A stretch of DNA of 64,000 nt from Microbacterium sp. LWS13-1.2 (GTDB taxonomy: Bacteria; Actinomycetota; Actinomycetes; Actinomycetales; Microbacteriaceae): assembly GCF_040144835.1 (NCBI RefSeq), contig NZ_CP151632.1, positions 3,596,001-3,660,000 on the forward strand, read 5' to 3'. A program made the translations under genes and the position numbers. Numbering within the stretch: the stretch's first letter is position 1; every line of letters begins with the position of its first letter. The notes below the pieces were generated by a model, which had not been told where the DNA came from, did no database searches, and saw only the letters and a program-made list of their open reading frames with translations. Below are positions 1 through 64,000 of the stretch, piece by piece.

Positions 1-388
1 CATCACCATCACGTTCAACAACCTGAACGTCCCCTTCGTCCGCATCACGGTCACCCCCGGCCAGGGCGTCACCCTCGCATCGCTGGTCCACGCCGCAGGT
101 AGCGGCGGGGTGGAGAAGCAGGTCGTCGACGGCTCGGCTTCGGTCCAGTTCACGGCCAGCCAGACCGGCACCTACGTCGTCACCGCCGTGGACGGCGAGG
201 GCAACGTGGTTGCCACGCAGACGATCACCGTCGGGACTGCCGCTGCCGGCGGTGGCTCGGCCCAGCTGCCCGCCACGGGTGGCGAGGTTCCGGGTGCGTT
301 CATCTGGCTCGGCGTCGGCGCCATCGGCCTCGGCGGCATCGCTGTCGCGGCTGCGGTCGCCCGTCGTCGCGCTGCTGCCAACCGCTGA
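1..388 (+). CDS. LPXTG-anchored surface protein, C-terminal end (partial)
   Basis: Only the last ~128 residues lie in the window; the reading frame is open from base 2, so the start is upstream. The visible part has a Thr/Val-rich, immunoglobulin-like beta segment (IRITVTPGQGVTLASLV, and GTYVVTAVDGEGNVV). Next come a Gly/Ala linker, the sortase motif LPATGGE, a hydrophobic helix and a positively charged tail ending RRRAAANR. That is the standard C-terminal cell-wall sorting signal: sortase cleaves between Thr and Gly and attaches the protein to peptidoglycan. The missing N-terminal part would determine ligand or enzyme function, so no further function is assigned. A strong terminator follows 12 bp after the stop. 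Confidence 0.85.
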   Translation, partial: ITITFNNLNVPFVRITVTPGQGVTLASLVHAAGSGGVEKQVVDGSASVQFTASQTGTYVVTAVDGEGNVVATQTITVGTAAAGGGSAQLPATGGEVPGAFIWLGVGAIGLGGIAVAAAVARRRAAANR

Positions 389-400
389 CCTACGACATCA

Positions 401-440
401 CGAAGACCCCGGGCTCCGGCCCGGGGTCTTCGTCTTTTTC
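401..440 (+). terminator. Rho-independent terminator after the LPXTG gene
   Basis: A perfect 13-bp stem (CGAAGACCCCGGG at 401-413 pairing with 420-432) with a 6-nt loop is followed by a T-rich run at 433-440. It ends the surface-protein transcript and isolates the next gene. Confidence 0.9.
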
Positions 441-458
441 CGCAGCACGAGGGGTGCG

Positions 459-1199
459 ATGGTGAACGACGGGGCCGATGTGTCGGTAGATGCGCCGGGT
501 CGCCGGCGCGCGTGGCGACATCCATGGGTGGCACTGGCGGTGGCGGCCGTCGGCGCACTGCTCGCCGCGGCGGTGATCCTCTGGCTCCCGTCGGTGCACG
601 CGGTGATCTGGGCCTGGCCGCTGATCCTGGTCGCGTTCGTCGACCTGGTGCTGCTGTCGGCTCCGCTGCTCGGCGCGGTCATCGTGGCCGCGCGGGTGAC
701 GCAGGAGCGGTTCACGGTGGCCACCGGGTTGCGCGGATTCTCATGGATCGACGTCGTTGCGGGGCTGGGCGTCGGGCTCGTCGCGCGAGCGCTCGTGGAG
801 CTCGTCGCGCCCTCCACCGGTGGCCTCGGGGGCGGGCTGATCCCGAATGACTCGAGCGTGATGGCCGCGATGATCGTCACCCTCGCGGGCGCCGTTCTCG
901 TCACTCCCGTGATCGAGGAGCTGTTCTTCCGCGGATTGCTCCAGCGCTCGTTGGGTGATGCGCTTGAGGGCGCGGGGCGGTGGGTCGCCGGTCCGGTGGC
1001 CGTGCTCTTCTCGACGGCGCTGTTCGCGGGACTGCACGCACTTGCGGCAGGACCGTTCGTCCCCGTCGGCCTGCTGCTCGGCACCGTCGCTGTGGGGCTG
1101 GGGTGCGGCGTGCTGACGCTGCTGACCGGCAGGCTCGCCGGGGCCTTGACGGCGCACGTCGTCTTCAACGCCGTCGGGGCTGCGCTGCTGATCTGGTGA
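459..1199 (+). CDS. CPBP family intramembrane metalloprotease
   Basis: A 246-residue polytopic membrane protein of the CPBP (Abi/CaaX-prenyl-protease-like) family. The diagnostic motifs are present: EELFFRG with Glu153/Glu154 and Arg158, His193 in GLHAL, and HVVFNAV with His233 and Asn237. These form the putative metal-dependent active site inside the membrane. The ATG at 459 is preferred because it leaves a short charged N-terminus (to about residue 20) before the first membrane helix; upstream in-frame codons would run through the preceding terminator. The substrate cannot be read from sequence. Family members serve in bacteriocin self-immunity, signalling or protein processing. Confidence 0.85.
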   Translation: MVNDGADVSVDAPGRRRAWRHPWVALAVAAVGALLAAAVILWLPSVHAVIWAWPLILVAFVDLVLLSAPLLGAVIVAARVTQERFTVATGLRGFSWIDVVAGLGVGLVARALVELVAPSTGGLGGGLIPNDSSVMAAMIVTLAGAVLVTPVIEELFFRGLLQRSLGDALEGAGRWVAGPVAVLFSTALFAGLHALAAGPFVPVGLLLGTVAVGLGCGVLTLLTGRLAGALTAHVVFNAVGAALLIW

Positions 1200-1360
1200 G
1201 GCGGCGGGGCGCAGCGTCCGTGCCTCTTATATAGGGGGATCGTGAGGTGCGGCTGTCGGCGGGGAGCGTTCGGGCGTGGACGTGCCGCAGCGGCGGGGAA
1301 TCGAGTCACGTGGATGCGAACAGAGATTCGAATGTCAGAGGTTGGTGGGATGCTTCAGAT

Positions 1361-3208
1361 ATGAACATCCTCACCGATCTGCGGGGCCGGCTCGACCGGC
1401 TCGCGGCATGGTCGGAGCTGGATGTCGATGCTGAGGCGCTCCCGTCGAGCGCGGCGCGGCTGAGCGATTCGTCGGTGCTCGAGGTCCTCGCCGAGGTCGG
1501 CGCGATCGCGAACGACGCCGACCGGTTGCAGGCGGTGCTCGCCGGAGTCGCGGCCACGAGGTCCTCGCGCGAGCGCGGTCAGGGTGGACTCGCCGCGGGG
1601 CAGGGGTTCTCCACGCCCGAGAAGCTGATCCAGTCGATCACCGGCGGCACGAGGGCCGAGGCTGTGCGCCAGGTGCGCGTCGGCAAGTCGCTCGTGGAGG
1701 GGACGGATGCTGCGCCCCCGGCGGTCATGCCGGGCGGCGACGTCTCGGGGGTTCCGGTGCTTCCGGGGTTCGGTGCCGACGGGGTCGGCAGCGGCTCGGG
1801 CGATGGGCATCCGGGGGCCGTTGCGGACGACGAGGTCGGAGGTGTCATGCCGGATGAGACGCCGGTGCGGGTGGCGCCGTGGGATGAGCCGCTGCGGCGG
1901 GGACTGCTCGATGGGCGGCTGACGACGGCACAGCATGACGCGATCCGGCGTGGGCTCGGTGAGCCTCGAGTGGCGACCGCTGAGCGCGGTGCCGTGCCTG
2001 GCGCGAACGATTCGCCGGGCGAGTCTGGCCCGGGTGGTGTTGCGGGCGCGGGTGGCGCGGATGCGCCCGGAGACGACGGGGATCCGGGGGCGGAGTCGAT
2101 GCTGTTCCCGCCGGTGGACCCGGCTGAAGAGGCCGCGCGCGAAGCGATGGTGCGTGAGGCGTGGACGCTGGCGGCGGAAGCGCTCGCGGCGGAGGCGTCA
2201 GGGCAGCCGGTGGAGGAACTGGCGAAGCGCGCGCGGACCATGCGGGACATGCTCGACCCGGTCGGGGCCGAGGAACGTTACGGTCGACGGTTCGAGAACC
2301 GCGGATTCCGGATGTGGATCGACGCGGATGGGCAGGAACGCGGCACGATCGCCTTCGACGATGAGATGGGCGCGTTCGTGCGGTCCGTGCTAGCCGCGGG
2401 GCTGCGCCCCCGCCGCGGCGGACCGCGCTTCATGACCGACGAAGAGCGTGCGGCCGCGGAGAGCCTCATCGAAGACCCGCGCACGAACGACCAGCTCGCC
2501 TATGACCTGCTGATGGACATGACTCGCGCCGGCGCGCTCGCCGAGGCGAAGCGTGTGTTCGGATCCCGGCAGCCGGGTGTGCGGATGGTCGTCGTCAAGG
2601 ACGCCGGACCCCGCGATGCCTTCGGTCGACTGATCGCGGTCGGGCACGACGTGGACGGCGGATGCGCGCTGCCGGGTTCGGTGATCGACCGCAACGCGTG
2701 CGCGAACGGGGCCATCGAGGTCATCGTCGATCCCGAAGGCAACCCGTTCGACCTCGGGCGTGAAGCCCGCATGTACTCAGCCGCGCAGCGAGTCGCGCTC
2801 GCGGTCCGCGACGGCGGCTGTGTCTGGCCCGGCTGCGACCGACCTCCGTCGTACTGCGAAGCCCATCATTGCGATCACTTCGCTGAGGGCGGAGAGACGA
2901 ACGTCGATCGGGGCGTGCTGCTCTGCAGGTTCCACCATATGAAGCTGCACAACACCGGGTGGCGCATCACCAGAGACGGGAAGGGGACATTCGTGCTCCG
3001 CCCGCCGGCCGGCGAGGGCGGCCCGATCGTGCTCGTCTCCAAGTCGGCGTGGAGCTGGGCGTGGGATCCACCCCGACCACCCGACCGCGCCGAGTGGCGG
3101 CAACCGCCGGATCTTCCGCCGAGACCCGGAAGCCCGGGCGCGTGGACCCACGAAAGGTCACACCCCGTGGGGCCTGCCAGGGGCGGCGGACTGAGAACCG
3201 GCACCTGA
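1361..3208 (+). CDS. DUF222 / HNH endonuclease domain protein (13E12-type)
   Basis: A 615-residue protein with an N-terminal DUF222 region and a C-terminal HNH nuclease domain (about residues 487-530). The HNH part has the zinc/metal framework CVWPGCDRP, then CEAHHCDH, then CRFHHMKLH. A low-complexity Gly/Asp/Pro-rich insert (roughly residues 125-255) interrupts DUF222. The family is repeated many times in actinobacterial genomes (mycobacterial 13E12 repeats); nuclease activity is inferred from the motif and its biological role is unknown. ATG 1361 is chosen because GGTGGGA lies about 10 nt upstream and translation reads directly into the conserved N-terminus. An in-frame GTG at 1247 would add 38 poorly conserved-looking residues. 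The gene stands alone between unrelated genes. Confidence 0.85.
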   Translation: MNILTDLRGRLDRLAAWSELDVDAEALPSSAARLSDSSVLEVLAEVGAIANDADRLQAVLAGVAATRSSRERGQGGLAAGQGFSTPEKLIQSITGGTRAEAVRQVRVGKSLVEGTDAAPPAVMPGGDVSGVPVLPGFGADGVGSGSGDGHPGAVADDEVGGVMPDETPVRVAPWDEPLRRGLLDGRLTTAQHDAIRRGLGEPRVATAERGAVPGANDSPGESGPGGVAGAGGADAPGDDGDPGAESMLFPPVDPAEEAAREAMVREAWTLAAEALAAEASGQPVEELAKRARTMRDMLDPVGAEERYGRRFENRGFRMWIDADGQERGTIAFDDEMGAFVRSVLAAGLRPRRGGPRFMTDEERAAAESLIEDPRTNDQLAYDLLMDMTRAGALAEAKRVFGSRQPGVRMVVVKDAGPRDAFGRLIAVGHDVDGGCALPGSVIDRNACANGAIEVIVDPEGNPFDLGREARMYSAAQRVALAVRDGGCVWPGCDRPPSYCEAHHCDHFAEGGETNVDRGVLLCRFHHMKLHNTGWRITRDGKGTFVLRPPAGEGGPIVLVSKSAWSWAWDPPRPPDRAEWRQPPDLPPRPGSPGAWTHERSHPVGPARGGGLRTGT

Positions 3209-3263
3209 GTCGGCATCCGAGTCGGCATCCGAGCCGGCAGCGTCCGTGCTCAGGGCGTCCGGC

Positions 3264-4157
3264 TCAGTCGAGCTGCGGTGCGAGTTCCTTGATCCACTGG
3301 GCGAGTTCGGGGCCGAGGTCCTCGCGGTCGAGGGCGAGCCGGATGCTCGACTTCAGGTAGTCGAGGCGATCGCCGGTGTCATAGCGGCGACCTGCGAACA
3401 CGACACCGAGCACCGGTCCGGCGACCTGCTCGTCGTCGGCGAGCACCTCGAGGGCATCCGTCAGCTGGATCTCGCCACCCTTGCCGGGATCGGTGCGCTC
3501 GAGCACGTCGAAGATCTCAGGCTTGAGCACGTAGCGACCGATGATCGCCAGGTTGCTCGGTGCCTCGTCGGCCGACGGCTTCTCGACCAGAGCCTTGATC
3601 TTCACGATGTCGGCTTCGTCGGTGGGCTCGACGTCGGCGCACCCGTACAGGTGGATCTGGCTCGGATCCACCTCCATGAGCGCGACGACCGTCGCCGACT
3701 GGCCCTGCGACACCTCGATCATGCGGGAGAGCAGCGGGTCGCGGGCGTCGATGAGGTCATCGCCGAGGAGAACGGCGAAGGTCTCGTTGCCGACGTGCTT
3801 GCGGGCGCGCAGCACCGCGTGACCGAGACCGCGCGGGTCGCCCTGGCGGACGAAATGGACGTCCGCGAGCGAACTGGAATGCATGACCCGCTCGAGCTTC
3901 GTCATGTCGCCCTTGCGGTGAAGCGTGTCCTCGAGCTCGGTCACGCGGTCGAAGTGGTTGGCGAGCGCGTTCTTGTTGCGTCCGATGATGACGAGCACAT
4001 CGTCGATGCCCGCGGCCACCGCCTCTTCGACGACGTACTGAATGGCGGGCTTGTCGACGACGGGGAGCATCTCCTTCGGCATCGCCTTGGTGGCAGGGAG
4101 GAAGCGCGTGCCCAAGCCTGCGGCGGGGATCACTGCTTTGATCGACGGTGCATTCAT
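3264..4157 (-). CDS. galU: UTP-glucose-1-phosphate uridylyltransferase
   Basis: A 297-residue nucleotidyltransferase that makes UDP-glucose from UTP and glucose-1-phosphate for cell-wall polymers, glycolipids and trehalose-type sugars. The N-terminal signature AVIPAAGLGTRFLPATKAMP, then KEMLPVVDKP, is diagnostic for GalU. The internal blocks GDDLIDARDPLL and VALMEVDP also fit. The ATG at 4157 begins MNAPSIKAVIP. A -10-like TAACCT (complement of 4165-4170) ends 7 nt before it, so the mRNA is probably leaderless. The gene is monocistronic and divergent from rplM. Length is normal for the family. Confidence 0.95.
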   Translation of the reverse strand: MNAPSIKAVIPAAGLGTRFLPATKAMPKEMLPVVDKPAIQYVVEEAVAAGIDDVLVIIGRNKNALANHFDRVTELEDTLHRKGDMTKLERVMHSSSLADVHFVRQGDPRGLGHAVLRARKHVGNETFAVLLGDDLIDARDPLLSRMIEVSQGQSATVVALMEVDPSQIHLYGCADVEPTDEADIVKIKALVEKPSADEAPSNLAIIGRYVLKPEIFDVLERTDPGKGGEIQLTDALEVLADDEQVAGPVLGVVFAGRRYDTGDRLDYLKSSIRLALDREDLGPELAQWIKELAPQLD

Positions 4158-4461
4158 GAGAAGAAGGTTAGAGACGTCGTGTGAACGAGGTGTGACAGAT
4201 GTCGCACGATATGCCGCGTGAACGAGCCGGCGCGTGAGGCGCACGGCGTGGCGCTCCCGACATGACGAGGTCTGCGGGTATTGCGCCGGTTTGGCCGAGG
4301 CATCCGTGTCGCGTACTATTGATCTTTGGTGTGCGGCTCAGCTGACCCGGCACCACGAACGTGAGCCCTCCACTGGCGTGTTCCGCCTCCGATCCGGAGC
4401 AGAACCACCCCGGAGTGGGATTCACGAACTCCTCCGTTCGAATCAAGAAAGCAGCACTACT
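4158..4461. promoter_or_regulatory. Divergent galU/rplM promoter region with rplM leader
   Basis: This 304-bp region has no gene. On the plus strand, TTGGCC (4291-4296), a 17-bp spacer and TACTAT (4314-4319) form a good sigma-A-type promoter, giving an rplM 5' leader of about 135 nt. The leader contains short GC-rich inverted segments but no clear terminator. Autoregulatory leaders before L13 genes are known in other phyla; a role here is inference. The galU -10 box lies at the opposite end (4165-4170, minus strand). Confidence 0.55.
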
Positions 4462-4908
4462 GTGACGCGCACTTACACCCCCAAGGCTGGCGAGATCCAG
4501 CGCGAGTGGCTGGTCATCGACGCGACTGACGTCGTCCTCGGCCGTCTCGCTTCGCACGCCGCCACCCTCCTCCGTGGCAAGCACAAGCCGACGTTCGCAC
4601 CGCACGTCGACCAGGGCGACTTCGTCATCATCATCAACGCCGAGAAGGTCGCGCTGACGGGCCAGAAGCTCGAGCAGAAGAAGGCGTACCGTCACTCGGG
4701 CTACCCGGGCGGCCTGAAGTCGGTCACCTACTCGGAGCTCCTCGAGAAGAACCCGGTCCGCGCCGTGGAGAAGGCCGTCCGCGGCATGCTCCCGAAGAAC
4801 TCGCTCGGCCGCGACCAGCTGTCGAAGCTCAAGGTGTACCGCGGTGCCGAGCACCCGCACGCCGCGCAGAAGCCCACCGCGTACGTTTTCGACCAGGTCG
4901 CCCAGTAA
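4462..4908 (+). CDS. rplM: 50S ribosomal protein L13
   Basis: A 148-residue ribosomal protein of the large subunit. The sequence has the L13 blocks [38 protein letters not shown] and [13 protein letters not shown]. Translation starts at GTG 4462 ([10 protein letters not shown]), with purine-rich GAAAGCAG upstream. It is followed 25 bp later by rpsI, the usual bacterial L13-S9 pair, so the two subunit proteins are made from one transcript starting near 4326. Confidence 0.97.
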
Positions 4909-4933
4909 GCGCCGTAGAGACAAGGACACACTG

Positions 4934-5410
4934 ATGGCGAACATCGAAGAAACCCCCACGAGCTACTCCACCGAGTCCCAGGTCGACGAGACCGTCGTCG
5001 CCGCCGAGCGCCCCGTGCTCTCGGTGTCGGGTGCGGCCGTCGGTCGCCGCAAGCAGGCCATCGCCCGCGTGCGCGTCATCCCCGGCTCGGGCACCATCAC
5101 CGTCAACGGCCGTGCGTTCGAGGACTACTTCCCGAACAAGCTGCACCAGCAGCTCATCACCGACCCGTTCACGGTGCTCAACCTCACCGACGCGTACGAC
5201 GTCATCGTGCGCATCTCGGGCGGTGGCCCCTCGGGCCAGGCCGGCGCGCTGCGCCTCGGCATCGCTCGTGCGCTCAACGAGATCGACACCGAGAACAACC
5301 GCCCGACCCTCAAGAAGGCCGGCTTCCTCTCGCGTGACGCCCGCGTCATCGAGCGCAAGAAGGCCGGTCTCAAGAAGGCCCGCAAGGCGCCTCAGTACTC
5401 GAAGCGCTGA
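4934..5410 (+). CDS. rpsI: 30S ribosomal protein S9
   Basis: A 158-residue small-subunit ribosomal protein. The C-terminal two thirds match S9: [17 protein letters not shown], then [19 protein letters not shown], and the basic tail [17 protein letters not shown] that reaches the decoding centre. The first ~35 acidic residues ([12 protein letters not shown]...) are the variable extension common in actinobacteria. It is co-transcribed with rplM, and glmM starts only 16 bp after its stop. Confidence 0.97.
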
Positions 5411-5426
5411 TCGGCTTCATCTCCGT

Positions 5427-6785
5427 ATGCCGATCTTTGGCACGGACGGGGTGAGGGGGCTGGCCAACGGCCCCCTCACCGCCGATCTCGCACTGTCCCT
5501 GGCCCAGGCGACCGCCGTCGTCCTGGGCCAGGGCCGTACTGCCGAGGCGCGTCGCGCCGCCGGCAAGCGCCTCAGCGCCGTCGTCGCGCGCGATCCGCGC
5601 GTCTCGGGCGAGTTCCTCTCGGCCGCGGTCGAGGCGGGTCTCGCCTCGTCGGGCGTCGACGTCTTCGACGCCGGCGTGCTGCCCACCCCGGCAGCCGCGT
5701 TCCTGATCGCCGACATGGATGCCGACTTCGGCGTCATGGTCTCGGCATCCCACAACCCCGCTCCCGACAACGGCATCAAGATCTTCGCGCGAGGTGGCGT
5801 GAAGCTGCCCGACGTCGTCGAGGAGCGCATCGAGAGCGCGATGTCCGGGCCCAAGCTGCTGCCCACCGGCGGCGCCATCGGACGCATCCGCCGGTTCGCC
5901 GACGCCGAAGACCGGTACGTCGTGCACCTGCTCGGCTCGCTGCCCCACCGCCTGGACGGCCTGCACGTCGTGCTCGACTGCGCGCACGGTGCGGCATCCG
6001 GAGTCTCTCCCGAGACCTTCAAGGATGCCGGCGCCCGCGTCACCGTCATCGGCGCCGACCCCGACGGCATCAACATCAATGACGGCGTCGGCTCGACGCA
6101 CCTCGACGTGCTGTCGCGGGCGGTGCTCGAGCACGGCGCCGACGTCGGCATCGCGCACGATGGCGACGCCGACCGCTGCCTCGCGGTCGATGCGACCGGC
6201 AAGATCGTCGACGGCGACCAGATCATGGCGATCCTCGCGGTGTCGATGAAGAACCGCGGCCGCCTGAAGGACGACACCCTCGTCGCCACCGTGATGAGCA
6301 ACCTCGGCCTGCACCGTGCGATGTCGGCCCACGGCATCCACGTCGAGACGACGGCGGTCGGCGACCGCTACGTGCTCGAGCGCATGAACGAGGGCGGCTT
6401 CTCGCTCGGCGGCGAGCAGTCCGGCCACGTCATCATGAGCGACTACGCCACGACGGGCGACGGCGTGCTCACCGGTCTGCATCTCGTCGCCGAGATGGCA
6501 CGCACCGGCAAGACCCTCGCCGAGCTCGCCTCGATCATGACCGTGTACCCGCAGGTGCTCGTGAACGTGCGCGGTGTGGATCGTACGCGTGCGGGCTCCG
6601 ACGACGTGGTTCAGGATGCCGTCGCCCGTGCCTCGGCCGAGCTCGGCCTCTCCGGACGCGTGCTCCTGCGACCCTCGGGCACCGAGGAGATGGTGCGCGT
6701 GATGGTCGAGGCGGGGTCGGAGGACGACGCCCGCCGGCACGCCGACGCGCTCGCCGATGTCGTGCGGGAGCGGCTGGCGCTGTAG
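5427..6785 (+). CDS. glmM: Phosphoglucosamine mutase
   Basis: A 452-residue enzyme that converts glucosamine-6-phosphate to glucosamine-1-phosphate on the route to UDP-GlcNAc and peptidoglycan. Seen here: the start [11 protein letters not shown], the phosphoserine loop [11 protein letters not shown] with catalytic Ser108, the metal loop DGDADRC (near residue 245), the sugar-binding GGEQSGHVI, and the phosphate-binding [12 protein letters not shown] near the end. It lies directly behind rplM-rpsI, a common actinobacterial arrangement that ties wall precursor supply to ribosome synthesis. Its partner glmS is 20 kb away in this window. Confidence 0.97.
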
Positions 6786-6964
6786 CTCTCGCCGTCGGTG
6801 CGCGTTGCGGGCGCGGCGCAGACGCGGCGCCGGCGGCGGACGGTCGACCCACAGGGTGACCGTCCCGATCCGGTGACCCCACTGACCAGGGGAAAACCCC
6901 CATGCTGCACGTGCCGTCTCGGACGTACACTGGCGTCCTCTCAGCGATGAGGACGGAGCTGAGC

Positions 6965-8926
6965 ATGGGACTTCGGGGGAAGACCGGCGCACCGCACGGC
7001 GGTCCGTCGCGGCCATACGACGAGCACGACGACGACCTCGAGGCGGAACGCGAGCGCGAAGCGGCGCTCGCCGGACTGTTCGGCCCGCTCCGCGTGGGGG
7101 AGCGGGAGCAGCCGATCGCCGTGGCCGCTGCCAGCGCCCGCGTGATGGCGCATCACGGCGCCGCCGCGGCGTCGGTGCCGGCGACCGCGCCGACCGTGGC
7201 CGCGCTGATGGCCGTCCCGCCAGCCCGTGTCACCGTTCCAGCGCCGGCTCCGGCTCCGGCCCCGGCCCCGGCTACGGCTACGGCTGCGGCCGTCGCGGTG
7301 TCGCCTGACGCGCAGATCGCCCGCCCGGCGAAGCCTGCCGCGGCCGTCGCGGCGGCGGCGTCCGAGACGCCCATCGCTGGCCCGGCGAAGCCGGCTCCTG
7401 CTTCGGTGCCCGCCGTCGCGGTGTCGCCCGACGCGCAGATAGTCCGCCCGGCGAAGTCGGCTCCGCCACTTCCGCCCACCATTGTCGCTGCGACCCCGGC
7501 TCCGGTGACCGCTCCGGCACCCGCCGTCGCGGCGGCGTCCGAGACGCCCATCGCTCGCCCGGCGACGACGGCTGCCGCCGTCGTGGCGGCGCCCGAGACG
7601 CCGATCGCTCGCCCGGCGAAGTCGGCTCCGCCACTTCCACCCACCATTGTCGCCGCGACCCCGCCGGGGATCGCCGCGGCCATCGCCGTACCCGCCGAAA
7701 TCGGCGGCGATTCCCTCGCCACTGGGGGACCCGCGGCGAGCGCGCCCGGATCAGGGGACAGTCCGCGCGCGCTCGCCGCGATGGGTCCAGGGGGCCCCGC
7801 GCCCGCCCCGGTCGATGATCAGGTCGTGCCTCCGCGCGCGGCGCCGCTCGAGGCCGCGCCTGTCGTCGAGGCGCAGCGCACGGCACCACCGAACACGGCC
7901 GCGACCGCGCCGGGCACCAGACGCCCCGCGCGAAGGAGTGCGGCGGCGCGCTGGGGGCTGGTGGCGGCATCCGTCATCGTCGTCGGAGCTCTCGCGACCG
8001 CGGGAACCGTCACGGTGCAATCCGCGATGGCCCGAGACCGGCTCGCGGCCGCCGTCGCTCAGCTCGACGAGGCCGAGGCGGGCGTCGTCGCAGCGCAGGC
8101 CGACCTCGACGCGGCGCTCGTCGAGGACGCCGCGCTCGGCGCTGCCGGCGACGCGGCCGTCGCCGCCACCGAACCCGTCCTCGCCCAGCTCGGAGGGATC
8201 AGCGACGACGCGGCGCTGCAGGCAGCACAGGTGGCATTCGACGACCTGAACGCGGATGCCGGCGCCTCGCCTGTCGCCGGCCCGGACACAACTGCGCGGA
8301 CGGGGGCCGACACGACGGATGTCGAGGCCGTCACCGCTGCCACGGACGACGCCGATGACTTCCGCGCCGACCTCGTCGCCGCGGCATCCGATGTCCGCGC
8401 GGACTCCGCGGCGCTGCAGGGCCGGATCGACGCGTTGCACGCGGCGCTCCTCGCGCTCGGCGCGACGCTGCCGACCTCGGCGGATCGGATCGCCGCCGAG
8501 AACCCGCTGCCGGCGACCGAGCTGCGGGACGCGGTGCTCGGCGCAGCGGCGGCAGCCGCAGCGGCACGCGAGAACGCCGACGCCCTCGCGGCGATGGGCT
8601 CGTATGCGGGCGCGGTTGCGGCGCTGCGCGGCGAGCAGGAGCGGATCGCCGCCGAGCAGCAGCGGCTGCGCGAGCTGGAGCAGCAGCGCGCGGCGCAGCG
8701 GCAGCGGTCGCAGCAGTCCCCAGGCCAGACACCGGCTCCGGCGCCCGCGCCGGACCAGGGTTCTGCGCCGCAGACGCCCTCCGCCCCCTCGCCGCAGCCC
8801 GACCCGCAACCGGAGCCCGACCCACAGCCGGAGCCCGACCCGCAGCCGGACCCGGAACCCGAACCGGAACCGGACTCCGGCCCGGGCAACGGCTGGCCCT
8901 GGGGGCCGTGGCCGGGGCAGGGCTGA
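6965..8926 (+). CDS. Ala/Pro-rich single-pass membrane protein with coiled coil and Pro-rich tail
   Basis: A 653-residue protein of unknown function. Order of parts: a charged N-terminus (EAEREREAALAGLFGPLRVGE); a long disordered Ala/Pro region with imperfect repeats of ETPIARPAK and SAPPLPPTIVAATP (to about residue 325); one membrane helix near 329-351 (WGLVAASVIVVGALATAG); an Ala/Asp/Glu-rich helical region to about 590; and a tail of repeated PEPDPQ units ending PWGPWPGQG. Topology is likely cytoplasmic disordered region, one helix, then an external coiled coil. ATG 6965 is chosen for GGACGGAG at about 10 nt. ATGs at 6947 and 6902 are alternatives; a TACACT -10 box at 6926-6931 argues against 6902. 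It could be a wall-associated or division-associated scaffold, but that is only a guess. Confidence 0.7.
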   Translation: MGLRGKTGAPHGGPSRPYDEHDDDLEAEREREAALAGLFGPLRVGEREQPIAVAAASARVMAHHGAAAASVPATAPTVAALMAVPPARVTVPAPAPAPAPAPATATAAAVAVSPDAQIARPAKPAAAVAAAASETPIAGPAKPAPASVPAVAVSPDAQIVRPAKSAPPLPPTIVAATPAPVTAPAPAVAAASETPIARPATTAAAVVAAPETPIARPAKSAPPLPPTIVAATPPGIAAAIAVPAEIGGDSLATGGPAASAPGSGDSPRALAAMGPGGPAPAPVDDQVVPPRAAPLEAAPVVEAQRTAPPNTAATAPGTRRPARRSAAARWGLVAASVIVVGALATAGTVTVQSAMARDRLAAAVAQLDEAEAGVVAAQADLDAALVEDAALGAAGDAAVAATEPVLAQLGGISDDAALQAAQVAFDDLNADAGASPVAGPDTTARTGADTTDVEAVTAATDDADDFRADLVAAASDVRADSAALQGRIDALHAALLALGATLPTSADRIAAENPLPATELRDAVLGAAAAAAAARENADALAAMGSYAGAVAALRGEQERIAAEQQRLRELEQQRAAQRQRSQQSPGQTPAPAPAPDQGSAPQTPSAPSPQPDPQPEPDPQPEPDPQPDPEPEPEPDSGPGNGWPWGPWPGQG

Positions 8927-9024
8927 GGCGGCGCACAGAACTGCGCGCCGCGACACCGCGCAGGCGGCGCTCCCGGCCGCGCGCCTTGTCACCGCTACTC
9001 TGAGGGCAGCCGAGAGGAGACACC

Positions 9025-9864
9025 GTGGTCGAACCTATTGTCGTCGGAGTCACAGACGCCCCCGCCGCGCTGCGGGCGGTGGAATGGGCGACAAAGCGCG
9101 CGTCGGCCCACCGCCTTCCCCTCAAGCTCATCGAGGTCGTGGGCGGCGCGGTCGGCGCGATCGGCGAGGACGAGGTCCTCGAGCGCGCGGTCGCGGCAGC
9201 ACGCGAACGCGTCGAGGCCACGGCATCCGCTCTCCCTCGCCTCGGCCTGAAGGTGTACATGCGCGTCGATCGCGGCAATCCGGTCGCGGTGCTGACGGAT
9301 GCCTCGGCCCACGCGTCGCTGCTGGTGATCGGGAGCGATCACCAGGACGGATCCGGGGGACGCCGCGGCGCGCACGGGCAGCGGATCGCCGCCGGAGCGC
9401 AGTGCCCTGTCGTCGTCGTGCCCGACGTGGACGTGTCGAAGCGCACCGGAGTGGTGGTGGGCGTCGACGGCTCGCCGGCGTCGGAGAAGGCGATCGCGTT
9501 CGCGGCCGCGGAGGCGGATCGCCTCGGCGAGCCGCTGATCGCCGTCGCGGTGTGGACCCCGCTCGAGGCGCCGCGCAACATGGCGGCCGTCTACCCCGCG
9601 GAGTATCTCGAGAACATGGAGAAGCTCACCGCCGAGGCCCTCGGCCTGTCGCTCGCCGGGCTCAGCGCGCAGTACCCCGACCTCGCGATCGAGCATCGTG
9701 TCGAGCGGGGGTATCCGGCGCAGATCATCAACGAGCTCGCCTCCTCGGCACGGCTCGCGGTGGTCGGGTCGCGCGGCCGCGGCGCGCTGGCACGCTTCCT
9801 GCTCGGTTCGGTCAGTCAGGACGTGCTCAGCCGGCTTGCGACCGTCACCGCCGTCGTGCGCTGA
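9025..9864 (+). CDS. Universal stress protein, tandem UspA domains
   Basis: A 279-residue protein made of two Usp folds (about 1-135 and 140-279). The second domain starts GVVVGVDGSPASEKAI and keeps the ATP-binding loop GSRGRGALARFLLGSVSQDV. In the first domain that loop is altered (GSDHQDGSGGRRGAHGQ), so ATP is probably bound only by the second half. GTG 9025 has GAGAGGAGA upstream, and a TACTCT -10 box lies near 8996. Tandem Usp proteins in actinobacteria are linked to hypoxia or energy stress; the specific signal is not readable here. The gene is monocistronic. Confidence 0.88.
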   Translation: MVEPIVVGVTDAPAALRAVEWATKRASAHRLPLKLIEVVGGAVGAIGEDEVLERAVAAARERVEATASALPRLGLKVYMRVDRGNPVAVLTDASAHASLLVIGSDHQDGSGGRRGAHGQRIAAGAQCPVVVVPDVDVSKRTGVVVGVDGSPASEKAIAFAAAEADRLGEPLIAVAVWTPLEAPRNMAAVYPAEYLENMEKLTAEALGLSLAGLSAQYPDLAIEHRVERGYPAQIINELASSARLAVVGSRGRGALARFLLGSVSQDVLSRLATVTAVVR

Positions 9865-9874
9865 ACCTCGGCGC

Positions 9875-9890
9875 CCCGCACTCGTGCGGG
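9875..9890 (+). terminator. Short hairpin after the usp gene
   Basis: CCCGCAC and GTGCGGG form a compact GC hairpin 11 bp after the stop codon. There is no T-run, so it may only stabilise the 3' end or assist termination. Confidence 0.35.
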
Positions 9891-9989
9891 CGGGTGCGTC
9901 GCGTCGTCTCCACGGCGTTCCTGCACCGGACTCGCGGGGCGACGTCGCCGCGCACTCGTCGGGAGCCCCGCTCGGCCTAACCTGGAGCA

Positions 9990-11039
9990 ATGGGGAACCG
10001 CTCGACGACCGGAGGCGGCCGCCCGCGCGTCAGCGATGTGGCGGCGGCGGCAGGCGTCTCACCGACGACGGTCTCGCACGCCCTCAGCGGCGCCCGCGCC
10101 GTCAACGCCGAGACGAGGGAGCGGATCCTCGCGGTGGCGCGCGAGCTCGGCTACGTTCCCGACCGCGTGGCGAGCGGCCTGCGCCGGCGCCGCACCGGGG
10201 TCGTCGGCCTGATCGGCGACGACCTCGCCGCGACGCCGTTCGCCGGCCGTATCATCGAGGGCGCCCGCCGCGCGGGGCTCGAGCGGGACGTGCTGCTCAT
10301 GGTGGCCGAGAGCGGGGGAGATGCCGAGGCCGAGCGCGATCTCGTCTCGCGATTCCTCGCGCAGCGCGTCGACGGCCTGCTCATCGCCCGGATGTACCAC
10401 CAGCGCGTGGATCGTCCCGCGGTGCCCGACGACGTGCCGGTGGTGCTCGTCGATGCGGCGCCGGAGCCCGGCTGGCAGGTGGATGCCGTCGTGCCCGACG
10501 AGGCGCAGATCGCGACGCTCGCGTGCGAGCGGCTCACCCGGGAGGGCCACCGCGAGATCGCCTACGTCGGCACGACCGACGAATCGCGGGCTGCGCGCGG
10601 ACGCCTGATCGGCGTGCGCTCGGCTCTGGGAGACGCCGGCATCGCCCTCGACGAGGGCAGACTCGATTTCTGCGCCTCGAACGCTGCCGGGGGTCGTGAG
10701 GCGGGCGGACGCCTGCTCGACCAGACCCGTCCGCCGACCGCGATCATCTGCTTCAACGACCAGATCGCGATGGGGGTGATGCAGGCCGCCGCGCGACGCG
10801 GGATCCCCGTGCCGGCAGGCCTGTCGGTGGTCGGCATCGACGACCTGCGCCCGGTCGCCGATGCCCTGGACCCCGGGCTCACGACGGTCGCGCTGCCCCA
10901 CGACGAGATCGGACGGTGGGGGATGACGCGGCTGCTGGATCGGATAGACGGCACCGCTCCGCCCGTCGGCGACGGCGTGCACCAGCTGCGGGGCTGGCTC
11001 GTCGAGCGCGGCTCCGTCGCCGCGCCCGCCGTCCGCTGA
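9990..11039 (+). CDS. LacI family transcriptional regulator (first)
   Basis: A 349-residue repressor-type protein. It has an N-terminal helix-turn-helix (VSDVAAAAGVSPTTVSHALS), a hinge ending [13 protein letters not shown], and a periplasmic-binding-protein-like effector domain with FNDQIAMGVMQAA and VVGIDDL. ATG 9990 lies 6 nt after a TAACCT -10 box (9978-9983), so the transcript is probably leaderless. It faces the GH32 gene at 11112 tail to tail. Its protein resembles the second LacI (14703) in layout, and both are next to fructan genes, so a fructose or fructo-oligosaccharide effector is plausible. No palindrome of the AAATCGATTT class was seen at its own promoter, so it may recognise a different operator. 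Confidence 0.9.
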   Translation: MGNRSTTGGGRPRVSDVAAAAGVSPTTVSHALSGARAVNAETRERILAVARELGYVPDRVASGLRRRRTGVVGLIGDDLAATPFAGRIIEGARRAGLERDVLLMVAESGGDAEAERDLVSRFLAQRVDGLLIARMYHQRVDRPAVPDDVPVVLVDAAPEPGWQVDAVVPDEAQIATLACERLTREGHREIAYVGTTDESRAARGRLIGVRSALGDAGIALDEGRLDFCASNAAGGREAGGRLLDQTRPPTAIICFNDQIAMGVMQAAARRGIPVPAGLSVVGIDDLRPVADALDPGLTTVALPHDEIGRWGMTRLLDRIDGTAPPVGDGVHQLRGWLVERGSVAAPAVR

Positions 11040-11111
11040 TCAGCGCGCCGCGCGCTAGCCGCGACCGGTCTGGCCGCGACCGGTCCGCCCGCCGTCCGCT
11101 GACGAGCGCGC

Positions 11112-12773
11112 CTAGCGGCGACCGGTCCGCTCGACGGGCGCGACGCGCAGGGGAGTAAGGCTCGCGTCGGTGACGCTCACCGCACCATCCGCCCCCTCGA
11201 TGCGCAGTCCGCGCTCGCCCGCCGACCCGAAGGTCGCCATCGTCAGCGCGACGTCCCCGTCGCCGGCGAACACCTCGACCGACGCCGCATCCACGACGAT
11301 GTCGAGCTCCACCCGTCCGTCGACCGGAGCGACGCGCGCCGTGCGCACGTCGCGGTACGCCTCCGGCATCCCTTCGGCGACCGCGTCCGCGTCGCGCGTC
11401 ACGAACGCGACCCCCGCAGCGAAGTCGTAGCCGACGGTGGCGAACGTGCCGTCGCCGGTGAGCACCTTCACGCGGAGTTCGCCGGTGTCGCCGGCCGCCT
11501 CGGACGCGGTGAGCCTCAGCCGATAGGCGCCCGACGCCGGCACGTCGACCTCGACCGCGGTCTCGGCGTCCACCTGCGCGTCCGCGAGCGCCTCGCGTTC
11601 TCCGGCCAGCGCGTCCAGCTCCGGCGCGGGCGTCGAGTGCAACGTGGCGCCCGCCCCGTTCGCCCGCAGCGAGATCGTGCGCATGAGGGAGTCCGAGCCG
11701 CCGTGCCAGTCTTCGCCCGGCAGGCTGCCGGCGTAGGCCCAGTTGTTCATCCAGCCGATGCCGTACCTCGACGCCAGACGGTCGCCGGTGTCGAGCCGGG
11801 GGTCGTCCCACGTGACAGCGGCGTAGTAGTCGGGACCGTGGTCCAGCCACTGGTGCCCGGTTCCGTCGGCCGTGAAGCGCTCGCCGTCCCACTGACCGAC
11901 CCAGTACGCGGTGCCGGTGGTCATGCCCTCCGCCGCGCCGTTGGCACCGGCCACGAGCACCCAGCGCACGTCGTCGGGATCCCCGTTCACCGACATCGGG
12001 AACAGGTCGGGGCACTCGAGCACGCCGAGCCCGGCGGTCGGGAAGTCCGAGACGTAGGTCCACTCGCGCAGATTCGGCGAGGTGTAGAAGCCGATCCGGT
12101 CGTGCTCGGCCAGCGCCATCACCCAGCGCCCGGCGGCCTCGTCCCAGAACACGCGCGGGTCCCGCCAGTCCGCGACGCCGGGGTTGTCCATCACCGGGTT
12201 GCCGTCGTACGACTCGAAGCTGTAGCCGCTGTCGCGCGAGAAGAAGAGCGACTGCCGCTGCACGCCGTCCACCTGCTGGGTGACGAGGGCGATCACCGCA
12301 CCCGCGCCGAACCCGGCGGTGCCGTGCGCGTCGACCACCGCGGTGCCGGTCCAGATGTCGCCCAGGCCGTTGGCGTACTTCTCGATCGCCACGCCTTCGT
12401 CCTGCCAGTGCACCAGGTCGGTCGAGGTCGCGTGGTACCACGCCGTGCCGTTCCCGTCGGGGTAGTCGGCGTTGTACAGGTAGTAGTAGTGCCACACGCC
12501 GTCGAGCAGGAACGGCTTCTGCGGATCGTTCATCCAGCTCTCGCCGGGCGTGATGTGGATCCCCGGCCGATGCGGCGACCAGTCCGCCGGCCGCTCGCCC
12601 GTGTCGGCGGACGGTGCCGTCGGTGTGGGCCGAACCCCGGGGCTGCCTTCCGACGGCCTCAGCACGGTGACCGCCGTTCCGAGCACGAGAGCGACCACCG
12701 CGATGGCCGCCGCCGCCCAGAGCAGGGCGCGCCGCCAGGGGAACGTGGTCTGGGCATCGTGTGCGTCGTGCAT
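11112..12773 (-). CDS. Glycoside hydrolase family 32 fructanase, membrane-anchored or secreted (levanase/inulinase type)
   Basis: A 553-residue beta-fructosidase. After a short cytoplasmic start, a hydrophobic segment at about 15-38 (RRALLWAAAAIAVVALVLG) acts as signal anchor or signal peptide. The GH32 catalytic residues are present: WMNDPQKP with nucleophile Asp83, DWRDPRVF (transition-state Asp), and LECPDLFPM (acid/base Glu). A C-terminal beta-sandwich follows. It should cleave fructose from levan, inulin or sucrose outside the cytoplasm. ATG 12773 has GGAAGGAACC upstream. It lies 117 bp downstream of the levansucrase gene on the same strand, separated by a hairpin, so expression may depend on read-through from the levansucrase promoter. 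Fine substrate choice is not readable. Confidence 0.9.
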   Translation of the reverse strand: MHDAHDAQTTFPWRRALLWAAAAIAVVALVLGTAVTVLRPSEGSPGVRPTPTAPSADTGERPADWSPHRPGIHITPGESWMNDPQKPFLLDGVWHYYYLYNADYPDGNGTAWYHATSTDLVHWQDEGVAIEKYANGLGDIWTGTAVVDAHGTAGFGAGAVIALVTQQVDGVQRQSLFFSRDSGYSFESYDGNPVMDNPGVADWRDPRVFWDEAAGRWVMALAEHDRIGFYTSPNLREWTYVSDFPTAGLGVLECPDLFPMSVNGDPDDVRWVLVAGANGAAEGMTTGTAYWVGQWDGERFTADGTGHQWLDHGPDYYAAVTWDDPRLDTGDRLASRYGIGWMNNWAYAGSLPGEDWHGGSDSLMRTISLRANGAGATLHSTPAPELDALAGEREALADAQVDAETAVEVDVPASGAYRLRLTASEAAGDTGELRVKVLTGDGTFATVGYDFAAGVAFVTRDADAVAEGMPEAYRDVRTARVAPVDGRVELDIVVDAASVEVFAGDGDVALTMATFGSAGERGLRIEGADGAVSVTDASLTPLRVAPVERTGRR

Positions 12774-12838
12774 CGCGGGTTCCTTCCGGATCGGGCGGGC
12801 AGAGAATGTCGGGCAAGCGGGGCGAGACGGAGCGGGAC

Positions 12839-12872
12839 GGATGCCTCGGCACGAGGCCGTGCCGAGGCATCC
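12839..12872 (-). terminator. Hairpin between levansucrase and GH32 genes
   Basis: A perfect 14-bp stem (GGATGCCTCGGCAC with its complement at 12859-12872) and a 6-nt loop lie 18 bp after the levansucrase stop. There is no clear U-tract. It probably terminates most levansucrase transcripts or sets the ratio to the downstream fructanase. Confidence 0.6.
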
Positions 12873-12890
12873 GTCGCTCTGTCGCTACGG

Positions 12891-14507
12891 TCAGCGCAGC
12901 GGCTTCTCTTTGCCGCCGGGGTTGATGTTGATGTTCGCCGGGATGTCGGCGTAGCCGCCGAGCCCGCCGTCCCCGTACGAGTAGTCGACCGCCGACGAGG
13001 CGCCGTCGATGTCGATCTTGACCGTCGGTGCGAGAGTGCCGCCGCGGCGGAAGTCGCCCTCGGTGCCGATCGTGTCGATGAACGACTGCACCAGTCCACC
13101 GGGCATGACGTAGTGCGAGTACGCCTGGAAGTGCCCGATCGGCTGGTTGAAGTCCGGCGCGAACGGCTGCCCGCCGGCGAAGTTCAGGTTCGTCGGGTTG
13201 CCGAGCGCGAGTCCCGAGCCGGCGTTCATCGGCTGGTAGTCGCTGCGGATGCCGTCGCCGACGAAGCCGTAGACGCCCTCAGGCCCATCGATGCCGTTCG
13301 CGAACGTGCCGCGGTGGCTGATGGTGAAGAGGTAGTACCTGCCGTCCTTCATGTAGATCTGCGGACGCTCGGTCTGATCCGTGACGCAGTTCGCCGACAG
13401 GATGGGCGGCAGGAACTCCCACTCGGTGAGGTCCTCGTTCTTCGCCTTCGCGAGACCGACGTTGCCGATCTGATACGTGGCGCCCGAGGCGTTCACCTGC
13501 TCGACAGTCTCTGCGAACGGATCCCCCTCGCGGTAGCCGAGGTCCTCTTCGTTGCACGTCGCGCTCTCGCGGGGCATGGCGGAGTTGCCTTCGAAGACCA
13601 TGAAGGTCTCACCCGGGTGCGCCGGGTCCTCGAACGTGAACGGGTCGCGGAAGTTGAAGAACTCGTTCTGCGCACCGGTCTGGTAGTAGGTGCCGTCGGC
13701 CTGCAGCAGGTCGGTGACCTCGTCGAATCCGGTCAGCTTCACGCCGTTCTTGTTGGCGTGCACCTTGCCGACGCTCAGCGCGATGCGCGGGTCGTAGGGC
13801 TTGCGGTTGCTGCCGTCCCCGTTGCGGTAGAACGCGACATCCGTGAAGAACAGCTTGATCTCGCCGCTCTTCGAGATGCGCGCCGAACCCGACCACTGGG
13901 TCTGGTGGCTGTAGGACTGGTCGGGGAAGATCTGGCCGGTCACGCCCTCGTCGAAGACGAGGCCGCCGTACGTCCAGCCGCCGTTCTCCGGACGCTCGTC
14001 GGCGGGGACGCCGGCCGGGCGATAGAAGTAGCCGATCTTCGCGAACACGTGCCGCTCGTCGAACACGAGGTTGCGGTCGGCCACGAGCGAGAAGATGATC
14101 TCCTGGCCGTTGACGCTGTACTGGTTGGCGTCCTCGTCGGTCAGTGGCCAGGAATCCCAGACCCAGACCTCTTCATTGCTCATGTCGGGGAAGTCCTGCG
14201 GAACCGCGGGCATCGTGAGCTCGGCGGGCATCGAGTTCTGCTTCGAGCCCGCAGTCGGGTCGGACAGGCGCTTGAGCTGCCGCGCGTCCGCCCGGGTCCA
14301 CTTGGCGGTGAAGTCGTCCTCAGGGGCAAAGGCCTCCTGAGTGTGGACGGTCGGTTCGGGTCCGTTCTGGAGGTCGGGCAGCGCTGCTGCGGTGACGGGA
14401 CCGACGGCGGCAGCGGCCGGCAGGCCGACCAGTGCCGACACCGCGACGGCCGCAGCGGTGACGCCGCCGGTCAGGATGCGCCTGACGCGCTTCGGGGGAG
14501 TGTTCAT
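12891..14507 (-). CDS. Levansucrase, glycoside hydrolase family 68, secreted
   Basis: A 538-residue secreted transfructosylase that uses sucrose to build levan and release glucose. A Sec-type signal peptide covers about residues 1-40 (KRVRRILTGGVTAAAVAVSA, with an AAA cleavage region). GH68 motifs are VWDSWPL (nucleophile Asp118), the RDP triad in NFRDPFTFEDP, and DQTERPQIYM with the acid/base Glu. ATG 14507 is preceded by AAGGAG; an in-frame upstream start at 14534 would sit in the operator. The promoter region contains the 18-bp palindrome at 14534-14551, so the adjacent LacI regulator likely represses it. GH68 proteins can also be inulosucrases; levansucrase is favoured by bacterial context. 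Confidence 0.92.
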   Translation of the reverse strand: MNTPPKRVRRILTGGVTAAAVAVSALVGLPAAAAVGPVTAAALPDLQNGPEPTVHTQEAFAPEDDFTAKWTRADARQLKRLSDPTAGSKQNSMPAELTMPAVPQDFPDMSNEEVWVWDSWPLTDEDANQYSVNGQEIIFSLVADRNLVFDERHVFAKIGYFYRPAGVPADERPENGGWTYGGLVFDEGVTGQIFPDQSYSHQTQWSGSARISKSGEIKLFFTDVAFYRNGDGSNRKPYDPRIALSVGKVHANKNGVKLTGFDEVTDLLQADGTYYQTGAQNEFFNFRDPFTFEDPAHPGETFMVFEGNSAMPRESATCNEEDLGYREGDPFAETVEQVNASGATYQIGNVGLAKAKNEDLTEWEFLPPILSANCVTDQTERPQIYMKDGRYYLFTISHRGTFANGIDGPEGVYGFVGDGIRSDYQPMNAGSGLALGNPTNLNFAGGQPFAPDFNQPIGHFQAYSHYVMPGGLVQSFIDTIGTEGDFRRGGTLAPTVKIDIDGASSAVDYSYGDGGLGGYADIPANININPGGKEKPLR

Positions 14508-14533
14508 TTCTGGAGCTCCTTCGAGATCGAGCA

Positions 14534-14551
14534 ATGCAAATCGATTTGCAT
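14534..14551. promoter_or_regulatory. LacI-type operator upstream of levansucrase
   Basis: ATGCAAATCGATTTGCAT is a perfect 18-bp palindrome ending 27 bp before the levansucrase ATG. Its central AAATCGATTT is identical to that of the second palindrome at 14670-14685. The central CG step and AT-rich arms are typical of LacI-family operators. It is the likely binding site of the regulator at 14703. Confidence 0.8.
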
Positions 14552-14629
14552 CGCATATTCATAGTGACACGGGATGGCGGATCGCGCATGTCGGCCGTTC
14601 GGGGGACACGGGCTTCAGAGACATGGCGC

Positions 14630-14659
14630 TTGACGCGACGCCGCTCGTCGGTTCATAAT
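14630..14659 (+). promoter_or_regulatory. Promoter of the lacI-ABC-fructokinase-fructanase operon
   Basis: TTGACG (14630-14635), an 18-bp spacer and CATAAT (14654-14659) give a near-consensus sigma-A promoter. Transcription would start near 14666, at the edge of the operator 14670-14685, which explains repression by occlusion. Confidence 0.75.
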
Positions 14660-14669
14660 CGACCCGTTC

Positions 14670-14685
14670 GATAAATCGATTTATC
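14670..14685. promoter_or_regulatory. LacI-type operator upstream of the second lacI gene
   Basis: GATAAATCGATTTATC is a perfect 16-bp palindrome immediately downstream of the -10 box and 17 bp before the lacI ATG. It shares AAATCGATTT with the levansucrase-side operator 120-130 bp away. The arrangement fits autoregulation, possibly with looping between the two sites. Confidence 0.8.
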
Positions 14686-14702
14686 ACAATGGAGTGCACA
14701 AC

Positions 14703-15788
14703 ATGGCGAGGGCCCGGATCTCAGACGTGGCGGCGGCAGCCGGCGTCTCGGTGACCACGGTTTCGCTCGTCATGAACGATGTGGAGTCGCGCATCTCGGA
14801 GGAGACGAGGATTCGCGTCCGCGAAGCCGCGCGCGCGATCGGATACGCGCCGAGCTCGGTCGCCCGCGGGCTGCGCACGCAGCAGACCCGCACGGTCGGC
14901 CTCATCTCCGACCAGATCGCGACGACTCCGTTCGCCGGGGACATGCTCGCCGGGGCGCAAGACGCCGCGCGAGCGAACGGCCACCTCGTCTTCCTCATCG
15001 ACACCGGCGGCGACAGTGCGATCGAAGCCGACGCCATCCGCGCGCTCACCGCCCAGCAGGTCGACGCGCTCATCTACGCGTGCATGTGGCATCAGGTGGT
15101 CCCCGCTCCGGCCGGACTGCCCGCCGGGGCGGTCTTCCTCGACTGCCGGCCCGAGAACGGCGGCTTCCGCTCCGTCGTCCCCGACGATCGCGCCGGGGGC
15201 GCGGCGGCCGTGCGCGAACTGGTCGCCGCGGGGCATCGGCGCATCGCCTACATCGACACCGACGACACTCCCATCGCGTCCACCCTGCGCCACGAGGGCT
15301 ATCTCGAAGTGCTCGCCGAGAACGGCATCCCCGTCGATCCGGCGCTCCACGTTCACGGCGAGACGACCGCCCGCGGCGGGCGCGCCGCCTTCGAACAACT
15401 GCTCGAGCTCCCCGAGGAGCAGCGCCCCACCGCGATCTTCTGCTTCAACGACCGCATGGCCGTCGGCGTGTACATCGCCGCGCACCGCCGCGGCCTCGAC
15501 ATCCCGCGGGATCTCTCGATCGTCGGCTACGACGATCAGCAGCTCATCGCCGCGGAACAGGATCCCCCCCTCACCACCATCGCGCTGCCCCATTACGACA
15601 TGGGCCGCTGGGCGATGGAGGTCGCGCTCGGCGTCCGCGCAGAGGGGGATGAGGACGCCACGCACCTCATGGAGTGTCCCGTCATCCGACGAGACTCCGT
15701 AGGCCCGCCGCCGGCGCAAGTCGCCAAACCGAACCGGCGACGGGCTTCACACACCGAGAGGCCGCCACAGGCGGCCACCGATCGGTGA
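14703..15788 (+). CDS. LacI family regulator of the fructan locus
   Basis: A 361-residue repressor-type protein with helix-turn-helix ISDVAAAAGVSVTTVSLVMN and a sugar-binding effector domain (FCFNDRMAVGVYIAA, SIVGYDDQQL). ATG 14703 is preferred over GTG 14694 because GGAG (14691-14694) lies 8 nt before it. Its own promoter carries an operator, and the divergent levansucrase gene carries a matching one. The ABC importer genes follow after 41 bp and are probably in the same transcript, so it should control uptake, fructose phosphorylation, fructan cleavage and levan synthesis. The inducer is likely a fructo-oligosaccharide or fructose, by inference. A Pro/Arg-rich C-terminal tail of about 25 residues is unusual. 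Confidence 0.92.
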   Translation: MARARISDVAAAAGVSVTTVSLVMNDVESRISEETRIRVREAARAIGYAPSSVARGLRTQQTRTVGLISDQIATTPFAGDMLAGAQDAARANGHLVFLIDTGGDSAIEADAIRALTAQQVDALIYACMWHQVVPAPAGLPAGAVFLDCRPENGGFRSVVPDDRAGGAAAVRELVAAGHRRIAYIDTDDTPIASTLRHEGYLEVLAENGIPVDPALHVHGETTARGGRAAFEQLLELPEEQRPTAIFCFNDRMAVGVYIAAHRRGLDIPRDLSIVGYDDQQLIAAEQDPPLTTIALPHYDMGRWAMEVALGVRAEGDEDATHLMECPVIRRDSVGPPPAQVAKPNRRRASHTERPPQAATDR

Positions 15789-15829
15789 CCCACGCGGGCG
15801 TGAGTCACCAAGAAAAGGAAACCACAACA

Positions 15830-17119
15830 ATGCGCACAAGGACCCCGATCCTCGTGTCCGCGGGGCTGGTCACGGCGATCGCCTTGACCGGCTGCGGGCA
15901 GGCCGGTCAAGGAGACGACACGACCGCGGACGGCCGCACACAGCTGACGATGTGGACCCACTCGGCGGGTAACCCCGCCGAGCTCGAGGTCTACGAGCAG
16001 ATCATCTCCGACTTCAACGACTCGCAGGACGAGTACGAGGTCGTCCACGAGTCGTTCCCGCAGGGCGCCTACAACGACGCGATCGTCGCGGCCGCGGCAT
16101 CCGGAGATCTTCCCTGCCTTCTCGACCTCGACGGGCCGATCATGCCCAACTGGGCGTGGGCCGGGTACCTGCAGCCGCTCGAGCTGCCGACCGAGCTCAC
16201 CGACTCGCTGCTGCCCACCGCGGTCGGCGTGTGGGAGGACGAGATCTACTCGGCAGGGTACTGGGATGCCGCGCTCGCCATCTTCGCGCGGGAGTCGGTG
16301 CTCGAGGGCAACGGCATCCGCATCCCGACGATGGAGGAGCCGTGGACGGCCGACGAGTTCCGTGCGGCCCTGGCGACGCTGAAGGATGCCGGCTACGAGA
16401 CCCCCATCGACATCGGCGCCGAGGACACCGGCGAGTGGTGGCCCTACGCGTACTCGCCGTTCCTGCAGAGCTTCGGCGGCGACCTCATCGACCGCTCGAC
16501 CATGCTCACCGCCGACGGTGCGCTCAACGGACCCGAGGCGGTCGCGTGGGGCGAGTGGTTCGCCGGTCTCTTCGCCGACGGCTACGCCGACAACAGCGGG
16601 ACCGTGGGCAACCAGGAGTTCGTCGACGACGAGGTGGCGCTCAGCTACACGGGCGTCTGGAACGCCGTCGCCGCGCTCGACGCGGTCGGTGACGACCTGC
16701 TCATCCTGCCCCCGCCGGACCTCGGCAACGGCCCGAAGATCGGCGGCGGCTCGTGGCAGTGGGGCATCTCGTCGGAGTGCAACGACGCCGACGGCGCTCG
16801 CCAGTACCTCGAGTTCAGCTTCCAGGACGAGTACATCACCGAGTTCGCCGACAAGCAGGTCGTGATCCCCGCCACCGAGGCGGCCGCGCAGGCGTCGGAG
16901 TACTTCGGCGACGACGGCGCCCTGCGCCCGTTCGTCGAGTTCTCGCAGGAGTACGCGGTGCTGCGGCCCGAGACGCCCGCCTATGCGGTGATCTCGGCCA
17001 CGTTCGAGACCGCCGCGAAGGACATCATGAGCGGCGCCGACGTGCAGGAGACGCTCGATCGCGCCGTGTCGGACATCGACGCGAACATCGCGTCGAACGA
17101 CGGGTACGGCTTCCAGTGA
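15830..17119 (+). CDS. ABC transporter sugar-binding lipoprotein
   Basis: A 429-residue extracellular solute-binding protein of the MalE/carbohydrate type. A lipoprotein signal peptide ends with the lipobox LTGC (Cys22), so the mature protein is tethered to the outer face of the membrane. The body shows typical family features (QLTMWTHSAGNP, DGPIMPNWAWAGYLQPLEL, GGGSWQWGIS). ATG 15830 is preceded by AAGAAAAGGAAA. It feeds the two permeases encoded next. Given the flanking fructanases and fructokinase, the ligand is likely a fructo-oligosaccharide or sucrose-like sugar. No ATPase gene lies in the cluster, so a shared MsiK-type ATPase elsewhere probably energises it. Confidence 0.9.
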   Translation: MRTRTPILVSAGLVTAIALTGCGQAGQGDDTTADGRTQLTMWTHSAGNPAELEVYEQIISDFNDSQDEYEVVHESFPQGAYNDAIVAAAASGDLPCLLDLDGPIMPNWAWAGYLQPLELPTELTDSLLPTAVGVWEDEIYSAGYWDAALAIFARESVLEGNGIRIPTMEEPWTADEFRAALATLKDAGYETPIDIGAEDTGEWWPYAYSPFLQSFGGDLIDRSTMLTADGALNGPEAVAWGEWFAGLFADGYADNSGTVGNQEFVDDEVALSYTGVWNAVAALDAVGDDLLILPPPDLGNGPKIGGGSWQWGISSECNDADGARQYLEFSFQDEYITEFADKQVVIPATEAAAQASEYFGDDGALRPFVEFSQEYAVLRPETPAYAVISATFETAAKDIMSGADVQETLDRAVSDIDANIASNDGYGFQ

Positions 17120-17125
17120 TCCGCC

Positions 17126-17158
17126 GCGCCGGCGGGGGCCTCATGCCCCCGCCGGCGC
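17126..17158 (+). terminator. Strong hairpin between binding-protein and permease genes
   Basis: A perfect 14-bp stem of pure G/C (GCGCCGGCGGGGGC with 17145-17158) and a 5-nt loop lie 6 bp after the stop. It lacks a U-tract. Such hairpins after binding-protein genes usually protect the upstream mRNA or reduce read-through, giving more binding protein than permease. Confidence 0.7.
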
Positions 17159-17177
17159 ATCCTCAGAGAGACCTGCC

Positions 17178-18119
17178 ATGACTGTCACTCCACCGACGGT
17201 CGCCGCCGAAGAACCTCGGCGCGAACTCCGTCGCTTCCGCTCCATCAAGGGGCGCGAGACCTGGGCCGGACTCGGGATGATCGCCCCCGCCGGCATCCTC
17301 CTGGTCCTGTTCCTCATCATCCCCGTGGTCCTCGCCTTCACGCTGTCGTTCACGAATGCGCGGCTCATCTCGCCCAACCCCCCGCGCTTCGTGGGGATGG
17401 ACAACTTCGTCCGCGCGTTCACCGCCGACCCGCTGTTCGTCCAGTCCGTCGGCAACACGGCCGTCTTCGCGCTGGTGGTCGTGCCCGTGCAGGCCGCCCT
17501 CGGGCTGCTGCTGGCGGTACTCGTCAACCGGCGCATGCGCGGGGTCACCGCCTTCCGCGTGATCTTCTTCATCCCGGTCGTCACCTCGATCGTCGTGGTG
17601 TCGATCCTCTGGAAGTTCATGTACCAGCAGGACGGCCTCATCAACTCGATGATCGACGCCCTCACCTTCGGCCTCTGGTCGGGCGCCGACTGGCTGAATG
17701 ATCCGCAGACCGCGCTCGGCGCGATCATCTTCATGTCGATCTGGCAGGCCGTCGGATTCCACATGATCATCTGGCTCTCGGGTCTGCAGACGATTCCCGA
17801 AGAGCTCTACGAGGCCGCCAGGATGGACGGCGCGAGCCCGTGGCGCCAGTTCACGAACGTCACCTGGCCGGGCCTTCGCCCGACGATGGTGTTCGTGCTC
17901 GTCACGATCACGATCGCAGCCCTCGGCCTCTTCGTACAGGTCGACGTGATGACCCAGGGCGGCCCGCAGGGCTCGACCTCCACGATCGTCTTCCACGCCG
18001 TACGGAAGGGCTACGAGCAGCAGGAGATCGGCTACGCCGCCGCGATCTCGCTCATCTTCTTCGTCGCCGTGCTGATCATCGCGCTCATCCAGCGCCGGCT
18101 GACGCGAGAGAAGGACTGA
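17178..18119 (+). CDS. ABC sugar transporter permease (MalF-type)
   Basis: A 313-residue inner-membrane permease with about six helices. The cytoplasmic EAA loop reads EELYEAARMDGASPWRQFTNVTWPGLRP, which contacts the ATPase. The first helix (GLGMIAPAGILLVLFLIIPV) follows a short charged N-terminus. It pairs with the next gene to form the heterodimeric channel for the sugar delivered by the lipoprotein at 15830. The stop is 3 bp before the next start, so the two permeases are translated together. Confidence 0.92.
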   Translation: MTVTPPTVAAEEPRRELRRFRSIKGRETWAGLGMIAPAGILLVLFLIIPVVLAFTLSFTNARLISPNPPRFVGMDNFVRAFTADPLFVQSVGNTAVFALVVVPVQAALGLLLAVLVNRRMRGVTAFRVIFFIPVVTSIVVVSILWKFMYQQDGLINSMIDALTFGLWSGADWLNDPQTALGAIIFMSIWQAVGFHMIIWLSGLQTIPEELYEAARMDGASPWRQFTNVTWPGLRPTMVFVLVTITIAALGLFVQVDVMTQGGPQGSTSTIVFHAVRKGYEQQEIGYAAAISLIFFVAVLIIALIQRRLTREKD

Positions 18120-18122
18120 CCC

Positions 18123-19076
18123 ATGTCCGAGACCCGAACCCTCACCACGGCGCGTGACGCGCGTCGCCCGTCGCCGCCCGTGCGCCCCGTCCGCAGCGAG
18201 AAGTCCCATCGGCTGCGCGGAAAGATCCTCGTGTACATCGCGATGTCGTTGTTCGGCATGCTGTTCCTGTTCCCGCTCGTGTTCATGTTCGTGTCCAGCC
18301 TCAAGCCCGACGCGCAGATCCTGCAGGACGTCGATTCGGTGAACGCGTTCCTGCCCACCGGAGACATCAGCCTCGACAACTACTTCGGGGTCTTCGATCG
18401 CGTGCCCGTCGCGCAGTTCCTGTTCAACTCGGTGTTCGTCACCGTCCTCACCGTCGGACTCGGTCTCATCGTCAACTCGATGGCGGGCTTCGCGCTGTCG
18501 CGACTGCAGTGGAAGGGGCGCATCGTCGTCCTCGCCGTCGTGATCGCCACGCTCATCGTGCCGTTCGAGACGATCGCGGTGCCGATGGTCTACTGGGTGG
18601 CGCAGCTGCCGACGCTCGTGATCGAGGGCGGGGTGCTCAAGTACGACTTCGGCTGGCTCAACACCTACGAGGTGCAGATCGTGCCGTTCATCGCGAACGC
18701 GTTCTCGATCTTCCTGTTCACGCAGTACTTCTCGACGATCCCGAAGTCGCTCGACGAGGCGGCGCGGATCGACGGTGCCAGCTGGTTCACCATCTACCGC
18801 CGCATCCTCGTGCCGCTGTCGGGCCCTGCGTTCGCGACGGTCGCGATCCTCACCTTCCTGCCGGCGTGGAACCAGTACCTGTGGCCGCTCATGGTGGTGC
18901 AGAAGGAGGAGCTGCGACCCGTCATGGTCGGCATGCAGTACTTCTTCCAGCTGAACACCGCGTGGGGCGAAGTGATGGCGTACACGTCGCTCATCACGCT
19001 GCCGGTGCTGATCGTGTTCCTGATCTTCCAGCGCGCGTTCGTGAGCAGCATCGCAGCGAGCGGGGTGAAGGGATGA
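18123..19076 (+). CDS. ABC sugar transporter permease (MalG-type)
   Basis: A 317-residue second permease subunit. It has an Arg-rich N-terminus, six predicted helices, and the EAA motif PKSLDEAARIDGASWFTIYR followed by RILVPLSGPAF. MalG-type features include a lumen loop before helix 2 (SSLKPDAQILQD) and a short C-terminus. The stop codon overlaps the ATG of the fructokinase gene (ATGA at 19073), showing translational coupling between import and phosphorylation. Confidence 0.92.
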   Translation: MSETRTLTTARDARRPSPPVRPVRSEKSHRLRGKILVYIAMSLFGMLFLFPLVFMFVSSLKPDAQILQDVDSVNAFLPTGDISLDNYFGVFDRVPVAQFLFNSVFVTVLTVGLGLIVNSMAGFALSRLQWKGRIVVLAVVIATLIVPFETIAVPMVYWVAQLPTLVIEGGVLKYDFGWLNTYEVQIVPFIANAFSIFLFTQYFSTIPKSLDEAARIDGASWFTIYRRILVPLSGPAFATVAILTFLPAWNQYLWPLMVVQKEELRPVMVGMQYFFQLNTAWGEVMAYTSLITLPVLIVFLIFQRAFVSSIAASGVKG

Positions 19077-20017
19077 GCACGGATGCCGCGCCGCACGTCG
19101 TCGTGGTCGGCGAGTCCCTGGTCGATATCGTGCACCGCGCCGGCGGGGCGGTCGACGAGGCGCCGGGCGGCAGCCCCGCGAACGTCGCGCTGACGCTCGG
19201 ACGCCTCGGCCGCGCTCCGATCCTCGTCACGCGACTCGCCGAGGACGACCGGGGACGCGGTGTGCGGCGCTGGCTCGAGCAGTCCGGGGTGGCCGTCGAC
19301 GCCGTCGCCGCCCCGCGGACGTCGACCGCCACCGCGGTGCTGGACGCGAGCGGGGCCGCGACGTACACGTTCGATCTGGAGTGGGATCTCGGCGGCGAGG
19401 TCGCACGACTCGCAGAGGACGTGTTCGGCTCGGCCGACCTCGTGCACGTCGGCTCGGTCGGCGCCGTCCTCGAGCCCGGCGCCGGCCAGGTCGCCGCACT
19501 CGTGCGCGCGGTGCACGGCCGCGTGATCATCACGTACGACCCCAATATCCGCCCATCGCTGGTCCGCGACCCGCAGGCGGTCCGCGCCCGCGTGGACGAG
19601 CTCATCGGCATCGCCGATGTCGTGAAGACCAGCGACGAGGACGTGCAGTGGCTGCACCCGGGTCGGGATGCGATCGCGGTGGCGCGTGAGTGGGTGATCC
19701 GCGGCCCTGGCCTGGTCGTGGTCACGCGCGGCGCCGAAGGAGCGGTCGCGGTGACGGCGGACGCCGAGGTCGTGGTTCCCGCCGTGTCGACCGACGTCGT
19801 CGACACGGTGGGCGCCGGCGACACCTTCATGGGCGCCCTCATCGACGGCCTTCTCGCTCGCGAGGCGGGCCCCGGGTTGCGGACGCCGGGCGGCGGCATC
19901 CGTCCCGACGAACTCGAGGCGCTGCTGGGCCGCTCCGCCGAGGCCGCCGCCATCACCGTGTCGCGACCGGGCGCCGACCCGCCGCGGCGGGAGGAGCTGC
20001 TCGCGCGGATCGCGTGA
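19073..20017 (+). CDS. PfkB family fructokinase
   Basis: A 314-residue ribokinase-fold sugar kinase. The N-terminus VVVVGESLVDIVHRAGG and substrate loop APGGSPANVALTLGRLGR match fructokinases. The catalytic/anion-hole motif is DTVGAGDTFMGALIDG. It should convert fructose to fructose-6-phosphate with ATP after fructan cleavage. It overlaps the upstream permease by 4 bp and is followed after 103 bp by another fructosidase-like gene. Specificity for fructose rests mainly on context. Confidence 0.88.
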   Translation: MSTDAAPHVVVVGESLVDIVHRAGGAVDEAPGGSPANVALTLGRLGRAPILVTRLAEDDRGRGVRRWLEQSGVAVDAVAAPRTSTATAVLDASGAATYTFDLEWDLGGEVARLAEDVFGSADLVHVGSVGAVLEPGAGQVAALVRAVHGRVIITYDPNIRPSLVRDPQAVRARVDELIGIADVVKTSDEDVQWLHPGRDAIAVAREWVIRGPGLVVVTRGAEGAVAVTADAEVVVPAVSTDVVDTVGAGDTFMGALIDGLLAREAGPGLRTPGGGIRPDELEALLGRSAEAAAITVSRPGADPPRREELLARIA

Positions 20018-20120
20018 CGCGAACCGTTGCTCCTGCCTCTCGGCGACTCCCGCTTCCGGCTGTTCAGCCGACCAGTTCACCCGGCGCGCTGTCTCGCGCC
20101 CGACTCGAAAGGCTCCTGCA

Positions 20121-21089
20121 TTGTTCGACCTCCCCGGCTCCTGGGTATGGGACTTCTGGTTCGCCGACGACGGCGACCGCTATCACCTGTTCTTCCTCTA
20201 CGCCTCGCGCGCGCTCCATGATCCGGATGCCCGCCACCACCGCGCGGCGATCGGCCACGCGGTCTCGACCGACCTCGTCGAGTGGACGCAGGTCGCCGAC
20301 GCGCTCGTGCACGGCGATGCCCCGGCCTTCGACGAGCTCGCCACTTGGACAGGCTCGGTGGTGCGGCATCCGGACGGGACGTGGTTCCTGTTCTACACAG
20401 GTGCCTCGCTCGCCGCCGACGGCCGGAATGTGCAGCGGATCGGCTACGCCACGTCGTCCGACCTGCTCGGCTGGACCAAGGCAGACGGGCCGGTGCTCGA
20501 AGCACGCGAGCCCTGGTACGAGAAGCTCGCGAGCGGCGCCTGGCACGATGAGGCCTTCCGCGACCCCTGGGTGTTCGCCGACCCGGACGGCGACGGGTGG
20601 CACATGCTGCTCACCGCTCGCGCGCCCGAGGGGCCCGTCGCCGGCCGGGGCGTGGTGGGTCACGCCTGGTCGCCCGACCTGCGCACGTGGGAGCTGCGCG
20701 CGCCGCTGACCGTGCCGAGCGAGCACGGGTTCGGGCAGCTGGAGGTGCTGCAGGCCGAGGTCGTCGAGGGGCAGCCGGTGCTGATCTTCTCGTGCCTCGC
20801 CGAACACGCCACCGACGCGCGGCGCGACGCCGGCGGAGGCACATGGGCGGTGCCGGCGAAGAGCCTGCTCGGCCCGTTCGACGTGGATGCCGCGTACCCC
20901 GTGACGGACGAGCGGCTCTACGTCGGGCGTCTGCTGCGACGCCGCTCGGACGGCCAGTGGCTCCTCTTCGCCTTCCGGAACGCCGGCGAGGATGGGGCGT
21001 TCGTCGGGGGCGTCACCGATCCCATGCCCGTGGAGTGGCGCGGAGGGCGGCTCGTGCAAGGCGCCACCGAGGCAGTGGCGAGCGCCTGA
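20121..21089 (+). CDS. GH32/GH68-like (clan GH-J) fructosidase, cytoplasmic
   Basis: A 322-residue single-domain five-bladed propeller enzyme without a signal peptide. It begins with TTG at 20121 (AAAGG about 10 nt upstream), translated MFDLPGSWVWDFWFADDGD. The WDFW motif supplies the likely nucleophile Asp11; FRDPWVF is the RDP motif, and a Glu in QLEVLQAEV is the acid/base candidate. It lacks the GH32 C-terminal sandwich and is shorter than classical sucrases. Location after fructokinase suggests it hydrolyses imported fructo-oligosaccharides or levanbiose in the cytoplasm. Exact activity is uncertain, and it could be a divergent GH43-like fold. Confidence 0.75.
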   Translation: MFDLPGSWVWDFWFADDGDRYHLFFLYASRALHDPDARHHRAAIGHAVSTDLVEWTQVADALVHGDAPAFDELATWTGSVVRHPDGTWFLFYTGASLAADGRNVQRIGYATSSDLLGWTKADGPVLEAREPWYEKLASGAWHDEAFRDPWVFADPDGDGWHMLLTARAPEGPVAGRGVVGHAWSPDLRTWELRAPLTVPSEHGFGQLEVLQAEVVEGQPVLIFSCLAEHATDARRDAGGGTWAVPAKSLLGPFDVDAAYPVTDERLYVGRLLRRRSDGQWLLFAFRNAGEDGAFVGGVTDPMPVEWRGGRLVQGATEAVASA

Positions 21090-21097
21090 CACCGATC

Positions 21098-21130
21098 TGG
21101 ACCGGCACCCTGCGGGCGGGTGCCGGTCCA
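21098..21130 (+). terminator. Hairpin between the cytoplasmic fructosidase and exported GH32 genes
   Basis: TGGACCGGCACCC (21098-21110) pairs perfectly with 21118-21130 around a 7-nt loop, 9 bp after the stop. No U-tract follows. It may terminate part of the operon transcript or stabilise the 3' end, leaving the last gene at lower expression. Confidence 0.6.
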
Positions 21131-21169
21131 GCCCGCGGTCGCGGGGTGCAACGCCCGCACGGAGAAGGG

Positions 21170-23200
21170 ATGACGATGGTGTCAGACGCAGGACGAGGGC
21201 GGGTGCGGCTGGCCGCCGGTGCGCTCGCTGTGATCGGTATCGGCGTGGCAGGCGGACTGGTGGGCGGATCGCAGGCGGACGCGGCCCGGGCTGCCGACCC
21301 GGATGACGAGCACCGCGCGCAGTACCACTTCACGGTGCCGGACCACTGGAAGAACGACCCGCAGCGGCCGGTCTACGTCGACGGCAGATTCCACTACTAC
21401 TACCTCTACAACGGCGACTACAACGCCGATCCGACGGCGAACTTCGGCACGGAGTGGCGGCTGGCGACCTCCTACGACGGCGTCGTCTTCGCCGATCAGG
21501 GCGTCGCTGCGCCCAAGAAGACCAATGCCAACTACGACCTCTGGTCGGGTTCCGCGGTCGTCGATCACGCGAACACCGCCGGGTTCGGCGCGGGCGCGGT
21601 GGTGATGCTCGTCACGCAGATGGATCATCCGACCCTCGCCCAGCAGGCGAACGCGTCCGGCCCGCAGGCGCAGTTCCTCTGGTACTCGACGGACGGCGGC
21701 CGGAACTTCCAGCCGTCCGGCGAGGCGCCCGTCATCCCCAACGAAGGCCGGGCGGACTTCCGCGATCCGAAGGTCGTCTGGGATGCCGAGCGGGGCCGCT
21801 GGGTGGCGCTGATCGCGGAGCGTGATCGCGTGAGCTTCTACACCTCGCCGGATCTGAAGACCTGGTCGCGGGTGTGGGAGTACGTGAACCCGGGCATCGG
21901 CACCATCGAATGCCCGGACCTCTTCCAGATCCGGGCCGACGACGGTTCCCTCACGTGGGTGTTCGGCGTCAGCGCGAACGGGTACGCGACGAACGAGCCG
22001 GCGACCTTCGCGTACTGGACGGGCTCGTTCGACGGCACGTCGTTCGCCTTCGACCAGGCAGCTCCGCAATGGCTCGATCACGGGTTCGACTGGTACGGGG
22101 CGGTGACCTGGGAGGACCCGGCGGCGCCGCTGGACCGCCGGTACGCCGTCGGCTGGATGAACAACTGGGACTACGCGCACTCGACGCCGACGTGGGCATC
22201 CGACGGGTTCAACGGCACCGACTCCATCACGCGCGAGATCCGGCTCAAGCGCTACGGGTCGACCTTCAGCCTGGTCTCCCAGCCGGTCGCCGCACTGGCG
22301 AACATCGCCACGACGCGCGCCGACCTCGGCGACGTCACCGTCGACGGGTTCCTGCCCCTCGCGTACGAGGGGGACGCCTACCAGGTGGAGGCGGACGTGA
22401 CATGGCAGACCGCATCCAACATCGGGCTGCAGCTGCGACGATCCGCCGACGGGACCCGGCACGCCGACGTCGGTGTGACGGAGACCTACGCGTACCTCAA
22501 CCGCGGCCAGACCGGCTACCCGGCGGGCACCTGGAAGTCCGAGAGCCGCACGCCCTTCTCGAACGACGACGGCCGCGTGCACCTGCGGATACTCGTGGAC
22601 CGGACCACCATCGAGGTCTTCGTCGACGACGGCCGCTACGTGCACTCGAGTCAGGTGTTCGCGCCCCCGGGCGACGACGGCATCGCACTCTACTCGGCGG
22701 GCGGGCCGGCCACGTTCCACGACCTGACGATCACGGAGTTCGGCAGCGTCGTACAGCGGCCGGCGCAGCTCATCGGCGGCATCGAAGGGGCCACGTGGGG
22801 AGCGGGGTGGACGGCGGCCGGCAGCTTCGCGGCGGCCGCTCCCTCAGCCTCGAGCCTGGTAGGACAGGTCGGGGCGCACGTCGCCGACACCTTCGCGGGA
22901 GGGGGAGACCCGGCGACCGGCGCGATCACCTCGCCGCCCTTCACCGTCGACCGGAACTTCCTCCACTTCCTGGTCGGCGGTGGCGATCATCCGCTGGGCG
23001 TGGAGCCCGCGACATCGGTGCAGCTGCTCGTCGACGGTCAGCCCGTTCGCACCGCGACCGGCGAGGACTCGGCGCGGCTGCGCCCGGTGGAGTGGGACGT
23101 GAGGGAGTTCGCCGGACGGACGGCGCAGATCCAGATCCTCGACGATGCCACGGGCGAGTGGGGACACCTGATGGTGGATCAGTTCCTCCTCAGCGATTGA
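21170..23200 (+). CDS. Secreted GH32 levanase/fructanase with extra C-terminal domain
   Basis: A 676-residue exported fructanase. A signal peptide covers about residues 1-42 (RVRLAAGALAVIGIGVAGGL, AAR-AAD region). GH32 motifs: HWKNDPQRP with nucleophile Asp63, DFRDPKVVWD, and IECPDLFQI with acid/base Glu. The GH32 beta-sandwich runs to about residue 525. A further ~150 residues contain a FLHFLVGGGDHP block and end GEWGHLMVDQFLLSD; this resembles the extra domain seen on bacterial levanases and may bind polysaccharide. ATG 21170 is preceded by GGAGAAGG. It closes the fructan-use operon and should degrade the levan made by the GH68 enzyme or plant fructans. No LPXTG anchor is present. Confidence 0.92.
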   Translation: MTMVSDAGRGRVRLAAGALAVIGIGVAGGLVGGSQADAARAADPDDEHRAQYHFTVPDHWKNDPQRPVYVDGRFHYYYLYNGDYNADPTANFGTEWRLATSYDGVVFADQGVAAPKKTNANYDLWSGSAVVDHANTAGFGAGAVVMLVTQMDHPTLAQQANASGPQAQFLWYSTDGGRNFQPSGEAPVIPNEGRADFRDPKVVWDAERGRWVALIAERDRVSFYTSPDLKTWSRVWEYVNPGIGTIECPDLFQIRADDGSLTWVFGVSANGYATNEPATFAYWTGSFDGTSFAFDQAAPQWLDHGFDWYGAVTWEDPAAPLDRRYAVGWMNNWDYAHSTPTWASDGFNGTDSITREIRLKRYGSTFSLVSQPVAALANIATTRADLGDVTVDGFLPLAYEGDAYQVEADVTWQTASNIGLQLRRSADGTRHADVGVTETYAYLNRGQTGYPAGTWKSESRTPFSNDDGRVHLRILVDRTTIEVFVDDGRYVHSSQVFAPPGDDGIALYSAGGPATFHDLTITEFGSVVQRPAQLIGGIEGATWGAGWTAAGSFAAAAPSASSLVGQVGAHVADTFAGGGDPATGAITSPPFTVDRNFLHFLVGGGDHPLGVEPATSVQLLVDGQPVRTATGEDSARLRPVEWDVREFAGRTAQIQILDDATGEWGHLMVDQFLLSD

Positions 23201-23209
23201 CACGCCGAC

Positions 23210-23239
23210 TTGAGACATGAGACTCAGAGTCTCTAGAGT
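23210..23239 (+). promoter_or_regulatory. Candidate promoter with embedded palindromic operator
   Basis: TTGAGA (23210-23215), an 18-bp spacer and TAGAGT (23234-23239) resemble a sigma-A promoter. The spacer contains GAGACTCAGAGTCTC (23219-23233), a perfect 7+1+7 inverted repeat. A repressor bound there would block polymerase. The nearest candidate is the TetR protein encoded downstream; that link is inference. Confidence 0.5.
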
Positions 23240-23405
23240 GGCCACGTGCTCGACCCTGGGGGGAACGAGCACGGGCGATCCGTCGACGGCCCCATGCTGT
23301 CGCGCGGAGGACCAGGGCGGTGCCGGGTTGTGGGGACCCGGCACCGCGACCTGGTCGCGCGTCGCGGGGGTCCACAACCTGCCGCGTGCCAGCGATAATC
23401 GAAGG

Positions 23406-24167
23406 GTGCAGGATCCCGGACCCCGATCACGCCGACCCGCGGGTGAGACGCGGGCGCTCATGCTGGACGCCGCCGTCGAGCGGGTCAAGGCAGAGGGGCT
23501 CCTGCTCGACTACGCGAACATCGAGCTCGAGGACCTGATCCGTGCCGCCGGCGTGCCGCGGTCCACGGTGTTCCGCATCTGGCCCGACCGCGCCGCCTTC
23601 GTCGCAGATCTCGTCCGGGCTCTGTTCGAGGCGGATCCCGGGTTCGACACCGGTTTCGACGGCGAGACGCTGCAGCTCATCGAGCGCGCACTTGCCGAGA
23701 GCTCCGATGCTGCGAGCACCCCGGCGGGGCGGCAGGCCGCGCTACGCGAGGTGCTGCGGGTCGCTGTCGCGCACAACATGGCGTCCGTGGAGGACACCGT
23801 CGCCTGGAGCGTGTACCGCACGATCTCGGCGGCGCTCTCGAGCGGCGACGCGGTGCCGGGCGGGGAAGGCATCCGCGTGCAGATCGCGGAGATCGTCGAG
23901 CGGTACCTGGATCGCATGGCCGAGGTCTACCGCGGGCTCAATGCCGCATTCGGGCTGCGCATGCGGGCGGGCCTCACCGAGCACGATCTCGCCGTAGCCG
24001 TGATCGCGATGATCGACGGGATGGGCGACCACCGCCGCATCAACCCCGCGATGATCGAAACTCCGCGCACCGTCGCCCTCGGCGAGGAGGACGCGCGCGA
24101 GTGGCATCTCGCCGGCATCGCGGTCGCCGGGATCTACTCGGCGTTCACCGAGGCCGTCGACGCGTGA
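23406..24167 (+). CDS. TetR family transcriptional regulator
   Basis: A 253-residue regulator. The N-terminal helix-turn-helix lies in LEDLIRAAGVPRSTVFRIWP, followed by a helical ligand domain. GTG 23406 is chosen because a GATAAT -10 box (23394-23399) ends 6 nt before it, giving a leaderless mRNA; upstream in-frame codons would encode atypical sequence. It is longer than the usual ~200 residues because of a longer effector domain. No pump or enzyme gene is next to it on either side, so its target is not obvious. An upstream palindrome at 23219-23233 could be its operator. Confidence 0.85.
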   Translation: MQDPGPRSRRPAGETRALMLDAAVERVKAEGLLLDYANIELEDLIRAAGVPRSTVFRIWPDRAAFVADLVRALFEADPGFDTGFDGETLQLIERALAESSDAASTPAGRQAALREVLRVAVAHNMASVEDTVAWSVYRTISAALSSGDAVPGGEGIRVQIAEIVERYLDRMAEVYRGLNAAFGLRMRAGLTEHDLAVAVIAMIDGMGDHRRINPAMIETPRTVALGEEDAREWHLAGIAVAGIYSAFTEAVDA

Positions 24168-24228
24168 TCGCGGGCTGGCCGGCCGCTGCCGACTGGACGT
24201 GGCCGGCGGTTCAGGCGACTGGCCGGCG

Positions 24229-25173
24229 TCACGCCGACGGCGCGCTCCAGCTGAGCGACTCGATGTAGCGCAGCAGCACGCCCTCGCGCAGCGCCCACGG
24301 CGAGACCTCGAGCTCGTCGACGTCGAGGGCGCGCATCGCCTCGTGCAGCACGACCGCACCGGCGACGATCTGGAACGTCCGGTCGGGAGTGATCCCCGGC
24401 AGCTCCTGCCGGGCCGACCCGGGGATGCGCGCGAGCCGAGGAATCCACGAGCCGAGCGCTGCGCGGGGGAGCAGCATCCGTTCGATCCCCGACCAGCCGG
24501 GAGCGGGGTAGCCGACCAGCTTCGCGAGCGAGCGGATCGCCTTCGACGAGCCGACCACGTGATCGGGGCGGGCCAGTCTGCCGAACGACGCGGCGACCGG
24601 CGCGAGCGTCGACCGCGCGTGCGCGCGGAGCTGCTCGACCGCCGCCTCGCCCGGTGGGTCGTCGGGAAGGAACTGGATCGTCATGCGGCCGGCGCCGAGG
24701 GGGACGGATGCCGCCGCCTCGGGCAGCTCGTCCGGCCCCGCGGCGATCTCGAGCGAGCCGCCGCCGATGTCGAAGAGGAGGATCTGCCCCGCGGCCCAGC
24801 CGAACCAGCGGCGGACGGCCAGGAACGTGTACCGCGCCTCGGTCTCGCCGCCCAGCACCTGCAGCGGCTGGCCCAGCGCCTCCTCGATGAGCGCGATGAC
24901 CTCGGGGCCGTTCTTCGCCTCGCGGACGGCCGAGGTCGCCGTCGCGAGCAGCTCGTCGACGCGTTCGGCCGCGGCGACCTTTCGCGCCTCGCTCACCGCG
25001 GCGACGAGCGCCGTGACGCCCTCGTCGGTGATCGAGCCGTCAGGAGCCAGGTAGCGCATGAGGCGCAGCACCGTGCGCTGGCTCGTCGTCGCGAGCGGCC
25101 GGCCGCCGGGGCGGACATCGGCGACCAGCAGGTGGACGGTGTTCGAGCCGATGTCGAGGACTCCGAGGCGCAC
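24229..25173 (-). CDS. Ppx/GppA family phosphatase (exopolyphosphatase-like)
   Basis: A 314-residue protein of the actin-like ASKHA ATPase fold. Phosphate-1 loop VLDIGSNTVHLLVADV opens the protein, and the second nucleotide loop is LLFDIGGGSLEIAAG. Actinobacterial members of this length hydrolyse polyphosphate or (p)ppGpp-type substrates. The start is GTG at 25173. It converges with the TetR gene and diverges from coaA (32-41 bp between starts), so the two promoters overlap. Confidence 0.9.
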   Translation of the reverse strand: MRLGVLDIGSNTVHLLVADVRPGGRPLATTSQRTVLRLMRYLAPDGSITDEGVTALVAAVSEARKVAAAERVDELLATATSAVREAKNGPEVIALIEEALGQPLQVLGGETEARYTFLAVRRWFGWAAGQILLFDIGGGSLEIAAGPDELPEAAASVPLGAGRMTIQFLPDDPPGEAAVEQLRAHARSTLAPVAASFGRLARPDHVVGSSKAIRSLAKLVGYPAPGWSGIERMLLPRAALGSWIPRLARIPGSARQELPGITPDRTFQIVAGAVVLHEAMRALDVDELEVSPWALREGVLLRYIESLSWSAPSA

Positions 25174-25214
25174 GCGTCTCAGGCTAGCGGTCGAGAGCGG
25201 TTACGATGGGCGCG

Positions 25215-26183
25215 ATGTCCGCCGACGAAGCCACCGCCTACGACCTGGGGGCGGTCACCCCCATCCTCTCGCTGTATCGCGAGATCGATCGAGCGGACTG
25301 GGCGCGGCTCGCGGCCGGTCTGACGCAGCCGCTGAGCGAGACCGAGATCGTGCAGATCCGCGGCCTCGGCGACCGCCTCGACATGGCCGAGGTCGCACAG
25401 GTGTACGTACCGCTGTCGCGGCTGCTGTCGCTGTATGCCGAATCGACCAAGCGGCTGGGCGCCGAGGAGTCCGCGTTCCTCGGCGAGGCCGACACCACGA
25501 CGCCGTTCATCGTCGGGGTGGCCGGCTCGGTCGCGGTCGGCAAGTCCACGATCGCGCGTCTGCTGCGCGAGCTCACGAGCCGCTGGCCCGGCACGCCCCG
25601 CGTGGAGCTCGTCACGACCGACGGCTTCCTCTACCCGAACGCCGAACTCGAGCGACGCGGCCTCATGGACCGCAAGGGCTTCCCCGAGTCGTACGACCGC
25701 CGGGCGCTGGTGTCATTCCTCACCGAGGTGAAGAGCGGCGCCCCCGAGGTACGCGCACCTTTCTATTCGCACATGCGATACGACATCGTCCCCGACGCCG
25801 TCGTCACCGTGCGTCGCCCCGACATCGTCATCGTCGAGGGCCTGAATGTGCTGCAGCCGCCACCCACGCCCAACGACGTCGCGGTGAGTGACCTGTTCGA
25901 CTTCTCGATCTTCGTGGACGCGGATGCCGGGCACATCGCCCAGTGGTACGTCGACCGCTTCCTCGCCCTGCGCCGCGCCGCCTTCAGCAACCCGAACTCG
26001 TTCTTCAACGTCTTCGCGCACCTCTCCGATGAGGAGGCCGTGGATCGGGCGCTCGGCTACTGGAACACCATCAATCTGCCGAACCTGCAGGAGAACGTGC
26101 TTCCGACGCGCCACCGCGCCGACCTCGTACTGCAGAAGGGCGCCGACCACACCGTCGAGACGGTGCTCCTCCGCAAGCTTTGA
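25215..26183 (+). CDS. coaA: Type I pantothenate kinase
   Basis: A 322-residue kinase that phosphorylates pantothenate, the first committed step to coenzyme A. The P-loop GSVAVGKST is at about residues 104-112. It is followed by [13 protein letters not shown], the RKGFPESYD loop, and [10 protein letters not shown]. Two ATGs are possible. ATG 25215 is chosen because a TACGAT -10 box (25202-25207) would place the transcription start at that codon, while ATG 25206 would lie inside the -10 region. Length matches bacterial CoaA. The gene is followed by a repeat-containing spacer, then glmS. Confidence 0.95.
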
Positions 26184-26231
26184 CGCATCGGATCAATGCG
26201 ACGAAGGAGCGTTGATGCGATGCGCGTCAAG

Positions 26232-26263
26232 GTTGAGCGAGCGAGGGACGAGCGAGACGAAAC
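26232..26263 (+). repeat. Single copy of the 32-bp core of the right-edge tandem repeat
   Basis: GTTGAGCGAGCGAGGGACGA followed by GCGAGACGAAAC is identical to the beginning of every 121-bp unit at 63463-64000. It is followed by TTACC, as in the array but lacking four bases (GCGC). It occupies most of the 148-bp coaA-glmS spacer. A dispersed intergenic repeat family is inferred. Confidence 0.8.
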
Positions 26264-26331
26264 TTACCAGCCGCCGCGGCATCCTTATTCGTAAGGGCTC
26301 CTTGCGAAAACCCCCGCCTACCATTGTCGGC

Positions 26332-28182
26332 ATGTGTGGAATCGTCGGATACGTGGGCCCGCGGCAGAGCCAGGCCGTCCTGATCTCAGGCCTCTCACGG
26401 CTCGAGTACCGCGGCTACGACTCGGCGGGCATCGCCGTGATCGACGCGAACGGCGACCTCGGCATGCGCAAGCGTGCGGGCAAGCTCAAGGTGCTCCGCG
26501 ACGACCTCGCCGCGCACCCGCTCGCCGACGGCACCACCGGCATCGGCCACACCCGCTGGGCGACGCACGGCGGCCCCACCGACGGCAACGCCCACCCGCA
26601 CCTCGCCGACGACGACAAGCTCGCCGTCATCCACAACGGCATCATCGAGAACTTCTCCGAGCTCAAGGACGAGCTCCTCGCGGACGGCTTCACCTTCCGC
26701 AGCGAGACCGACACCGAGGTCGCCGCCGTCCTGCTCGGCCGCGAGTACGACCGGTCGGGCGATCTCGTCGAGGCCTTCCGCGCCGTCGTCTCGCGACTGG
26801 AGGGCGCGTTCACCCTGCTCGCGATGCACCAGGAGCAGCCGGGCCTCGTCGTCGGTGCACGCCGCAACTCGCCCCTCGTGATCGGGCTGGGTGACGGTGA
26901 GAACTTCCTCGGCTCGGACGTCGCCGCCTTCGTCGAGCACACGCGCAACGCCCTCGCGATCGGCCAGGACCAGATCGTCGCGATCACCCCCGGGGCCGTC
27001 ACCGTCACCGACTTCTCGGGTAACGCCGTCGAGGTCGAGCCCTTCGAGGTGACGTGGGATGCTGCTGCCGCCGAGAAGGGCGGCTGGTCGTCGTTCATGG
27101 CCAAGGAGGTCTCGGAAGAGCCGGATGCCGTGGCGAACACGCTGCGCGGCCGCATCCGCGACGGCGAGGTCGTCATCCCCGAGCTCGACGGCCTCGACGA
27201 GCTGTTCCGCGGCATCTCGCGCATCATCGTGATCGCGTGCGGCACGGCCGCCTACGCCGGCCAGGTCGGCAAGTACGCGATCGAGCAGTGGACCCGCATC
27301 CCGGTCGACGTCGAGCTCGCCCATGAGTTCCGCTACCGCGATCCGGTGATCGGAGCGGACACCCTCGTCGTCTCGATCAGCCAGTCGGGCGAGACGATGG
27401 ACACGCTCATGGCGGTCAAGTACGCGCGCGAGCGCGGCGCGAAGACGCTCTCGATCTGCAACACGCAGGGCGCCACCATCCCTCGCGAGTCCGACGCCAT
27501 CGTCTACACGCACGCCGGTCCCGAGGTCGCCGTCGCCTCCACCAAGGCATTCGTCGCGCAGATCACCGCGCTGTACCTCATGGGGCTGCACATCGGACGT
27601 GTCCGCGGCGCGATCGCGCCGGCGGACGCGGCCGACCACGTTCGCGAGCTCGAGGCGATCCCGGGCAAGATCACGCAGATCCTCGAGCGCGAACAGCCCC
27701 GCATCGAGCAGTTCGCCCACTGGATGGCCGACACCCGCTCGGTGCTGTTCCTCGGCCGCCACGTCGGCTACCCCATCGCACTCGAAGGCGCGCTCAAGCT
27801 CAAGGAGCTCGCGTACATCCACGCCGAGGGATTCGCCGCCGGCGAGCTCAAGCACGGACCCATCGCCCTCATCGAGCCCGGCCAGCCCGTGTTCGTCATC
27901 GTGCCGTCGCCACGCAAGTCGGCCGAGATGCACAAGAAGGTCATCTCAAGCATCGAGGAGATCCGCGCGCGCGGCGCTCGGGTCATCGCGATCGCGGAGG
28001 AGGGCGACGCCGCGGTGCTGCCCAAGGCCGACGAAGTGCTGCGCATCCCGCTCGCCGGACCCTTCTTCGAGCCGCTCCTGGCCGTCGTGCCGCTGCACAT
28101 CTTCGCGATGGGCCTCGCCACGGCCAAGGGACTCGACGTCGATCAGCCCCGCAACCTCGCCAAGTCGGTCACGGTCGAGTAG
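26332..28182 (+). CDS. glmS: Glutamine-fructose-6-phosphate aminotransferase (isomerizing)
   Basis: A 616-residue enzyme that makes glucosamine-6-phosphate from fructose-6-phosphate and glutamine, feeding glmM and peptidoglycan. The N-terminal glutaminase starts MCGIVGYVG, with Cys2 (after Met1) as nucleophile. It has GIGHTRWATHGGP, and two SIS domains follow with SISQSGETMDT and the C-terminus PRNLAKSVTVE. ATG 26332 lies 7 nt after a TACCAT -10 box (26319-26324), so the message is probably leaderless. No glmS ribozyme is present in the short spacer. Length is normal. Confidence 0.97.
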   Translation: MCGIVGYVGPRQSQAVLISGLSRLEYRGYDSAGIAVIDANGDLGMRKRAGKLKVLRDDLAAHPLADGTTGIGHTRWATHGGPTDGNAHPHLADDDKLAVIHNGIIENFSELKDELLADGFTFRSETDTEVAAVLLGREYDRSGDLVEAFRAVVSRLEGAFTLLAMHQEQPGLVVGARRNSPLVIGLGDGENFLGSDVAAFVEHTRNALAIGQDQIVAITPGAVTVTDFSGNAVEVEPFEVTWDAAAAEKGGWSSFMAKEVSEEPDAVANTLRGRIRDGEVVIPELDGLDELFRGISRIIVIACGTAAYAGQVGKYAIEQWTRIPVDVELAHEFRYRDPVIGADTLVVSISQSGETMDTLMAVKYARERGAKTLSICNTQGATIPRESDAIVYTHAGPEVAVASTKAFVAQITALYLMGLHIGRVRGAIAPADAADHVRELEAIPGKITQILEREQPRIEQFAHWMADTRSVLFLGRHVGYPIALEGALKLKELAYIHAEGFAAGELKHGPIALIEPGQPVFVIVPSPRKSAEMHKKVISSIEEIRARGARVIAIAEEGDAAVLPKADEVLRIPLAGPFFEPLLAVVPLHIFAMGLATAKGLDVDQPRNLAKSVTVE

Positions 28183-28511
28183 CCGGCATCCGCGCGCTCG
28201 GGTCCTGCCGCCGGCGGGCCGCGGCGGGCGCGACGCCCCCCGGCGGGGGCGGGGGCCTGGCGAGGCCGAGGCGCCCCCGGTGGGCCGACGCGCCCCGGCG
28301 GGGCCGAGGCGCCTCAGGTGCAGTGCACGACCGTCGGTGTCTCCCGGTGACTTGCGCTGAACGTACGCCCGATCCGGCGTGGCGCTTACATCCAGCGCAA
28401 GTGAACAAGCGAGGGAGGCGCCGGGGTGGCAGCGCACCCGGAGCGGCGGGGCGCCCGGCGCGGCGCGATAGTCTGTCGGATGCCGCGCGCGCGGCGCGGC
28501 AGGAGGCTCAC
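28183..28511. other. glmS-acpS intergenic region with GC-rich tract and palindrome
   Basis: This 329-bp stretch has no convincing gene. Bases 28195-28320 are almost pure G/C with repeated GGCGGGG/CCCCGGC blocks. Bases 28350-28402 hold a dispersed palindromic element described separately. A possible acpS -10 box (TAGTCT near 28469) lies about 40 bp before the acpS start. No coding signal or known RNA was recognised. Confidence 0.5.
28350..28402. repeat. Palindromic intergenic element, copy 1 (ACTTGCGCTG arms)
   Basis: ACTTGCGCTG (28350-28359) and CAGCGCAAGT (28393-28402) are perfect inverted arms. The inner parts (AACGTACG versus CTTACATC) pair imperfectly. The same arms occur in a stronger copy at 33919-33980. 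The two copies bracket the acpS-to-tsaD operon. Confidence 0.75.
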
Positions 28512-28991
28512 GTGATCGTCGGAATCGGCGTCGACCTCGTCGACATCCCGCGTTTCGAGCGCACGATCGAGCGCACACCGCGGCTCGTCGAACGGCTCTT
28601 CTCCGACGCGGAACGCCGGCTCAAGCCGCACTCGCTCGCCGCGCGGTACGCCGCGAAGGAGGCGCTCATCAAGGCGCTCGGCGGCTCGGACGGCGTGCAC
28701 TGGACCGAGATCGAGGTCGCCTCCGAGGCTTCCGGTCGCCCGGTCTTCTCGCTGTGCGGATCGACGGCCGCCGTCGTCGCCTCGCGGGGGATCACCGCTC
28801 TGCATCTCTCGCTGTCGCACGATGCCGGCCTCGCGACGGCGTACGTGATCGCCGAGGCGATGCCCGAATCCCCGGCCTCACCGAATCAGGGGATTCGCGC
28901 CCAAACCGAGGGCGACGTCGCCGGTCTCGACGAGGATCGCCTGTCTCGGCGCTCGCCGAGCGCCGCCCCGACCACGGAGGGGGCCGCATGA
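28512..28991 (+). CDS. acpS: Holo-[acyl-carrier-protein] synthase
   Basis: A 159-residue phosphopantetheinyl transferase that activates acyl carrier protein using coenzyme A. The motifs are GIGVDLVDIPRFE (metal-binding Asp8) and RYAAKEALIKALGG. The core fold ends at about residue 117; a further ~42 residues (ESPASPNQGIRAQTEG...) form a polar, probably disordered tail not usual in the family. GTG 28512 has AGGAGG upstream. Its stop overlaps the alr start (ATGA at 28988), so it opens the coupled operon. Confidence 0.93.
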   Translation: MIVGIGVDLVDIPRFERTIERTPRLVERLFSDAERRLKPHSLAARYAAKEALIKALGGSDGVHWTEIEVASEASGRPVFSLCGSTAAVVASRGITALHLSLSHDAGLATAYVIAEAMPESPASPNQGIRAQTEGDVAGLDEDRLSRRSPSAAPTTEGAA

Positions 28992-30112
28992 GCCGTCTGC
29001 CCGCCGGGACGCTCCGCGAGGCGACGATCGACGTCGGCGCCATCGAGGACAACGTGCGGCACCTGCGCCGGCTCACCGGCTCGGAGGTCATCGCCGTCGT
29101 CAAGGCCGACGGCTACGGGCACGGGGCGGTGCGCTCGGCGCTCGCGGCGCTCGCGGGCGGCGCGACGCGGCTGGGCGTCGCCGACATCACCGAGGCTCTC
29201 GCACTCCGCCGCGCCGGCATCGACGCGCCGATCGTCGCGTGGCTGCACGCTCCCGGCGCCGACTTCGCCGAGGCGGCCGCACGCGGCATCGAGCTCGGCA
29301 TCTCGAGCCTCGACCAGCTGCAGAGAGCCGCGGCGGCAGCATCCGCCGACCGTCCTGTCGGAGTGCACCTCAAGCTCGAGACCGGGCTGTCGCGCAACGG
29401 CATCGCGCCCGAGGACTACCGCGTGGTGTTCGCCGAGGCCGCGCGGCTCGAGCGGATCGGCCGGGTGCGCGTCTACGCCCTGTTCAGCCACCTGTCGAAC
29501 GCTTCGGCGGAGGACGACCGCGCGGCCCTGCGCGCGTTCGAGGAGGGCATCGGCGTCGCGGCCTCGCTCGGACTCGCGCCGCCGCTGCGGCATCTCGCCG
29601 CGACGCACGCCGCGATCGACCTGCCCGAGTCGCGCCTCGGGTGCGTGCGGATCGGCATCGGGATCTACGGACTCTCGCCGTTCGCCGATCGGACGTCGGC
29701 CGACCTCGGCCTGCGCCCTGCGATGACCCTGCGCGGTGCGGTCGCCGCGGTGCGCCGCGTGCCCGCCGGCAAGGGCGTGTCGTACGGGTACGACTACCGC
29801 CCTGAGCGCGACACGACCCTTGCCCTGGTACCGCTCGGCTACGCCGACGGTGTGCCCCGGCAGGCGTCGGGGGCGGGTCCCGTCGTGATCGGCGGGCGCA
29901 GGTTCACCGTCGCCGGCCGGATCGCCATGGATCAGTTCGTCGTCGACGTCGGCGATGCGCCCGTTGCCGTGGGGGACGAGGCGGTGCTCTTCGGCGATCC
30001 CACCCTGGGGGCACCAGCCGCGACGGAATGGGCGGATGCCGCGGGCACGATCAATTACGAGATCGTCACGCGCATCGGCCCTCGGGTCGCCCGGCGGCAG
30101 GTCGCGGAATGA
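28988..30112 (+). CDS. alr: Alanine racemase
   Basis: A 374-residue PLP enzyme converting L- to D-alanine for peptidoglycan. The PLP lysine is Lys39 in VVKADGYGHGAVR. The C-terminal domain carries GVSYGYDYRPERD, VPLGYADGVPRQ and RIAMDQFVVDVG. ATG 28988 overlaps the acpS stop by 4 bp. The acpS-alr-tsaE order is frequent in actinobacteria. A 121-bp spacer with a possible 42-codon frame separates it from tsaE. Confidence 0.96.
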   Translation: MSRLPAGTLREATIDVGAIEDNVRHLRRLTGSEVIAVVKADGYGHGAVRSALAALAGGATRLGVADITEALALRRAGIDAPIVAWLHAPGADFAEAAARGIELGISSLDQLQRAAAAASADRPVGVHLKLETGLSRNGIAPEDYRVVFAEAARLERIGRVRVYALFSHLSNASAEDDRAALRAFEEGIGVAASLGLAPPLRHLAATHAAIDLPESRLGCVRIGIGIYGLSPFADRTSADLGLRPAMTLRGAVAAVRRVPAGKGVSYGYDYRPERDTTLALVPLGYADGVPRQASGAGPVVIGGRRFTVAGRIAMDQFVVDVGDAPVAVGDEAVLFGDPTLGAPAATEWADAAGTINYEIVTRIGPRVARRQVAE

Positions 30113-30237
30113 GCGTGCTGCCTGTTCCGTTCTCAGGATTGATGCAGCGGCCTCGGCCCGGCGCGCGCGTATTTCTGCGGTCCGCGCAACGGGCCCAGAG
30201 CAGCGGTCCTGAGTACGGTACGGGGGAGGCGGGATGA
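30109..30237 (+). CDS. Possible 42-residue small protein bridging alr and tsaE
   Basis: A short frame starts at an ATG overlapping the alr stop (ATGA) and its own stop overlaps the tsaE ATG (ATGA at 30234). This would keep ribosomes coupled across the alr-tsaE gap. The translated sequence (MSVLPVPFSGLMQRPRPGAR...) matches nothing I recognise. Third codon positions are less G/C-rich than in neighbours, which argues against a real protein. It could instead be an untranslated spacer. Confidence 0.2.
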   Translation: MSVLPVPFSGLMQRPRPGARVFLRSAQRAQSSGPEYGTGEAG

Positions 30238-30758
30238 GCGAGGGGATCGACGCACTCGTCGGCGCGCGTGAGATCACCTCGCCCGACGCCATGGAGGCGC
30301 TGGGCGAAGAAATGGGACGGATGCTGCGCCCCGGCGACATGGTGGTCCTCACCGGACCGCTCGGCGCAGGCAAGACCACGCTCACGCGGGGTATCGGCCG
30401 GGGACTGGACGTGCGAGGTCCCATCCAGAGCCCGACGTTCGTGCTTGCGCGCACGCACCCGTCGCTCGTCGGCGGTACGCCCCTCGTACACGTCGACGCC
30501 TACCGGCTGGGCTCGGCCGCCGAACTGGACGACCTCGACATCGACTTCGACGGTTCCGTCGTGATCGTCGAGTGGGGGAGGGGTCTCGTCGACGGCATCC
30601 GCGACCACTGGTGGGAGGTGGAGCTCGACCGTGAATGGCACGGGCGTGGGCAGGACGACGCGTGCTACGGCGTCGCCCACGAGGCAGAGCTCGATGCCGA
30701 CGCACCCCGCCTCGTGAAGATCTCGCGCCACGGCGCGCCGACTACCCTGGAAGGGTGA
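30234..30758 (+). CDS. tsaE: tRNA threonylcarbamoyladenosine biosynthesis ATPase TsaE
   Basis: A 174-residue P-loop ATPase needed with TsaB and TsaD for t6A37 modification of ANN-decoding tRNAs. Walker A is GPLGAGKTT at residues 41-49. Family blocks QSPTFVLARTH, HVDAYRLGSAAEL and VVIVEWGRGL follow. The last ~45 residues extend beyond the typical ~150-residue core. The stop overlaps the GTG of tsaB (GTGA at 30755). Confidence 0.95.
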   Translation: MSEGIDALVGAREITSPDAMEALGEEMGRMLRPGDMVVLTGPLGAGKTTLTRGIGRGLDVRGPIQSPTFVLARTHPSLVGGTPLVHVDAYRLGSAAELDDLDIDFDGSVVIVEWGRGLVDGIRDHWWEVELDREWHGRGQDDACYGVAHEAELDADAPRLVKISRHGAPTTLEG

Positions 30759-31492
30759 TCCTCGGCATCGACACGTCGCTCGGCTCCGCAGTGGCGGTGG
30801 TCGAGCCCGACGGCGTCATCCGGTCCGAGGCCGCCAGCCTCGATCCGCGTGGGCACGCCGAGGTCATCGGCACCCTGCTGGAGCGGGCGCTGGCCGAGGC
30901 ATCCGTCAGCCCTTCGGACATCACGCATGTCGCCGCCGGAATGGGACCGGGACCGTTCACCGGGCTGCGCGTCGGCATCGCGGCGGCACGGACGTTCGCC
31001 CTCGGCCGGGGCGTGCCCGTCATTCCCGTCGTGAGCCATGACGCCGTCGCGCTGGAGCTGCTCCTGCACAGCGCCCTCACGGCCGACTGGGGTTCGGTCG
31101 GCGGCTACGAGAATCCCGACGACGATACCTTCGCGGTCGTGACCGACGCGCGCCGGCGCGAGTTCGCGTACACGCTCTACCGCGGACTCGACGACGACGG
31201 GCTTCCGATCCGCGTGGCCGAGCCGGCGCTCGTCCCCCGCGACGACCTCGATGCGGCGCTCGCGCAGGCGGCGGCCGAACGCCGCGACGCCGACCGCATC
31301 CCCGCCGCGATGCTCGCGCTCGCCGCGGCACGCTCTCTCGCCGCCGGGCGGAGCATCGGCTCGGTCGACGCGCTGTACCTGCGAGCGCCCGACGTCACGC
31401 TGCCGCACGCACCGAAGCGGGTCAACGTCGCCGCATCCGCCGAACGATCAGGCGACCGGGCGCCGTCCCATTCACAGCGGGACGACGCATGA
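30755..31492 (+). CDS. tsaB: tRNA threonylcarbamoyladenosine biosynthesis protein TsaB
   Basis: A 245-residue ASKHA-fold partner of TsaD and TsaE. It begins [17 protein letters not shown] and contains [19 protein letters not shown], the typical TsaB glycine loop. GTG 30755 overlaps the tsaE stop by 4 bp, and its own stop overlaps the rimI ATG at 31489. As in other TsaB proteins, the ATPase residues of TsaD are not conserved, so it acts as a scaffold. Confidence 0.95.
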
Positions 31493-32082
31493 GCCTCCGC
31501 AGGGCGACCGGCGACGACCTCGCCGCGATCATGGCTCTCGAACGCGCATCGTTCCCCACCGACGCCTGGTCGGAGGCGATGATGCGCGAAGAGCTCGCCT
31601 CCCCGCACGGCTGGTACGTCGTCGACAACGAGGCCGGCCGACTCGTCGGCTACGCGGGACTGCGGGCGGTCGCTGGAGCGAAGGATGCCGACATCCAGAC
31701 CATCGCCATCGCCGACGTGTCGCGGGGGCGCGGTCGCGGCCGTTCGCTGCTGCGGGCGCTGCTCGACGAGGCCGCGCGCCGCGGTGTCGCCCATGTCTTC
31801 CTCGAGGTGCGCGCCGACAACCCGGTCGCGCAGGCGCTCTACATCTCGGAGGGCTTCGCCGAGATCGGCCGCAAGCCCCGGTACTACCAGCCCGACGACG
31901 TCGACGCCGTGGTGATGAAGCTCGATGTGCGGGGCTGGCACGGCGCTTCGGCAAGCTCAGCGCCCGGTGCAGACTCAGCGCCCGGTGCCGGCTCGGCGCC
32001 CGGTGCCGGCTCCGCGTCCGGCGCCGCCTCAGCGCCCAGCGGCGGTGCAGCGCCCGCGTGGGACGGAGGGGTGTGCACGTGA
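31489..32082 (+). CDS. rimI: Ribosomal-protein-alanine N-acetyltransferase with repeat tail
   Basis: A 197-residue GNAT acetyltransferase. Core residues 1-150 show [16 protein letters not shown], the acetyl-CoA loop [11 protein letters not shown], and [18 protein letters not shown], as in RimI, which acetylates the N-terminus of S18. Residues ~155-187 form a low-complexity Ser/Ala/Pro/Gly tail encoded by five tandem 18-bp units (31957-32046). It overlaps tsaB and tsaD by 4 bp on each side; tsaB-rimI-tsaD linkage is standard. Confidence 0.93.
31957..32046 (+). repeat. Five tandem 18-bp units inside rimI
   Basis: Units resembling TCAGCGCCCGGTGCCGGC repeat in frame at 31957, 31975, 31993, 32011 and 32029. 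They encode SAPGAG-like hexapeptides at the RimI C-terminus. The unit length keeps the frame, so copy number could vary without breaking the gene. Confidence 0.85.
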
Positions 32083-33146
32083 ACCGCGCCGAACCGCTGG
32101 TGCTGGGCATCGAGACGAGCTGCGACGAGACCGGCATCGGGATCGTCCGCGGCCGCACGCTGCTGTCGAACACGATCGCCAGCTCGATGGACGAGCACGC
32201 CCGCTACGGCGGGGTCGTGCCCGAGGTCGCCGCTCGCGCGCATCTCGAGGCGCTGCAGCCGTCCATCGAGGCGGCGCTCGCCGAGTCGGGCGTCGCGCTG
32301 GCCGATCTCGACGCCGTCGCGGTGACGAGCGGCCCGGGTCTCGCGGGAGCCCTCATGGTCGGAATCGGCGCGGCCAAGGCGCTCGCCGTGTCGCTCGAGA
32401 AGCCGCTCTATGCCGTCAACCACCTGGTCGGCCACATCGCGGCCGACATCCTCGACACCGACGCGCCCCCGCTGGAGTACCCGACGGTCGCGCTGCTGGT
32501 GAGCGGCGGCCATACCTCGCTGCTGCTCGTGCGCGACCTCACCACCGATGTCGAGCTGCTCGGCGAGACGATGGACGACGCTGCCGGGGAGGCGTTCGAC
32601 AAGGTCGCACGGCTGCTCGGGCTGCCGTACCCCGGGGGCCCCGAGATCGATCGGGCGGCGGCATCCGGCGATCCGAAGGCGGTCCCCTTCCCGCGCGGCC
32701 TGTCCCGCGCGTCCGACATGGCGGCGCACCGCTACGACTTCTCGTTCTCAGGGCTGAAGACGGCGGTCGCCCGCTGGGTCGAGCTGCGCCAGGCGGCGGG
32801 GGAGCAGGTTCCGGTCGCGGATGTCGCGGCGAGCTTCCGCGAGGCCGTCGTCGACGTGCTCGTGACCAAGGCGCTCGCCGCGTGCCGCGACCACGGCGTG
32901 CCGCGCCTGCTGCTCGGCGGTGGTGTCATCGCCAACCGGCGCCTGCGCGACGTGGCGCTCGAGCGAGCCGCAGCCGAGGGCGTCACCGTGCGCATCCCGC
33001 CGCTGTCGCTGTGTACCGACAACGGCGCGATGATCGCCGCCCTCACCTCCGAGCTCATCATGTCGGGCCGCGCTCCGTCGACGCTCGAGTTCGGCGCCGA
33101 CTCGACGCTGCCCGTCACCGAGATCCAGGTCGCGGAGTCGCGATGA
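32079..33146 (+). CDS. tsaD: tRNA N6-adenosine threonylcarbamoyltransferase
   Basis: A 355-residue catalytic subunit that transfers threonylcarbamoyl to A37 of tRNA. It begins [15 protein letters not shown] and carries the metal-binding HxxxH (NHLVGH, His115/His119). Also present: [23 protein letters not shown] and the [10 protein letters not shown] loop. GTG 32079 has GGACGGAGGGG upstream and overlaps the rimI stop. With tsaE and tsaB in the same operon, the complete late t6A machinery is here; TsaC must be elsewhere. Confidence 0.97.
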
Positions 33147-33856
33147 CGGACGAACGGATGCCGGTCCCCGGCGACGACGCGACCCGCGAGCCCCCGGCCG
33201 GGGCGAAGCCGCCACCCGCCGACACGAAGGTGTCGGCCGAGACCCCGGTGCCCCCGGCCGCCGACGCCGCCACGACGCCGCCCGCCGCCACGTCGCCACC
33301 GGCCGACACGACGGTGCCGGCGGAGTCCCCTGCGCCGCCGCGCGCGGCCGCCGACGCCGCCGCGCCGCGACCGGCCGACACGACGGTGCCGGCGGAGCCC
33401 CCTGCGCCGCCGCGCCCGGCCGAGCCGACGGTCACGTCGGTCTCGCCCGACATCGACCTCGCGCAGGACGCCTCGCCGCTGCCCGGGGCGCATCGCGGCG
33501 GGTTCCAGCGCCTGCCGACCGCGCCGGTTGCGGTCACCGTCGAGACGGCTCCCGCCGAGCCGGGTGGTGAGTTCACGCCGGACGACACCTCGTGGCAGGC
33601 GACCGATTCCGCGTTCCACAGCGGCCTCGCGGGCTGGGCGCTCGCGTTCGCGGTCGTCGGCCTCTTGGTGTCGATGTTCGTCGGGTGGGGATTCCCTATC
33701 GGACTGGTCGCCGTCGTCTCGGCGATCATCGCCCTGCGTCGCCCGCTCGAGAACCGCGCCGTGGCGGTGTGGGCCATCGCCCTGGGCGCGCTGTCCATCC
33801 TCTACAGCGCCGGGTGGCTGCTCTTCACCGCGATGCGGGCCAACTTCTTCGGCTGA
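33143..33856 (+). CDS. Pro/Ala-rich protein with C-terminal membrane domain (DUF4190-like)
   Basis: A 237-residue protein of unknown function. Residues 1-150 are disordered and rich in Pro/Ala/Thr, with two copies of PADTTVPAE plus PAPPR. Residues 155-235 form a membrane domain of two or three helices ([20 protein letters not shown], then [19 protein letters not shown]). The [24 protein letters not shown] pattern resembles DUF4190-type small membrane domains. ATG 33143 overlaps the tsaD stop by 4 bp, so it is translated at the end of the acpS-tsaD operon. The link with tRNA modification is probably only positional. Confidence 0.75.
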
Positions 33857-33918
33857 CACCCGCCCCGCTCCCGCCCCGCCTCCCGCGCCGCGCCCCCGCC
33901 TGCCGGCCCTCCCCGTCA

Positions 33919-33980
33919 GTTCACTTGCGCTGAACATACGGAAAAATACAGCCTCGGCCGTACATTCAGCGCAAGTGAAC
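33919..33980. repeat. Palindromic intergenic element, copy 2 (GTTCACTTGCGCTG arms)
   Basis: Arms of 23 nt (33919-33941 and 33958-33980) match at 21 of 23 positions around a 16-nt loop that begins AAAAATAC. It sits between two converging genes and could act as a two-way terminator, although no T-run is present. Its arms repeat those of 28350-28402. Confidence 0.85.
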
Positions 33981-34019
33981 GGAATCGGGAGAATGAGCGC
34001 GGCATCCCCGAGGCAGCGG

Positions 34020-35207
34020 TCAGACGCGGTCGGCGAGGATCGCGGTGCGCTTGTTGCCGATCCGCGTGAGCAGCAGCGTGGCCGACGCCGACCCGCGGAG
34101 CTTCAGGCGGGTGCGCAGCGCCGCGGGATCGACATCCACTCCGCGCTTCTTGATCTCCAGGCGCCCGATGTCGCGCTCGCGGAGGGCCTTGCTGAGCGCC
34201 TTCACCTCCGCCGGCAGCACCTCCCGCACGCGGAAGGTCGACACGAAGGGCGAGGTGAGGGCGGCGTCCGACGTGAGGTAGGCGATGTGCTCGTCGAGCA
34301 TGCCCGCCTCGAGGCTGCGGGCGACGTCGCCGATGAGCCGTGCGCGGATGACCGCGCCGTCGGGCTCGTGCAGGTAGGCGCCGAGCTCGCGAGCGGGCTC
34401 GTCGTCGGCATCCGTCTCCGCCGTCAGCTCATGCGCCCTGTCGTTGCGGATGACGAGCGCCGCTCGCCGCACCCTCTCGCGCGCGAGCGCGCCCGACCAC
34501 AGCACGAGCTCGACGGTGGAGCCGTCGGCGCTCACCCACTGCGCCTCGACGTCGTCGGGGATGACCTCACGATCGAGGCCGGGCCCGAGCTTGACGCCGA
34601 CGGGCATGCGTCGCGCGAGGCCGAAGACCCAGTCGAGCGACGGCGACCAGTCCTCGGGACGGGTGCGTGTGGTCTCGGCGTGACCGGCGGTGCGGCGCGC
34701 GGGATCGAGCCACGCGGCGTCGACGCCCTCGAGATCCGCCTCCTCCGCGGTGCCGTGGCGCACCTCGACGTCGGCGCCGAACGGGGCCAGGTTGTAGGCG
34801 GCGATCCCCGCAGTGATCTCGTCGGCGTCGACCGCCGTGACGCGCAGGCCGAGGCCGGCGAGACCGAGCGCGTCCCCGCCGATGCCGCAGCCGAGGTCGG
34901 CGACATGGGCGAAGCCGGCATCCCGGAAGCGCGCCGCGTGGCGGGCCGCGATCGGTAGGCGGGTGGCCTGCTCGAGCCCTGCGCGCGTGAACAGCATCCG
35001 CTCGGCCAGCTCGCCGAACTTCGGCCGTGCGCGCGTGCGCAGCCGTGCCTGCCCGACGACCGCCGACACGAGGTCGGGGGAGTGACCGTCGCGACGGAGC
35101 CGCGTCACCGCCCGCGCGACATCGTCGGACGAGTCGACCGGCGGCATGGCGTCGAGCAGCCGGAGCCCCTCGGGCGTCAGGAGCGCCTCGAATTCGGAGA
35201 GTTCCAC
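34020..35207 (-). CDS. Class I SAM-dependent methyltransferase with THUMP-like C-terminal domain
   Basis: A 395-residue putative nucleic-acid methyltransferase. The SAM-binding motif I is VADLGCGIGGDALGLAG at about 102-118, followed by VTAVDADEITAGIAAYN. The motif AWLDPARRT (about 163-170) takes the place of the catalytic NPPY-type motif. The C-terminal ~100 residues (KALSKALRERDIGRLEIKKR) resemble the THUMP-like domain annotated on actinobacterial members. Substrate is unknown; RNA is likely by family. It starts with GTG at 35207 and is divergent from the IniB-like gene, sharing a 163-bp promoter region. Confidence 0.8.
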   Translation of the reverse strand: MELSEFEALLTPEGLRLLDAMPPVDSSDDVARAVTRLRRDGHSPDLVSAVVGQARLRTRARPKFGELAERMLFTRAGLEQATRLPIAARHAARFRDAGFAHVADLGCGIGGDALGLAGLGLRVTAVDADEITAGIAAYNLAPFGADVEVRHGTAEEADLEGVDAAWLDPARRTAGHAETTRTRPEDWSPSLDWVFGLARRMPVGVKLGPGLDREVIPDDVEAQWVSADGSTVELVLWSGALARERVRRAALVIRNDRAHELTAETDADDEPARELGAYLHEPDGAVIRARLIGDVARSLEAGMLDEHIAYLTSDAALTSPFVSTFRVREVLPAEVKALSKALRERDIGRLEIKKRGVDVDPAALRTRLKLRGSASATLLLTRIGNKRTAILADRV

Positions 35208-35370
35208 CCGCCGAGCCTACGGGGGTACCCCGGGCTGCATCCCCGAAACCCCCACCGGATCCCCCTCTGCGGAGGGGGGAAGTGCGGGGAACCTCCGGAT
35301 GTGGCGGCGACCGCCCGGGCAGAGACTCTTCATACACCGCCACCCTGGCTCAGCGAGAAAAGGATCAATC
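35208..35370. promoter_or_regulatory. Promoter region of the IniB-like gene
   Basis: The 163-bp spacer holds GCATCCCCGAAACCCCC (35237-35253), which closely resembles a motif before the second IniB-like gene. It also has a C-rich/G-rich palindrome (CCCCCTC TGCG GAGGGGG, near 35262-35279) and a weak -10-like CATACA near 35331. A ribosome site AAAAGGA precedes the ATG. The two motifs are candidate sites for the LuxR-type regulator encoded at 41669-44218. Confidence 0.45.
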
Positions 35371-36516
35371 ATGGCTGACGACAACACCAACGTGCTGGGT
35401 GTTCAGACGAACATCGAAGACGTCCTCTCCAACAACGAGGTCGGGAACACCGACGTCGAGGTCGAGGACAACGTTGTCGGCAACGACGGAAACGTGGTCG
35501 GCAACGACACGGACGTCGATGTCGAGGACAACAACGTCAACAGCGCGGTCGGCAACGACGACAACATCGTGGACAGCGCCGTCGGCAACGACATCGCTTC
35601 CGACAACGAGATCGGCAACACCGACGTCGACGTCGAGGACTCCGGCAACGGCAACTTCTCCGACAACGTGGGTGGCGACGCCACCGACATCGACGACTCC
35701 GGCAACGGTAACTTCTCGGGCAACACCGACAACTCCGACAACTCCGACAACTCGACCAACAACGCCGCTGTCGGCGTGGGCAACCAGTCGGACAACTCGG
35801 ACAACTCGGTCGAGAACGAGCTCGAGGTCGACGTCGAGATCGAGGACTCGTTCAACGACAACTCGGACAACTCGACGGACGACAACCGCGACATCGAGGA
35901 CGCCTACAACAGCTACACGGACTCGTTCAACGAGACCACGCTGAACGACGACTCGGTCACCGTGGGTGTGCGCCAGTACAACACCGGTGTCGGCGGCGAC
36001 CTCAACATCGGCGGCGTTCTGGGTGGCGGCGCTGCTGCCGCGGCGGCTGGTGCTGCCGGTGCACTGAGCCTCGAGCTCGACAACCGCGCTCAGGTCGTCG
36101 ACCAGTCGGTCAACCAGTCCTTCGGCTTCGTCGACGGCGACGTCGAGCAGGACTTCGACCAGGAGGCCGTCGCCAACTCCGGTGACAACGGCGCTGCGGC
36201 CGGCGACGACGCCGACGTCGACAACTCGTGGACCAACACCGAGGTCGGCGACATCTCGATCGGCAACACCTGGATCGAGACGCACATCAGCGACTCCTTC
36301 CAGGACAACTCGACCAACGAGTGGAACGAGTTCGAGGTCGAGATCGACGACTCGTTCAACGACTACTCCGACCACACCAACGTCGAGGTCGAGATCGAGG
36401 ACGCCTTCAACGAGGAGTTCAACACCGAGGTCGAGAACGACTTCGAATGGGAGAACAGCGGCAACTTCTTCAGCCCGGGTGGGGACGTCGCAGGCGACGA
36501 CCTCATCGATCTCTGA
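35371..36516 (+). CDS. IniB-like Asn/Asp-rich repetitive protein (first copy)
   Basis: A 381-residue, very acidic protein with no signal peptide. Residues 1-200 consist of short repeats of the kind VGNDxxV, DVDVEDN, SGNGNFS and DNSDNS. A Gly/Ala segment (GGVLGGGAAAAAAGAAGAL) follows at about 214-233. The core LDNRAQVVDQSVNQ, FDQEAVANSGDNGAAAGDDA and VGDISIGN is shared almost word for word with the second copy at 40801. The N-terminal IniB domain seen in that second copy is missing here. In mycobacteria iniB precedes the dynamin genes iniA and iniC, as here. Function is unknown; repeats may form a beta-helix or bind cations. Confidence 0.75.
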   Translation: MADDNTNVLGVQTNIEDVLSNNEVGNTDVEVEDNVVGNDGNVVGNDTDVDVEDNNVNSAVGNDDNIVDSAVGNDIASDNEIGNTDVDVEDSGNGNFSDNVGGDATDIDDSGNGNFSGNTDNSDNSDNSTNNAAVGVGNQSDNSDNSVENELEVDVEIEDSFNDNSDNSTDDNRDIEDAYNSYTDSFNETTLNDDSVTVGVRQYNTGVGGDLNIGGVLGGGAAAAAAGAAGALSLELDNRAQVVDQSVNQSFGFVDGDVEQDFDQEAVANSGDNGAAAGDDADVDNSWTNTEVGDISIGNTWIETHISDSFQDNSTNEWNEFEVEIDDSFNDYSDHTNVEVEIEDAFNEEFNTEVENDFEWENSGNFFSPGGDVAGDDLIDL

Positions 36517-36528
36517 TCCCTCTCAAGC

Positions 36529-36564
36529 CTTGCCCGGTCGCCTCTGAAGAGGCGGCCGGGCAAG
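36529..36564 (+). terminator. Hairpin between the IniB-like and IniA-like genes
   Basis: A 16-bp stem with one T-G wobble (CTTGCCCGGTCGCCTC with 36549-36564) and a TGAA tetraloop lie 12 bp after the stop. Only a weak A/T-rich tail follows. It likely lowers read-through, so the IniB-like protein is made in excess of the GTPases. Confidence 0.7.
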
Positions 36565-36662
36565 ACCAATTTACGATGCGGATCGACCGCCCGGTCCGCA
36601 ACCCCCGAGGTCGCTCCGATGCCGTAGCGTGATACGGGGGAGATGCGTCGAGGGGGACTCAG

Positions 36663-38558
36663 GTGTCTGAAGCTGTAGCCGTCAAGAAGCCGAGCCGGGA
36701 GGATGCCGAGCCGGCGGCGCCGTCCGCGGTGGAGCGTTCGTCGAGCAAGGCGCTCGTCACGATCGTTGACAACGTCGGTCAGCTCGCCTCATCGACGGGG
36801 CGCACAGACCTGGCGCGGCGTCTGGAGCACACCCACGAACGACTGCAGGACCCCAACGTGCGGGTCATCGTCGTCGGCGAGTTCAAGCAGGGCAAGAGCA
36901 AGCTCATCAACGCCCTCGTGAACGCCCCGGTGTGCCCCGTCGACGATGACGTGGCGACGAGCGTGCCGACCTCGGTCGGCTATGCCGCGACCCCCGATGC
37001 ATGGGTGACCCTGCAGTCCGCGAATGAGTCCGAGGCGCCGGTCCGTCAGCAGATCGCGCTGGAGGACATCGCACAGTTCGTGTCGGAGCGCGGCAATCCC
37101 GCCAATGAGCGCAGAGTCGTCGCCGCCGAGGTCGTGCTTCCCCGCGAGCTGCTCAAGGGCGGACTGCGACTGGTGGACTCGCCCGGTGTCGGAGGCCTCG
37201 ACTCGACGAACGCCCTCGCCACTCTGGCGGCGCTGTCATCTGCGCATGCGGTCCTGCTGGTGTCCGATGCCTCGCAGGAGTACACCGAGCCCGAGGTGCA
37301 GTTCCTCAAGCACGCCATGCGCGTGTCGCCGAACGTGGCCGCCGTGCTCGCCAAGACCGACATGTATCCCCAGTGGCGCGACATCGAGCGCATCGATCGC
37401 GCGCATCTCGGCGACCTCGGGGACGTCCCGATCTTCGCGGTCTCCAGCGATCTGCGCCTCATCGCCGCCGAGGAGCAGGACCGCGAGCTCAACAGCGAGT
37501 CCGGATTCCCCGCGCTCGTGGCGCACCTCCGGCAGGAGGTGCTCGGCCGTGCGGAGATCATCCACGCGCGCAGCGCCGTGCATGATCTGGTGTCGGTGGT
37601 CGAGCAGCTGAAGATGTCGCTCACCTCCGAGCTCGAGGCGATCCTCCACCCGGAGAACACCCCGAGGCTCATCGCGCAGCTCGAAGATGCGAAGGCGCGC
37701 GCCGACGAGTTCCGCGGTCGCTCGTCCAAATGGCAGATCACCCTGAACGACGGCGTCGCCGACCTCATCTCGGACATGGAGCACGACCTCCGTGACCGGC
37801 TCCGCAAGGTGCAGCGTGAGGCCGAGGATGCGATCGACGAGGGCGACCCCGGCCCCATCTGGGACCAGATCACCGAATGGCTCGACCAGCGCGTGTCGGC
37901 GGCAGTCTCGGAGACGTTCGTGTGGACCGACGAGCGCTCACGGTGGCTGTCGGAAGAGGTCGCGGAGCTGTTCAGCGAAGGTGAAGCGGGCCTCCCGCTC
38001 ATCGACGTGGGCGACACCGAAGGCGTGCTGGACCCGGTCGAGGGTCTGTCCGACCTCGGCCATCGTCAGATGGGCGCGGCCGAGAAGATCTTCATCGGCG
38101 TCCGCGGCTCGTATGGCGGCGTGCTCATGGTGGGCCTCGCGACCGGCCTCATCGGCCTGACCCTCATCAACCCGCTCTCGCTCCTCGCCGGCGTCCTCGT
38201 CGGCCGCCGCGCCTATCGCGAAGACATGAGCTCGCGGTTGTCCCGCCGGCGGTTCGAGGCGAAGTCGCTCGTCCGCAAGTACCTCGATGAGGTGCAGTTC
38301 CAGGTGGGCAAGCAGCTGAAAGACCGCCTGCGGCTCGTCCAGCGGGCGGCGCGCGACCACTTCGGCAGCATGGCCGACGAGATCCACCGCTCGTTGTCCG
38401 ATGCGATGCTCGCCGCCAAGCAGGCGGCCGGCACCTATGCCGGAGAGAGCGAGAAGCGGGTGAAGGAGCTGAACGCCCAGGTGCAGCAGCTCGAGGCACT
38501 CCGGGCCAAGATCCCCGCACTGCCCCCGGCGCGGGCCGTGGAGGCGGCGAAGCGGTGA
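36663..38558 (+). CDS. Dynamin-like GTPase, IniA type
   Basis: A 631-residue bacterial dynamin. G1 is GEFKQGKSK at 72-80, the switch region contains DDDVATSVPTSVGY, G3 is DSPGVGG near 171, and G4 is AKTD. Long helical stalk segments follow. A hydrophobic hairpin at about 483-512 (MVGLATGLIGLTLINPLSLL) would insert in the membrane as the paddle. A C-terminal coiled coil ends the protein. Mycobacterial IniA mediates membrane fission and is induced by cell-wall drugs; the same role is inferred here. GTG 36663 has GAGGGGG upstream. Its stop overlaps the start of the second dynamin (GTGA at 38555), so the two are made together. Confidence 0.88.
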   Translation: MSEAVAVKKPSREDAEPAAPSAVERSSSKALVTIVDNVGQLASSTGRTDLARRLEHTHERLQDPNVRVIVVGEFKQGKSKLINALVNAPVCPVDDDVATSVPTSVGYAATPDAWVTLQSANESEAPVRQQIALEDIAQFVSERGNPANERRVVAAEVVLPRELLKGGLRLVDSPGVGGLDSTNALATLAALSSAHAVLLVSDASQEYTEPEVQFLKHAMRVSPNVAAVLAKTDMYPQWRDIERIDRAHLGDLGDVPIFAVSSDLRLIAAEEQDRELNSESGFPALVAHLRQEVLGRAEIIHARSAVHDLVSVVEQLKMSLTSELEAILHPENTPRLIAQLEDAKARADEFRGRSSKWQITLNDGVADLISDMEHDLRDRLRKVQREAEDAIDEGDPGPIWDQITEWLDQRVSAAVSETFVWTDERSRWLSEEVAELFSEGEAGLPLIDVGDTEGVLDPVEGLSDLGHRQMGAAEKIFIGVRGSYGGVLMVGLATGLIGLTLINPLSLLAGVLVGRRAYREDMSSRLSRRRFEAKSLVRKYLDEVQFQVGKQLKDRLRLVQRAARDHFGSMADEIHRSLSDAMLAAKQAAGTYAGESEKRVKELNAQVQQLEALRAKIPALPPARAVEAAKR

Positions 38559-40111
38559 GGACCACCACCCAAGACGATACGGCCGCCCTCATCCGCGCCG
38601 CATCGGAGCTCTATATCGACGACCCTGCGGCGATGGACGTGCTGTCCGACCTGGATCGGCGGCTCCGGGAGCCGCTGCGCGTGGCCATCGCGGGAATGGT
38701 GAAAGCCGGGAAGTCCACACTCCTGAACGCGATGCTGGGCGAGCGGCTCGCGCCGACCGACGCCGGCGAGTGCACCCGGGTGGTCACGTGGTACCGGTAC
38801 TCGGCGACGCCCACCATCACGCTCCACCCCCACGACGGGCCGCCGCGGCGCATGCCGATCCATCGCGAGGAGGGTCGCCTCGTCCTCGAGCTCGGAGACA
38901 TCTCGCCGGACGAGACGGCGTGGATCGATGTGGGGTGGCCGTCGACCGGGCTGCGCAATCTCATCCTCATCGACACGCCGGGCATCGCATCGCTCTCGAA
39001 GGACGTCTCGGCGCGCTCCACGGACTTCCTCGTTCCCGAGACCGAGCCGTCTTCGGCCGACGCGATCGTGTACCTCATGCGCCATATGCACGCGTCCGAC
39101 CTCAAGTTCCTGGAGTCTTTCCGCGACACCGCCGCAGGAGCTTCACAGACGGTCAACGCCGTGGCCGTGCTGTCGCGTGCCGACGAGATCGGCGCCGGCC
39201 GCATCGACTCCCTGCTGTCGGCCGGCAAGGTCGCACGGCGCTACGAGAAGGACGGCGAGCTTGCGGCGCTGTCGCTCGGAGTGGTCCCGGTCGCCGGACT
39301 GCTCGCCGAGAGCGCACGGACGATGCGCGAGGACGAGTTCACCTCTTTCCAGGAGCTGGCCTCCCTCGAGCGCAAGGCACGAGAGGCGCTCATGGTCTCT
39401 GCCGATCGGTTCGCGCGACCCGCGGAATCCACGTCGCTGAGCGAGGAGGTTCGCCGTCAGCTCCTGAGCCGCTTCGGCATCTTCGGCGTACGTCTCGCGA
39501 GCGCTCTCATCCGCACCGGCGCCACCGACTCCACACAGCTGTCGGAGCAGCTCGTGCAGCAGAGCGGGCTCAACGAGCTCCAGCAGTTCATCCGGCTGCA
39601 GTTCCGTACGCGAGCGGCGGCGCTCAAAATAAGGGGCGTGCTCGACGCTCTCCAGACGCTCCTGCGCGACAGCCCGCGACCCGGCACCGAGACGATCGTC
39701 GGGGGAGTGGAGCGGATCTACGCCTCCGCGCACACGCTGCGCGAGCTGTCGCTCCTGGCGCGCGCACGATCGTCCGATCTGCCGTTGAGCCGGTCCGACG
39801 CCACCGAGGCGGAGCGGATCATCGGAGGTGAGGGCCCGTCCGCATCGGCCCGCCTCGGGCTTCCCGATTCGGCGACGCAGCCAGAGCTGCGCGACAAGGT
39901 CGAGGAGCTGCTGGCGCGCTGGCGGAGGCTCAGCGCGTCTCCGATCGCGGAACGGGCGACGGTCGAGGTCGCCCGTCAAGTGATCCGCAGCCTCGAGGAG
40001 GTGGCGTCAGAAGTCGCCCTCTCCGCCCCCGGCCCGACGGACGTCGTACTTGCGGGCGGTCCATTGCAGAGCGCCCCGGAACGAGCTGAAGAGGAGCGCG
40101 AGGAGGGCTAG
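38555..40111 (+). CDS. Dynamin-like GTPase, IniC type
   Basis: A 518-residue partner dynamin. G1 is GMVKAGKST at 47-55, then the switch segment APTDAGECTRVVTWYRY, G3 DTPGIASL near 139 and G4 LSRADE. It lacks the obvious hydrophobic paddle of the upstream protein, as for IniC-type partners, so it may bind the membrane through a heteromer. It overlaps the upstream gene by 4 bp. The last 105 bp overlap the 3' end of the opposing membrane-protein gene (40007-40792). Confidence 0.87.
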   Translation: MRTTTQDDTAALIRAASELYIDDPAAMDVLSDLDRRLREPLRVAIAGMVKAGKSTLLNAMLGERLAPTDAGECTRVVTWYRYSATPTITLHPHDGPPRRMPIHREEGRLVLELGDISPDETAWIDVGWPSTGLRNLILIDTPGIASLSKDVSARSTDFLVPETEPSSADAIVYLMRHMHASDLKFLESFRDTAAGASQTVNAVAVLSRADEIGAGRIDSLLSAGKVARRYEKDGELAALSLGVVPVAGLLAESARTMREDEFTSFQELASLERKAREALMVSADRFARPAESTSLSEEVRRQLLSRFGIFGVRLASALIRTGATDSTQLSEQLVQQSGLNELQQFIRLQFRTRAAALKIRGVLDALQTLLRDSPRPGTETIVGGVERIYASAHTLRELSLLARARSSDLPLSRSDATEAERIIGGEGPSASARLGLPDSATQPELRDKVEELLARWRRLSASPIAERATVEVARQVIRSLEEVASEVALSAPGPTDVVLAGGPLQSAPERAEEEREEG

Positions 40112-40792
40112 CGACCACTGTGCGAAGAGCACCTGGCGAAGAACCGGGCCGTGCTCACCCGTGGCGAAGAATTCGGACGACAGCAGAAAGAGCCCGATCT
40201 GTCCCACCACCGTCGCGAGCTGCCACCACCGGGCATTCGGCTTGCGATTCGAGAACGACACCAGCAGCACGATCTGGATCAGCAGTAGGGTGACTGCCAC
40301 GGCGAAGACGGACCAGAAGAGGATGTCGGCGGCAGCCGTGTACGTCTCCTCGCTGCGCCCCTCCGCGACGCCCTTCACGACCTCCGTGATGAGCGGTACC
40401 TGGTCTTCGCGGATCACGAAGAGGTAGACGACCGCGACGCCACCGGCGAGAAGGCTCAGCACCCACAGGAGCTGACTGAGGCGCACCGTGAACGGCGGCG
40501 GACGCTTCGTCAGAACGGGCGCGACGTTCGGGCTCGCCGTCGGCGGACGCTCCGGCGCTTCACGCCGCTCTCGCGATGGAGGTGGAGGTGGCGGAGTCCG
40601 GTCGCGTGAGGGGCTCGACTGGGGGGCCACCACCTCGGAGGCAGGCACCTTCGCCACCGGCACGCGACCGATCGCCGTGCCGGTCGGCGGCGCCGTATCT
40701 CCGAAGCTCGGCGGCTGAGGCTTCGGGCGCGCGCTCGCGCGCCTTGGGTGTGCCAAGGCGCGCGAGCGGTCGTCGTCTTCCGTATCGGTCAC
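40007..40792 (-). CDS. Multi-pass membrane protein of the Ini-like locus
   Basis: A 261-residue protein not matched to a named family. Residues 1-105 are basic, Pro-rich and disordered (TPPPPPPSRERREAPERPP). Four hydrophobic helices follow: LSQLLWVLSLLAGGVAVVYL, then FWSVFAVAVTLLLIQIVLLV, LATVVGQIGLFLLSSEFF, and WSLALLALLFSSF. A basic C-terminus (WTARKYDVRRAGG) ends it. It starts with GTG at 40792, 8 bp after the second IniB-like gene, so the two are co-translated. Its tail overlaps the IniC-type gene by 105 bp. A role as membrane platform for the IniB-like protein or the dynamins is inference. Confidence 0.75.
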   Translation of the reverse strand: MTDTEDDDRSRALAHPRRASARPKPQPPSFGDTAPPTGTAIGRVPVAKVPASEVVAPQSSPSRDRTPPPPPPSRERREAPERPPTASPNVAPVLTKRPPPFTVRLSQLLWVLSLLAGGVAVVYLFVIREDQVPLITEVVKGVAEGRSEETYTAAADILFWSVFAVAVTLLLIQIVLLVSFSNRKPNARWWQLATVVGQIGLFLLSSEFFATGEHGPVLRQVLFAQWSLALLALLFSSFRGALQWTARKYDVRRAGGGEGDF

Positions 40793-40800
40793 GTCGGGCC

Positions 40801-41544
40801 TCAGAAGTCCTCCTCGGACTCCGGCTCGATGTAAGTCTCGTCGATGGAGATGGCCGTCGCGTCGTCGGACTCGTAGTTGCCCTCGTTCGACACGTCGACG
40901 TCGGTCGCCGTCTCGGTCGTGGTGGTGTCGTTGAACGACTCCTCCACCTCGACATCGACCGCCACATCCGTGGAGTTGTCGTTGACGGAGTCTTCGACGC
41001 CGACCTCGATGTCGGTCTCGGTGTTGGTCGAACCGTCATTGAACGAGCCGTCGATGTTCGTCGTCGTGTCCTCGTTGCCGATGCTGACATCGCCGACGGT
41101 CGTCGTGTCGTTCGAGTTGTCGACGGTGGCGTCCTCGCCGGCGGCGGCGCCGTTGTCGCCGCTGTTGACCACAGCCTCCTGGTCGAAGATCTGGTTGACG
41201 TCGCCGTCCGCCCAGATGTTCTGGTTGACCGACTGGTCGACGATGGTCGCTCGGTTGTCGATCGAGAAGGACTGGGTGATGTTCGTGATCTCCTTCTCCA
41301 CGGTCGTCGGCTTCGGAGGTCCGGGAGGGGCCGGCGGTCCCGCCGGCTTCGGATACACGTCGGGACGGTCCACGATGACCGGCGCGACGGCCCGGACGTC
41401 GTCGACGCACGCGTCACTGAGCCCATTGCGGGCGAGCGTGCCCTGCGGGTCCTCCTCGAACTCCGCGGCTGCCGCGGGGTCATTGAGCAGACTGAGGATG
41501 AACTCGATCAGTGCATCGGCGATTGTTGCGAGCGGTGTTGTCAT
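40801..41544 (-). CDS. IniB N-terminal domain protein (second IniB-like copy)
   Basis: A 247-residue acidic protein. Residues 8-50 (ALIEFILSLLNDPAAAAEFE then EDPQGTLARNGLSD) match the IniB N-terminal helical domain. A Pro-rich linker leads to the core IDNRATIVDQSVNQ, FDQEAVVNSGDNGAAAGEDA and VGDVSIGN, which is shared with the protein at 35371. The remainder is Asp/Asn/Thr-rich repeats ending in an acidic tail (EPESEEDF). No signal peptide is present. It follows the LuxR-type regulator after 124 bp with its own likely promoter. Function is unknown. Confidence 0.85.
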   Translation of the reverse strand: MTTPLATIADALIEFILSLLNDPAAAAEFEEDPQGTLARNGLSDACVDDVRAVAPVIVDRPDVYPKPAGPPAPPGPPKPTTVEKEITNITQSFSIDNRATIVDQSVNQNIWADGDVNQIFDQEAVVNSGDNGAAAGEDATVDNSNDTTTVGDVSIGNEDTTTNIDGSFNDGSTNTETDIEVGVEDSVNDNSTDVAVDVEVEESFNDTTTTETATDVDVSNEGNYESDDATAISIDETYIEPESEEDF

Positions 41545-41605
41545 GTCTCGGCTCCTGTCACTTCGAGGCTCATTCTCGAGAGTAGGTGGTTGGTGTGTTC
41601 GGTGA

Positions 41606-41623
41606 ATCGGGGGTTTCCCCGAT
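41606..41623. promoter_or_regulatory. Candidate operator before the second IniB-like gene
   Basis: ATCGGGGGTTTCCCCGAT is an inverted repeat of two 7-bp arms around GTTT, lying 62 bp before the IniB-like ATG. Read on the minus strand, GCATCGGGGAAACCCCC matches GCATCCCCGAAACCCCC before the first IniB-like gene at 14 of 17 positions. A shared regulator, plausibly the adjacent LuxR-type protein, is inferred. Confidence 0.5.
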
Positions 41624-41668
41624 GCGGATGGGGGACGGCACGGGGATCTGCGCGGGCAGGCGAGGGCA

Positions 41669-44218
41669 TCAGGTGTCCCCGTCCGCGGAAGGGCCGCTCG
41701 GGCTCAGCGCGACACGCAGTTTGGCGATCAGATCCGAGCGCGACGTCGCTCCGAGTCGGCGCCGGATGCTCGCGATGTGATGCTCGGCCGTGCGCGGCGA
41801 GATGAAGATCGTCTCGCCGATCTCGGCGTACGTCTTGCCCTGCACGACCAGTCGCGCGACATCCGTCTCGCGCTCACTGAGTCCAGCGGCCGCGCTCGCG
41901 CGGGATGCCGGGGAGCTCTCCGCCGACGCATCGGTCGCGCGGGTCTCCTGCGGGTGCAGTTCGCGCGCGCACGCGAGCAGGCGGGCCGAGACCTTTCGGT
42001 CGTCCGAGCGGTTGGCGCCGTGTCGCGCGAGACGTGCGGCGTCCCACCGCAGCCCGATGGCGCCGAGCCCCTGGGCCGAGGCTTCGACGGCGTCGGCGTC
42101 CACCGTCCCGGCGAGAACCGACGTCCAGAGGCGCCCGGCGGTGGCCATCGTCGCCGCGACGCGGCTGCCGGGCGCGGCGTCGACGAGCGCGTGCGCGTGC
42201 GGGCCGAGGTAGTCGGGGTGGTCCAGCAGGATCCCGCGCTGAATGCCGGCCCACCGCAGGTGCGCGGCCCAGAGCGGCGGCGAACCCAGCGACTCCACGA
42301 TGTGCAAGGCCTGCGCGAACAGCGGCTGCGTCGCCGACTCGTCACCGACGCGTGCAGCGGCGGTCACGAGTTCCGCGACCGGCAGCAGAGTGTAGAGGTC
42401 GACGTCGGCGTCCAGCAGGCTGTCGCGCCCGGACTCCCATGCTTCGGCGAGGCCTGCGGCATCCTCGTACCGTCGCGCGAGGCCGACGCGGATGGCGTGC
42501 GCCAGCAGGTCGTCCCGCGGTACCGGCGTCGGTGCGAGGGCGAGGGCGGCATCGAGGTCCTCGCGCGCCTTCCCGCCCTGAGCGAGACCGAGTGCGATCC
42601 ACGCGCGCCAGAGCAGCAGCCGGGAGAGCATCCATGGTGTTCCCGTGTGACCCTCGATGGCCGCGTCGATGACGGATCGCGCCGTCGAGAGGTCGCCGGA
42701 GCTGATCGCGGCGACCGCGGCGATCACGGCGGGAAGCTCCGGCATGGGTGCCGAGGACCGGGACGCGGTGTACAGGTGGGATCCGCGAACGAGGTCGGCG
42801 AGCGCGGTGTCCGCCTGGTCTGCCCGCATCGATGCACGCAGACCTCGCTGGACGAGCTTCATCGCAACGGTGAGGGTCGAGGGCGCCGCGAGCGCGGCCG
42901 TCGCCGTCTTGCTCTCGTCATCCTGCGCGCGAGGATCCCCGACGCCGATCCGGGTGATGTACTCGCGAGCGGATGCCTCGGCCGACGCGGGAGGGAGCAC
43001 GTCGTAGACGGTGCACCCGGTCTGCAGCATCCCACGCATCGACCAGGTCGCCGCGGCGACATCGGCGAGCCGGGCGTCCACGGCGGCGTCGCGCTCGCCG
43101 GACGCCATGGCCTCATCGATGAGATGCGCGGCGCCGTCGACGTCTCCGGTCGCCCAGGCCACCTGCGCCCGCCTCGCATGTAGGTCGGCCGACGAGGTCC
43201 CCGCCTCGGCGGCGGCGCGGTAGAAGCTGCCGGCGCGCACCGGATCCGCGTCGATCAACTGGTCCCCGCGTTCGACGAGCGCAGCCGCCAGACGAGGGTC
43301 GGACACGTCCGACAGCCAGTCGGTTCCGTGCGGGGCTGCCGGGTCGACACCCCCGGGATGGGTCGTCAGTAGTTCGACGAGCCGGCGGGTGGGAAGGGTT
43401 GCGCGGACGGCGGCGCGCACGACGGGCACCGGACGCCCGTTGCGCAGAAGCAGGCCGTCGGCGTATGCCTGGACGAGGATCCCGTCCGAGTCGCCCCGCA
43501 GCTCGGAGTCGAGCGGATTCTCCTCCGCCGCCGCCACACTGACCGCTTCGACCGCTCGTCTCACGTCCGTGTCGACCACCCCGAGGCGGTGTGCGACGCT
43601 CTGCTCGAGCACGCGACCGAGCGCAGAGTGGTCGATGTCGTCGGCGCAGTCCCTCTCGTCGTGTGCCGACAGTGCCGCCGACACGAGCCATGAGACGCCG
43701 CCGGTGATCTCGAGAATGTGATCCAGGCACGGCGCCGGGATGTCGCGACCGGTTCCCGCGAGGTAGTCCAGGACGTCCGAGCGCGTCACGTGTCCGAGGA
43801 CGACCGCCGGGCGGCTGCGCTCCAGGTGTCGTGCGATGCTCGCCAGCTGGTGCGAGCTCGGCCACGGCCTGCTCGTCACGACGAGCGCGGTGTCCGGATC
43901 CGCGGCCCGCGCGATGAGGCCCTCGATCTGCGCCGGCGGCAGCAGATGCAGATCGTCGACGAGCAGCACGCTGGCGGCGGGAACGCCCGTCACGTCGGTG
44001 TCGGGCCCGAGCAGGTGCAGCGGCACACGGTTGCGGGTGAGGAATCGCTGCGCGCCGCGCAGGATCGTCGACTTGCCCGATCCGGCGTTGCCCGAGATGA
44101 GCATGCGAGGCGGCGTGTCCTGTGTGGTGAGAGCGTCGATAAGAGGATGCGCGTGCCGCGATCCTGTGAAGTCGGCGGCGTCGAAGAACGTAGCCAGTAC
44201 GGCTGTCGGCGTTGACAT
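41669..44218 (-). CDS. Large AAA ATPase / LuxR-family regulator (IniR-like)
   Basis: An 849-residue signal-transducing regulator. The N-terminal ATPase has Walker A GNAGSGKST (43-51) and Walker B VLLVDDLHLL (84-93). A long helical repeat region (about 280-770, TPR/MalT-like) would sense a ligand or protein. The LuxR helix-turn-helix is at the C-terminus (LSERETDVARLVVQGKTYAE, then FISPRTAEHHIASIRRRLGA). Mycobacterial IniR, which controls iniBAC, has this same architecture and position near the operon. It follows the Hsp70-like gene after 24 bp and precedes the second IniB-like gene. The signal is unknown; IniR responds to trehalose-type sugars in mycobacteria. Confidence 0.85.
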   Translation of the reverse strand: MSTPTAVLATFFDAADFTGSRHAHPLIDALTTQDTPPRMLISGNAGSGKSTILRGAQRFLTRNRVPLHLLGPDTDVTGVPAASVLLVDDLHLLPPAQIEGLIARAADPDTALVVTSRPWPSSHQLASIARHLERSRPAVVLGHVTRSDVLDYLAGTGRDIPAPCLDHILEITGGVSWLVSAALSAHDERDCADDIDHSALGRVLEQSVAHRLGVVDTDVRRAVEAVSVAAAEENPLDSELRGDSDGILVQAYADGLLLRNGRPVPVVRAAVRATLPTRRLVELLTTHPGGVDPAAPHGTDWLSDVSDPRLAAALVERGDQLIDADPVRAGSFYRAAAEAGTSSADLHARRAQVAWATGDVDGAAHLIDEAMASGERDAAVDARLADVAAATWSMRGMLQTGCTVYDVLPPASAEASAREYITRIGVGDPRAQDDESKTATAALAAPSTLTVAMKLVQRGLRASMRADQADTALADLVRGSHLYTASRSSAPMPELPAVIAAVAAISSGDLSTARSVIDAAIEGHTGTPWMLSRLLLWRAWIALGLAQGGKAREDLDAALALAPTPVPRDDLLAHAIRVGLARRYEDAAGLAEAWESGRDSLLDADVDLYTLLPVAELVTAAARVGDESATQPLFAQALHIVESLGSPPLWAAHLRWAGIQRGILLDHPDYLGPHAHALVDAAPGSRVAATMATAGRLWTSVLAGTVDADAVEASAQGLGAIGLRWDAARLARHGANRSDDRKVSARLLACARELHPQETRATDASAESSPASRASAAAGLSERETDVARLVVQGKTYAEIGETIFISPRTAEHHIASIRRRLGATSRSDLIAKLRVALSPSGPSADGDT

Positions 44219-44242
44219 GAGATTCCCCAGGCGATCCCGGCG

Positions 44243-46138
44243 TCAGGGGACGATCTCGGGAGCGGGTGAGGTCTCAGGGGCCGGCTGCAGATCAGCGGGG
44301 ACCGGCTCGGGGTCGGCCGGTGGGGTCGTGGGCTCCGGCTCGGGGTCGGCCGGGGGAGTCGTGGGCTCCGGCTCGGGTTCGGGCTCCGGCTCCGGCGCTG
44401 GGTCCGGCTGGGTGGTCGGTTCCGGTTCCGGTTCCGGCTGCGTCGTCGGCTCGGGCTCCGGCTGGGTGGTCGGTTCGGGTTGCGGCTGCGTCGTCTGCCC
44501 CGGCGTGTCGTCGCCGCTCGACGTCGGCGTGGTGCCCGACGATCCGGCGGCCGGCTTCGTGGACGTGCCTTCCTTCGTCGTGGTAGTCGTGGTGGTCGAC
44601 TTGTTCGGCCCCGCCTTCGAGACGGGAGCGTCGCTCCGGGGGGTCGGCTTCCCGGCCTTCGGATTCGCTGTGCCGCCGCCCGACCCCTTGTCCGGCTCGG
44701 GTGCCGTCGCCGTCTCGGGGGCGTTCGTGTCACCGGCGGGCTCCACCTGCGCGGCGGCCTCGGCCTCGGCGTCGGGGTCGGCGGGTGCGGGAACCTGCTC
44801 CCAGCCCGACAGCGACAGGAAGGTGCCGCTGCCGTTGCCGAGCGTCATGGTGCTGCCGAAGACGATCGCGGCGGCGACGAGGGCCGCCGCGGCTGAGATG
44901 GCGATGTAGTGGCGCGCGCCGTGAGGCGACGATGCCGCGACGGGGGCGACCGGTGCCGCGAGCGCAGCGCCAGCCGGCACGAGGAGCTCCAGCCCGCCGG
45001 CCGAGGCGCCTTCGAAGACGACGAGTTCGCCCGGAGCGGCGATCTCGCGATCCATCGCGCGGATGAGCGCCGTGTGCGCCGCGCCGAGCGCGATGGACGC
45101 CTTCGGATCCGCGTCGATCGCGGTCGGGCGGTCCAGATGCTCGGAGATCCGCTGCGTGACCAGCGGGATCCGCGATGATCCGCCGATGAGCAGCACCGAC
45201 TCGAGCTGCTCGGGGTCGACCTCTGCCGCTTCGAGGGCATCCTCGAGCACGTCGACCGTCTGTGTGACGTACGGATCGATCATGTCCTCGAACTCGGCGC
45301 GCGTCAGCCGCACGCTCGAGCGGCCGGCCTGCAGCAGGACCGGGATGACGACGTCGGAGTCGAACGACAGCGCCTCTTTGGCGTCGACGCATTCGCGACG
45401 AAGCTGCGACAGCGCGACCCGCGCGTCGGCGGACGAGTCGTCCAGCGCCTCGGGGGAGACCTCCGCGGAGCGCAGCACGTGGCGCACGACGGCGTCGTCG
45501 AAGTCGGCCCCACCGAGATTGTCGAGTCCCATCGGCTCTCCGACGAGCTCGAACGAGGTCTCGGTCTTGCGCAGCAGCACGCAGTCGAACGTGCCGCCGC
45601 CCAGGTCGTAGACGGCGAGCGTCTCTCCGGGCTCGAGCACGCGCGACGCCTCGTAGTGCCGCGCCGCGGCTTCCGGCTCGGTGATGAACTCCACGTCGCG
45701 GATGCCGAGCGCGGCGAGCGCCGAGCTGATCGTTCCCACACGGTGCGGACCCCACATGGCAGGATGCGTGACGATGACACCTGCCGGCGCGCCACCCTCG
45801 CGTTCGGTCACCGCGTCGATGACGCCCGCCACGGTCTGCGCGTACAGCTGCTCGGCCGGGATCGACCGATCGCCCACGACCAGCGGCACGTCGTCGCCGA
45901 TGCTGCGCTTGAACTCGCGGATCAGTCGCTCGGGCGCGGTGACGCCGCGCCGTTCCGCCGCATCCCCGAAGAGGAGATCACCATCCTCGGCGACGAAGAC
46001 CACCGTCGCGACGCTGTCCGCACGTCGCCCGAGTGGAAACGCCGCAGCCGTGATGCTGCCGTCCGAAGCGACGCGCGCTGTCGCTGCCCCCAGCCTGCTG
46101 GTCCCGAGATCCACAGCCAGGAAATACCGCTCAGCCAT
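44243..46138 (-). CDS. Membrane-anchored Hsp70-type ATPase without substrate-binding domain
   Basis: A 631-residue protein. Residues 1-375 form an actin/Hsp70 nucleotide-binding domain: phosphate-1 loop YFLAVDLGTSRLGAA, then FITEPEAAARHYE, phosphate-2 loop AVYDLGGGTFDCVLL, and adenosine motif VLLIGGSSRIPLV. The DnaK beta-sandwich and lid are absent. Instead a membrane helix (about 411-433, YIAISAAAALVAAAIVFG) leads to ~200 residues rich in Thr, Pro and Glu with repeated TTQPEPEP units, predicted outside the cell. ATG 46138 is chosen over GTG 46156 because a GGGGG tract precedes it. It probably starts the minus-strand operon with the IniR-like gene. It could couple cytoplasmic ATPase state to envelope sensing. 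Confidence 0.85.
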   Translation of the reverse strand: MAERYFLAVDLGTSRLGAATARVASDGSITAAAFPLGRRADSVATVVFVAEDGDLLFGDAAERRGVTAPERLIREFKRSIGDDVPLVVGDRSIPAEQLYAQTVAGVIDAVTEREGGAPAGVIVTHPAMWGPHRVGTISSALAALGIRDVEFITEPEAAARHYEASRVLEPGETLAVYDLGGGTFDCVLLRKTETSFELVGEPMGLDNLGGADFDDAVVRHVLRSAEVSPEALDDSSADARVALSQLRRECVDAKEALSFDSDVVIPVLLQAGRSSVRLTRAEFEDMIDPYVTQTVDVLEDALEAAEVDPEQLESVLLIGGSSRIPLVTQRISEHLDRPTAIDADPKASIALGAAHTALIRAMDREIAAPGELVVFEGASAGGLELLVPAGAALAAPVAPVAASSPHGARHYIAISAAAALVAAAIVFGSTMTLGNGSGTFLSLSGWEQVPAPADPDAEAEAAAQVEPAGDTNAPETATAPEPDKGSGGGTANPKAGKPTPRSDAPVSKAGPNKSTTTTTTTKEGTSTKPAAGSSGTTPTSSGDDTPGQTTQPQPEPTTQPEPEPTTQPEPEPEPTTQPDPAPEPEPEPEPEPTTPPADPEPEPTTPPADPEPVPADLQPAPETSPAPEIVP

Positions 46139-46310
46139 GTTGAAGCATGCCCCCACATCGTGTGCGAGCTCCCCCGAACTCGCAGCGTTCTCACTCCCCA
46201 GAGAGTGAGCCGCTGCTGTGATGATACGCCGGGGCCCGACAAAGCCTCAAGAGCATGTAACAGTTGTGTTTCCGCCAGGTGTCTGCGACGCGCGCGGTAT
46301 GACGTCACGA

Positions 46311-46337
46311 TTGGCACTCACGTTGCATGAGTGCCAG
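46311..46337. promoter_or_regulatory. CIRCE-like element 1 (HrcA operator)
   Basis: TTGGCACTC, 9 bp, GAGTGCCAG. The arms match the CIRCE consensus (TTAGCACTC-N9-GAGTGCTAA) with one substitution per conserved half plus one end mismatch. It covers the -35 region (TTGCAT at 46323-46328) of the groES promoter. Confidence 0.75.
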
Positions 46338-46352
46338 ACCGTTGCCTAGACT
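46323..46352 (+). promoter_or_regulatory. groES promoter
   Basis: TTGCAT (46323-46328), an 18-bp spacer and TAGACT (46347-46352) place the transcription start near 46359, between and within the two CIRCE elements. HrcA bound at either site would block initiation; heat releases it. Confidence 0.6.
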
Positions 46353-46356
46353 GTCA

Positions 46357-46383
46357 TCAGCACTCTCAACGTCAGAGTGCTAA
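46357..46383. promoter_or_regulatory. CIRCE element 2 (HrcA operator)
   Basis: TCAGCACTC, 9 bp, GAGTGCTAA differs from the CIRCE consensus at one base. It begins at the predicted transcription start of groES and lies 34 bp before the GTG start codon. Confidence 0.92.
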
Positions 46384-46416
46384 CGAGTCTTAGTCTCAAG
46401 AAAGAAGAGGTAGACC

Positions 46417-46713
46417 GTGTCGGTTTCCATCAAGCCGCTCGAGGACCGCATCGTCATCAAGCAGGTCGAGGCCGAGCAGACCACGTCCAGCGGTCTGGTC
46501 ATCCCCGACACCGCCAAGGAGAAGCCCCAGGAGGGCGAGGTCGTGGCGGTGGGCCCGGGTCGTATCGACGACAACGGCAACCGCATCCCGCTCGACGTCG
46601 CCGTCGGCGACCGCGTGATCTACAGCAAGTACGGCGGCACCGAGGTGAAGTTCGGCGGTGACGAGCTCCTCGTCCTGTCGGCTCGCGACGTCCTGGCGGT
46701 CGTCGTTCGCTGA
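46417..46713 (+). CDS. groES: Co-chaperonin GroES
   Basis: A 98-residue heptameric lid of the GroEL chaperonin. The sequence has [14 protein letters not shown], the mobile loop [12 protein letters not shown], and [18 protein letters not shown] 46417 has GAAGAGG upstream. No groEL gene follows: a terminator comes 25 bp later, so groES is monocistronic and GroEL must be encoded elsewhere. Two CIRCE elements indicate HrcA control of the heat response. Confidence 0.97.
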
Positions 46714-46737
46714 GTTCCGCGCACTGCGCGTGACCTC

Positions 46738-46767
46738 GAGGGTCGGATGCTTCGGCATCCGGCCCTC
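46738..46767 (+). terminator. Terminator hairpin after groES
   Basis: GAGGGTCGGATGC pairs with GCATCCGGCCCTC (one G-T wobble) around a very stable TTCG loop, 25 bp after the stop. The T-run is weak. It confirms that groES is transcribed alone. Confidence 0.8.
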
Positions 46768-46892
46768 TCGTCATGTCCCGGGTATTTATTCCGGTGCCGC
46801 GTGGCAGGATTCCGTGCAGGCTCGGCAGGGAACGGACGCTGCGGCCCGGCGCAGCGGGCCGGCACCGCGTGGGGCGGGCGTAGGCTGACTCG

Positions 46893-47909
46893 GTGAGTCG
46901 CGAGCAGTCGTCCCCGTCGGAACGTGGCACCGTGGACGGGCTCGACCCCTCGACGGCGCTCGACCTCGGTGTGACGACCGGCAGCCGTCGGGTGGCGGAT
47001 GCCGCCGCCGACGCGCGCGAGCGCACGCTGGGCGGCGTCTACGCGTTCAGCGCGTATCTGCTGTGGGGTTTCCTGCCGCTGTACTTCCTGCTGCTGGCGC
47101 CGACGGGTCCGTGGGAGATCGTGGCGTGGCGCATCCTGCTGTCCCTCGTCTTCTGTGCGCTGCTGCTCACGGTGACGCGCACGTGGCCGCGGCTGGCGGC
47201 GATCTTCCGGCAGCCGCGGGTGCTGGGGCTCACCGTGGTCGCGGGTCTCCTGATCTACGTCAACTGGCAGGTCTTCATCTACGGGGCGCTGAGCGACCAG
47301 GTCATCGAGACCAGCCTCGGCTACTTCATCAATCCGATCGCGACCGTGCTGCTCGCCGTACTGGTGCTGCACGAGCGTCTGCGCGCGACGCAGTGGGTGG
47401 CGATCGGCATCGCCGCTGCGGCGGTGGCCGTGATCGTCATCGGCTACGGCGACTTCCCGTGGATCGCGCTCACGCTCGCGGCGTCGTTCGGTGTCTACGG
47501 GCTGGCGAAGAAGAAGGTGGGTCCTTCGGTCGACGCCGTGAGCGGTCTCACCCTCGAGACGCTGTGGCTGACGCCGATCGCGGTCGTCGTGCTGGCGATC
47601 GTGGGCGCGACGGCAGGCCTCACGATGGGGTCGAGCGGATGGCAGCACACCGTGCTGCTGAGTCTGACGGGCGTCATCACCGCCGTGCCGCTGCTGCTGT
47701 TCGCCTCGGGCGCCCGCCGCGTGTCGCTGACCACGATCGGGCTGCTGCAGTTCGTGGCGCCGATCCTGCAGTTCCTGATCGGGTGGCTCGTGCTCGGCGA
47801 GCCGATGCCCCTCGAGCGCTGGATCGGCTTCGCACTCGTGTGGGTGGCGCTGATGGTGCTCACCGTCGACTCGGTGCTGCACGCCCGGCGGTCGCGCGCC
47901 GGCGTCTGA
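46893..47909 (+). CDS. rarD: EamA-family transporter RarD
   Basis: A 338-residue inner-membrane protein with about ten helices of the drug/metabolite transporter superfamily. RarD signatures include YLLWGFLPLYFLLL, ISxxPVEIVAWRILLSL-like PTGPWEIVAWRILLSL, and VNWQVFIYGALSDQVIETSL, then GYFINP. GTG 46893 is 6 nt after TAGGCT (46881-46886), so the mRNA is probably leaderless. RarD proteins are reported as chloramphenicol-sensitivity or metabolite exporters; the natural substrate is unclear. A ~45-residue polar N-terminal extension is longer than usual. It converges with csoR with only 2 bp between stops. Confidence 0.9.
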   Translation: MSREQSSPSERGTVDGLDPSTALDLGVTTGSRRVADAAADARERTLGGVYAFSAYLLWGFLPLYFLLLAPTGPWEIVAWRILLSLVFCALLLTVTRTWPRLAAIFRQPRVLGLTVVAGLLIYVNWQVFIYGALSDQVIETSLGYFINPIATVLLAVLVLHERLRATQWVAIGIAAAAVAVIVIGYGDFPWIALTLAASFGVYGLAKKKVGPSVDAVSGLTLETLWLTPIAVVVLAIVGATAGLTMGSSGWQHTVLLSLTGVITAVPLLLFASGARRVSLTTIGLLQFVAPILQFLIGWLVLGEPMPLERWIGFALVWVALMVLTVDSVLHARRSRAGV

Positions 47910-47911
47910 GG

Positions 47912-48256
47912 TCAGCGCACGAGGCGGGCGATGGCCTGCGTGGCCTCGGTGATCTTGGCGTCGGCGGCCTCGCCGCCCAGGCGTGCCGCATCCACCACGC
48001 AGTGACGCAGGTGGTCGTCGAGCAGGCCGACGGCGACGGCCTCGAGTGCGGAGGTGAGGGCGCTGATCTGCGTCAGGATGTCGATGCAGTACTTCTCGTC
48101 CTCCACCATCTTGTGGATGCCGCGAGCCTGCCCCTCGATGCGCTTCATGCGATTGAGGTACTTGTCCTTGTCGGTGATGTAGCCGTGGTGCGAGGCGTCG
48201 CCCTCCGGCGACGCCGCGTGGTCGAGGGCCGTCTCGCCGTGCGTGTCGATCGTCAT
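47912..48256 (-). CDS. csoR: Copper-sensing repressor CsoR
   Basis: A 114-residue all-helical repressor (DUF156 family). The Cu(I) ligands Cys57, His82 and Cys86 are in place (KYCIDIL and DHLRHCVVDA), the x-C-H-C pattern of true CsoR. The RxxRIEGQARGI-type motif (NRMKRIEGQARGIHKM) contacts DNA. ATG 48256 has AAGGACTC upstream. It is the last gene of copZ-copA-csoR, so it would be autoregulated through the GGGGTA palindromes before copZ. Copper binding releases it from DNA. Confidence 0.93.
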   Translation of the reverse strand: MTIDTHGETALDHAASPEGDASHHGYITDKDKYLNRMKRIEGQARGIHKMVEDEKYCIDILTQISALTSALEAVAVGLLDDHLRHCVVDAARLGGEAADAKITEATQAIARLVR

Positions 48257-48329
48257 GTCTGTGAGTCCTTCATTCTGAACAACGTCCATCATGTATCCGG
48301 GGCGGGGTCGCGCGCAGGTCGCAGCTCGG

Positions 48330-50657
48330 CTAGGAGGCGGCGATCGCCTCCGCAGCAGCGGGCGCTTTCGCCCGCGAGGGATCGGATCGGCCGCCGGAGA
48401 GGCTGCGGAACCGTCGCAGCCGCAGGCTGTTGCCCACAACGAAGACACTCGAGAATGCCATCGCCGCTCCCGCGATCATGGGGTTCAAGAGGCCGAGCGC
48501 CGCGAGCGGCAGCGCCGCCACGTTGTAGGCGAAGGCCCAGAACAGGTTGACCTTGATCGTGCCGAGCGTCGCGCGCGACAGGCGGATGGCGTCGGCCGCG
48601 CTGCGCAGGTCGCCGCGCACCAGGGTGATGTCGGATGCCTCGATCGCGGCATCCGTCCCCGTTCCCATCGCGAGGCCCAGGTCGGCCTGCGCGAGGGCCG
48701 CGGCGTCGTTCACGCCGTCGCCGACCATGGCGACGACGCGCCCCTCGGACTGCAGCTGGGTGATGACGGCGACCTTGTCGTGCGGCAGCACCTCGGCGAT
48801 CACGCGCTCGATTCCGACCTCGTCGGCGATCGCACGGGCCGCTGCGGCGTTGTCGCCGGTGAGCAGCACCGGGGTGAGCCCGAGTGCCCGCAGCTGGGCG
48901 ACCGCCTCGGCGCTCGTGGACTTGACCTGGTCGGCGACCACGAAGAGGCCTCGAACCTCGCCGTCCCACGCCGCCAGCACCGCGGTGCGCCCCAGAGCTT
49001 CGGCCGACGCCTTCGCGGCGGCGAGCTCCGCGGGCAGGGCCAGCGCCCAGTCCGCCAGCAGCGACTCGCGTCCGACGAGCACGGCGTGCCCCTCGACGAC
49101 GCCCGACACGCCCTTGCCCGGAACGTTCTGGAACGACTCGACCGAGGGGAGCGGTCCGGTCTCGTCGGCGGCGCCGCGTGAGATCGCCTGCGCGATGGGG
49201 TGCTCGGAGGCGTGCTCCAGCGCTCCGGCGAGACGCAGCAGCTCGGTACGGGCGCCGGCTGCGGCATCCGACGTCACGGTACCGCGCGCGACCACGACGT
49301 CGAGGAGGGTCATGCGGCCGGTCGTGACGGTGCCCGTCTTGTCGAGCACGACGGTGTCGACGGTGCGCGTCGATTCGAGCACCTCGGGACCTTTGATCAG
49401 GATGCCGAGCTGCGCGCCGCGGCCGGTGCCGACGAGAAGCGCGGTCGGGGTGGCGAGGCCCAGGGCGCACGGGCAGGCGATGATCAACACGGCGACGGCC
49501 GCGGTGAACGCCATCGACGCGGAGGCCCCGGTGAGCAGCCACCCCACGAGGGTCGCCAGCGCGATGAGCAGGACGATGGGCACGAAGATGCCCGAGATCC
49601 GGTCCGCGAGGCGCTGCACCTGGGCCTTGCCCGACTGCGCGTCCTCGACGAGGCGCGCCATCTGGGCCAGCTGGGTGTCGTCGCCCACGCGCGTCGCGCG
49701 CACCACGAGGCGCCCGCCCACGTTGACCGTGGCGCCGACGACGGCGTCACCCGGGGCGACCTCGACGGGCACGGACTCGCCCGTCACCATCGAGGCGTCG
49801 ACGGCCGACGTGCCCGAGGCCACGACGCCGTCGGTCGCGATCTTCTCGCCCGGCCGCACGACGAACTCGTCGCCGACGTGCAGGTCGGCGATGGGCACAC
49901 GGACCTCGTCACCCGTCGGCCGCAGCACCGCCACGTCCTTGGCGCCGATCTCGAGGAGGGCGCGGAGGGCCGCGCCGGCGCGGCGCTTGGACCGCTGCTC
50001 GAAGTACCGGCCGGCGAGCACGAACGTGGTGACCCCGGCGGCCACCTCGAGGTAGATGTCGCCGGCCCCGTCGCTCGGGGTCACCGACCACTCGAACGCG
50101 TGCGTCATGCCGGGCATGCCGGCGTGGCCGAGGAACAGGGCGTAGAGCGACCAGAGGAACGCGGCCGAGACGCCCAGTGAGATGAGCGTGTCCATCGTGG
50201 CGGCGCCGTGGCGGAGGTTGATCCACGCGGCCCGGTGGAACGGCCAGGCGCCCCACACGACGACGGGGGCGGCGAGCGCCAGCGACGCCCACTGCCAGTA
50301 GGTGAACTGCAGCGCCGGGATCATCGCGAGCAGGATCACCGGTGCCGACAGCACGATCGACCCGATGAGGCGCTGGCGCAGGCTCGTCAGCTCGGGATCG
50401 GCCACGTCGGGCGCGGGCTCGGCGGCGGGCGAGGCCGGAAGGGCGGCGGTGTACCCGGTCTTCACGACCTCATCGATGAGCGCCTGCGGGTCAAGTCCCG
50501 CCGGTACGCTCACGAACGCCTTCTCGGTGGCGTAGTTGACGGACGCCTCGACCCCGTCCAGCCGGTTGAGCCGCTTCTCGATCCGTGCGGCGCACGACGC
50601 GCACGTCATCCCGCCGATCTCGAGTTCGACCCGGGCGGGAGTCGAGGCCGCGGCCAT
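48330..50657 (-). CDS. copA: Copper-translocating P-type ATPase
   Basis: A 775-residue Cu(I) exporter. It has one N-terminal metal-binding domain (GMTCASC, Cys19/Cys22), eight predicted helices, the actuator loop [10 protein letters not shown], the channel motif CPC (about residue 394, [13 protein letters not shown]), the phosphorylation site DKTGTVTTG (about 438), and the hinge [12 protein letters not shown]. The middle cytoplasmic part contains the HP motif EHPIAQA. It pumps copper out using ATP. The ATG overlaps the copZ stop (ATGA), so chaperone and pump are co-translated; csoR follows after 73 bp. Confidence 0.96.
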
Positions 50658-50866
50658 CAGGCCCGGACCGCGCTGTAGCCGGCCTCGTCGACGGCCGCGA
50701 TGACGGCGTCGTCGGCCAGCTCCGTCGAGGCGACGATCGTGAGGGTGCCGGAGGCGGCGCTCACCTGGACGTCTTCGACGCCCGCGAGCTTGGACACCTC
50801 GCCGCGCACGGACGCCTCGCAGTGCCCGCAGCTCATTCCCGTCACCTTGTACTGGGCCTCAGCCAT
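50657..50866 (-). CDS. copZ: Copper chaperone CopZ-like heavy-metal-associated protein
   Basis: A 69-residue single HMA domain protein with GMSCGHC (Cys13/Cys16) that carries Cu(I) to CopA. The ferredoxin-like pattern (YKVTGM, then [14 protein letters not shown], then [12 protein letters not shown]) is complete. ATG 50866 is preceded by GAGGAGAAGAG. It starts the operon and overlaps copA by 3 bp. Longer upstream in-frame sequence was rejected because it would run through the operator and promoter. Confidence 0.93.
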
Positions 50867-51180
50867 CTCTTCTCCTCGTGTTGTCGGGGTGGGATACCCC
50901 TGTGGGGTACCGCGATGACCAGTGTATACCGGCAAGGGGTATGCGGGCCCGGTTCGGGCGGGATCGAGCAGACGCGGGGCCGCGCGAGGCGGACCCGCGA
51001 TGATCCGTCCACAGGCGAGGCGTCTGCCGGAGGCGTGGAATTGCCCGCCGATCACGGATTTCAAGCTGTTACAGATCGTTAACGAAAGGCAACATTGCTG
51101 GAGCGCGGCGGCGATTAGGTTTAGTGCACTGGGTCGGCGCCCGAGCCGTTCCCGTTTGCCATTACACAGCAAGGAGCAAC
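50867..51180. promoter_or_regulatory. Divergent copZ/livK promoter region
   Basis: This 314-bp region has no gene. Its left part holds two GGGGTA-type palindromes (listed separately). The right part (51040-51180) is AT-richer and should contain the promoter of the binding-protein gene; TTGCTG at 51095-51100 is a possible -35, but no clean -10 is seen at normal spacing. AAGGAG precedes the ATG at 51181. Confidence 0.45.
50895..50942. promoter_or_regulatory. CsoR operator pair upstream of copZ
   Basis: TACCCC TGT GGGGTA (50895-50909) is a near-perfect CsoR-type site. A second, weaker inverted repeat (ATACC-N7-GGTAT) covers 50926-50942 and overlaps a minus-strand -10 candidate TATACA (complement of 50923-50928). 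Occupancy of both would block the copZ promoter. Confidence 0.7.
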
Positions 51181-52458
51181 ATGAGCGTCTTCACCCGCTC
51201 GCGCACGTCCACCGTCCTCGGTGGCATCGCGCTCATCGGCGCCAGCGCCCTCGTCCTCGCCGGCTGCGCCGGTGGCGGCGACGGCGGCGACGAGCCCACC
51301 GAGAGTGCGGGGCCCGTCGACGAGCTGAGCCTGAAGCTCGGCACGGCTCTGCCGCAGACCGGCAACCTGGCGTTCCTCGGCCCGCCCGAGGAGGCCGGCG
51401 TGGCCTACGCCATGTCGCAGATCAACGACGCGACCGCCGACACCGGGCTCGACCTCGACGTCGTCTTCGGCGACTCGGGCGACACCGACAACAAGGCGTA
51501 CGAGACCGAGATCCCGCGCCTGCTCGGCGAGGACGTCTCGGCCATCATCGGCGCCGCGTCGTCGAGCACGTCGCTGCAATTCATCGACCAGGTCACCGGT
51601 GCCGGCGTCATCCAGTTCTCGCCGGCGAACACATCCGACGCGTTCACGACCTACGACGACAACGGTCTGTACTTCCGTACCGCCCCGTCGGACGTCCTCC
51701 AGGGCGAGGTGCTCGGCAACCTCATCGCCGAAGACGGGCACCAGACGCTCGGCATGATCGTGCTGAACGACTCGTACGGCACGGGCCTGGCCAAGTACGT
51801 CACCGAGGCGTTCGAGGCCGCCGGCGGCGAGGTCGTCGCGGCTCCCACCTACAACACGGGTGACACGAGCTTCGACGCGCAGATCTCCGAGGTCCTCGCG
51901 GCCGACCCGGACGCGATCGCCCTGATCACGTTCGAAGAGGTCAAGACGATCCTCCCCAGCCTGTTCGGGCAGTACCCCGCCGAGGACCTCTACTTCGTCG
52001 ACGGCAACCTGGCCAACTTCGGCGACCAGTTCCCGGCAGGTTCGCTGACGGGAGCCAAGGGCACGTTCCCGGGTCTGTCGCTCGACGCGATCACGGACTT
52101 CACCGACGCGCTCCAGACCTTCAACACCGATGAGGGCAACGAGCCGCTGACGGAGTTCACCTACGCAGCCGAGTCGTACGACGCGACGATCCTGCTCGCG
52201 CTGGCAGCGCTCGCCGCGGGCACGACCGACGGAACCGCGATGGCCGAGAAGCTCATCGAGGTCTCGGGCGGCTCGGGCGACGGCGAGAAGTGCGACACGT
52301 ACGCCGACTGCGCCGCGATCATCGTCGGTGGCGGCACGGCCGACTACGACGGCATCTCGGGCCCGATCACGTTCGACGAGGTCGGCGACCCGACCGAGGC
52401 GTCGATCGGCATCTACCAGTTCGGCGACGACAACACGTACGCGGCCTACGAAGGCTGA
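51181..52458 (+). CDS. ABC transporter substrate-binding lipoprotein, branched-chain amino-acid type
   Basis: A 425-residue periplasmic-binding protein of the LivK/Leu-Ile-Val type. The signal peptide ends in the lipobox LAGC (Cys29). The mature part starts LKLGTALPQTGNLAFLGPP and has IGAASSSTSLQFIDQV and MIVLNDSYGTGLAKYV, standard for this family. It faces the four liv genes on the opposite strand across a terminator and presumably serves them. The ligand may be branched-chain amino acids, urea or another amide; LivK-type proteins cannot be assigned more closely by eye. Confidence 0.9.
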   Translation: MSVFTRSRTSTVLGGIALIGASALVLAGCAGGGDGGDEPTESAGPVDELSLKLGTALPQTGNLAFLGPPEEAGVAYAMSQINDATADTGLDLDVVFGDSGDTDNKAYETEIPRLLGEDVSAIIGAASSSTSLQFIDQVTGAGVIQFSPANTSDAFTTYDDNGLYFRTAPSDVLQGEVLGNLIAEDGHQTLGMIVLNDSYGTGLAKYVTEAFEAAGGEVVAAPTYNTGDTSFDAQISEVLAADPDAIALITFEEVKTILPSLFGQYPAEDLYFVDGNLANFGDQFPAGSLTGAKGTFPGLSLDAITDFTDALQTFNTDEGNEPLTEFTYAAESYDATILLALAALAAGTTDGTAMAEKLIEVSGGSGDGEKCDTYADCAAIIVGGGTADYDGISGPITFDEVGDPTEASIGIYQFGDDNTYAAYEG

Positions 52459-52472
52459 TCGTCTCCTGACGC

Positions 52473-52506
52473 GAACGGCCCCGGGTCCTCGGACCCGGGG
52501 CCGTTC
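52473..52506 (+). terminator. Terminator hairpin after the LivK-type gene
   Basis: GAACGGCCCCGGGTCC and its exact complement (52491-52506) form a 16-bp stem 15 bp after the stop. No long T-run follows, but stem strength is high. Confidence 0.8.
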
Positions 52507-52587
52507 CGCGTCGTGGGCGGCTGTCGAGGCCGCCGCCGGGGCCGCCGATCATCTCGAGGCCGCCTACAGCAGTCACTGAGACTTCAC

Positions 52588-52632
52588 CTGACCGCCGAGA
52601 CAGCGGTTGACACCCGCAGTCTCGGAGGTCAG
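52588..52632. repeat. Intergenic palindrome between livK and livF
   Basis: CTGACCGCCGAGAC and GTCTCGGAGGTCAG (13 of 14 paired) enclose a 17-nt loop that itself contains a short CGG/CCG stem. It lies between converging genes, a layout like the palindrome at 33919-33980 though with different sequence. Confidence 0.7.
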
Positions 52633-52652
52633 ATGAGGTTCGCGGTGAAAGC

Positions 52653-52686
52653 GATGGGGACGGATGCCGCGGCATCCGTCCCCATC
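52653..52686 (-). terminator. Terminator hairpin after livF
   Basis: GATGGGGACGGATGCC and its exact complement (52671-52686) form a 16-bp stem, 17 bp downstream of the livF stop on the minus strand. It can also stop plus-strand read-through. Confidence 0.75.
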
Positions 52687-52703
52687 GTCGAAGGGTGTGT
52701 TCG

Positions 52704-53444
52704 CTAGGTGCCCAGCGTGCCCAGGTACAGCTCGGTGACCTTGGGGTCGTTCAGCAGCTGGCGGCCGGATCCCGTGTAGGCGTCGCGGCCCTGGTCGAGC
52801 ACGTAGCCGCGGTCGCAGATCTGCAGGCAGCGCCGCGCGTTCTGCTCCACCATGATGCAGGTGACGCCCGCCTTGTTGATCTCGGACACGCGGATGAATG
52901 CCTCGTCCTGCCGGACGGGGGAGAGGCCCGCCGACGGCTCATCGAGCAGCAGCACCTTGGGATCCATCATGAGCGCACGGCTCATCGCCACCATCTGGCG
53001 CTCGCCGCCCGAGAGCGATCCGGCGCGCTGCTTGAGCCGCTTGCCGAGTTCGGAGAAGATCCCCGTGACGAACTCGAGCCGCTCCTTGTAGGCGCTCGGG
53101 CGCTGATAGAGCCCCATCTGCAGGTTCTCTTCGATGGTGAGGCTCGGGAACACGTTGTTGTTCTGCGGGATGAAGCCGACGCCGCGGGCGACGAGCTTGT
53201 TGGCGCGCAGGCCGGTGATGTCGTCGCCTTCCAGGGTGATCGTGCCGCTGCGCACGTTCACCTGCCCGAAGATCGCCTTCAGCAGAGTCGACTTGCCGGC
53301 GCCGTTCGGGCCGATGATGCCGATCAGCTCGCCTTCATGGGCGACGAGGCTGCAGCCGTTGAGGATGTTCACCCCGGGCAGGTAGCCGGCGTGGACATCT
53401 TCGACGACGACGACGGGTGTGCCCGTCGCGGTGGGAGCGGTCAT
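52704..53444 (-). CDS. livF: Branched-chain amino-acid ABC transporter ATPase
   Basis: A 246-residue ATPase. Walker A GPNGAGKST is at 45-53, the Q-loop FIPQNNNVFPSLT, the ABC signature SLSGGERQMVAMSRAL, Walker B VLLLDEPSAGL, and switch histidine-type segment IMVEQNARRCL (Asn in place of the usual His, as normal for LivF). ATG 53444 overlaps the livG stop by 4 bp. It forms the ATPase dimer with LivG. Confidence 0.93.
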   Translation of the reverse strand: MTAPTATGTPVVVVEDVHAGYLPGVNILNGCSLVAHEGELIGIIGPNGAGKSTLLKAIFGQVNVRSGTITLEGDDITGLRANKLVARGVGFIPQNNNVFPSLTIEENLQMGLYQRPSAYKERLEFVTGIFSELGKRLKQRAGSLSGGERQMVAMSRALMMDPKVLLLDEPSAGLSPVRQDEAFIRVSEINKAGVTCIMVEQNARRCLQICDRGYVLDQGRDAYTGSGRQLLNDPKVTELYLGTLGT

Positions 53445-54451
53445 CGGCCGTCCTCCTCTTCTTCTGCTTCTTCCTCCGCGACGCCCGCGTCGACGAGTGC
53501 GGCGGCATCCGCCGCGGCAGATGCCGAGGCATCCGTCGTCGGATCGGCCTCGACGATGTCGATGCGGCCGGTCACGACGCCCAGATCGAGCTCCTGGTGG
53601 GCGCCGAGGTAGGCGTCGATCACGGCGGGATTGTTCATGACCGTGGTGGGGTCGCCCTCGGCGACGATCTTGCCCTCGGCCATGACGATGACCCAGTCGG
53701 CGATGTGGCGCACCATGTTCATGTCGTGCTCGACGAACAGGACCGTCATGCCGAGGTCCTTGAGGTCGAGGATGTGGTCGAGCAGGGACTGCGTGAGTGC
53801 CGGGTTGACCCCGGCCATCGGCTCGTCGAGCATGACCAACGTCGGCTCGGTCATGAGCGACCGTGCCATCTCGAGCAGCTTGCGCTGGCCGCCCGACAGG
53901 CTGGCGGCGAAGTCGTCGGCTTTCGCGTCGAGCTTGAACTTCTCGAGCAGCACCATCGCGCGGTCTTCGAACTCGGCATCCTGCGATCGCCACAGGGCGG
54001 GGATCAGGCTGCCCCAGAACTTCTCGCCGCGCTGATTCTTCGCGCCGAGCTTCATGTTCTCCATCACCGTCAGCAGGCCCAGGGCCTTGGTGAGCTGGAA
54101 CGTCCGGACCAGACCCATGCGCGCCACCTTGTAGGCGGGTACGCCCGACAGCGACTTTCCGTCGAAGGTCCAGGTGCCATGATCCGGGCGATCGAAACCG
54201 GTGAGTAGGTTGAACAGCGTCGTCTTGCCGGCGCCGTTGGGCCCGATGAGCGCGGTGATCGCGTTGCGCGGGATCTCGAGGTGCTCGACGTCGACCGCGT
54301 TGACGCCGCCGAAGGAACGGCGCACGTCGTCGGCGATGATGATCGGGTCGACCTTCGGGACGCCGGGAACCGCATCGCCGACGTGAAGCCCGGTGGTCTT
54401 CGGCCGGGCGACCGGCGCGGCGCCGGTGACCGGGGCGCTTTCACTTGACAA
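53441..54451 (-). CDS. livG: Branched-chain amino-acid ABC transporter ATPase
   Basis: A 336-residue ATPase with Walker A GPNGAGKTT at 70-78, RTFQLTKALGLLTV (LivG switch region), signature SLSGGQRKLLEMARSL, Walker B LVMLDEPMAGVNP, and VLFVEHDMNMV with switch His. Both ends are extended: ~40 residues at the N-terminus and an acidic Ala/Glu-rich C-terminus (EEEAEEEEDGR). TTG 54451 is chosen because AAGGAG is 8 nt upstream; the gene overlaps livM by 11 bp. Confidence 0.93.
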   Translation of the reverse strand: MSSESAPVTGAAPVARPKTTGLHVGDAVPGVPKVDPIIIADDVRRSFGGVNAVDVEHLEIPRNAITALIGPNGAGKTTLFNLLTGFDRPDHGTWTFDGKSLSGVPAYKVARMGLVRTFQLTKALGLLTVMENMKLGAKNQRGEKFWGSLIPALWRSQDAEFEDRAMVLLEKFKLDAKADDFAASLSGGQRKLLEMARSLMTEPTLVMLDEPMAGVNPALTQSLLDHILDLKDLGMTVLFVEHDMNMVRHIADWVIVMAEGKIVAEGDPTTVMNNPAVIDAYLGAHQELDLGVVTGRIDIVEADPTTDASASAAADAAALVDAGVAEEEAEEEEDGR

Positions 54452-55421
54452 AGGTCAGCTCCTTCTTGTTGCCCAGGAGTCCCTGAGGCATGAAGATCAC
54501 GAGCAGCATGAGCGCGACGCCGACGAGGATGAAGCGCAGTGTGCCCGCCTGGATCTGCGACAGACCGAACAGCCAGCCGGCTTCGGCCATCGCCGGCAGG
54601 ACATTCGAGAGGAATGTCTGGAGCGCCCAGAAGATCAGCGAGCCCAGCAGCGGACCGAACACGGTCGCGGCTCCACCGAGGAGGAGCGCCGTCCAGACGA
54701 AGAAGGTCAGCGACGTGACGTACACGCCCGGGCTGACCGCGGACGGCAGTGCGTAGACGATGCCGCCGGCCGCCGCGAGGACACCGCCGAGGACGAGCGC
54801 CTGCATCTTGTAGGAGAAGACGTTCTTGCCGAGCGAGCGCACGGCGTCCTCGTCCTCGCGGATGCCCTTGAGCGTGCGCCCCCATGGGCTGCGCATCAGC
54901 ATCCACACGACGAGCACCGCGATGCCGATCGTGATGATGCCCATGATGCGCACCCACCACCCGGTCTCGTTGTAGACCCAGGGCCCGAAACCGTACTCGC
55001 CGCGCGGGATGGGGTTCGATGCCCGGAAGCTGGTGTGGTAGCCGCTGAGCCCGTCTGCCGAGCCGGTCACGTCGTCGAACGCGGTCGTGAGGAACAGCAG
55101 CCGCAGAACCTCGGCCGCGGCGATCGTCACGATCGCGAGGTAGTCGCCGCGAAGACGAAGGGTCGGGATGCCGAGGATCAGCGCGAAGATCGCGGCCGCC
55201 CCGAGCCCGATCAGGGCGCCCGCCCACCAGGGGAGGCCGAACGACAGGATCGAGATCGCGTAGCCGTAGGCGCCCATGGCCATGAAGCCCGCGATGCCCA
55301 TGTTGATCAGGCCGGCGTAGCCGAAGTGCACCGCGAGTCCGAGAGCCGCCAGGGCGTAGCCCATCGTCGCCGGGCTGAGGATCGACGACAGCGTGTTGGA
55401 GAGTATCTGCAACCAGTCCAT
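54441..55421 (-). CDS. livM: Branched-chain amino-acid ABC transporter permease
   Basis: A 326-residue inner-membrane permease with eight to ten helices. LivM signatures are HFGYAGLINMGIAGFMAMGA, then LRLRGDYLAIVTIAAAEVLR, and SPWGRTLKGIREDEDAVRSL. ATG 55421 has AGGGA 8 nt upstream and starts 11 bp after the livH stop. It pairs with LivH to form the transport channel. Confidence 0.92.
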   Translation of the reverse strand: MDWLQILSNTLSSILSPATMGYALAALGLAVHFGYAGLINMGIAGFMAMGAYGYAISILSFGLPWWAGALIGLGAAAIFALILGIPTLRLRGDYLAIVTIAAAEVLRLLFLTTAFDDVTGSADGLSGYHTSFRASNPIPRGEYGFGPWVYNETGWWVRIMGIITIGIAVLVVWMLMRSPWGRTLKGIREDEDAVRSLGKNVFSYKMQALVLGGVLAAAGGIVYALPSAVSPGVYVTSLTFFVWTALLLGGAATVFGPLLGSLIFWALQTFLSNVLPAMAEAGWLFGLSQIQAGTLRFILVGVALMLLVIFMPQGLLGNKKELTFVK

Positions 55422-55431
55422 GAGTGTGTCC

Positions 55432-56751
55432 CTAACCAATCCGCTCGCGTCGGCCCAGGATCCCCTGTGGTCGGAAGAGCAGGATGACGATGAGGATGAA
55501 CAAAGCGCTGGCGTACTTGAGGTCGGCCGGGATCCACAGGCTCGACACCTCCACCAGGATTCCGACGATCAGCGCACCGACGAGGGCGCCGTAAGCGGTG
55601 CCGAGTCCGCCGAGGACGACCGCGGCGAACATGAGCAGCAGGATCTGCGCGCCCATGTCCCACTTGATACCGGGACGGTAGTAGGCGTAGAGGATGCCGG
55701 CGAGGCCGGCGAGGGCGCCCGCGACGATCCACACGACGCGCACGACGGCGTCGACGTCGATGCCGGATGCCGCAGCCAGCGAGGCGTTGTCCGAGATGGC
55801 GCGCGTCGCCTTGCCCGTCCGTGAGCGGGTGAGCCACAGCGCGAACGCGACGATGACCACGATCGAGATCGCCAGCGAGATCATGTCGATGACGCTCATC
55901 TGGACGGAGCCGAACAGCGAGATCTTGGACTCCGACGAACCCGGGAGCTGGAGCGTGCCACCGCCGATGAACAGCTGGAAGGTATAGCGCAGCGCGAGCG
56001 AGAGGCCGATGCTGACGATCATCAGCTGCACGACGCCGACCCGGCGCCGGCGCAGCGGCCGCCAGAGGATGACGTCGAGGAACAGCCCGAAGAGGGCGCT
56101 CAGCACCACCGCGACCGGATAGCCGAGCCACCACGGCAGCGCGAGGCTCGCGGGCCCGACGAGCATGAACGCGGCGATGGCGCCGAAGGTCACCATCTCG
56201 CCGTGTGCGAAGTTCGAGATGCCCGTGGTGCCGAACACCAGCGAGAGGCCGATCGCGGCGAGCGCGAGCATCAGGCCGAAGCTGAGGCCCTGGATGACGC
56301 GCTGAACGAGCTGGTCGAAGAAGCTCGTGACGTTGCGCTCGCCTTCGCCGATGAAGAAGTTGACGCTCACGCGCCCGCCCGGCCCCACCTCGGCCTCTTT
56401 GACGTTGGGGGTGTCGTCTTCGGGATCGACGACGGCGATGCCCTCGGGGAGGGTGTCTTCGTCGAGCGTCACGACGTAGGTCTCGCCCCGCTCGGGGACG
56501 CCCACCCGCCATTGGCCGTTCTCGTCGGTCTCGACCTCTTGCAGGCCGCCGGGGCCGTCGACGGTGAGCGTCACGCCCTCGAGGGGCTCGCCGTCGAGCT
56601 GTACGTTGCCGCTGATCCGATAGGGATCGTCTTCAGCGGCCAGAGCGGGTGTCGCAGTGGCGAACAGTCCCAGTGCCACGAGAAACAGAGCGAAGAGAGC
56701 GGCTGCCACACGCGCTCGGACGCGTCTCGGGATAGCAGTCGTAGGACCCAC
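55432..56751 (-). CDS. livH: LivH-type permease fused to an N-terminal carboxypeptidase-regulatory-like domain
   Basis: A 439-residue fusion. Residues 1-39 form a signal peptide (RVAAALFALFLVALGLFATA, ALA-AED cleavage region). Residues 40-135 form a beta-sandwich of the carboxypeptidase-regulatory/SdrD-B type (ISGNVQLDGEPLEGVTLTVD, then TDENGQWRVGVPE), outside the membrane. The LivH permease follows from about 140 (GLSFGLMLALAAIGLSLVFG, TTGISNFAHGEMVTFGA, and LRRRRVGVVQLMIVSIG). Ordinary LivH proteins are ~290 residues without this domain. GTG 56751 is chosen because TGGAGG lies just upstream and translation begins right before the signal peptide. The extra domain may dock the binding protein or bind sugar/wall polymers. 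Confidence 0.88.
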   Translation of the reverse strand: MGPTTAIPRRVRARVAAALFALFLVALGLFATATPALAAEDDPYRISGNVQLDGEPLEGVTLTVDGPGGLQEVETDENGQWRVGVPERGETYVVTLDEDTLPEGIAVVDPEDDTPNVKEAEVGPGGRVSVNFFIGEGERNVTSFFDQLVQRVIQGLSFGLMLALAAIGLSLVFGTTGISNFAHGEMVTFGAIAAFMLVGPASLALPWWLGYPVAVVLSALFGLFLDVILWRPLRRRRVGVVQLMIVSIGLSLALRYTFQLFIGGGTLQLPGSSESKISLFGSVQMSVIDMISLAISIVVIVAFALWLTRSRTGKATRAISDNASLAAASGIDVDAVVRVVWIVAGALAGLAGILYAYYRPGIKWDMGAQILLLMFAAVVLGGLGTAYGALVGALIVGILVEVSSLWIPADLKYASALFILIVILLFRPQGILGRRERIG

Positions 56752-56916
56752 AGAACCTCCAGTTCGGCACCACGCGGACACCGAAGCTCGGGTCGCATCG
56801 GCCGTGATGACGACGCTACGACTGTAATGTGTCGTCGCTGTTTCGCCTACGGTGCGATGTGGATAAGTGACCCGATCGCAACCGGACGGCGCTCGGCGGC
56901 TCGCGCGCTCGCGCGT

Positions 56917-58541
<1,625 letters not shown>

Positions 58542-58581
58542 CCCTCCGTCGGGCCCTGTGAGCGGATGCCGCGGCCCGGCG

Positions 58582-59676
58582 TCAGCGGATCCGGAACGCC
58601 TCGGCTGCTCGGGCGGCGTCGTCGGTCGCGAGGTCGGCGAGCACCGAGCCGACCGCCGGTGTGAACTTGAAGCCGTGACCCGAGAAGCCCGCGCCGACGA
58701 CGATGCGACCGCGGCGATCGAGCACGAAGTCCTCGGAATCCGTCGAGGTGTACGTGCAGCTGATCGGCTCGGCCGAATCGGGGTCGAGTCCGGGGAACCA
58801 CTCGGTGACGTAGTCGTGCAGCGCCGCAGCGAGCGCGGGCACCGGCCGGAAGGTCCGGCGGTCGGGGTCGACGACCGGTCCGACGTGATGGAAGCCCACC
58901 TTCACGCCCTCGCCCGGCGTGGGCATCCCGTACGTCGGACCCGGGTAGGTCCCTCGCGAGACGAGATGGTTGAACGAGGGCCAGCGGGCGTCTGCGGATA
59001 TCGGGGCGAAATGCGCGGGGCTCTCTTCGGTCACCGTCAGCCGGGGGAGCGGGAACGACGCGGGCACGATGCCGGGGGTCCAGGCGCCCGACGTGACCAC
59101 CGCCGTCTCGGCCACGACGTCGTAGCGGCGGTCGCCGTCGTCGACCGTGAGCGCGACGCCGTCGCCGCGCTCCTCGAGGGCGACGACGCGGTGGCTGTAG
59201 CGGATGTCGGCACCGTGGCTGCGCGCGCCGTGCTCGAGCGCGTCCAGGGCCGCCGCGGCCCGCACCACGCCTGCATCCGGGGTGAACAGCACGCCGCCGT
59301 CGAACCGCATCCCGCTCCAGCGGCGTGCAGCATCGACCGGCTCGAGGATCTCGGCGCGCTCGCCGCGCGCGACGAGCGCCTCGCGCACCTGCGCGACCAC
59401 GGCGTCGTCGCCGTGGGTCAGCAGACCGTGCAGCCGCAGCAGCGGCTCACCGGTCGTGCGAGAGAGCTCGTCCCACTCGGTGCGCGCGAGGGCGAGCAGG
59501 TCGAGGTAGTGCGCGGCGGAGTAGGCGTTGTTGAAGTTGCGTGTCGCGCCGTGCGATGCGCCGCGCTCGAACCGTTCGACGGTGAGCACCCGGTGGCCGC
59601 GCCGGGCGAGCTGCCAGGTCGTGGCGAGTCCCATGGCACCGGCCCCGACGACGACATGCGGAACGTGCTCGGTCAC
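58582..59676 (-). CDS. FAD-dependent oxidoreductase, sarcosine/N-methyl-amino-acid oxidase-like
   Basis: A 364-residue flavoprotein of the D-amino-acid-oxidase fold. The Rossmann motif is VVVGAGAMGLATTWQLARRG, followed by VERF. Near the C-terminus, DFVLDRRGRIVVGAGFSGHG, then FKFTPAVG matches the MSOX/MTOX flavin-binding end (the Cys that carries covalent FAD in MSOX is replaced by Ser/Gly region here, so flavin may be non-covalent). The conserved SHGATRNF segment is also typical. GTG 59676 has GGAGG upstream. Substrate is probably an N-methylated or secondary amine. Confidence 0.85.
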   Translation of the reverse strand: MTEHVPHVVVGAGAMGLATTWQLARRGHRVLTVERFERGASHGATRNFNNAYSAAHYLDLLALARTEWDELSRTTGEPLLRLHGLLTHGDDAVVAQVREALVARGERAEILEPVDAARRWSGMRFDGGVLFTPDAGVVRAAAALDALEHGARSHGADIRYSHRVVALEERGDGVALTVDDGDRRYDVVAETAVVTSGAWTPGIVPASFPLPRLTVTEESPAHFAPISADARWPSFNHLVSRGTYPGPTYGMPTPGEGVKVGFHHVGPVVDPDRRTFRPVPALAAALHDYVTEWFPGLDPDSAEPISCTYTSTDSEDFVLDRRGRIVVGAGFSGHGFKFTPAVGSVLADLATDDAARAAEAFRIR

Positions 59677-59856
59677 GGGTCGGTCCTCCACGGATCTGGG
59701 GCGCCGGCCGACGGCGCCCACGCGGAGCCCGTCGCAGGCGTGGGCTGCGGCATCCGTCGTCCATCCTCGCGCAGCGCGCGTGAACGACCAGCAGGGAGTC
59801 GGAGTATGACGGCCGGCATCCCCACCGGCGTGGCCGTGTGTCGCTACCCTGGCGCC

Positions 59857-60480
59857 ATGATCAGGCAGCGGCAGCATCCTGCGGCGACACAGCGCACCAC
59901 GCGCCTCGAGGCGTTCACCGACGGCGTGTTCGCGATCGCGGCGACGCTCCTGGTGCTCGACCTCACGTCGAACTCGCTGGGCGAGGTCGATTCCGACACT
60001 CAGATGTGGGCCGCCCTGGGCGGCATGTACGAGCTGTTCATCAACTTCGCGATCAGCTTCGCGCTGCTGTGCCTGCTCTGGATGGTCCATGTGCGGCAGT
60101 TCGAGCACATCGCGCGGGTCGACTCCGTGATGCTCTGGCTCAACAACGGGCGCCTGCTGTTCATCGTGCTCGTGCCGTTCGCGACGCGGCTGATGACCGA
60201 GTACGAGGCGTACTACGCGGGTCGCCTCGCGATGCCGGTCACGTTCTTCCTTGCGATCCTCTTCAGCTGGGTGCAGTGGCAGTGGGCGGTCCGCCATCGT
60301 GAGGTCATGCTGCCCGACATGAGCGCCGCGGATGCCGCCGCCTACGGTCGCGGCTCGCTCAGCGCAGTGGTGATCGGCGGGCTGGTCGTCGTCGCGTCGC
60401 CGTGGATCGGGTCGGCCGCGTTCCTGCTGTTCCTGCTCGACGGGCCGTTCACCCGGCTGCTGCGCGGCAAGGGCGACTGA
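59857..60480 (+). CDS. TMEM175-type (DUF1211) membrane protein
   Basis: A 207-residue protein with about six helices. The first has the family signature FTDGVFAIAATLLVLDL, preceded by Arg (RTTRLEA). Bacterial TMEM175 homologues form tetrameric potassium-selective channels; the conserved Phe-x-Asp-Gly helix lines the pore. ATG 59857 follows TACCCT (59845-59850) by 6 nt, so the mRNA is probably leaderless. It ends 129 bp before the MFS gene on the opposite strand. Confidence 0.85.
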   Translation: MIRQRQHPAATQRTTRLEAFTDGVFAIAATLLVLDLTSNSLGEVDSDTQMWAALGGMYELFINFAISFALLCLLWMVHVRQFEHIARVDSVMLWLNNGRLLFIVLVPFATRLMTEYEAYYAGRLAMPVTFFLAILFSWVQWQWAVRHREVMLPDMSAADAAAYGRGSLSAVVIGGLVVVASPWIGSAAFLLFLLDGPFTRLLRGKGD

Positions 60481-60528
60481 GCGGGCGGACGCCGTCGATC
60501 GGGCGCGCTGCCGCGGACGAGGTCATGC

Positions 60529-60584
60529 GCTCTCGCCGAGCGCACATGTCCGCGACGCGGGGAGCACGTGGTTTCGGCGAGAGC
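60529..60584. repeat. Inverted repeat between TMEM175-like and MFS genes
   Basis: GCTCTCGCCGA (60529-60539) and TCGGCGAGAGC (60574-60584) are perfect 11-bp arms around 34 bp that contain further partial pairing (GCACATG...CACGTG). It separates converging genes and may end both transcripts. Confidence 0.6.
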
Positions 60585-60609
60585 ACACGATGTGGACAGG
60601 CGCGCGGGT

Positions 60610-62109
60610 TCAACGCGCGATGCCCACGGGCTCTGGGGAGCCGGCACCCGTCGGCGCGAAAGCTTCGGCACCAGCGGGGGCGGCATCGGTCGCGGTGGCG
60701 GCCGCGGCATCCGTTGCCTTGCCCGACGGGAGCCACAGCGCCACGACCGTCGCGGCGAGCAGCACCGCCGCACCCGTGAACACGGCCGGACGCGCCGCGT
60801 CGACGTACAGATCGGGCATGAGCTCGCCGCCGGCGCTCACGAAGATCGCGGTCATCACGGCGGTGCCGAGGGCGACGCCCAGTTCGCGGACGGTGGAGTT
60901 CACGCCGGACGCCTTCGCGTGGTCGATGAGCCCCAGCGTGGCGAGCAGGGCGGTGGCGGACGGGGCGAACACGAGCGCCATCCCGACACCGGCCATCACG
61001 AACGGGACGATGAGCGCCGGGTAGTCGAGGTCGGTCGACATGATCGCCGCGATCCAGGTGAGCGCGGCACCCTGCAGGGCGAGGCCCAGCACGAGCAGCA
61101 GCCGCGTGCCCACGCGGGGGGCCAGGATGCCGGCGATCGGCGCCACGACCATCGGCGCGAGCGTCCACGGCGTGGTCTGCACCGCGGCCTCGAGCGGGGT
61201 GGAGCCCTGCACGACCTGGAGGTACTGGATGAGGATGAACACCGAGCCGAAGGTGCCGAAGCTGAACGCGAAGCCGACGATGTTCGTGATCGAGAACGAT
61301 CGGTCGCGGAACAGCCGCAGCGGCATGAGCGGGGCCTTCGCCCGCATCTGCCACCCCAGGAAGGCGGCGATCAGGAGCGCGCCGACGACGATCTCGACGA
61401 TCACGCCGGGGGAGTCCCAGCCGTCGTCGTTGCCGCGCACGATCGCATGGACGAGGGCCAGCACGCCCGCCGCCGCGAGCACGGCTCCGGGTACGTCGAT
61501 GCGGGCGCGGGCGCCGAAGTCGTTGTTGAGCACGACCAGCGCGAGCGGAATCGCGATGAGGGCGACGGGCACGTTGACCCAGAAGATCGCCTGCCAGTTC
61601 CAGCCCTCCATGATGGCGCCGCCGACGAGGGGCCCGACGGCGACGCCGAGGCCCGAGACGCCGCCCCAGATGCCGATCGCGAGGGCGCGCCGCGCGGGCG
61701 GGACGGCGCCGCTGAGCAGGGCCAGCGACAGCGGCATGACGCCCGCCGCCCCGAGGCCCTGCACGGCGCGGGCGGCTATGAGCTGCCCGGGGTCGGTGCT
61801 GAGCGCGGCGAGCACCGACCCGGCGCCGAAGACGGCGATGCCGATGGCGAACAGCGTCCGGCGGCCGAAGCGGTCGCCGAGTGCCGAGGCGATGAGGATC
61901 GTACCGGCGAACGCGAGCGTGTACGCGTTCACGAACCACTGCAGCTCCTCGACGCTCGCCCCCATCTCGCTGTGCAGGACGGGCAGAGCGTTGGTCATGA
62001 CGAGGTTGTCGAGCGTGGCCATGAACATCGGGAGAGATGCCGCGGCCAGCACGAGCGCGAACGGGCGCGGTCGCCGCCGCGTCCGCGGGGCGAGGGAGGT
62101 GTCGGTCAT
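60610..62109 (-). CDS. MFS drug efflux transporter, DHA2 (EmrB/QacA) type
   Basis: A 499-residue, 14-helix proton-driven exporter. Motif A is GDRFGRRTLF, motif C-type segment WRAVQGLGAAGVMPLS (as ARAVQGLGAAGVMPLSLALL), and helix 1 carries ATLDNLVMTNALP, all typical of DHA2 pumps. ATG 62109 has GGAG upstream; an earlier frame start would lie in the operator. It is divergent from a TetR regulator, and both tandem operators cover its promoter. Its substrate is a lipophilic compound not readable from sequence. Confidence 0.92.
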   Translation of the reverse strand: MTDTSLAPRTRRRPRPFALVLAAASLPMFMATLDNLVMTNALPVLHSEMGASVEELQWFVNAYTLAFAGTILIASALGDRFGRRTLFAIGIAVFGAGSVLAALSTDPGQLIAARAVQGLGAAGVMPLSLALLSGAVPPARRALAIGIWGGVSGLGVAVGPLVGGAIMEGWNWQAIFWVNVPVALIAIPLALVVLNNDFGARARIDVPGAVLAAAGVLALVHAIVRGNDDGWDSPGVIVEIVVGALLIAAFLGWQMRAKAPLMPLRLFRDRSFSITNIVGFAFSFGTFGSVFILIQYLQVVQGSTPLEAAVQTTPWTLAPMVVAPIAGILAPRVGTRLLLVLGLALQGAALTWIAAIMSTDLDYPALIVPFVMAGVGMALVFAPSATALLATLGLIDHAKASGVNSTVRELGVALGTAVMTAIFVSAGGELMPDLYVDAARPAVFTGAAVLLAATVVALWLPSGKATDAAAATATDAAPAGAEAFAPTGAGSPEPVGIAR

Positions 62110-62123
62110 GAGGATCTCCGGTT

Positions 62124-62164
62124 GTAATCGAATGATTACCACAATGTAGTAATCGACTGATTAC
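62124..62164. promoter_or_regulatory. Two tandem TetR operators (GTAATC-N4-GATTAC)
   Basis: GTAATCGAATGATTAC (62124-62139) and GTAATCGACTGATTAC (62149-62164) are spaced 25 bp centre to centre. The second lies in the spacer of the MFS promoter (TTGACT at the complement of 62167-62172, 18-bp spacer, TACATT at the complement of 62143-62148); the first covers its start site. Confidence 0.9.
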
Positions 62165-62196
62165 AAAGTCAAGTCATTCGCTGATAACCTCGGAGC

Positions 62197-62850
62197 ATGA
62201 CTTCTGTGCAGCGGGACGGCAGCGGCGCCACCGCCCACGAGCCGGCCGAGACCGGCAAGCGCCTGTCGTCCGACGAGCGGCGCCGGCAGATCCTGGTGGC
62301 CGCGCTCGCCGTCTTCGGCACCCGCGGGTACGAGGGCGCGACGACCGACGAGGTCGCCCGCGCCGCGGCAGTCAGCCAGCCGTACGTGGTGCGGCTGTTC
62401 GGCTCCAAGGAGAACCTGTTCCTCGCGACCATCGAGGACGCCCTGACACGGCTGCTCGCGGCGTTCCGCGCCGCGCTCGCCGCCGACGAGGGCGACGACC
62501 TCCCCGCCGCCAAGCGCATCGGACAGGCCTACGTCGACCTCATCGAGGTGCGGGGCCTGCACCAGACCCTCGCGCACGCCTACCTCCTGGGCAGCAACCC
62601 GGTAATCGGCGCCGCCGCGCGCCGCGGGTTCGCGGCGGTGTGGCGGTTCTTCCGCGAGGAGATGGGGCTCGAAGCCGACGAGGCCCGCGCCTTCATGGCC
62701 GAGGGCATGCTGATCAGCACGATGATCGGGTTGCGCATCGTCGACGACTACGGGTCGGACCCGCAGATCACCGAGCTCTTCCGCTCCTGCTTCCCGAGCG
62801 AGCTGCCGCACGTGCTCGACGTCCTCCCTCGGGGGGACGAGCGCTGGTAG
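62197..62850 (+). CDS. TetR family repressor of the adjacent MFS pump
   Basis: A 217-residue regulator. The helix-turn-helix is in TTDEVARAAAVSQPYVVRLFGS, after the first helix ILVAALAVFGTRGYEGA. A GATAAC -10 box (62183-62188) places transcription near the ATG at 62197. Divergent pump, two tandem operators and overlapping promoters make it the likely repressor of the pump and of itself, released by a pump substrate. Confidence 0.92.
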   Translation: MTSVQRDGSGATAHEPAETGKRLSSDERRRQILVAALAVFGTRGYEGATTDEVARAAAVSQPYVVRLFGSKENLFLATIEDALTRLLAAFRAALAADEGDDLPAAKRIGQAYVDLIEVRGLHQTLAHAYLLGSNPVIGAAARRGFAAVWRFFREEMGLEADEARAFMAEGMLISTMIGLRIVDDYGSDPQITELFRSCFPSELPHVLDVLPRGDERW

Positions 62851-63015
62851 CGCGCCGGGTCGCGGCATCCGTCGATGTCGTGCGATCTCGTCGAGAGCGC
62901 ATGTCGTTCGCGCGCGCGGCGCGTGATCTCGGCGAGGTTGTGCGATCTCGACGCCGGTTCGTCGAGGGATGCCGCTCCTTGGCCGCCGTCGGAGGCGCGG
63001 CGTATCGTCGGGGGC

Positions 63016-63300
63016 ATGTGCCGGAACATCCACACGCTCCACAACTTCGAGCCGGCGGCGAGCTCCGACGAGGTGCACGCGGCCGCCCTCCAGTACGTGC
63101 GCAAGATCGCGGGCACCACGAAGCCCTCGAAGGCGAACCAGGAGGCGTTCGATCGCGCCGTCCACGAGATCGCCCACCTCACGCAGCACCTCCTCGACGA
63201 CCTCGTCGCGACGGCGCCGCCGAAGAACCGCGAGGTCGAGGCGGCGAAGGCGCGCGAGCGGGCGATCAAATCGGGCAGGTACGCCGCGCCGGCCGCCTGA
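63016..63300 (+). CDS. DUF2277 family protein
   Basis: A 94-residue protein matching the DUF2277 pattern: start MCRNIHTLHNFEPAASSDEV, internal QYVRKIAGTTKPSKANQEAF, then AVHEIAHLTQHLLDDLV. The family is widespread in bacteria, cytoplasmic and uncharacterised; the conserved Cys2/Arg3 N-terminus and His residues suggest a ligand site. ATG 63016 follows TATCGT (63003-63008), so the message may be leaderless. The repeat array begins directly after the stop. Confidence 0.85.
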   Translation: MCRNIHTLHNFEPAASSDEVHAAALQYVRKIAGTTKPSKANQEAFDRAVHEIAHLTQHLLDDLVATAPPKNREVEAAKARERAIKSGRYAAPAA

Positions 63301-63302
63301 GC

Positions 63303-63462
63303 CCCGGTCGTCGAGCGAGCGAGGAACGAGCGAGCGGCATGAGCCCCGGTCGTCGAGCGAGCGAGGCGAAACGCGCCTTACCCGGCGCGGCCTGTCGGCT
63401 CGAGGCGTTTCGTCTCGGTCGCCGGCGTTCCCTCGCCCGACGTCCGGAGCTTTCACCCGGTC
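63303..63462. repeat. Degenerate leading copies of the 121-bp repeat
   Basis: GGTCGTCGAGCGAGCGAGG appears at about 63306 and 63346, followed by one full but diverged unit (GAAACGCGCCTTACCCGGCG... to 63462). These look like older copies next to the near-identical array. Confidence 0.75.
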
Positions 63463-64000
63463 GTTGAGCGAGCGAGGGACGAGCGAGACGAAACGCGCTT
63501 ACCGCGCGCGGTCCGTCGGCTCGAGGTGTTTCGTCTCGGTCGCCGGCGTTCCCTCGCCCGACGTCCGGGGCTTTCACCCGGTCGTTGAGCGAGCGAGGGA
63601 CGAGCGAGACGAAACGCGCTTACCGCGCGCGGTCCGTCGGCTCGAGGTGTTTCGTCTCGGTCGCCGGCGTTCCCTCGCCCGACGTCCGGGGCTTTCACCC
63701 GGTCGTTGAGCGAGCGAGGGACGAGCGAGACGAAACGCGCTTACCGCGCGCGGTCCGTCGGCTCGAGGTGTTTCGTCTCGGTCGCCGGCGTTCCCTCGCC
63801 CGACGTCCGGGGCTTTCGCCCGGTCGTTGAGCGAGCGAGGGACGAGCGAGACGAAACGCGCTTACCGCGCGCGGTCCGTCGGCTCGAGGTGTTTCGTCTC
63901 GGTCGCCGGCGTTCCCTCGCCCGACGTCCGGGGCTTTCACCCGGTCGTTGAGCGAGCGAGGGACGAGCGAGACGAAACGCGCCTTCGACCACGCGAGTGC
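63463..64000. repeat. Tandem array of a 121-bp palindromic repeat
   Basis: Units start at 63463, 63584, 63705 and 63826, each exactly 121 bp and nearly identical (one visible change, TTTCACC to TTTCGCC, in the third). A fifth starts at 63947 and departs after GAAACGCGC near the window end. Each unit contains an imperfect inverted repeat: GCGAGGGACGAGCGAGACGA near the start and TTTCGTCTCGGTCGCC plus GTTCCCTCGC later. Open frames through it on both strands are products of composition; 121 is not a multiple of three, so no continuous protein is encoded across units. Confidence 0.92.

What the first reader, a model, noticed from the sequence alone, without database searches (positions are those of the whole stretch)
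35371..46138. Ini-like dynamin locus with two IniB-like proteins, an IniR-like regulator and a membrane Hsp70
Two facing operons build what looks like one system. Plus strand: IniB-like protein, IniA-type dynamin, IniC-type dynamin. Minus strand: Hsp70-type ATPase with a membrane helix, AAA/LuxR regulator, second IniB-like protein, four-helix membrane protein. Mycobacterial iniBAC responds to wall-active drugs, and IniA remodels membranes. Here the set is larger, with a second IniB, an anchored Hsp70 and a membrane partner, in a non-mycobacterial genus. A membrane-repair or envelope-stress machine is inferred.
Basis: partly seen in the sequence, partly recalled or inferred. Interest (0 to 1): 0.88.

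Follow-up and report, generated by a model that had tools for sequence, protein, structure and literature searches.

The report
Ini dynamin block with membrane Hsp70
A bacterium of the genus Microbacterium carries a compact seven-gene block that pairs two membrane-remodelling dynamins with a stress regulator and a membrane-anchored Hsp70-like protein; much the same block recurs in related bacteria and extends a cell-wall stress system known from mycobacteria.

Summary
All seven genes lie where stated (35371-46138, genus Microbacterium). DLP-A is a full-length IniA relative (PDB 6j72, E 1e-185), IniB2 carries the IniB N-terminal domain, and the regulator matches the IniR profile below its equivalog cut-off. 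The Hsp70-like protein is an ATPase domain without substrate-binding domain, then a membrane helix and a proline-rich tail. The block is inherited as a unit: in 198 genomes of the order, the 4TM protein and the IniB domain occur in the same 8 genomes, each time at this locus; flanking genes are hardly shared between layouts. Microbacterium's 'facing operons' fit one inversion of dlpA-dlpC-4TM plus an extra iniB. A G-run/C-run box with a -10-like hexamer at fixed spacing marks iniB promoters from mycobacteria-like genomes to Microbacterium, rarely hsp and not iniR or 4TM: a candidate IniR operator. 'Larger than in mycobacteria' is only partly right: two IniB genes and hsp near iniR occur there too (partly published). 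New here: widespread hsp-iniR coupling, the 4TM partner, ATPase-less IniRs in Arthrobacter, the shared box. Function in envelope repair remains inferred. New variant of a known kind.

The parts
35371..36516 (+). iniB1: acidic Asn/Asp/Ser-rich protein (381 aa, net charge -93) with the IniB core segment but no IniB N-terminal domain
   Evidence: (no family)
36663..38558 (+). dlpA: IniA-type dynamin-like GTPase (631 aa)
   Evidence: PDB 6j72 IniA E 1e-185 over profile positions 34-627
38555..40111 (+). dlpC: second dynamin-like GTPase in the IniC position (518 aa)
40007..40792 (-). tm4: membrane protein, disordered N-terminus then four long helices; predicted helix bundle (block pLDDT 89-98 for residues 101-250)
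40801..41544 (-). iniB2: IniB N-terminal helical domain + proline linker + IniB core + acidic Asn/Asp/Ser-rich tail
41669..44218 (-). iniR-like regulator with Walker A motif, TPR-like middle and LuxR HTH (849 aa)
44243..46138 (-). hsp: Hsp70-type ATPase domain (about residues 7-360), no substrate-binding domain, hydrophobic helix near 412, proline-rich C-tail (631 aa)
41606..41623 (-). palindrome ATCGGGGAAACCCCCGAT upstream of iniB2, only match to ATCGGGGN{3,5}CCCCGAT in the 4.33-Mb genome; candidate IniR operator
41579..41584 (-). putative -10 hexamer TACTCT of the iniB2 promoter, 20 nt after the box
   Evidence: sequence; spacing seen in relatives
35282..35301 (+). degenerate G-run/C-run site upstream of iniB1 (seen by eye; the trained matrix did not pick it)

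Best explanation
This is a Micrococcales form of the Ini system: an IniR-switched envelope-stress response whose effectors are a dynamin pair. Shown: seven genes inherited as a block, with a conserved promoter box in front of iniB genes. Inferred, likely: IniR is the activator that binds this box array, as IniR binds upstream of iniBAC in mycobacteria, and switches on iniB1-dlpA-dlpC and iniB2-tm4. Inferred: the dynamin pair remodels or seals the cytoplasmic membrane when wall synthesis fails; the very acidic IniB proteins act as adaptor or scaffold; tm4 gives the dynamins a membrane platform. Inferred, less sure: hsp and iniR form a sensor pair. The Hsp70-like ATPase holds IniR at the membrane, its proline-rich tail reaches toward the wall, and damage or a nucleotide/trehalose signal releases IniR, much as the idle maltose transporter holds MalT.
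For: Orthology: IniA structure match, IniB_NTERM and IniR profile. Unit: co-occurrence; 27 of 27 IniR-profile genomes among 296 of the class also have an IniA-like gene; of 80 named loci hsp is in 69, iniR in 73, tm4 in 75, IniB in 78, dlpC in 80, and all missing hsp and iniR lie past a contig end; of 81 flanking families with two or more loci only 4 span both layouts, the largest in 14 loci, 13 of them layout 1; distance correlations 0.62-0.92 over 58 loci. Coupling: hsp upstream of iniR on the same strand in 91 of 107 iniR loci, gap within 60 nt in 86 of 90 measured. Operator: box CCCCTA[AG][CTG] in 260 bp before iniB in 20/20 mycobacteria-like, 37/45 layout-1, 8/14 other-class and 11/39 layout-2 promoters, versus 25/4140 random windows; -10-like hexamer 20-21 nt after a box end in 35/39 layout-2 and 18/20 mycobacteria-like promoters, against 1 of 440 upstream regions of hsp, iniR, dlpA and tm4 and 13/4140 random windows. 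Published for mycobacteria: IniR acts upstream of iniBAC and responds to trehalose, IniA membrane fission, MalT comparison.
Against: No expression or binding data exist here. The regulator scores 351 bits against the 750-bit equivalog cut-off. iniR and tm4 upstream regions have no box, hsp only rarely (0/45 layout 1, 3/38 layout 2, 3/16 g74), so co-induction of all seven is not supported. The strict Hsp70 phosphate-2 motif is missing in 42 of 116 hsp genes and no hsp of the 10 mycobacteria-like loci keeps both motifs tested, so ATPase gating cannot be universal. Hsp70-type genes also stay with dynamins where IniR is missing, which argues that hsp serves the dynamins as well or instead. 16 of 83 non-redundant hsp proteins show no hydrophobic segment after residue 360 by a simple scan, among them L038 of the same genus. 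In the window the iniB1 box is weak. DLP-A also matches the PADLOC LeoBC model at 66.7 bits.
Confidence: 0.66

Rival explanations
1. The Hsp70-like protein serves the dynamins, not IniR: it assembles, recycles or anchors the IniA/IniC filaments at damaged membrane, and its closeness to iniR is only operon economy.
For: An Hsp70-type gene accompanies the dynamin pair in loci without IniR: 3 of 5 fetched order-level ones (L045, L050, L051 yes; L052, L053 no) and 9 of 16 fetched class-level ones from genomes without IniR. hsp-dlpC distances correlate better (0.79) than hsp-iniR (0.62).
Against: Seven of those nine class-level hits (L224-L230) are distant (142-251 bits) and may be other Hsp70 kinds. 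Where IniR is present, hsp precedes iniR rather than the dynamins in 91 of 107 loci, and hsp rarely has the box that marks the dynamin operon.
Confidence: 0.35
2. The block is an anti-phage defence module: dynamins act at the membrane during infection, and IniR is a STAND-type sensor.
For: PADLOC LeoBC and LeoA models match DLP-A (66.7 and 48.8 bits) and, weakly, DLP-C; patchy presence (3 of 8 Microbacterium genomes in the order sample); the block appears to have moved into Phycicoccus.
Against: The match can be explained by the shared dynamin fold; the published mycobacterial counterpart is induced by wall inhibitors; groES lies next door. No defence scan of the flanks was run.
Confidence: 0.1
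3. Two neighbouring systems that only happen to face each other in this genome.
For: The box marks iniB promoters only, and the two halves are on opposite strands in Microbacterium.
Against: Arthrobacter, Agromyces and Naasia carry hsp-iniR-iniB-dlpA-dlpC co-directionally (38 of 73 named loci with iniR); tm4 and IniB-N are found in the same 8 of 198 genomes and only there.
Confidence: 0.04
4. Heat or protein-folding stress module: in Microbacterium hsp is divergent from groES with two CIRCE (HrcA) elements between them.
For: Two CIRCE matches at 46311-46337 (3 mismatches) and 46357-46383 (1 mismatch), none in 100 shuffles; groES at 46417-46713; 23 of 36 layout-2 loci share this.
Against: 0 of 44 layout-1 loci have it, so it may reflect the insertion site; the one hsp promoter-like match (46250-46221) lies off the CIRCE elements and is itself near chance (1 found, 0.5 expected).
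Confidence: 0.1

Closest known systems
Mycobacterial iniBAC-iniR locus with iniB* (Rv0340)
   Same: IniA full-length homology, second dynamin next to it, IniB N-domain protein beside an IniR-type regulator, box-bearing iniB promoters; the fetched mycobacteria-like loci also have two IniB-N genes and hsp
   Different: Gene order; IniB1 without N-terminal domain; tm4 convergent with dlpC; regulator below the NCBIfam equivalog cut-off
M. smegmatis dnaK-like gene next to iniR (Boot 2017, one sentence in the section read)
   Same: Hsp70-type gene adjacent to iniR
   Different: Boot places it downstream of iniR; here an NBD-TM-tail protein lies just upstream of iniR, an arrangement found in 91 of 107 iniR loci, and similar genes occur in dynamin loci without IniR
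E. coli MalT and the maltose transporter (MalT comparison also in Boot 2017; the box arrays and MalK holding are recalled)
   Same: STAND/LuxR activator, repeated G-rich boxes, possible membrane partner that holds it
   Different: No ABC transporter in the block; the proposed holder is an Hsp70-like ATPase; unproven
LeoABC bacterial dynamins
   Same: Dynamin fold; PADLOC model match
   Different: Here two dynamins with IniB, IniR-like, hsp and tm4 genes; other leo components not identified among the seven

Membership tests
iniBAC/IniR system | IniA dynamin, full length | tested here: met
   6j72 E 1e-185 over 34-627 of 631 profile positions
iniBAC/IniR system | second dynamin directly downstream (IniC position) | tested here: met
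   4-nt overlap, Dynamin_N 46.7 bits
iniBAC/IniR system | IniB N-terminal domain | tested here: met
   IniB2 71.1 bits over cut-off 40; IniB1 has none
iniBAC/IniR system | regulator over the NCBIfam IniR equivalog cut-off | tested here: not met
   351 of 750 bits; so called IniR-like, not IniR equivalog, and the locus a variant
iniBAC/IniR system | promoter box shared with mycobacteria-like iniB promoters | tested here: inconclusive
   clear across relatives; in the window strong for iniB2, weak for iniB1; binding not tested
iniBAC/IniR system | induction by wall-active drugs through the regulator | not testable with these tools
   needs expression data
Canonical Hsp70 chaperone | nucleotide-binding domain | tested here: met
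   HSP70 142.7 bits; DnaK alignment 7-355 with VYDLGGGTFD and motifs of the EP.AA and KR.IG type
Canonical Hsp70 chaperone | substrate-binding domain | tested here: not met
   best profile and chain matches end near residues 355-375 (one row at 405); hydrophobic helix and proline-rich tail follow
LeoABC defence dynamins | leo gene set | tested here: inconclusive
   LeoBC/LeoA models match both dynamins, none of the other five proteins; the models cannot tell dynamin kinds apart here

The most novel reading that the evidence does not exclude
A transmembrane Hsp70 without chaperone domain is the missing membrane sensor of the Ini stress response: coupled to iniR at gene level, it holds the activator at the membrane and releases it on wall damage, so that either its own or IniR's ATPase can serve as the nucleotide switch. 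This would be a new class of bacterial envelope-stress signalling, and it would not depend on mycolic acids.
Probability: 0.28. Interest if true: 0.82.

Novelty: new variant of a known kind. Interest (0 to 1): 0.62.

Why it matters
iniBAC has been described as the promoter most strongly induced by isoniazid and ethambutol (abstract), yet how the signal reaches IniR and what the proteins do is open. The comparison shows that the system is not tied to mycobacteria, names two little-studied partners (a membrane Hsp70-like ATPase and a 4TM protein), gives a candidate operator and points to other hosts in which each step can be tested.

Tried and rejected
Complementarity of ATPases: among 97 loci scored for both, IniR Walker A and Hsp70 motifs are both present in 27, only Walker A in 29, only Hsp70 in 34, neither in 7. 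Phylogenetically independent pairs give no support (7 starred pairs, median p 1), so this is only an idea.

First box guess: the exact string GAAACCC[CTA]C from the window is not conserved (iniBn 5 of 85, iniB1 4 of 48, hsp 1 of 86 regions); the conserved feature is the G-run/C-run box found afterwards.

Box specificity: ATCGGGGN{3,5}CCCCGAT occurs once in the own genome but in 36 of 99 genus genomes, several with the spacer AGGA or TCCT, against 2 of 99 with the reversed control. Whether those sites lie at ini loci was not checked.

The full count is 4 of 81.

Domain scans of 10, 10 and 10 selected neighbours of distant loci showed no common extra partner. Rfam and tRNA scans of the window gave nothing. 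Paper searches gave no listed entry, other than Boot 2017, that I recognised as describing an Hsp70 gene at a dynamin locus or a non-mycobacterial iniBAC locus; for some only the top 12-15 of 52, 7,643, 56 and 1,788 papers were listed.

Two pairs of loci are the same sequence fetched twice (L040/L112, L042/L121). In one search the iniR start nearest to the hsp stop was chosen, which favours short gaps. HMM score thresholds and the loose spacing pattern were mine. Of the 43 class genomes with DLP-A, G409 and G447 were not fetched, nor some second hits (G278, G330, G425); of 18 order genomes, G016 was not. That Microbacterium and Arthrobacter lack mycolic acids, the MalK-MalT holding model, CIRCE/HrcA and Hsp70 motif names are recalled.
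Full report
What is there. Plus strand: iniB1 (35371-36516), dlpA (36663-38558), dlpC (38555-40111). Minus strand: hsp (44243-46138), an iniR-like gene (41669-44218, 24 nt after hsp), iniB2 (40801-41544), tm4 (40007-40792). The two halves converge; tm4 and dlpC overlap at their ends. The genome is a single 4.33-Mb contig; its nearest named relative in the tree is Microbacterium psychrotolerans (97% identity over the joined dynamins).

Identity of the proteins. DLP-A matches the solved M. smegmatis IniA over nearly its whole length (6j72, E 1e-185); DLP-C matches dynamin GTPase domains. IniB2 has the IniB N-terminal domain over its cut-off; IniB1 has no family match but shares the core segment. 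The regulator fits the IniR profile in two stretches at 351 bits, below the 750-bit equivalog cut-off, and has a Walker A motif and a LuxR HTH. The Hsp70-like protein aligns with DnaK from residue 7 to 355, has no substrate-binding domain, then a hydrophobic helix and a Pro/Thr/Ser/Ala/Gly-rich tail. By a simple hydropathy scan 67 of 83 non-redundant relatives have a hydrophobic segment after residue 360 and 16 do not. One relative carries a beta-propeller in the tail position (L213) and others extra hydrophobic segments (L050, L051). The own genome has only two Hsp70 matches, DnaK-like and this one. tm4 is predicted with confidence as a bundle of four long helices; at most 7 of 37 relatives match any Pfam family at E 0.01 (DUF6264, best 4e-4).

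One unit. In 198 genomes of the order, IniR-like genes are in 13, IniA-like in 18, with 12 genomes in common; the exception, G073, has an IniR-like frame at an unrelated place (L044). tm4 and the IniB N-domain are each in 8 of 198 and these are the same 8 genomes, always at this locus. The other 4 of the 12 (G033, G049, G093, G163) have neither by these searches, though hsp and an acidic IniB-like frame lie in their loci. Across 296 genomes of the class, IniR is in 27 and IniA-like in 43, and all 27 are among the 43. Among 80 named loci collected by dynamin similarity alone, dlpC is in 80, IniB (either part) in 78, tm4 in 75, iniR in 73 and hsp in 69; every missing hsp and iniR lies beyond a contig end, and tm4 is not detected in 2 loci with long flanks (L103, L127). 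Flanking gene families reach at most 25 of 81 loci; of 81 families with two or more loci, 4 span both layouts, the largest with 13 layout-1 loci and 1 layout-2 locus. Distances of dlpA, dlpC, iniR and hsp correlate (rho 0.62-0.92, 58 loci; label shuffles up to 0.32).

How the facing operons arose. In Arthrobacter, Agromyces and Naasia the order is hsp-iniR-iniB-dlpA-dlpC with tm4 convergent (layout 1); in Microbacterium it is hsp-iniR-iniB2-tm4 facing iniB1-dlpA-dlpC (layout 2). One inversion of dlpA-dlpC-tm4 turns the first into the second; an IniB core upstream of dlpA is found in 26 of 35 layout-2 loci. On the tree the 40 Microbacterium-type rows (38 layout 2, 2 without iniR on the contig) are one clade (SH-aLRT 100) inside the co-directional group (quick search). 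Rows marked layout 2 outside that clade, such as mycobacteria-like ones, only share iniR opposite to dlpA. Phycicoccus elongatus and several Propionibacteriaceae MAGs sit inside the clade, which suggests transfer of the whole block or, for MAGs, misbinning. Tandem iniB copies elsewhere (L104) show that iniB duplicates.

Relation to mycobacteria. Boot 2017 (PMC5760070; [quoted passage not shown] smegmatis, IniR binding upstream of iniBAC, and trehalose as signal. The 10 fetched mycobacteria-like loci all have two IniB-N genes, iniR, dlpA, dlpC and at least one hsp. So the window is not a larger set in kind; tm4 and the N-less IniB1 are the additions. hsp precedes iniR on the same strand in 91 of 107 iniR loci. 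Of the 16 others, 5 are cut by the contig (L060, L064, L099, L120, L201) and one (L044) is unrelated; in the remaining 10 hsp lies elsewhere in the locus, and in 4 of these (L046, L047, L048, L214) iniR itself begins at the contig end.

Candidate operator. Upstream of iniB, G-run/C-run palindromes and CCCCTAAC/T repeats recur. A 24-bp matrix trained on 42 layout-1 iniB promoters scores 10 bits or more in 19 of 39 layout-2 iniB2 promoters and 14 of 32 3-kb stretches before layout-2 dlpA, but in 1 of 79 hsp, 0 of 80 iniR, 0 of 78 tm4 and 1 of 84 dlpA upstream regions; random 220-bp windows 14 of 980. The 3-kb stretches have a higher chance rate than those windows. The simple box gives 20/20 (g74), 37/45 (layout 1), 8/14 (other class) and 11/39 (layout 2) against 25/4140 random windows; hsp 0/45 in layout 1, 3/38 in layout 2, 3/16 in g74. 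A TAnnnT hexamer follows a box end at 20-21 nt in 35 of 39 layout-2 promoters, 18 of 20 mycobacteria-like ones, 23 of 45 layout-1 ones (15 more at 14-15 nt) and 5 of 14 other-class ones. With the same loose pattern, 1 of 440 upstream regions of hsp, iniR, dlpA and tm4 and 13 of 4140 random windows do. The window iniB2 site is the only match to the palindrome pattern in its genome; the window iniB1 site is weak and rests on inspection.

Regulator and Hsp70 variation. The Arthrobacter group has short IniRs without the ATPase domain: 17 of 20 Arthrobacter, 5 of 5 Pseudarthrobacter, 3 of 3 Paenarthrobacter loci; of 33 such IniRs in all, 31 have hsp upstream. Conversely the strict Hsp70 phosphate-2 motif is missing in 42 of 116 hsp genes, and no hsp of the 10 mycobacteria-like loci keeps both motifs tested. 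The window keeps both proteins' motifs. Neither ATPase is therefore needed everywhere, and independent pairs do not show a trade-off.

Mechanism. The best-supported chain is: wall damage, IniR activation, binding at the box, transcription of iniB with the dynamins (and in Microbacterium iniB2-tm4), then membrane remodelling. [quoted passage not shown] The place of hsp is open between an IniR holder (gene coupling) and a dynamin partner (presence in IniR-less loci). Verdict: real, one system, homologous to the Ini system, with further partners; function inferred.

Noticed in passing
window 46138-46713: groES (Cpn10, 123.4 bits) is divergent from hsp with two CIRCE-like elements (46311-46337, 46357-46383) between them; seen in 23 of 36 layout-2 loci and 0 of 44 layout-1 loci. 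Possible HrcA input to hsp-iniR in Microbacterium.
   Followed up: partly
L039, L040, L041, L042, L098, L119 and others: IniR homologs of the Arthrobacter group lack the N-terminal ATPase domain while keeping hsp upstream.
   Followed up: partly
L050:4664-18450 and L051:4001-15839: Dynamin pair and hsp without IniR lie next to contractile injection/baseplate-type genes (Phage_base_V in both; TIGR02243 in L050).
   Followed up: no
L213:2433-4892: hsp relative with an apparent beta-propeller (Vgb_lyase/YNCE-like) after the hydrophobic helix: a possible extracytoplasmic sensor domain.
   Followed up: no
L072: Contig labelled Planococcus sp. APC 4015 carries a Microbacterium-type block and falls among Microbacterium in the tree; probably contamination.
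   Followed up: partly
L045:5295-7991: Dynamin-hsp locus where a different AAA_16-LuxR regulator sits beside dlpC, as if IniR had been replaced.
   Followed up: no
G000:C1:459157-459258: A third Dynamin_N match elsewhere in the own genome, in a 583-aa frame.
   Followed up: no
genus sample: ATCGGGGAGGACCCCGAT or its complement recurs in several Microbacterium genomes, possibly at sites of another regulator.
   Followed up: no
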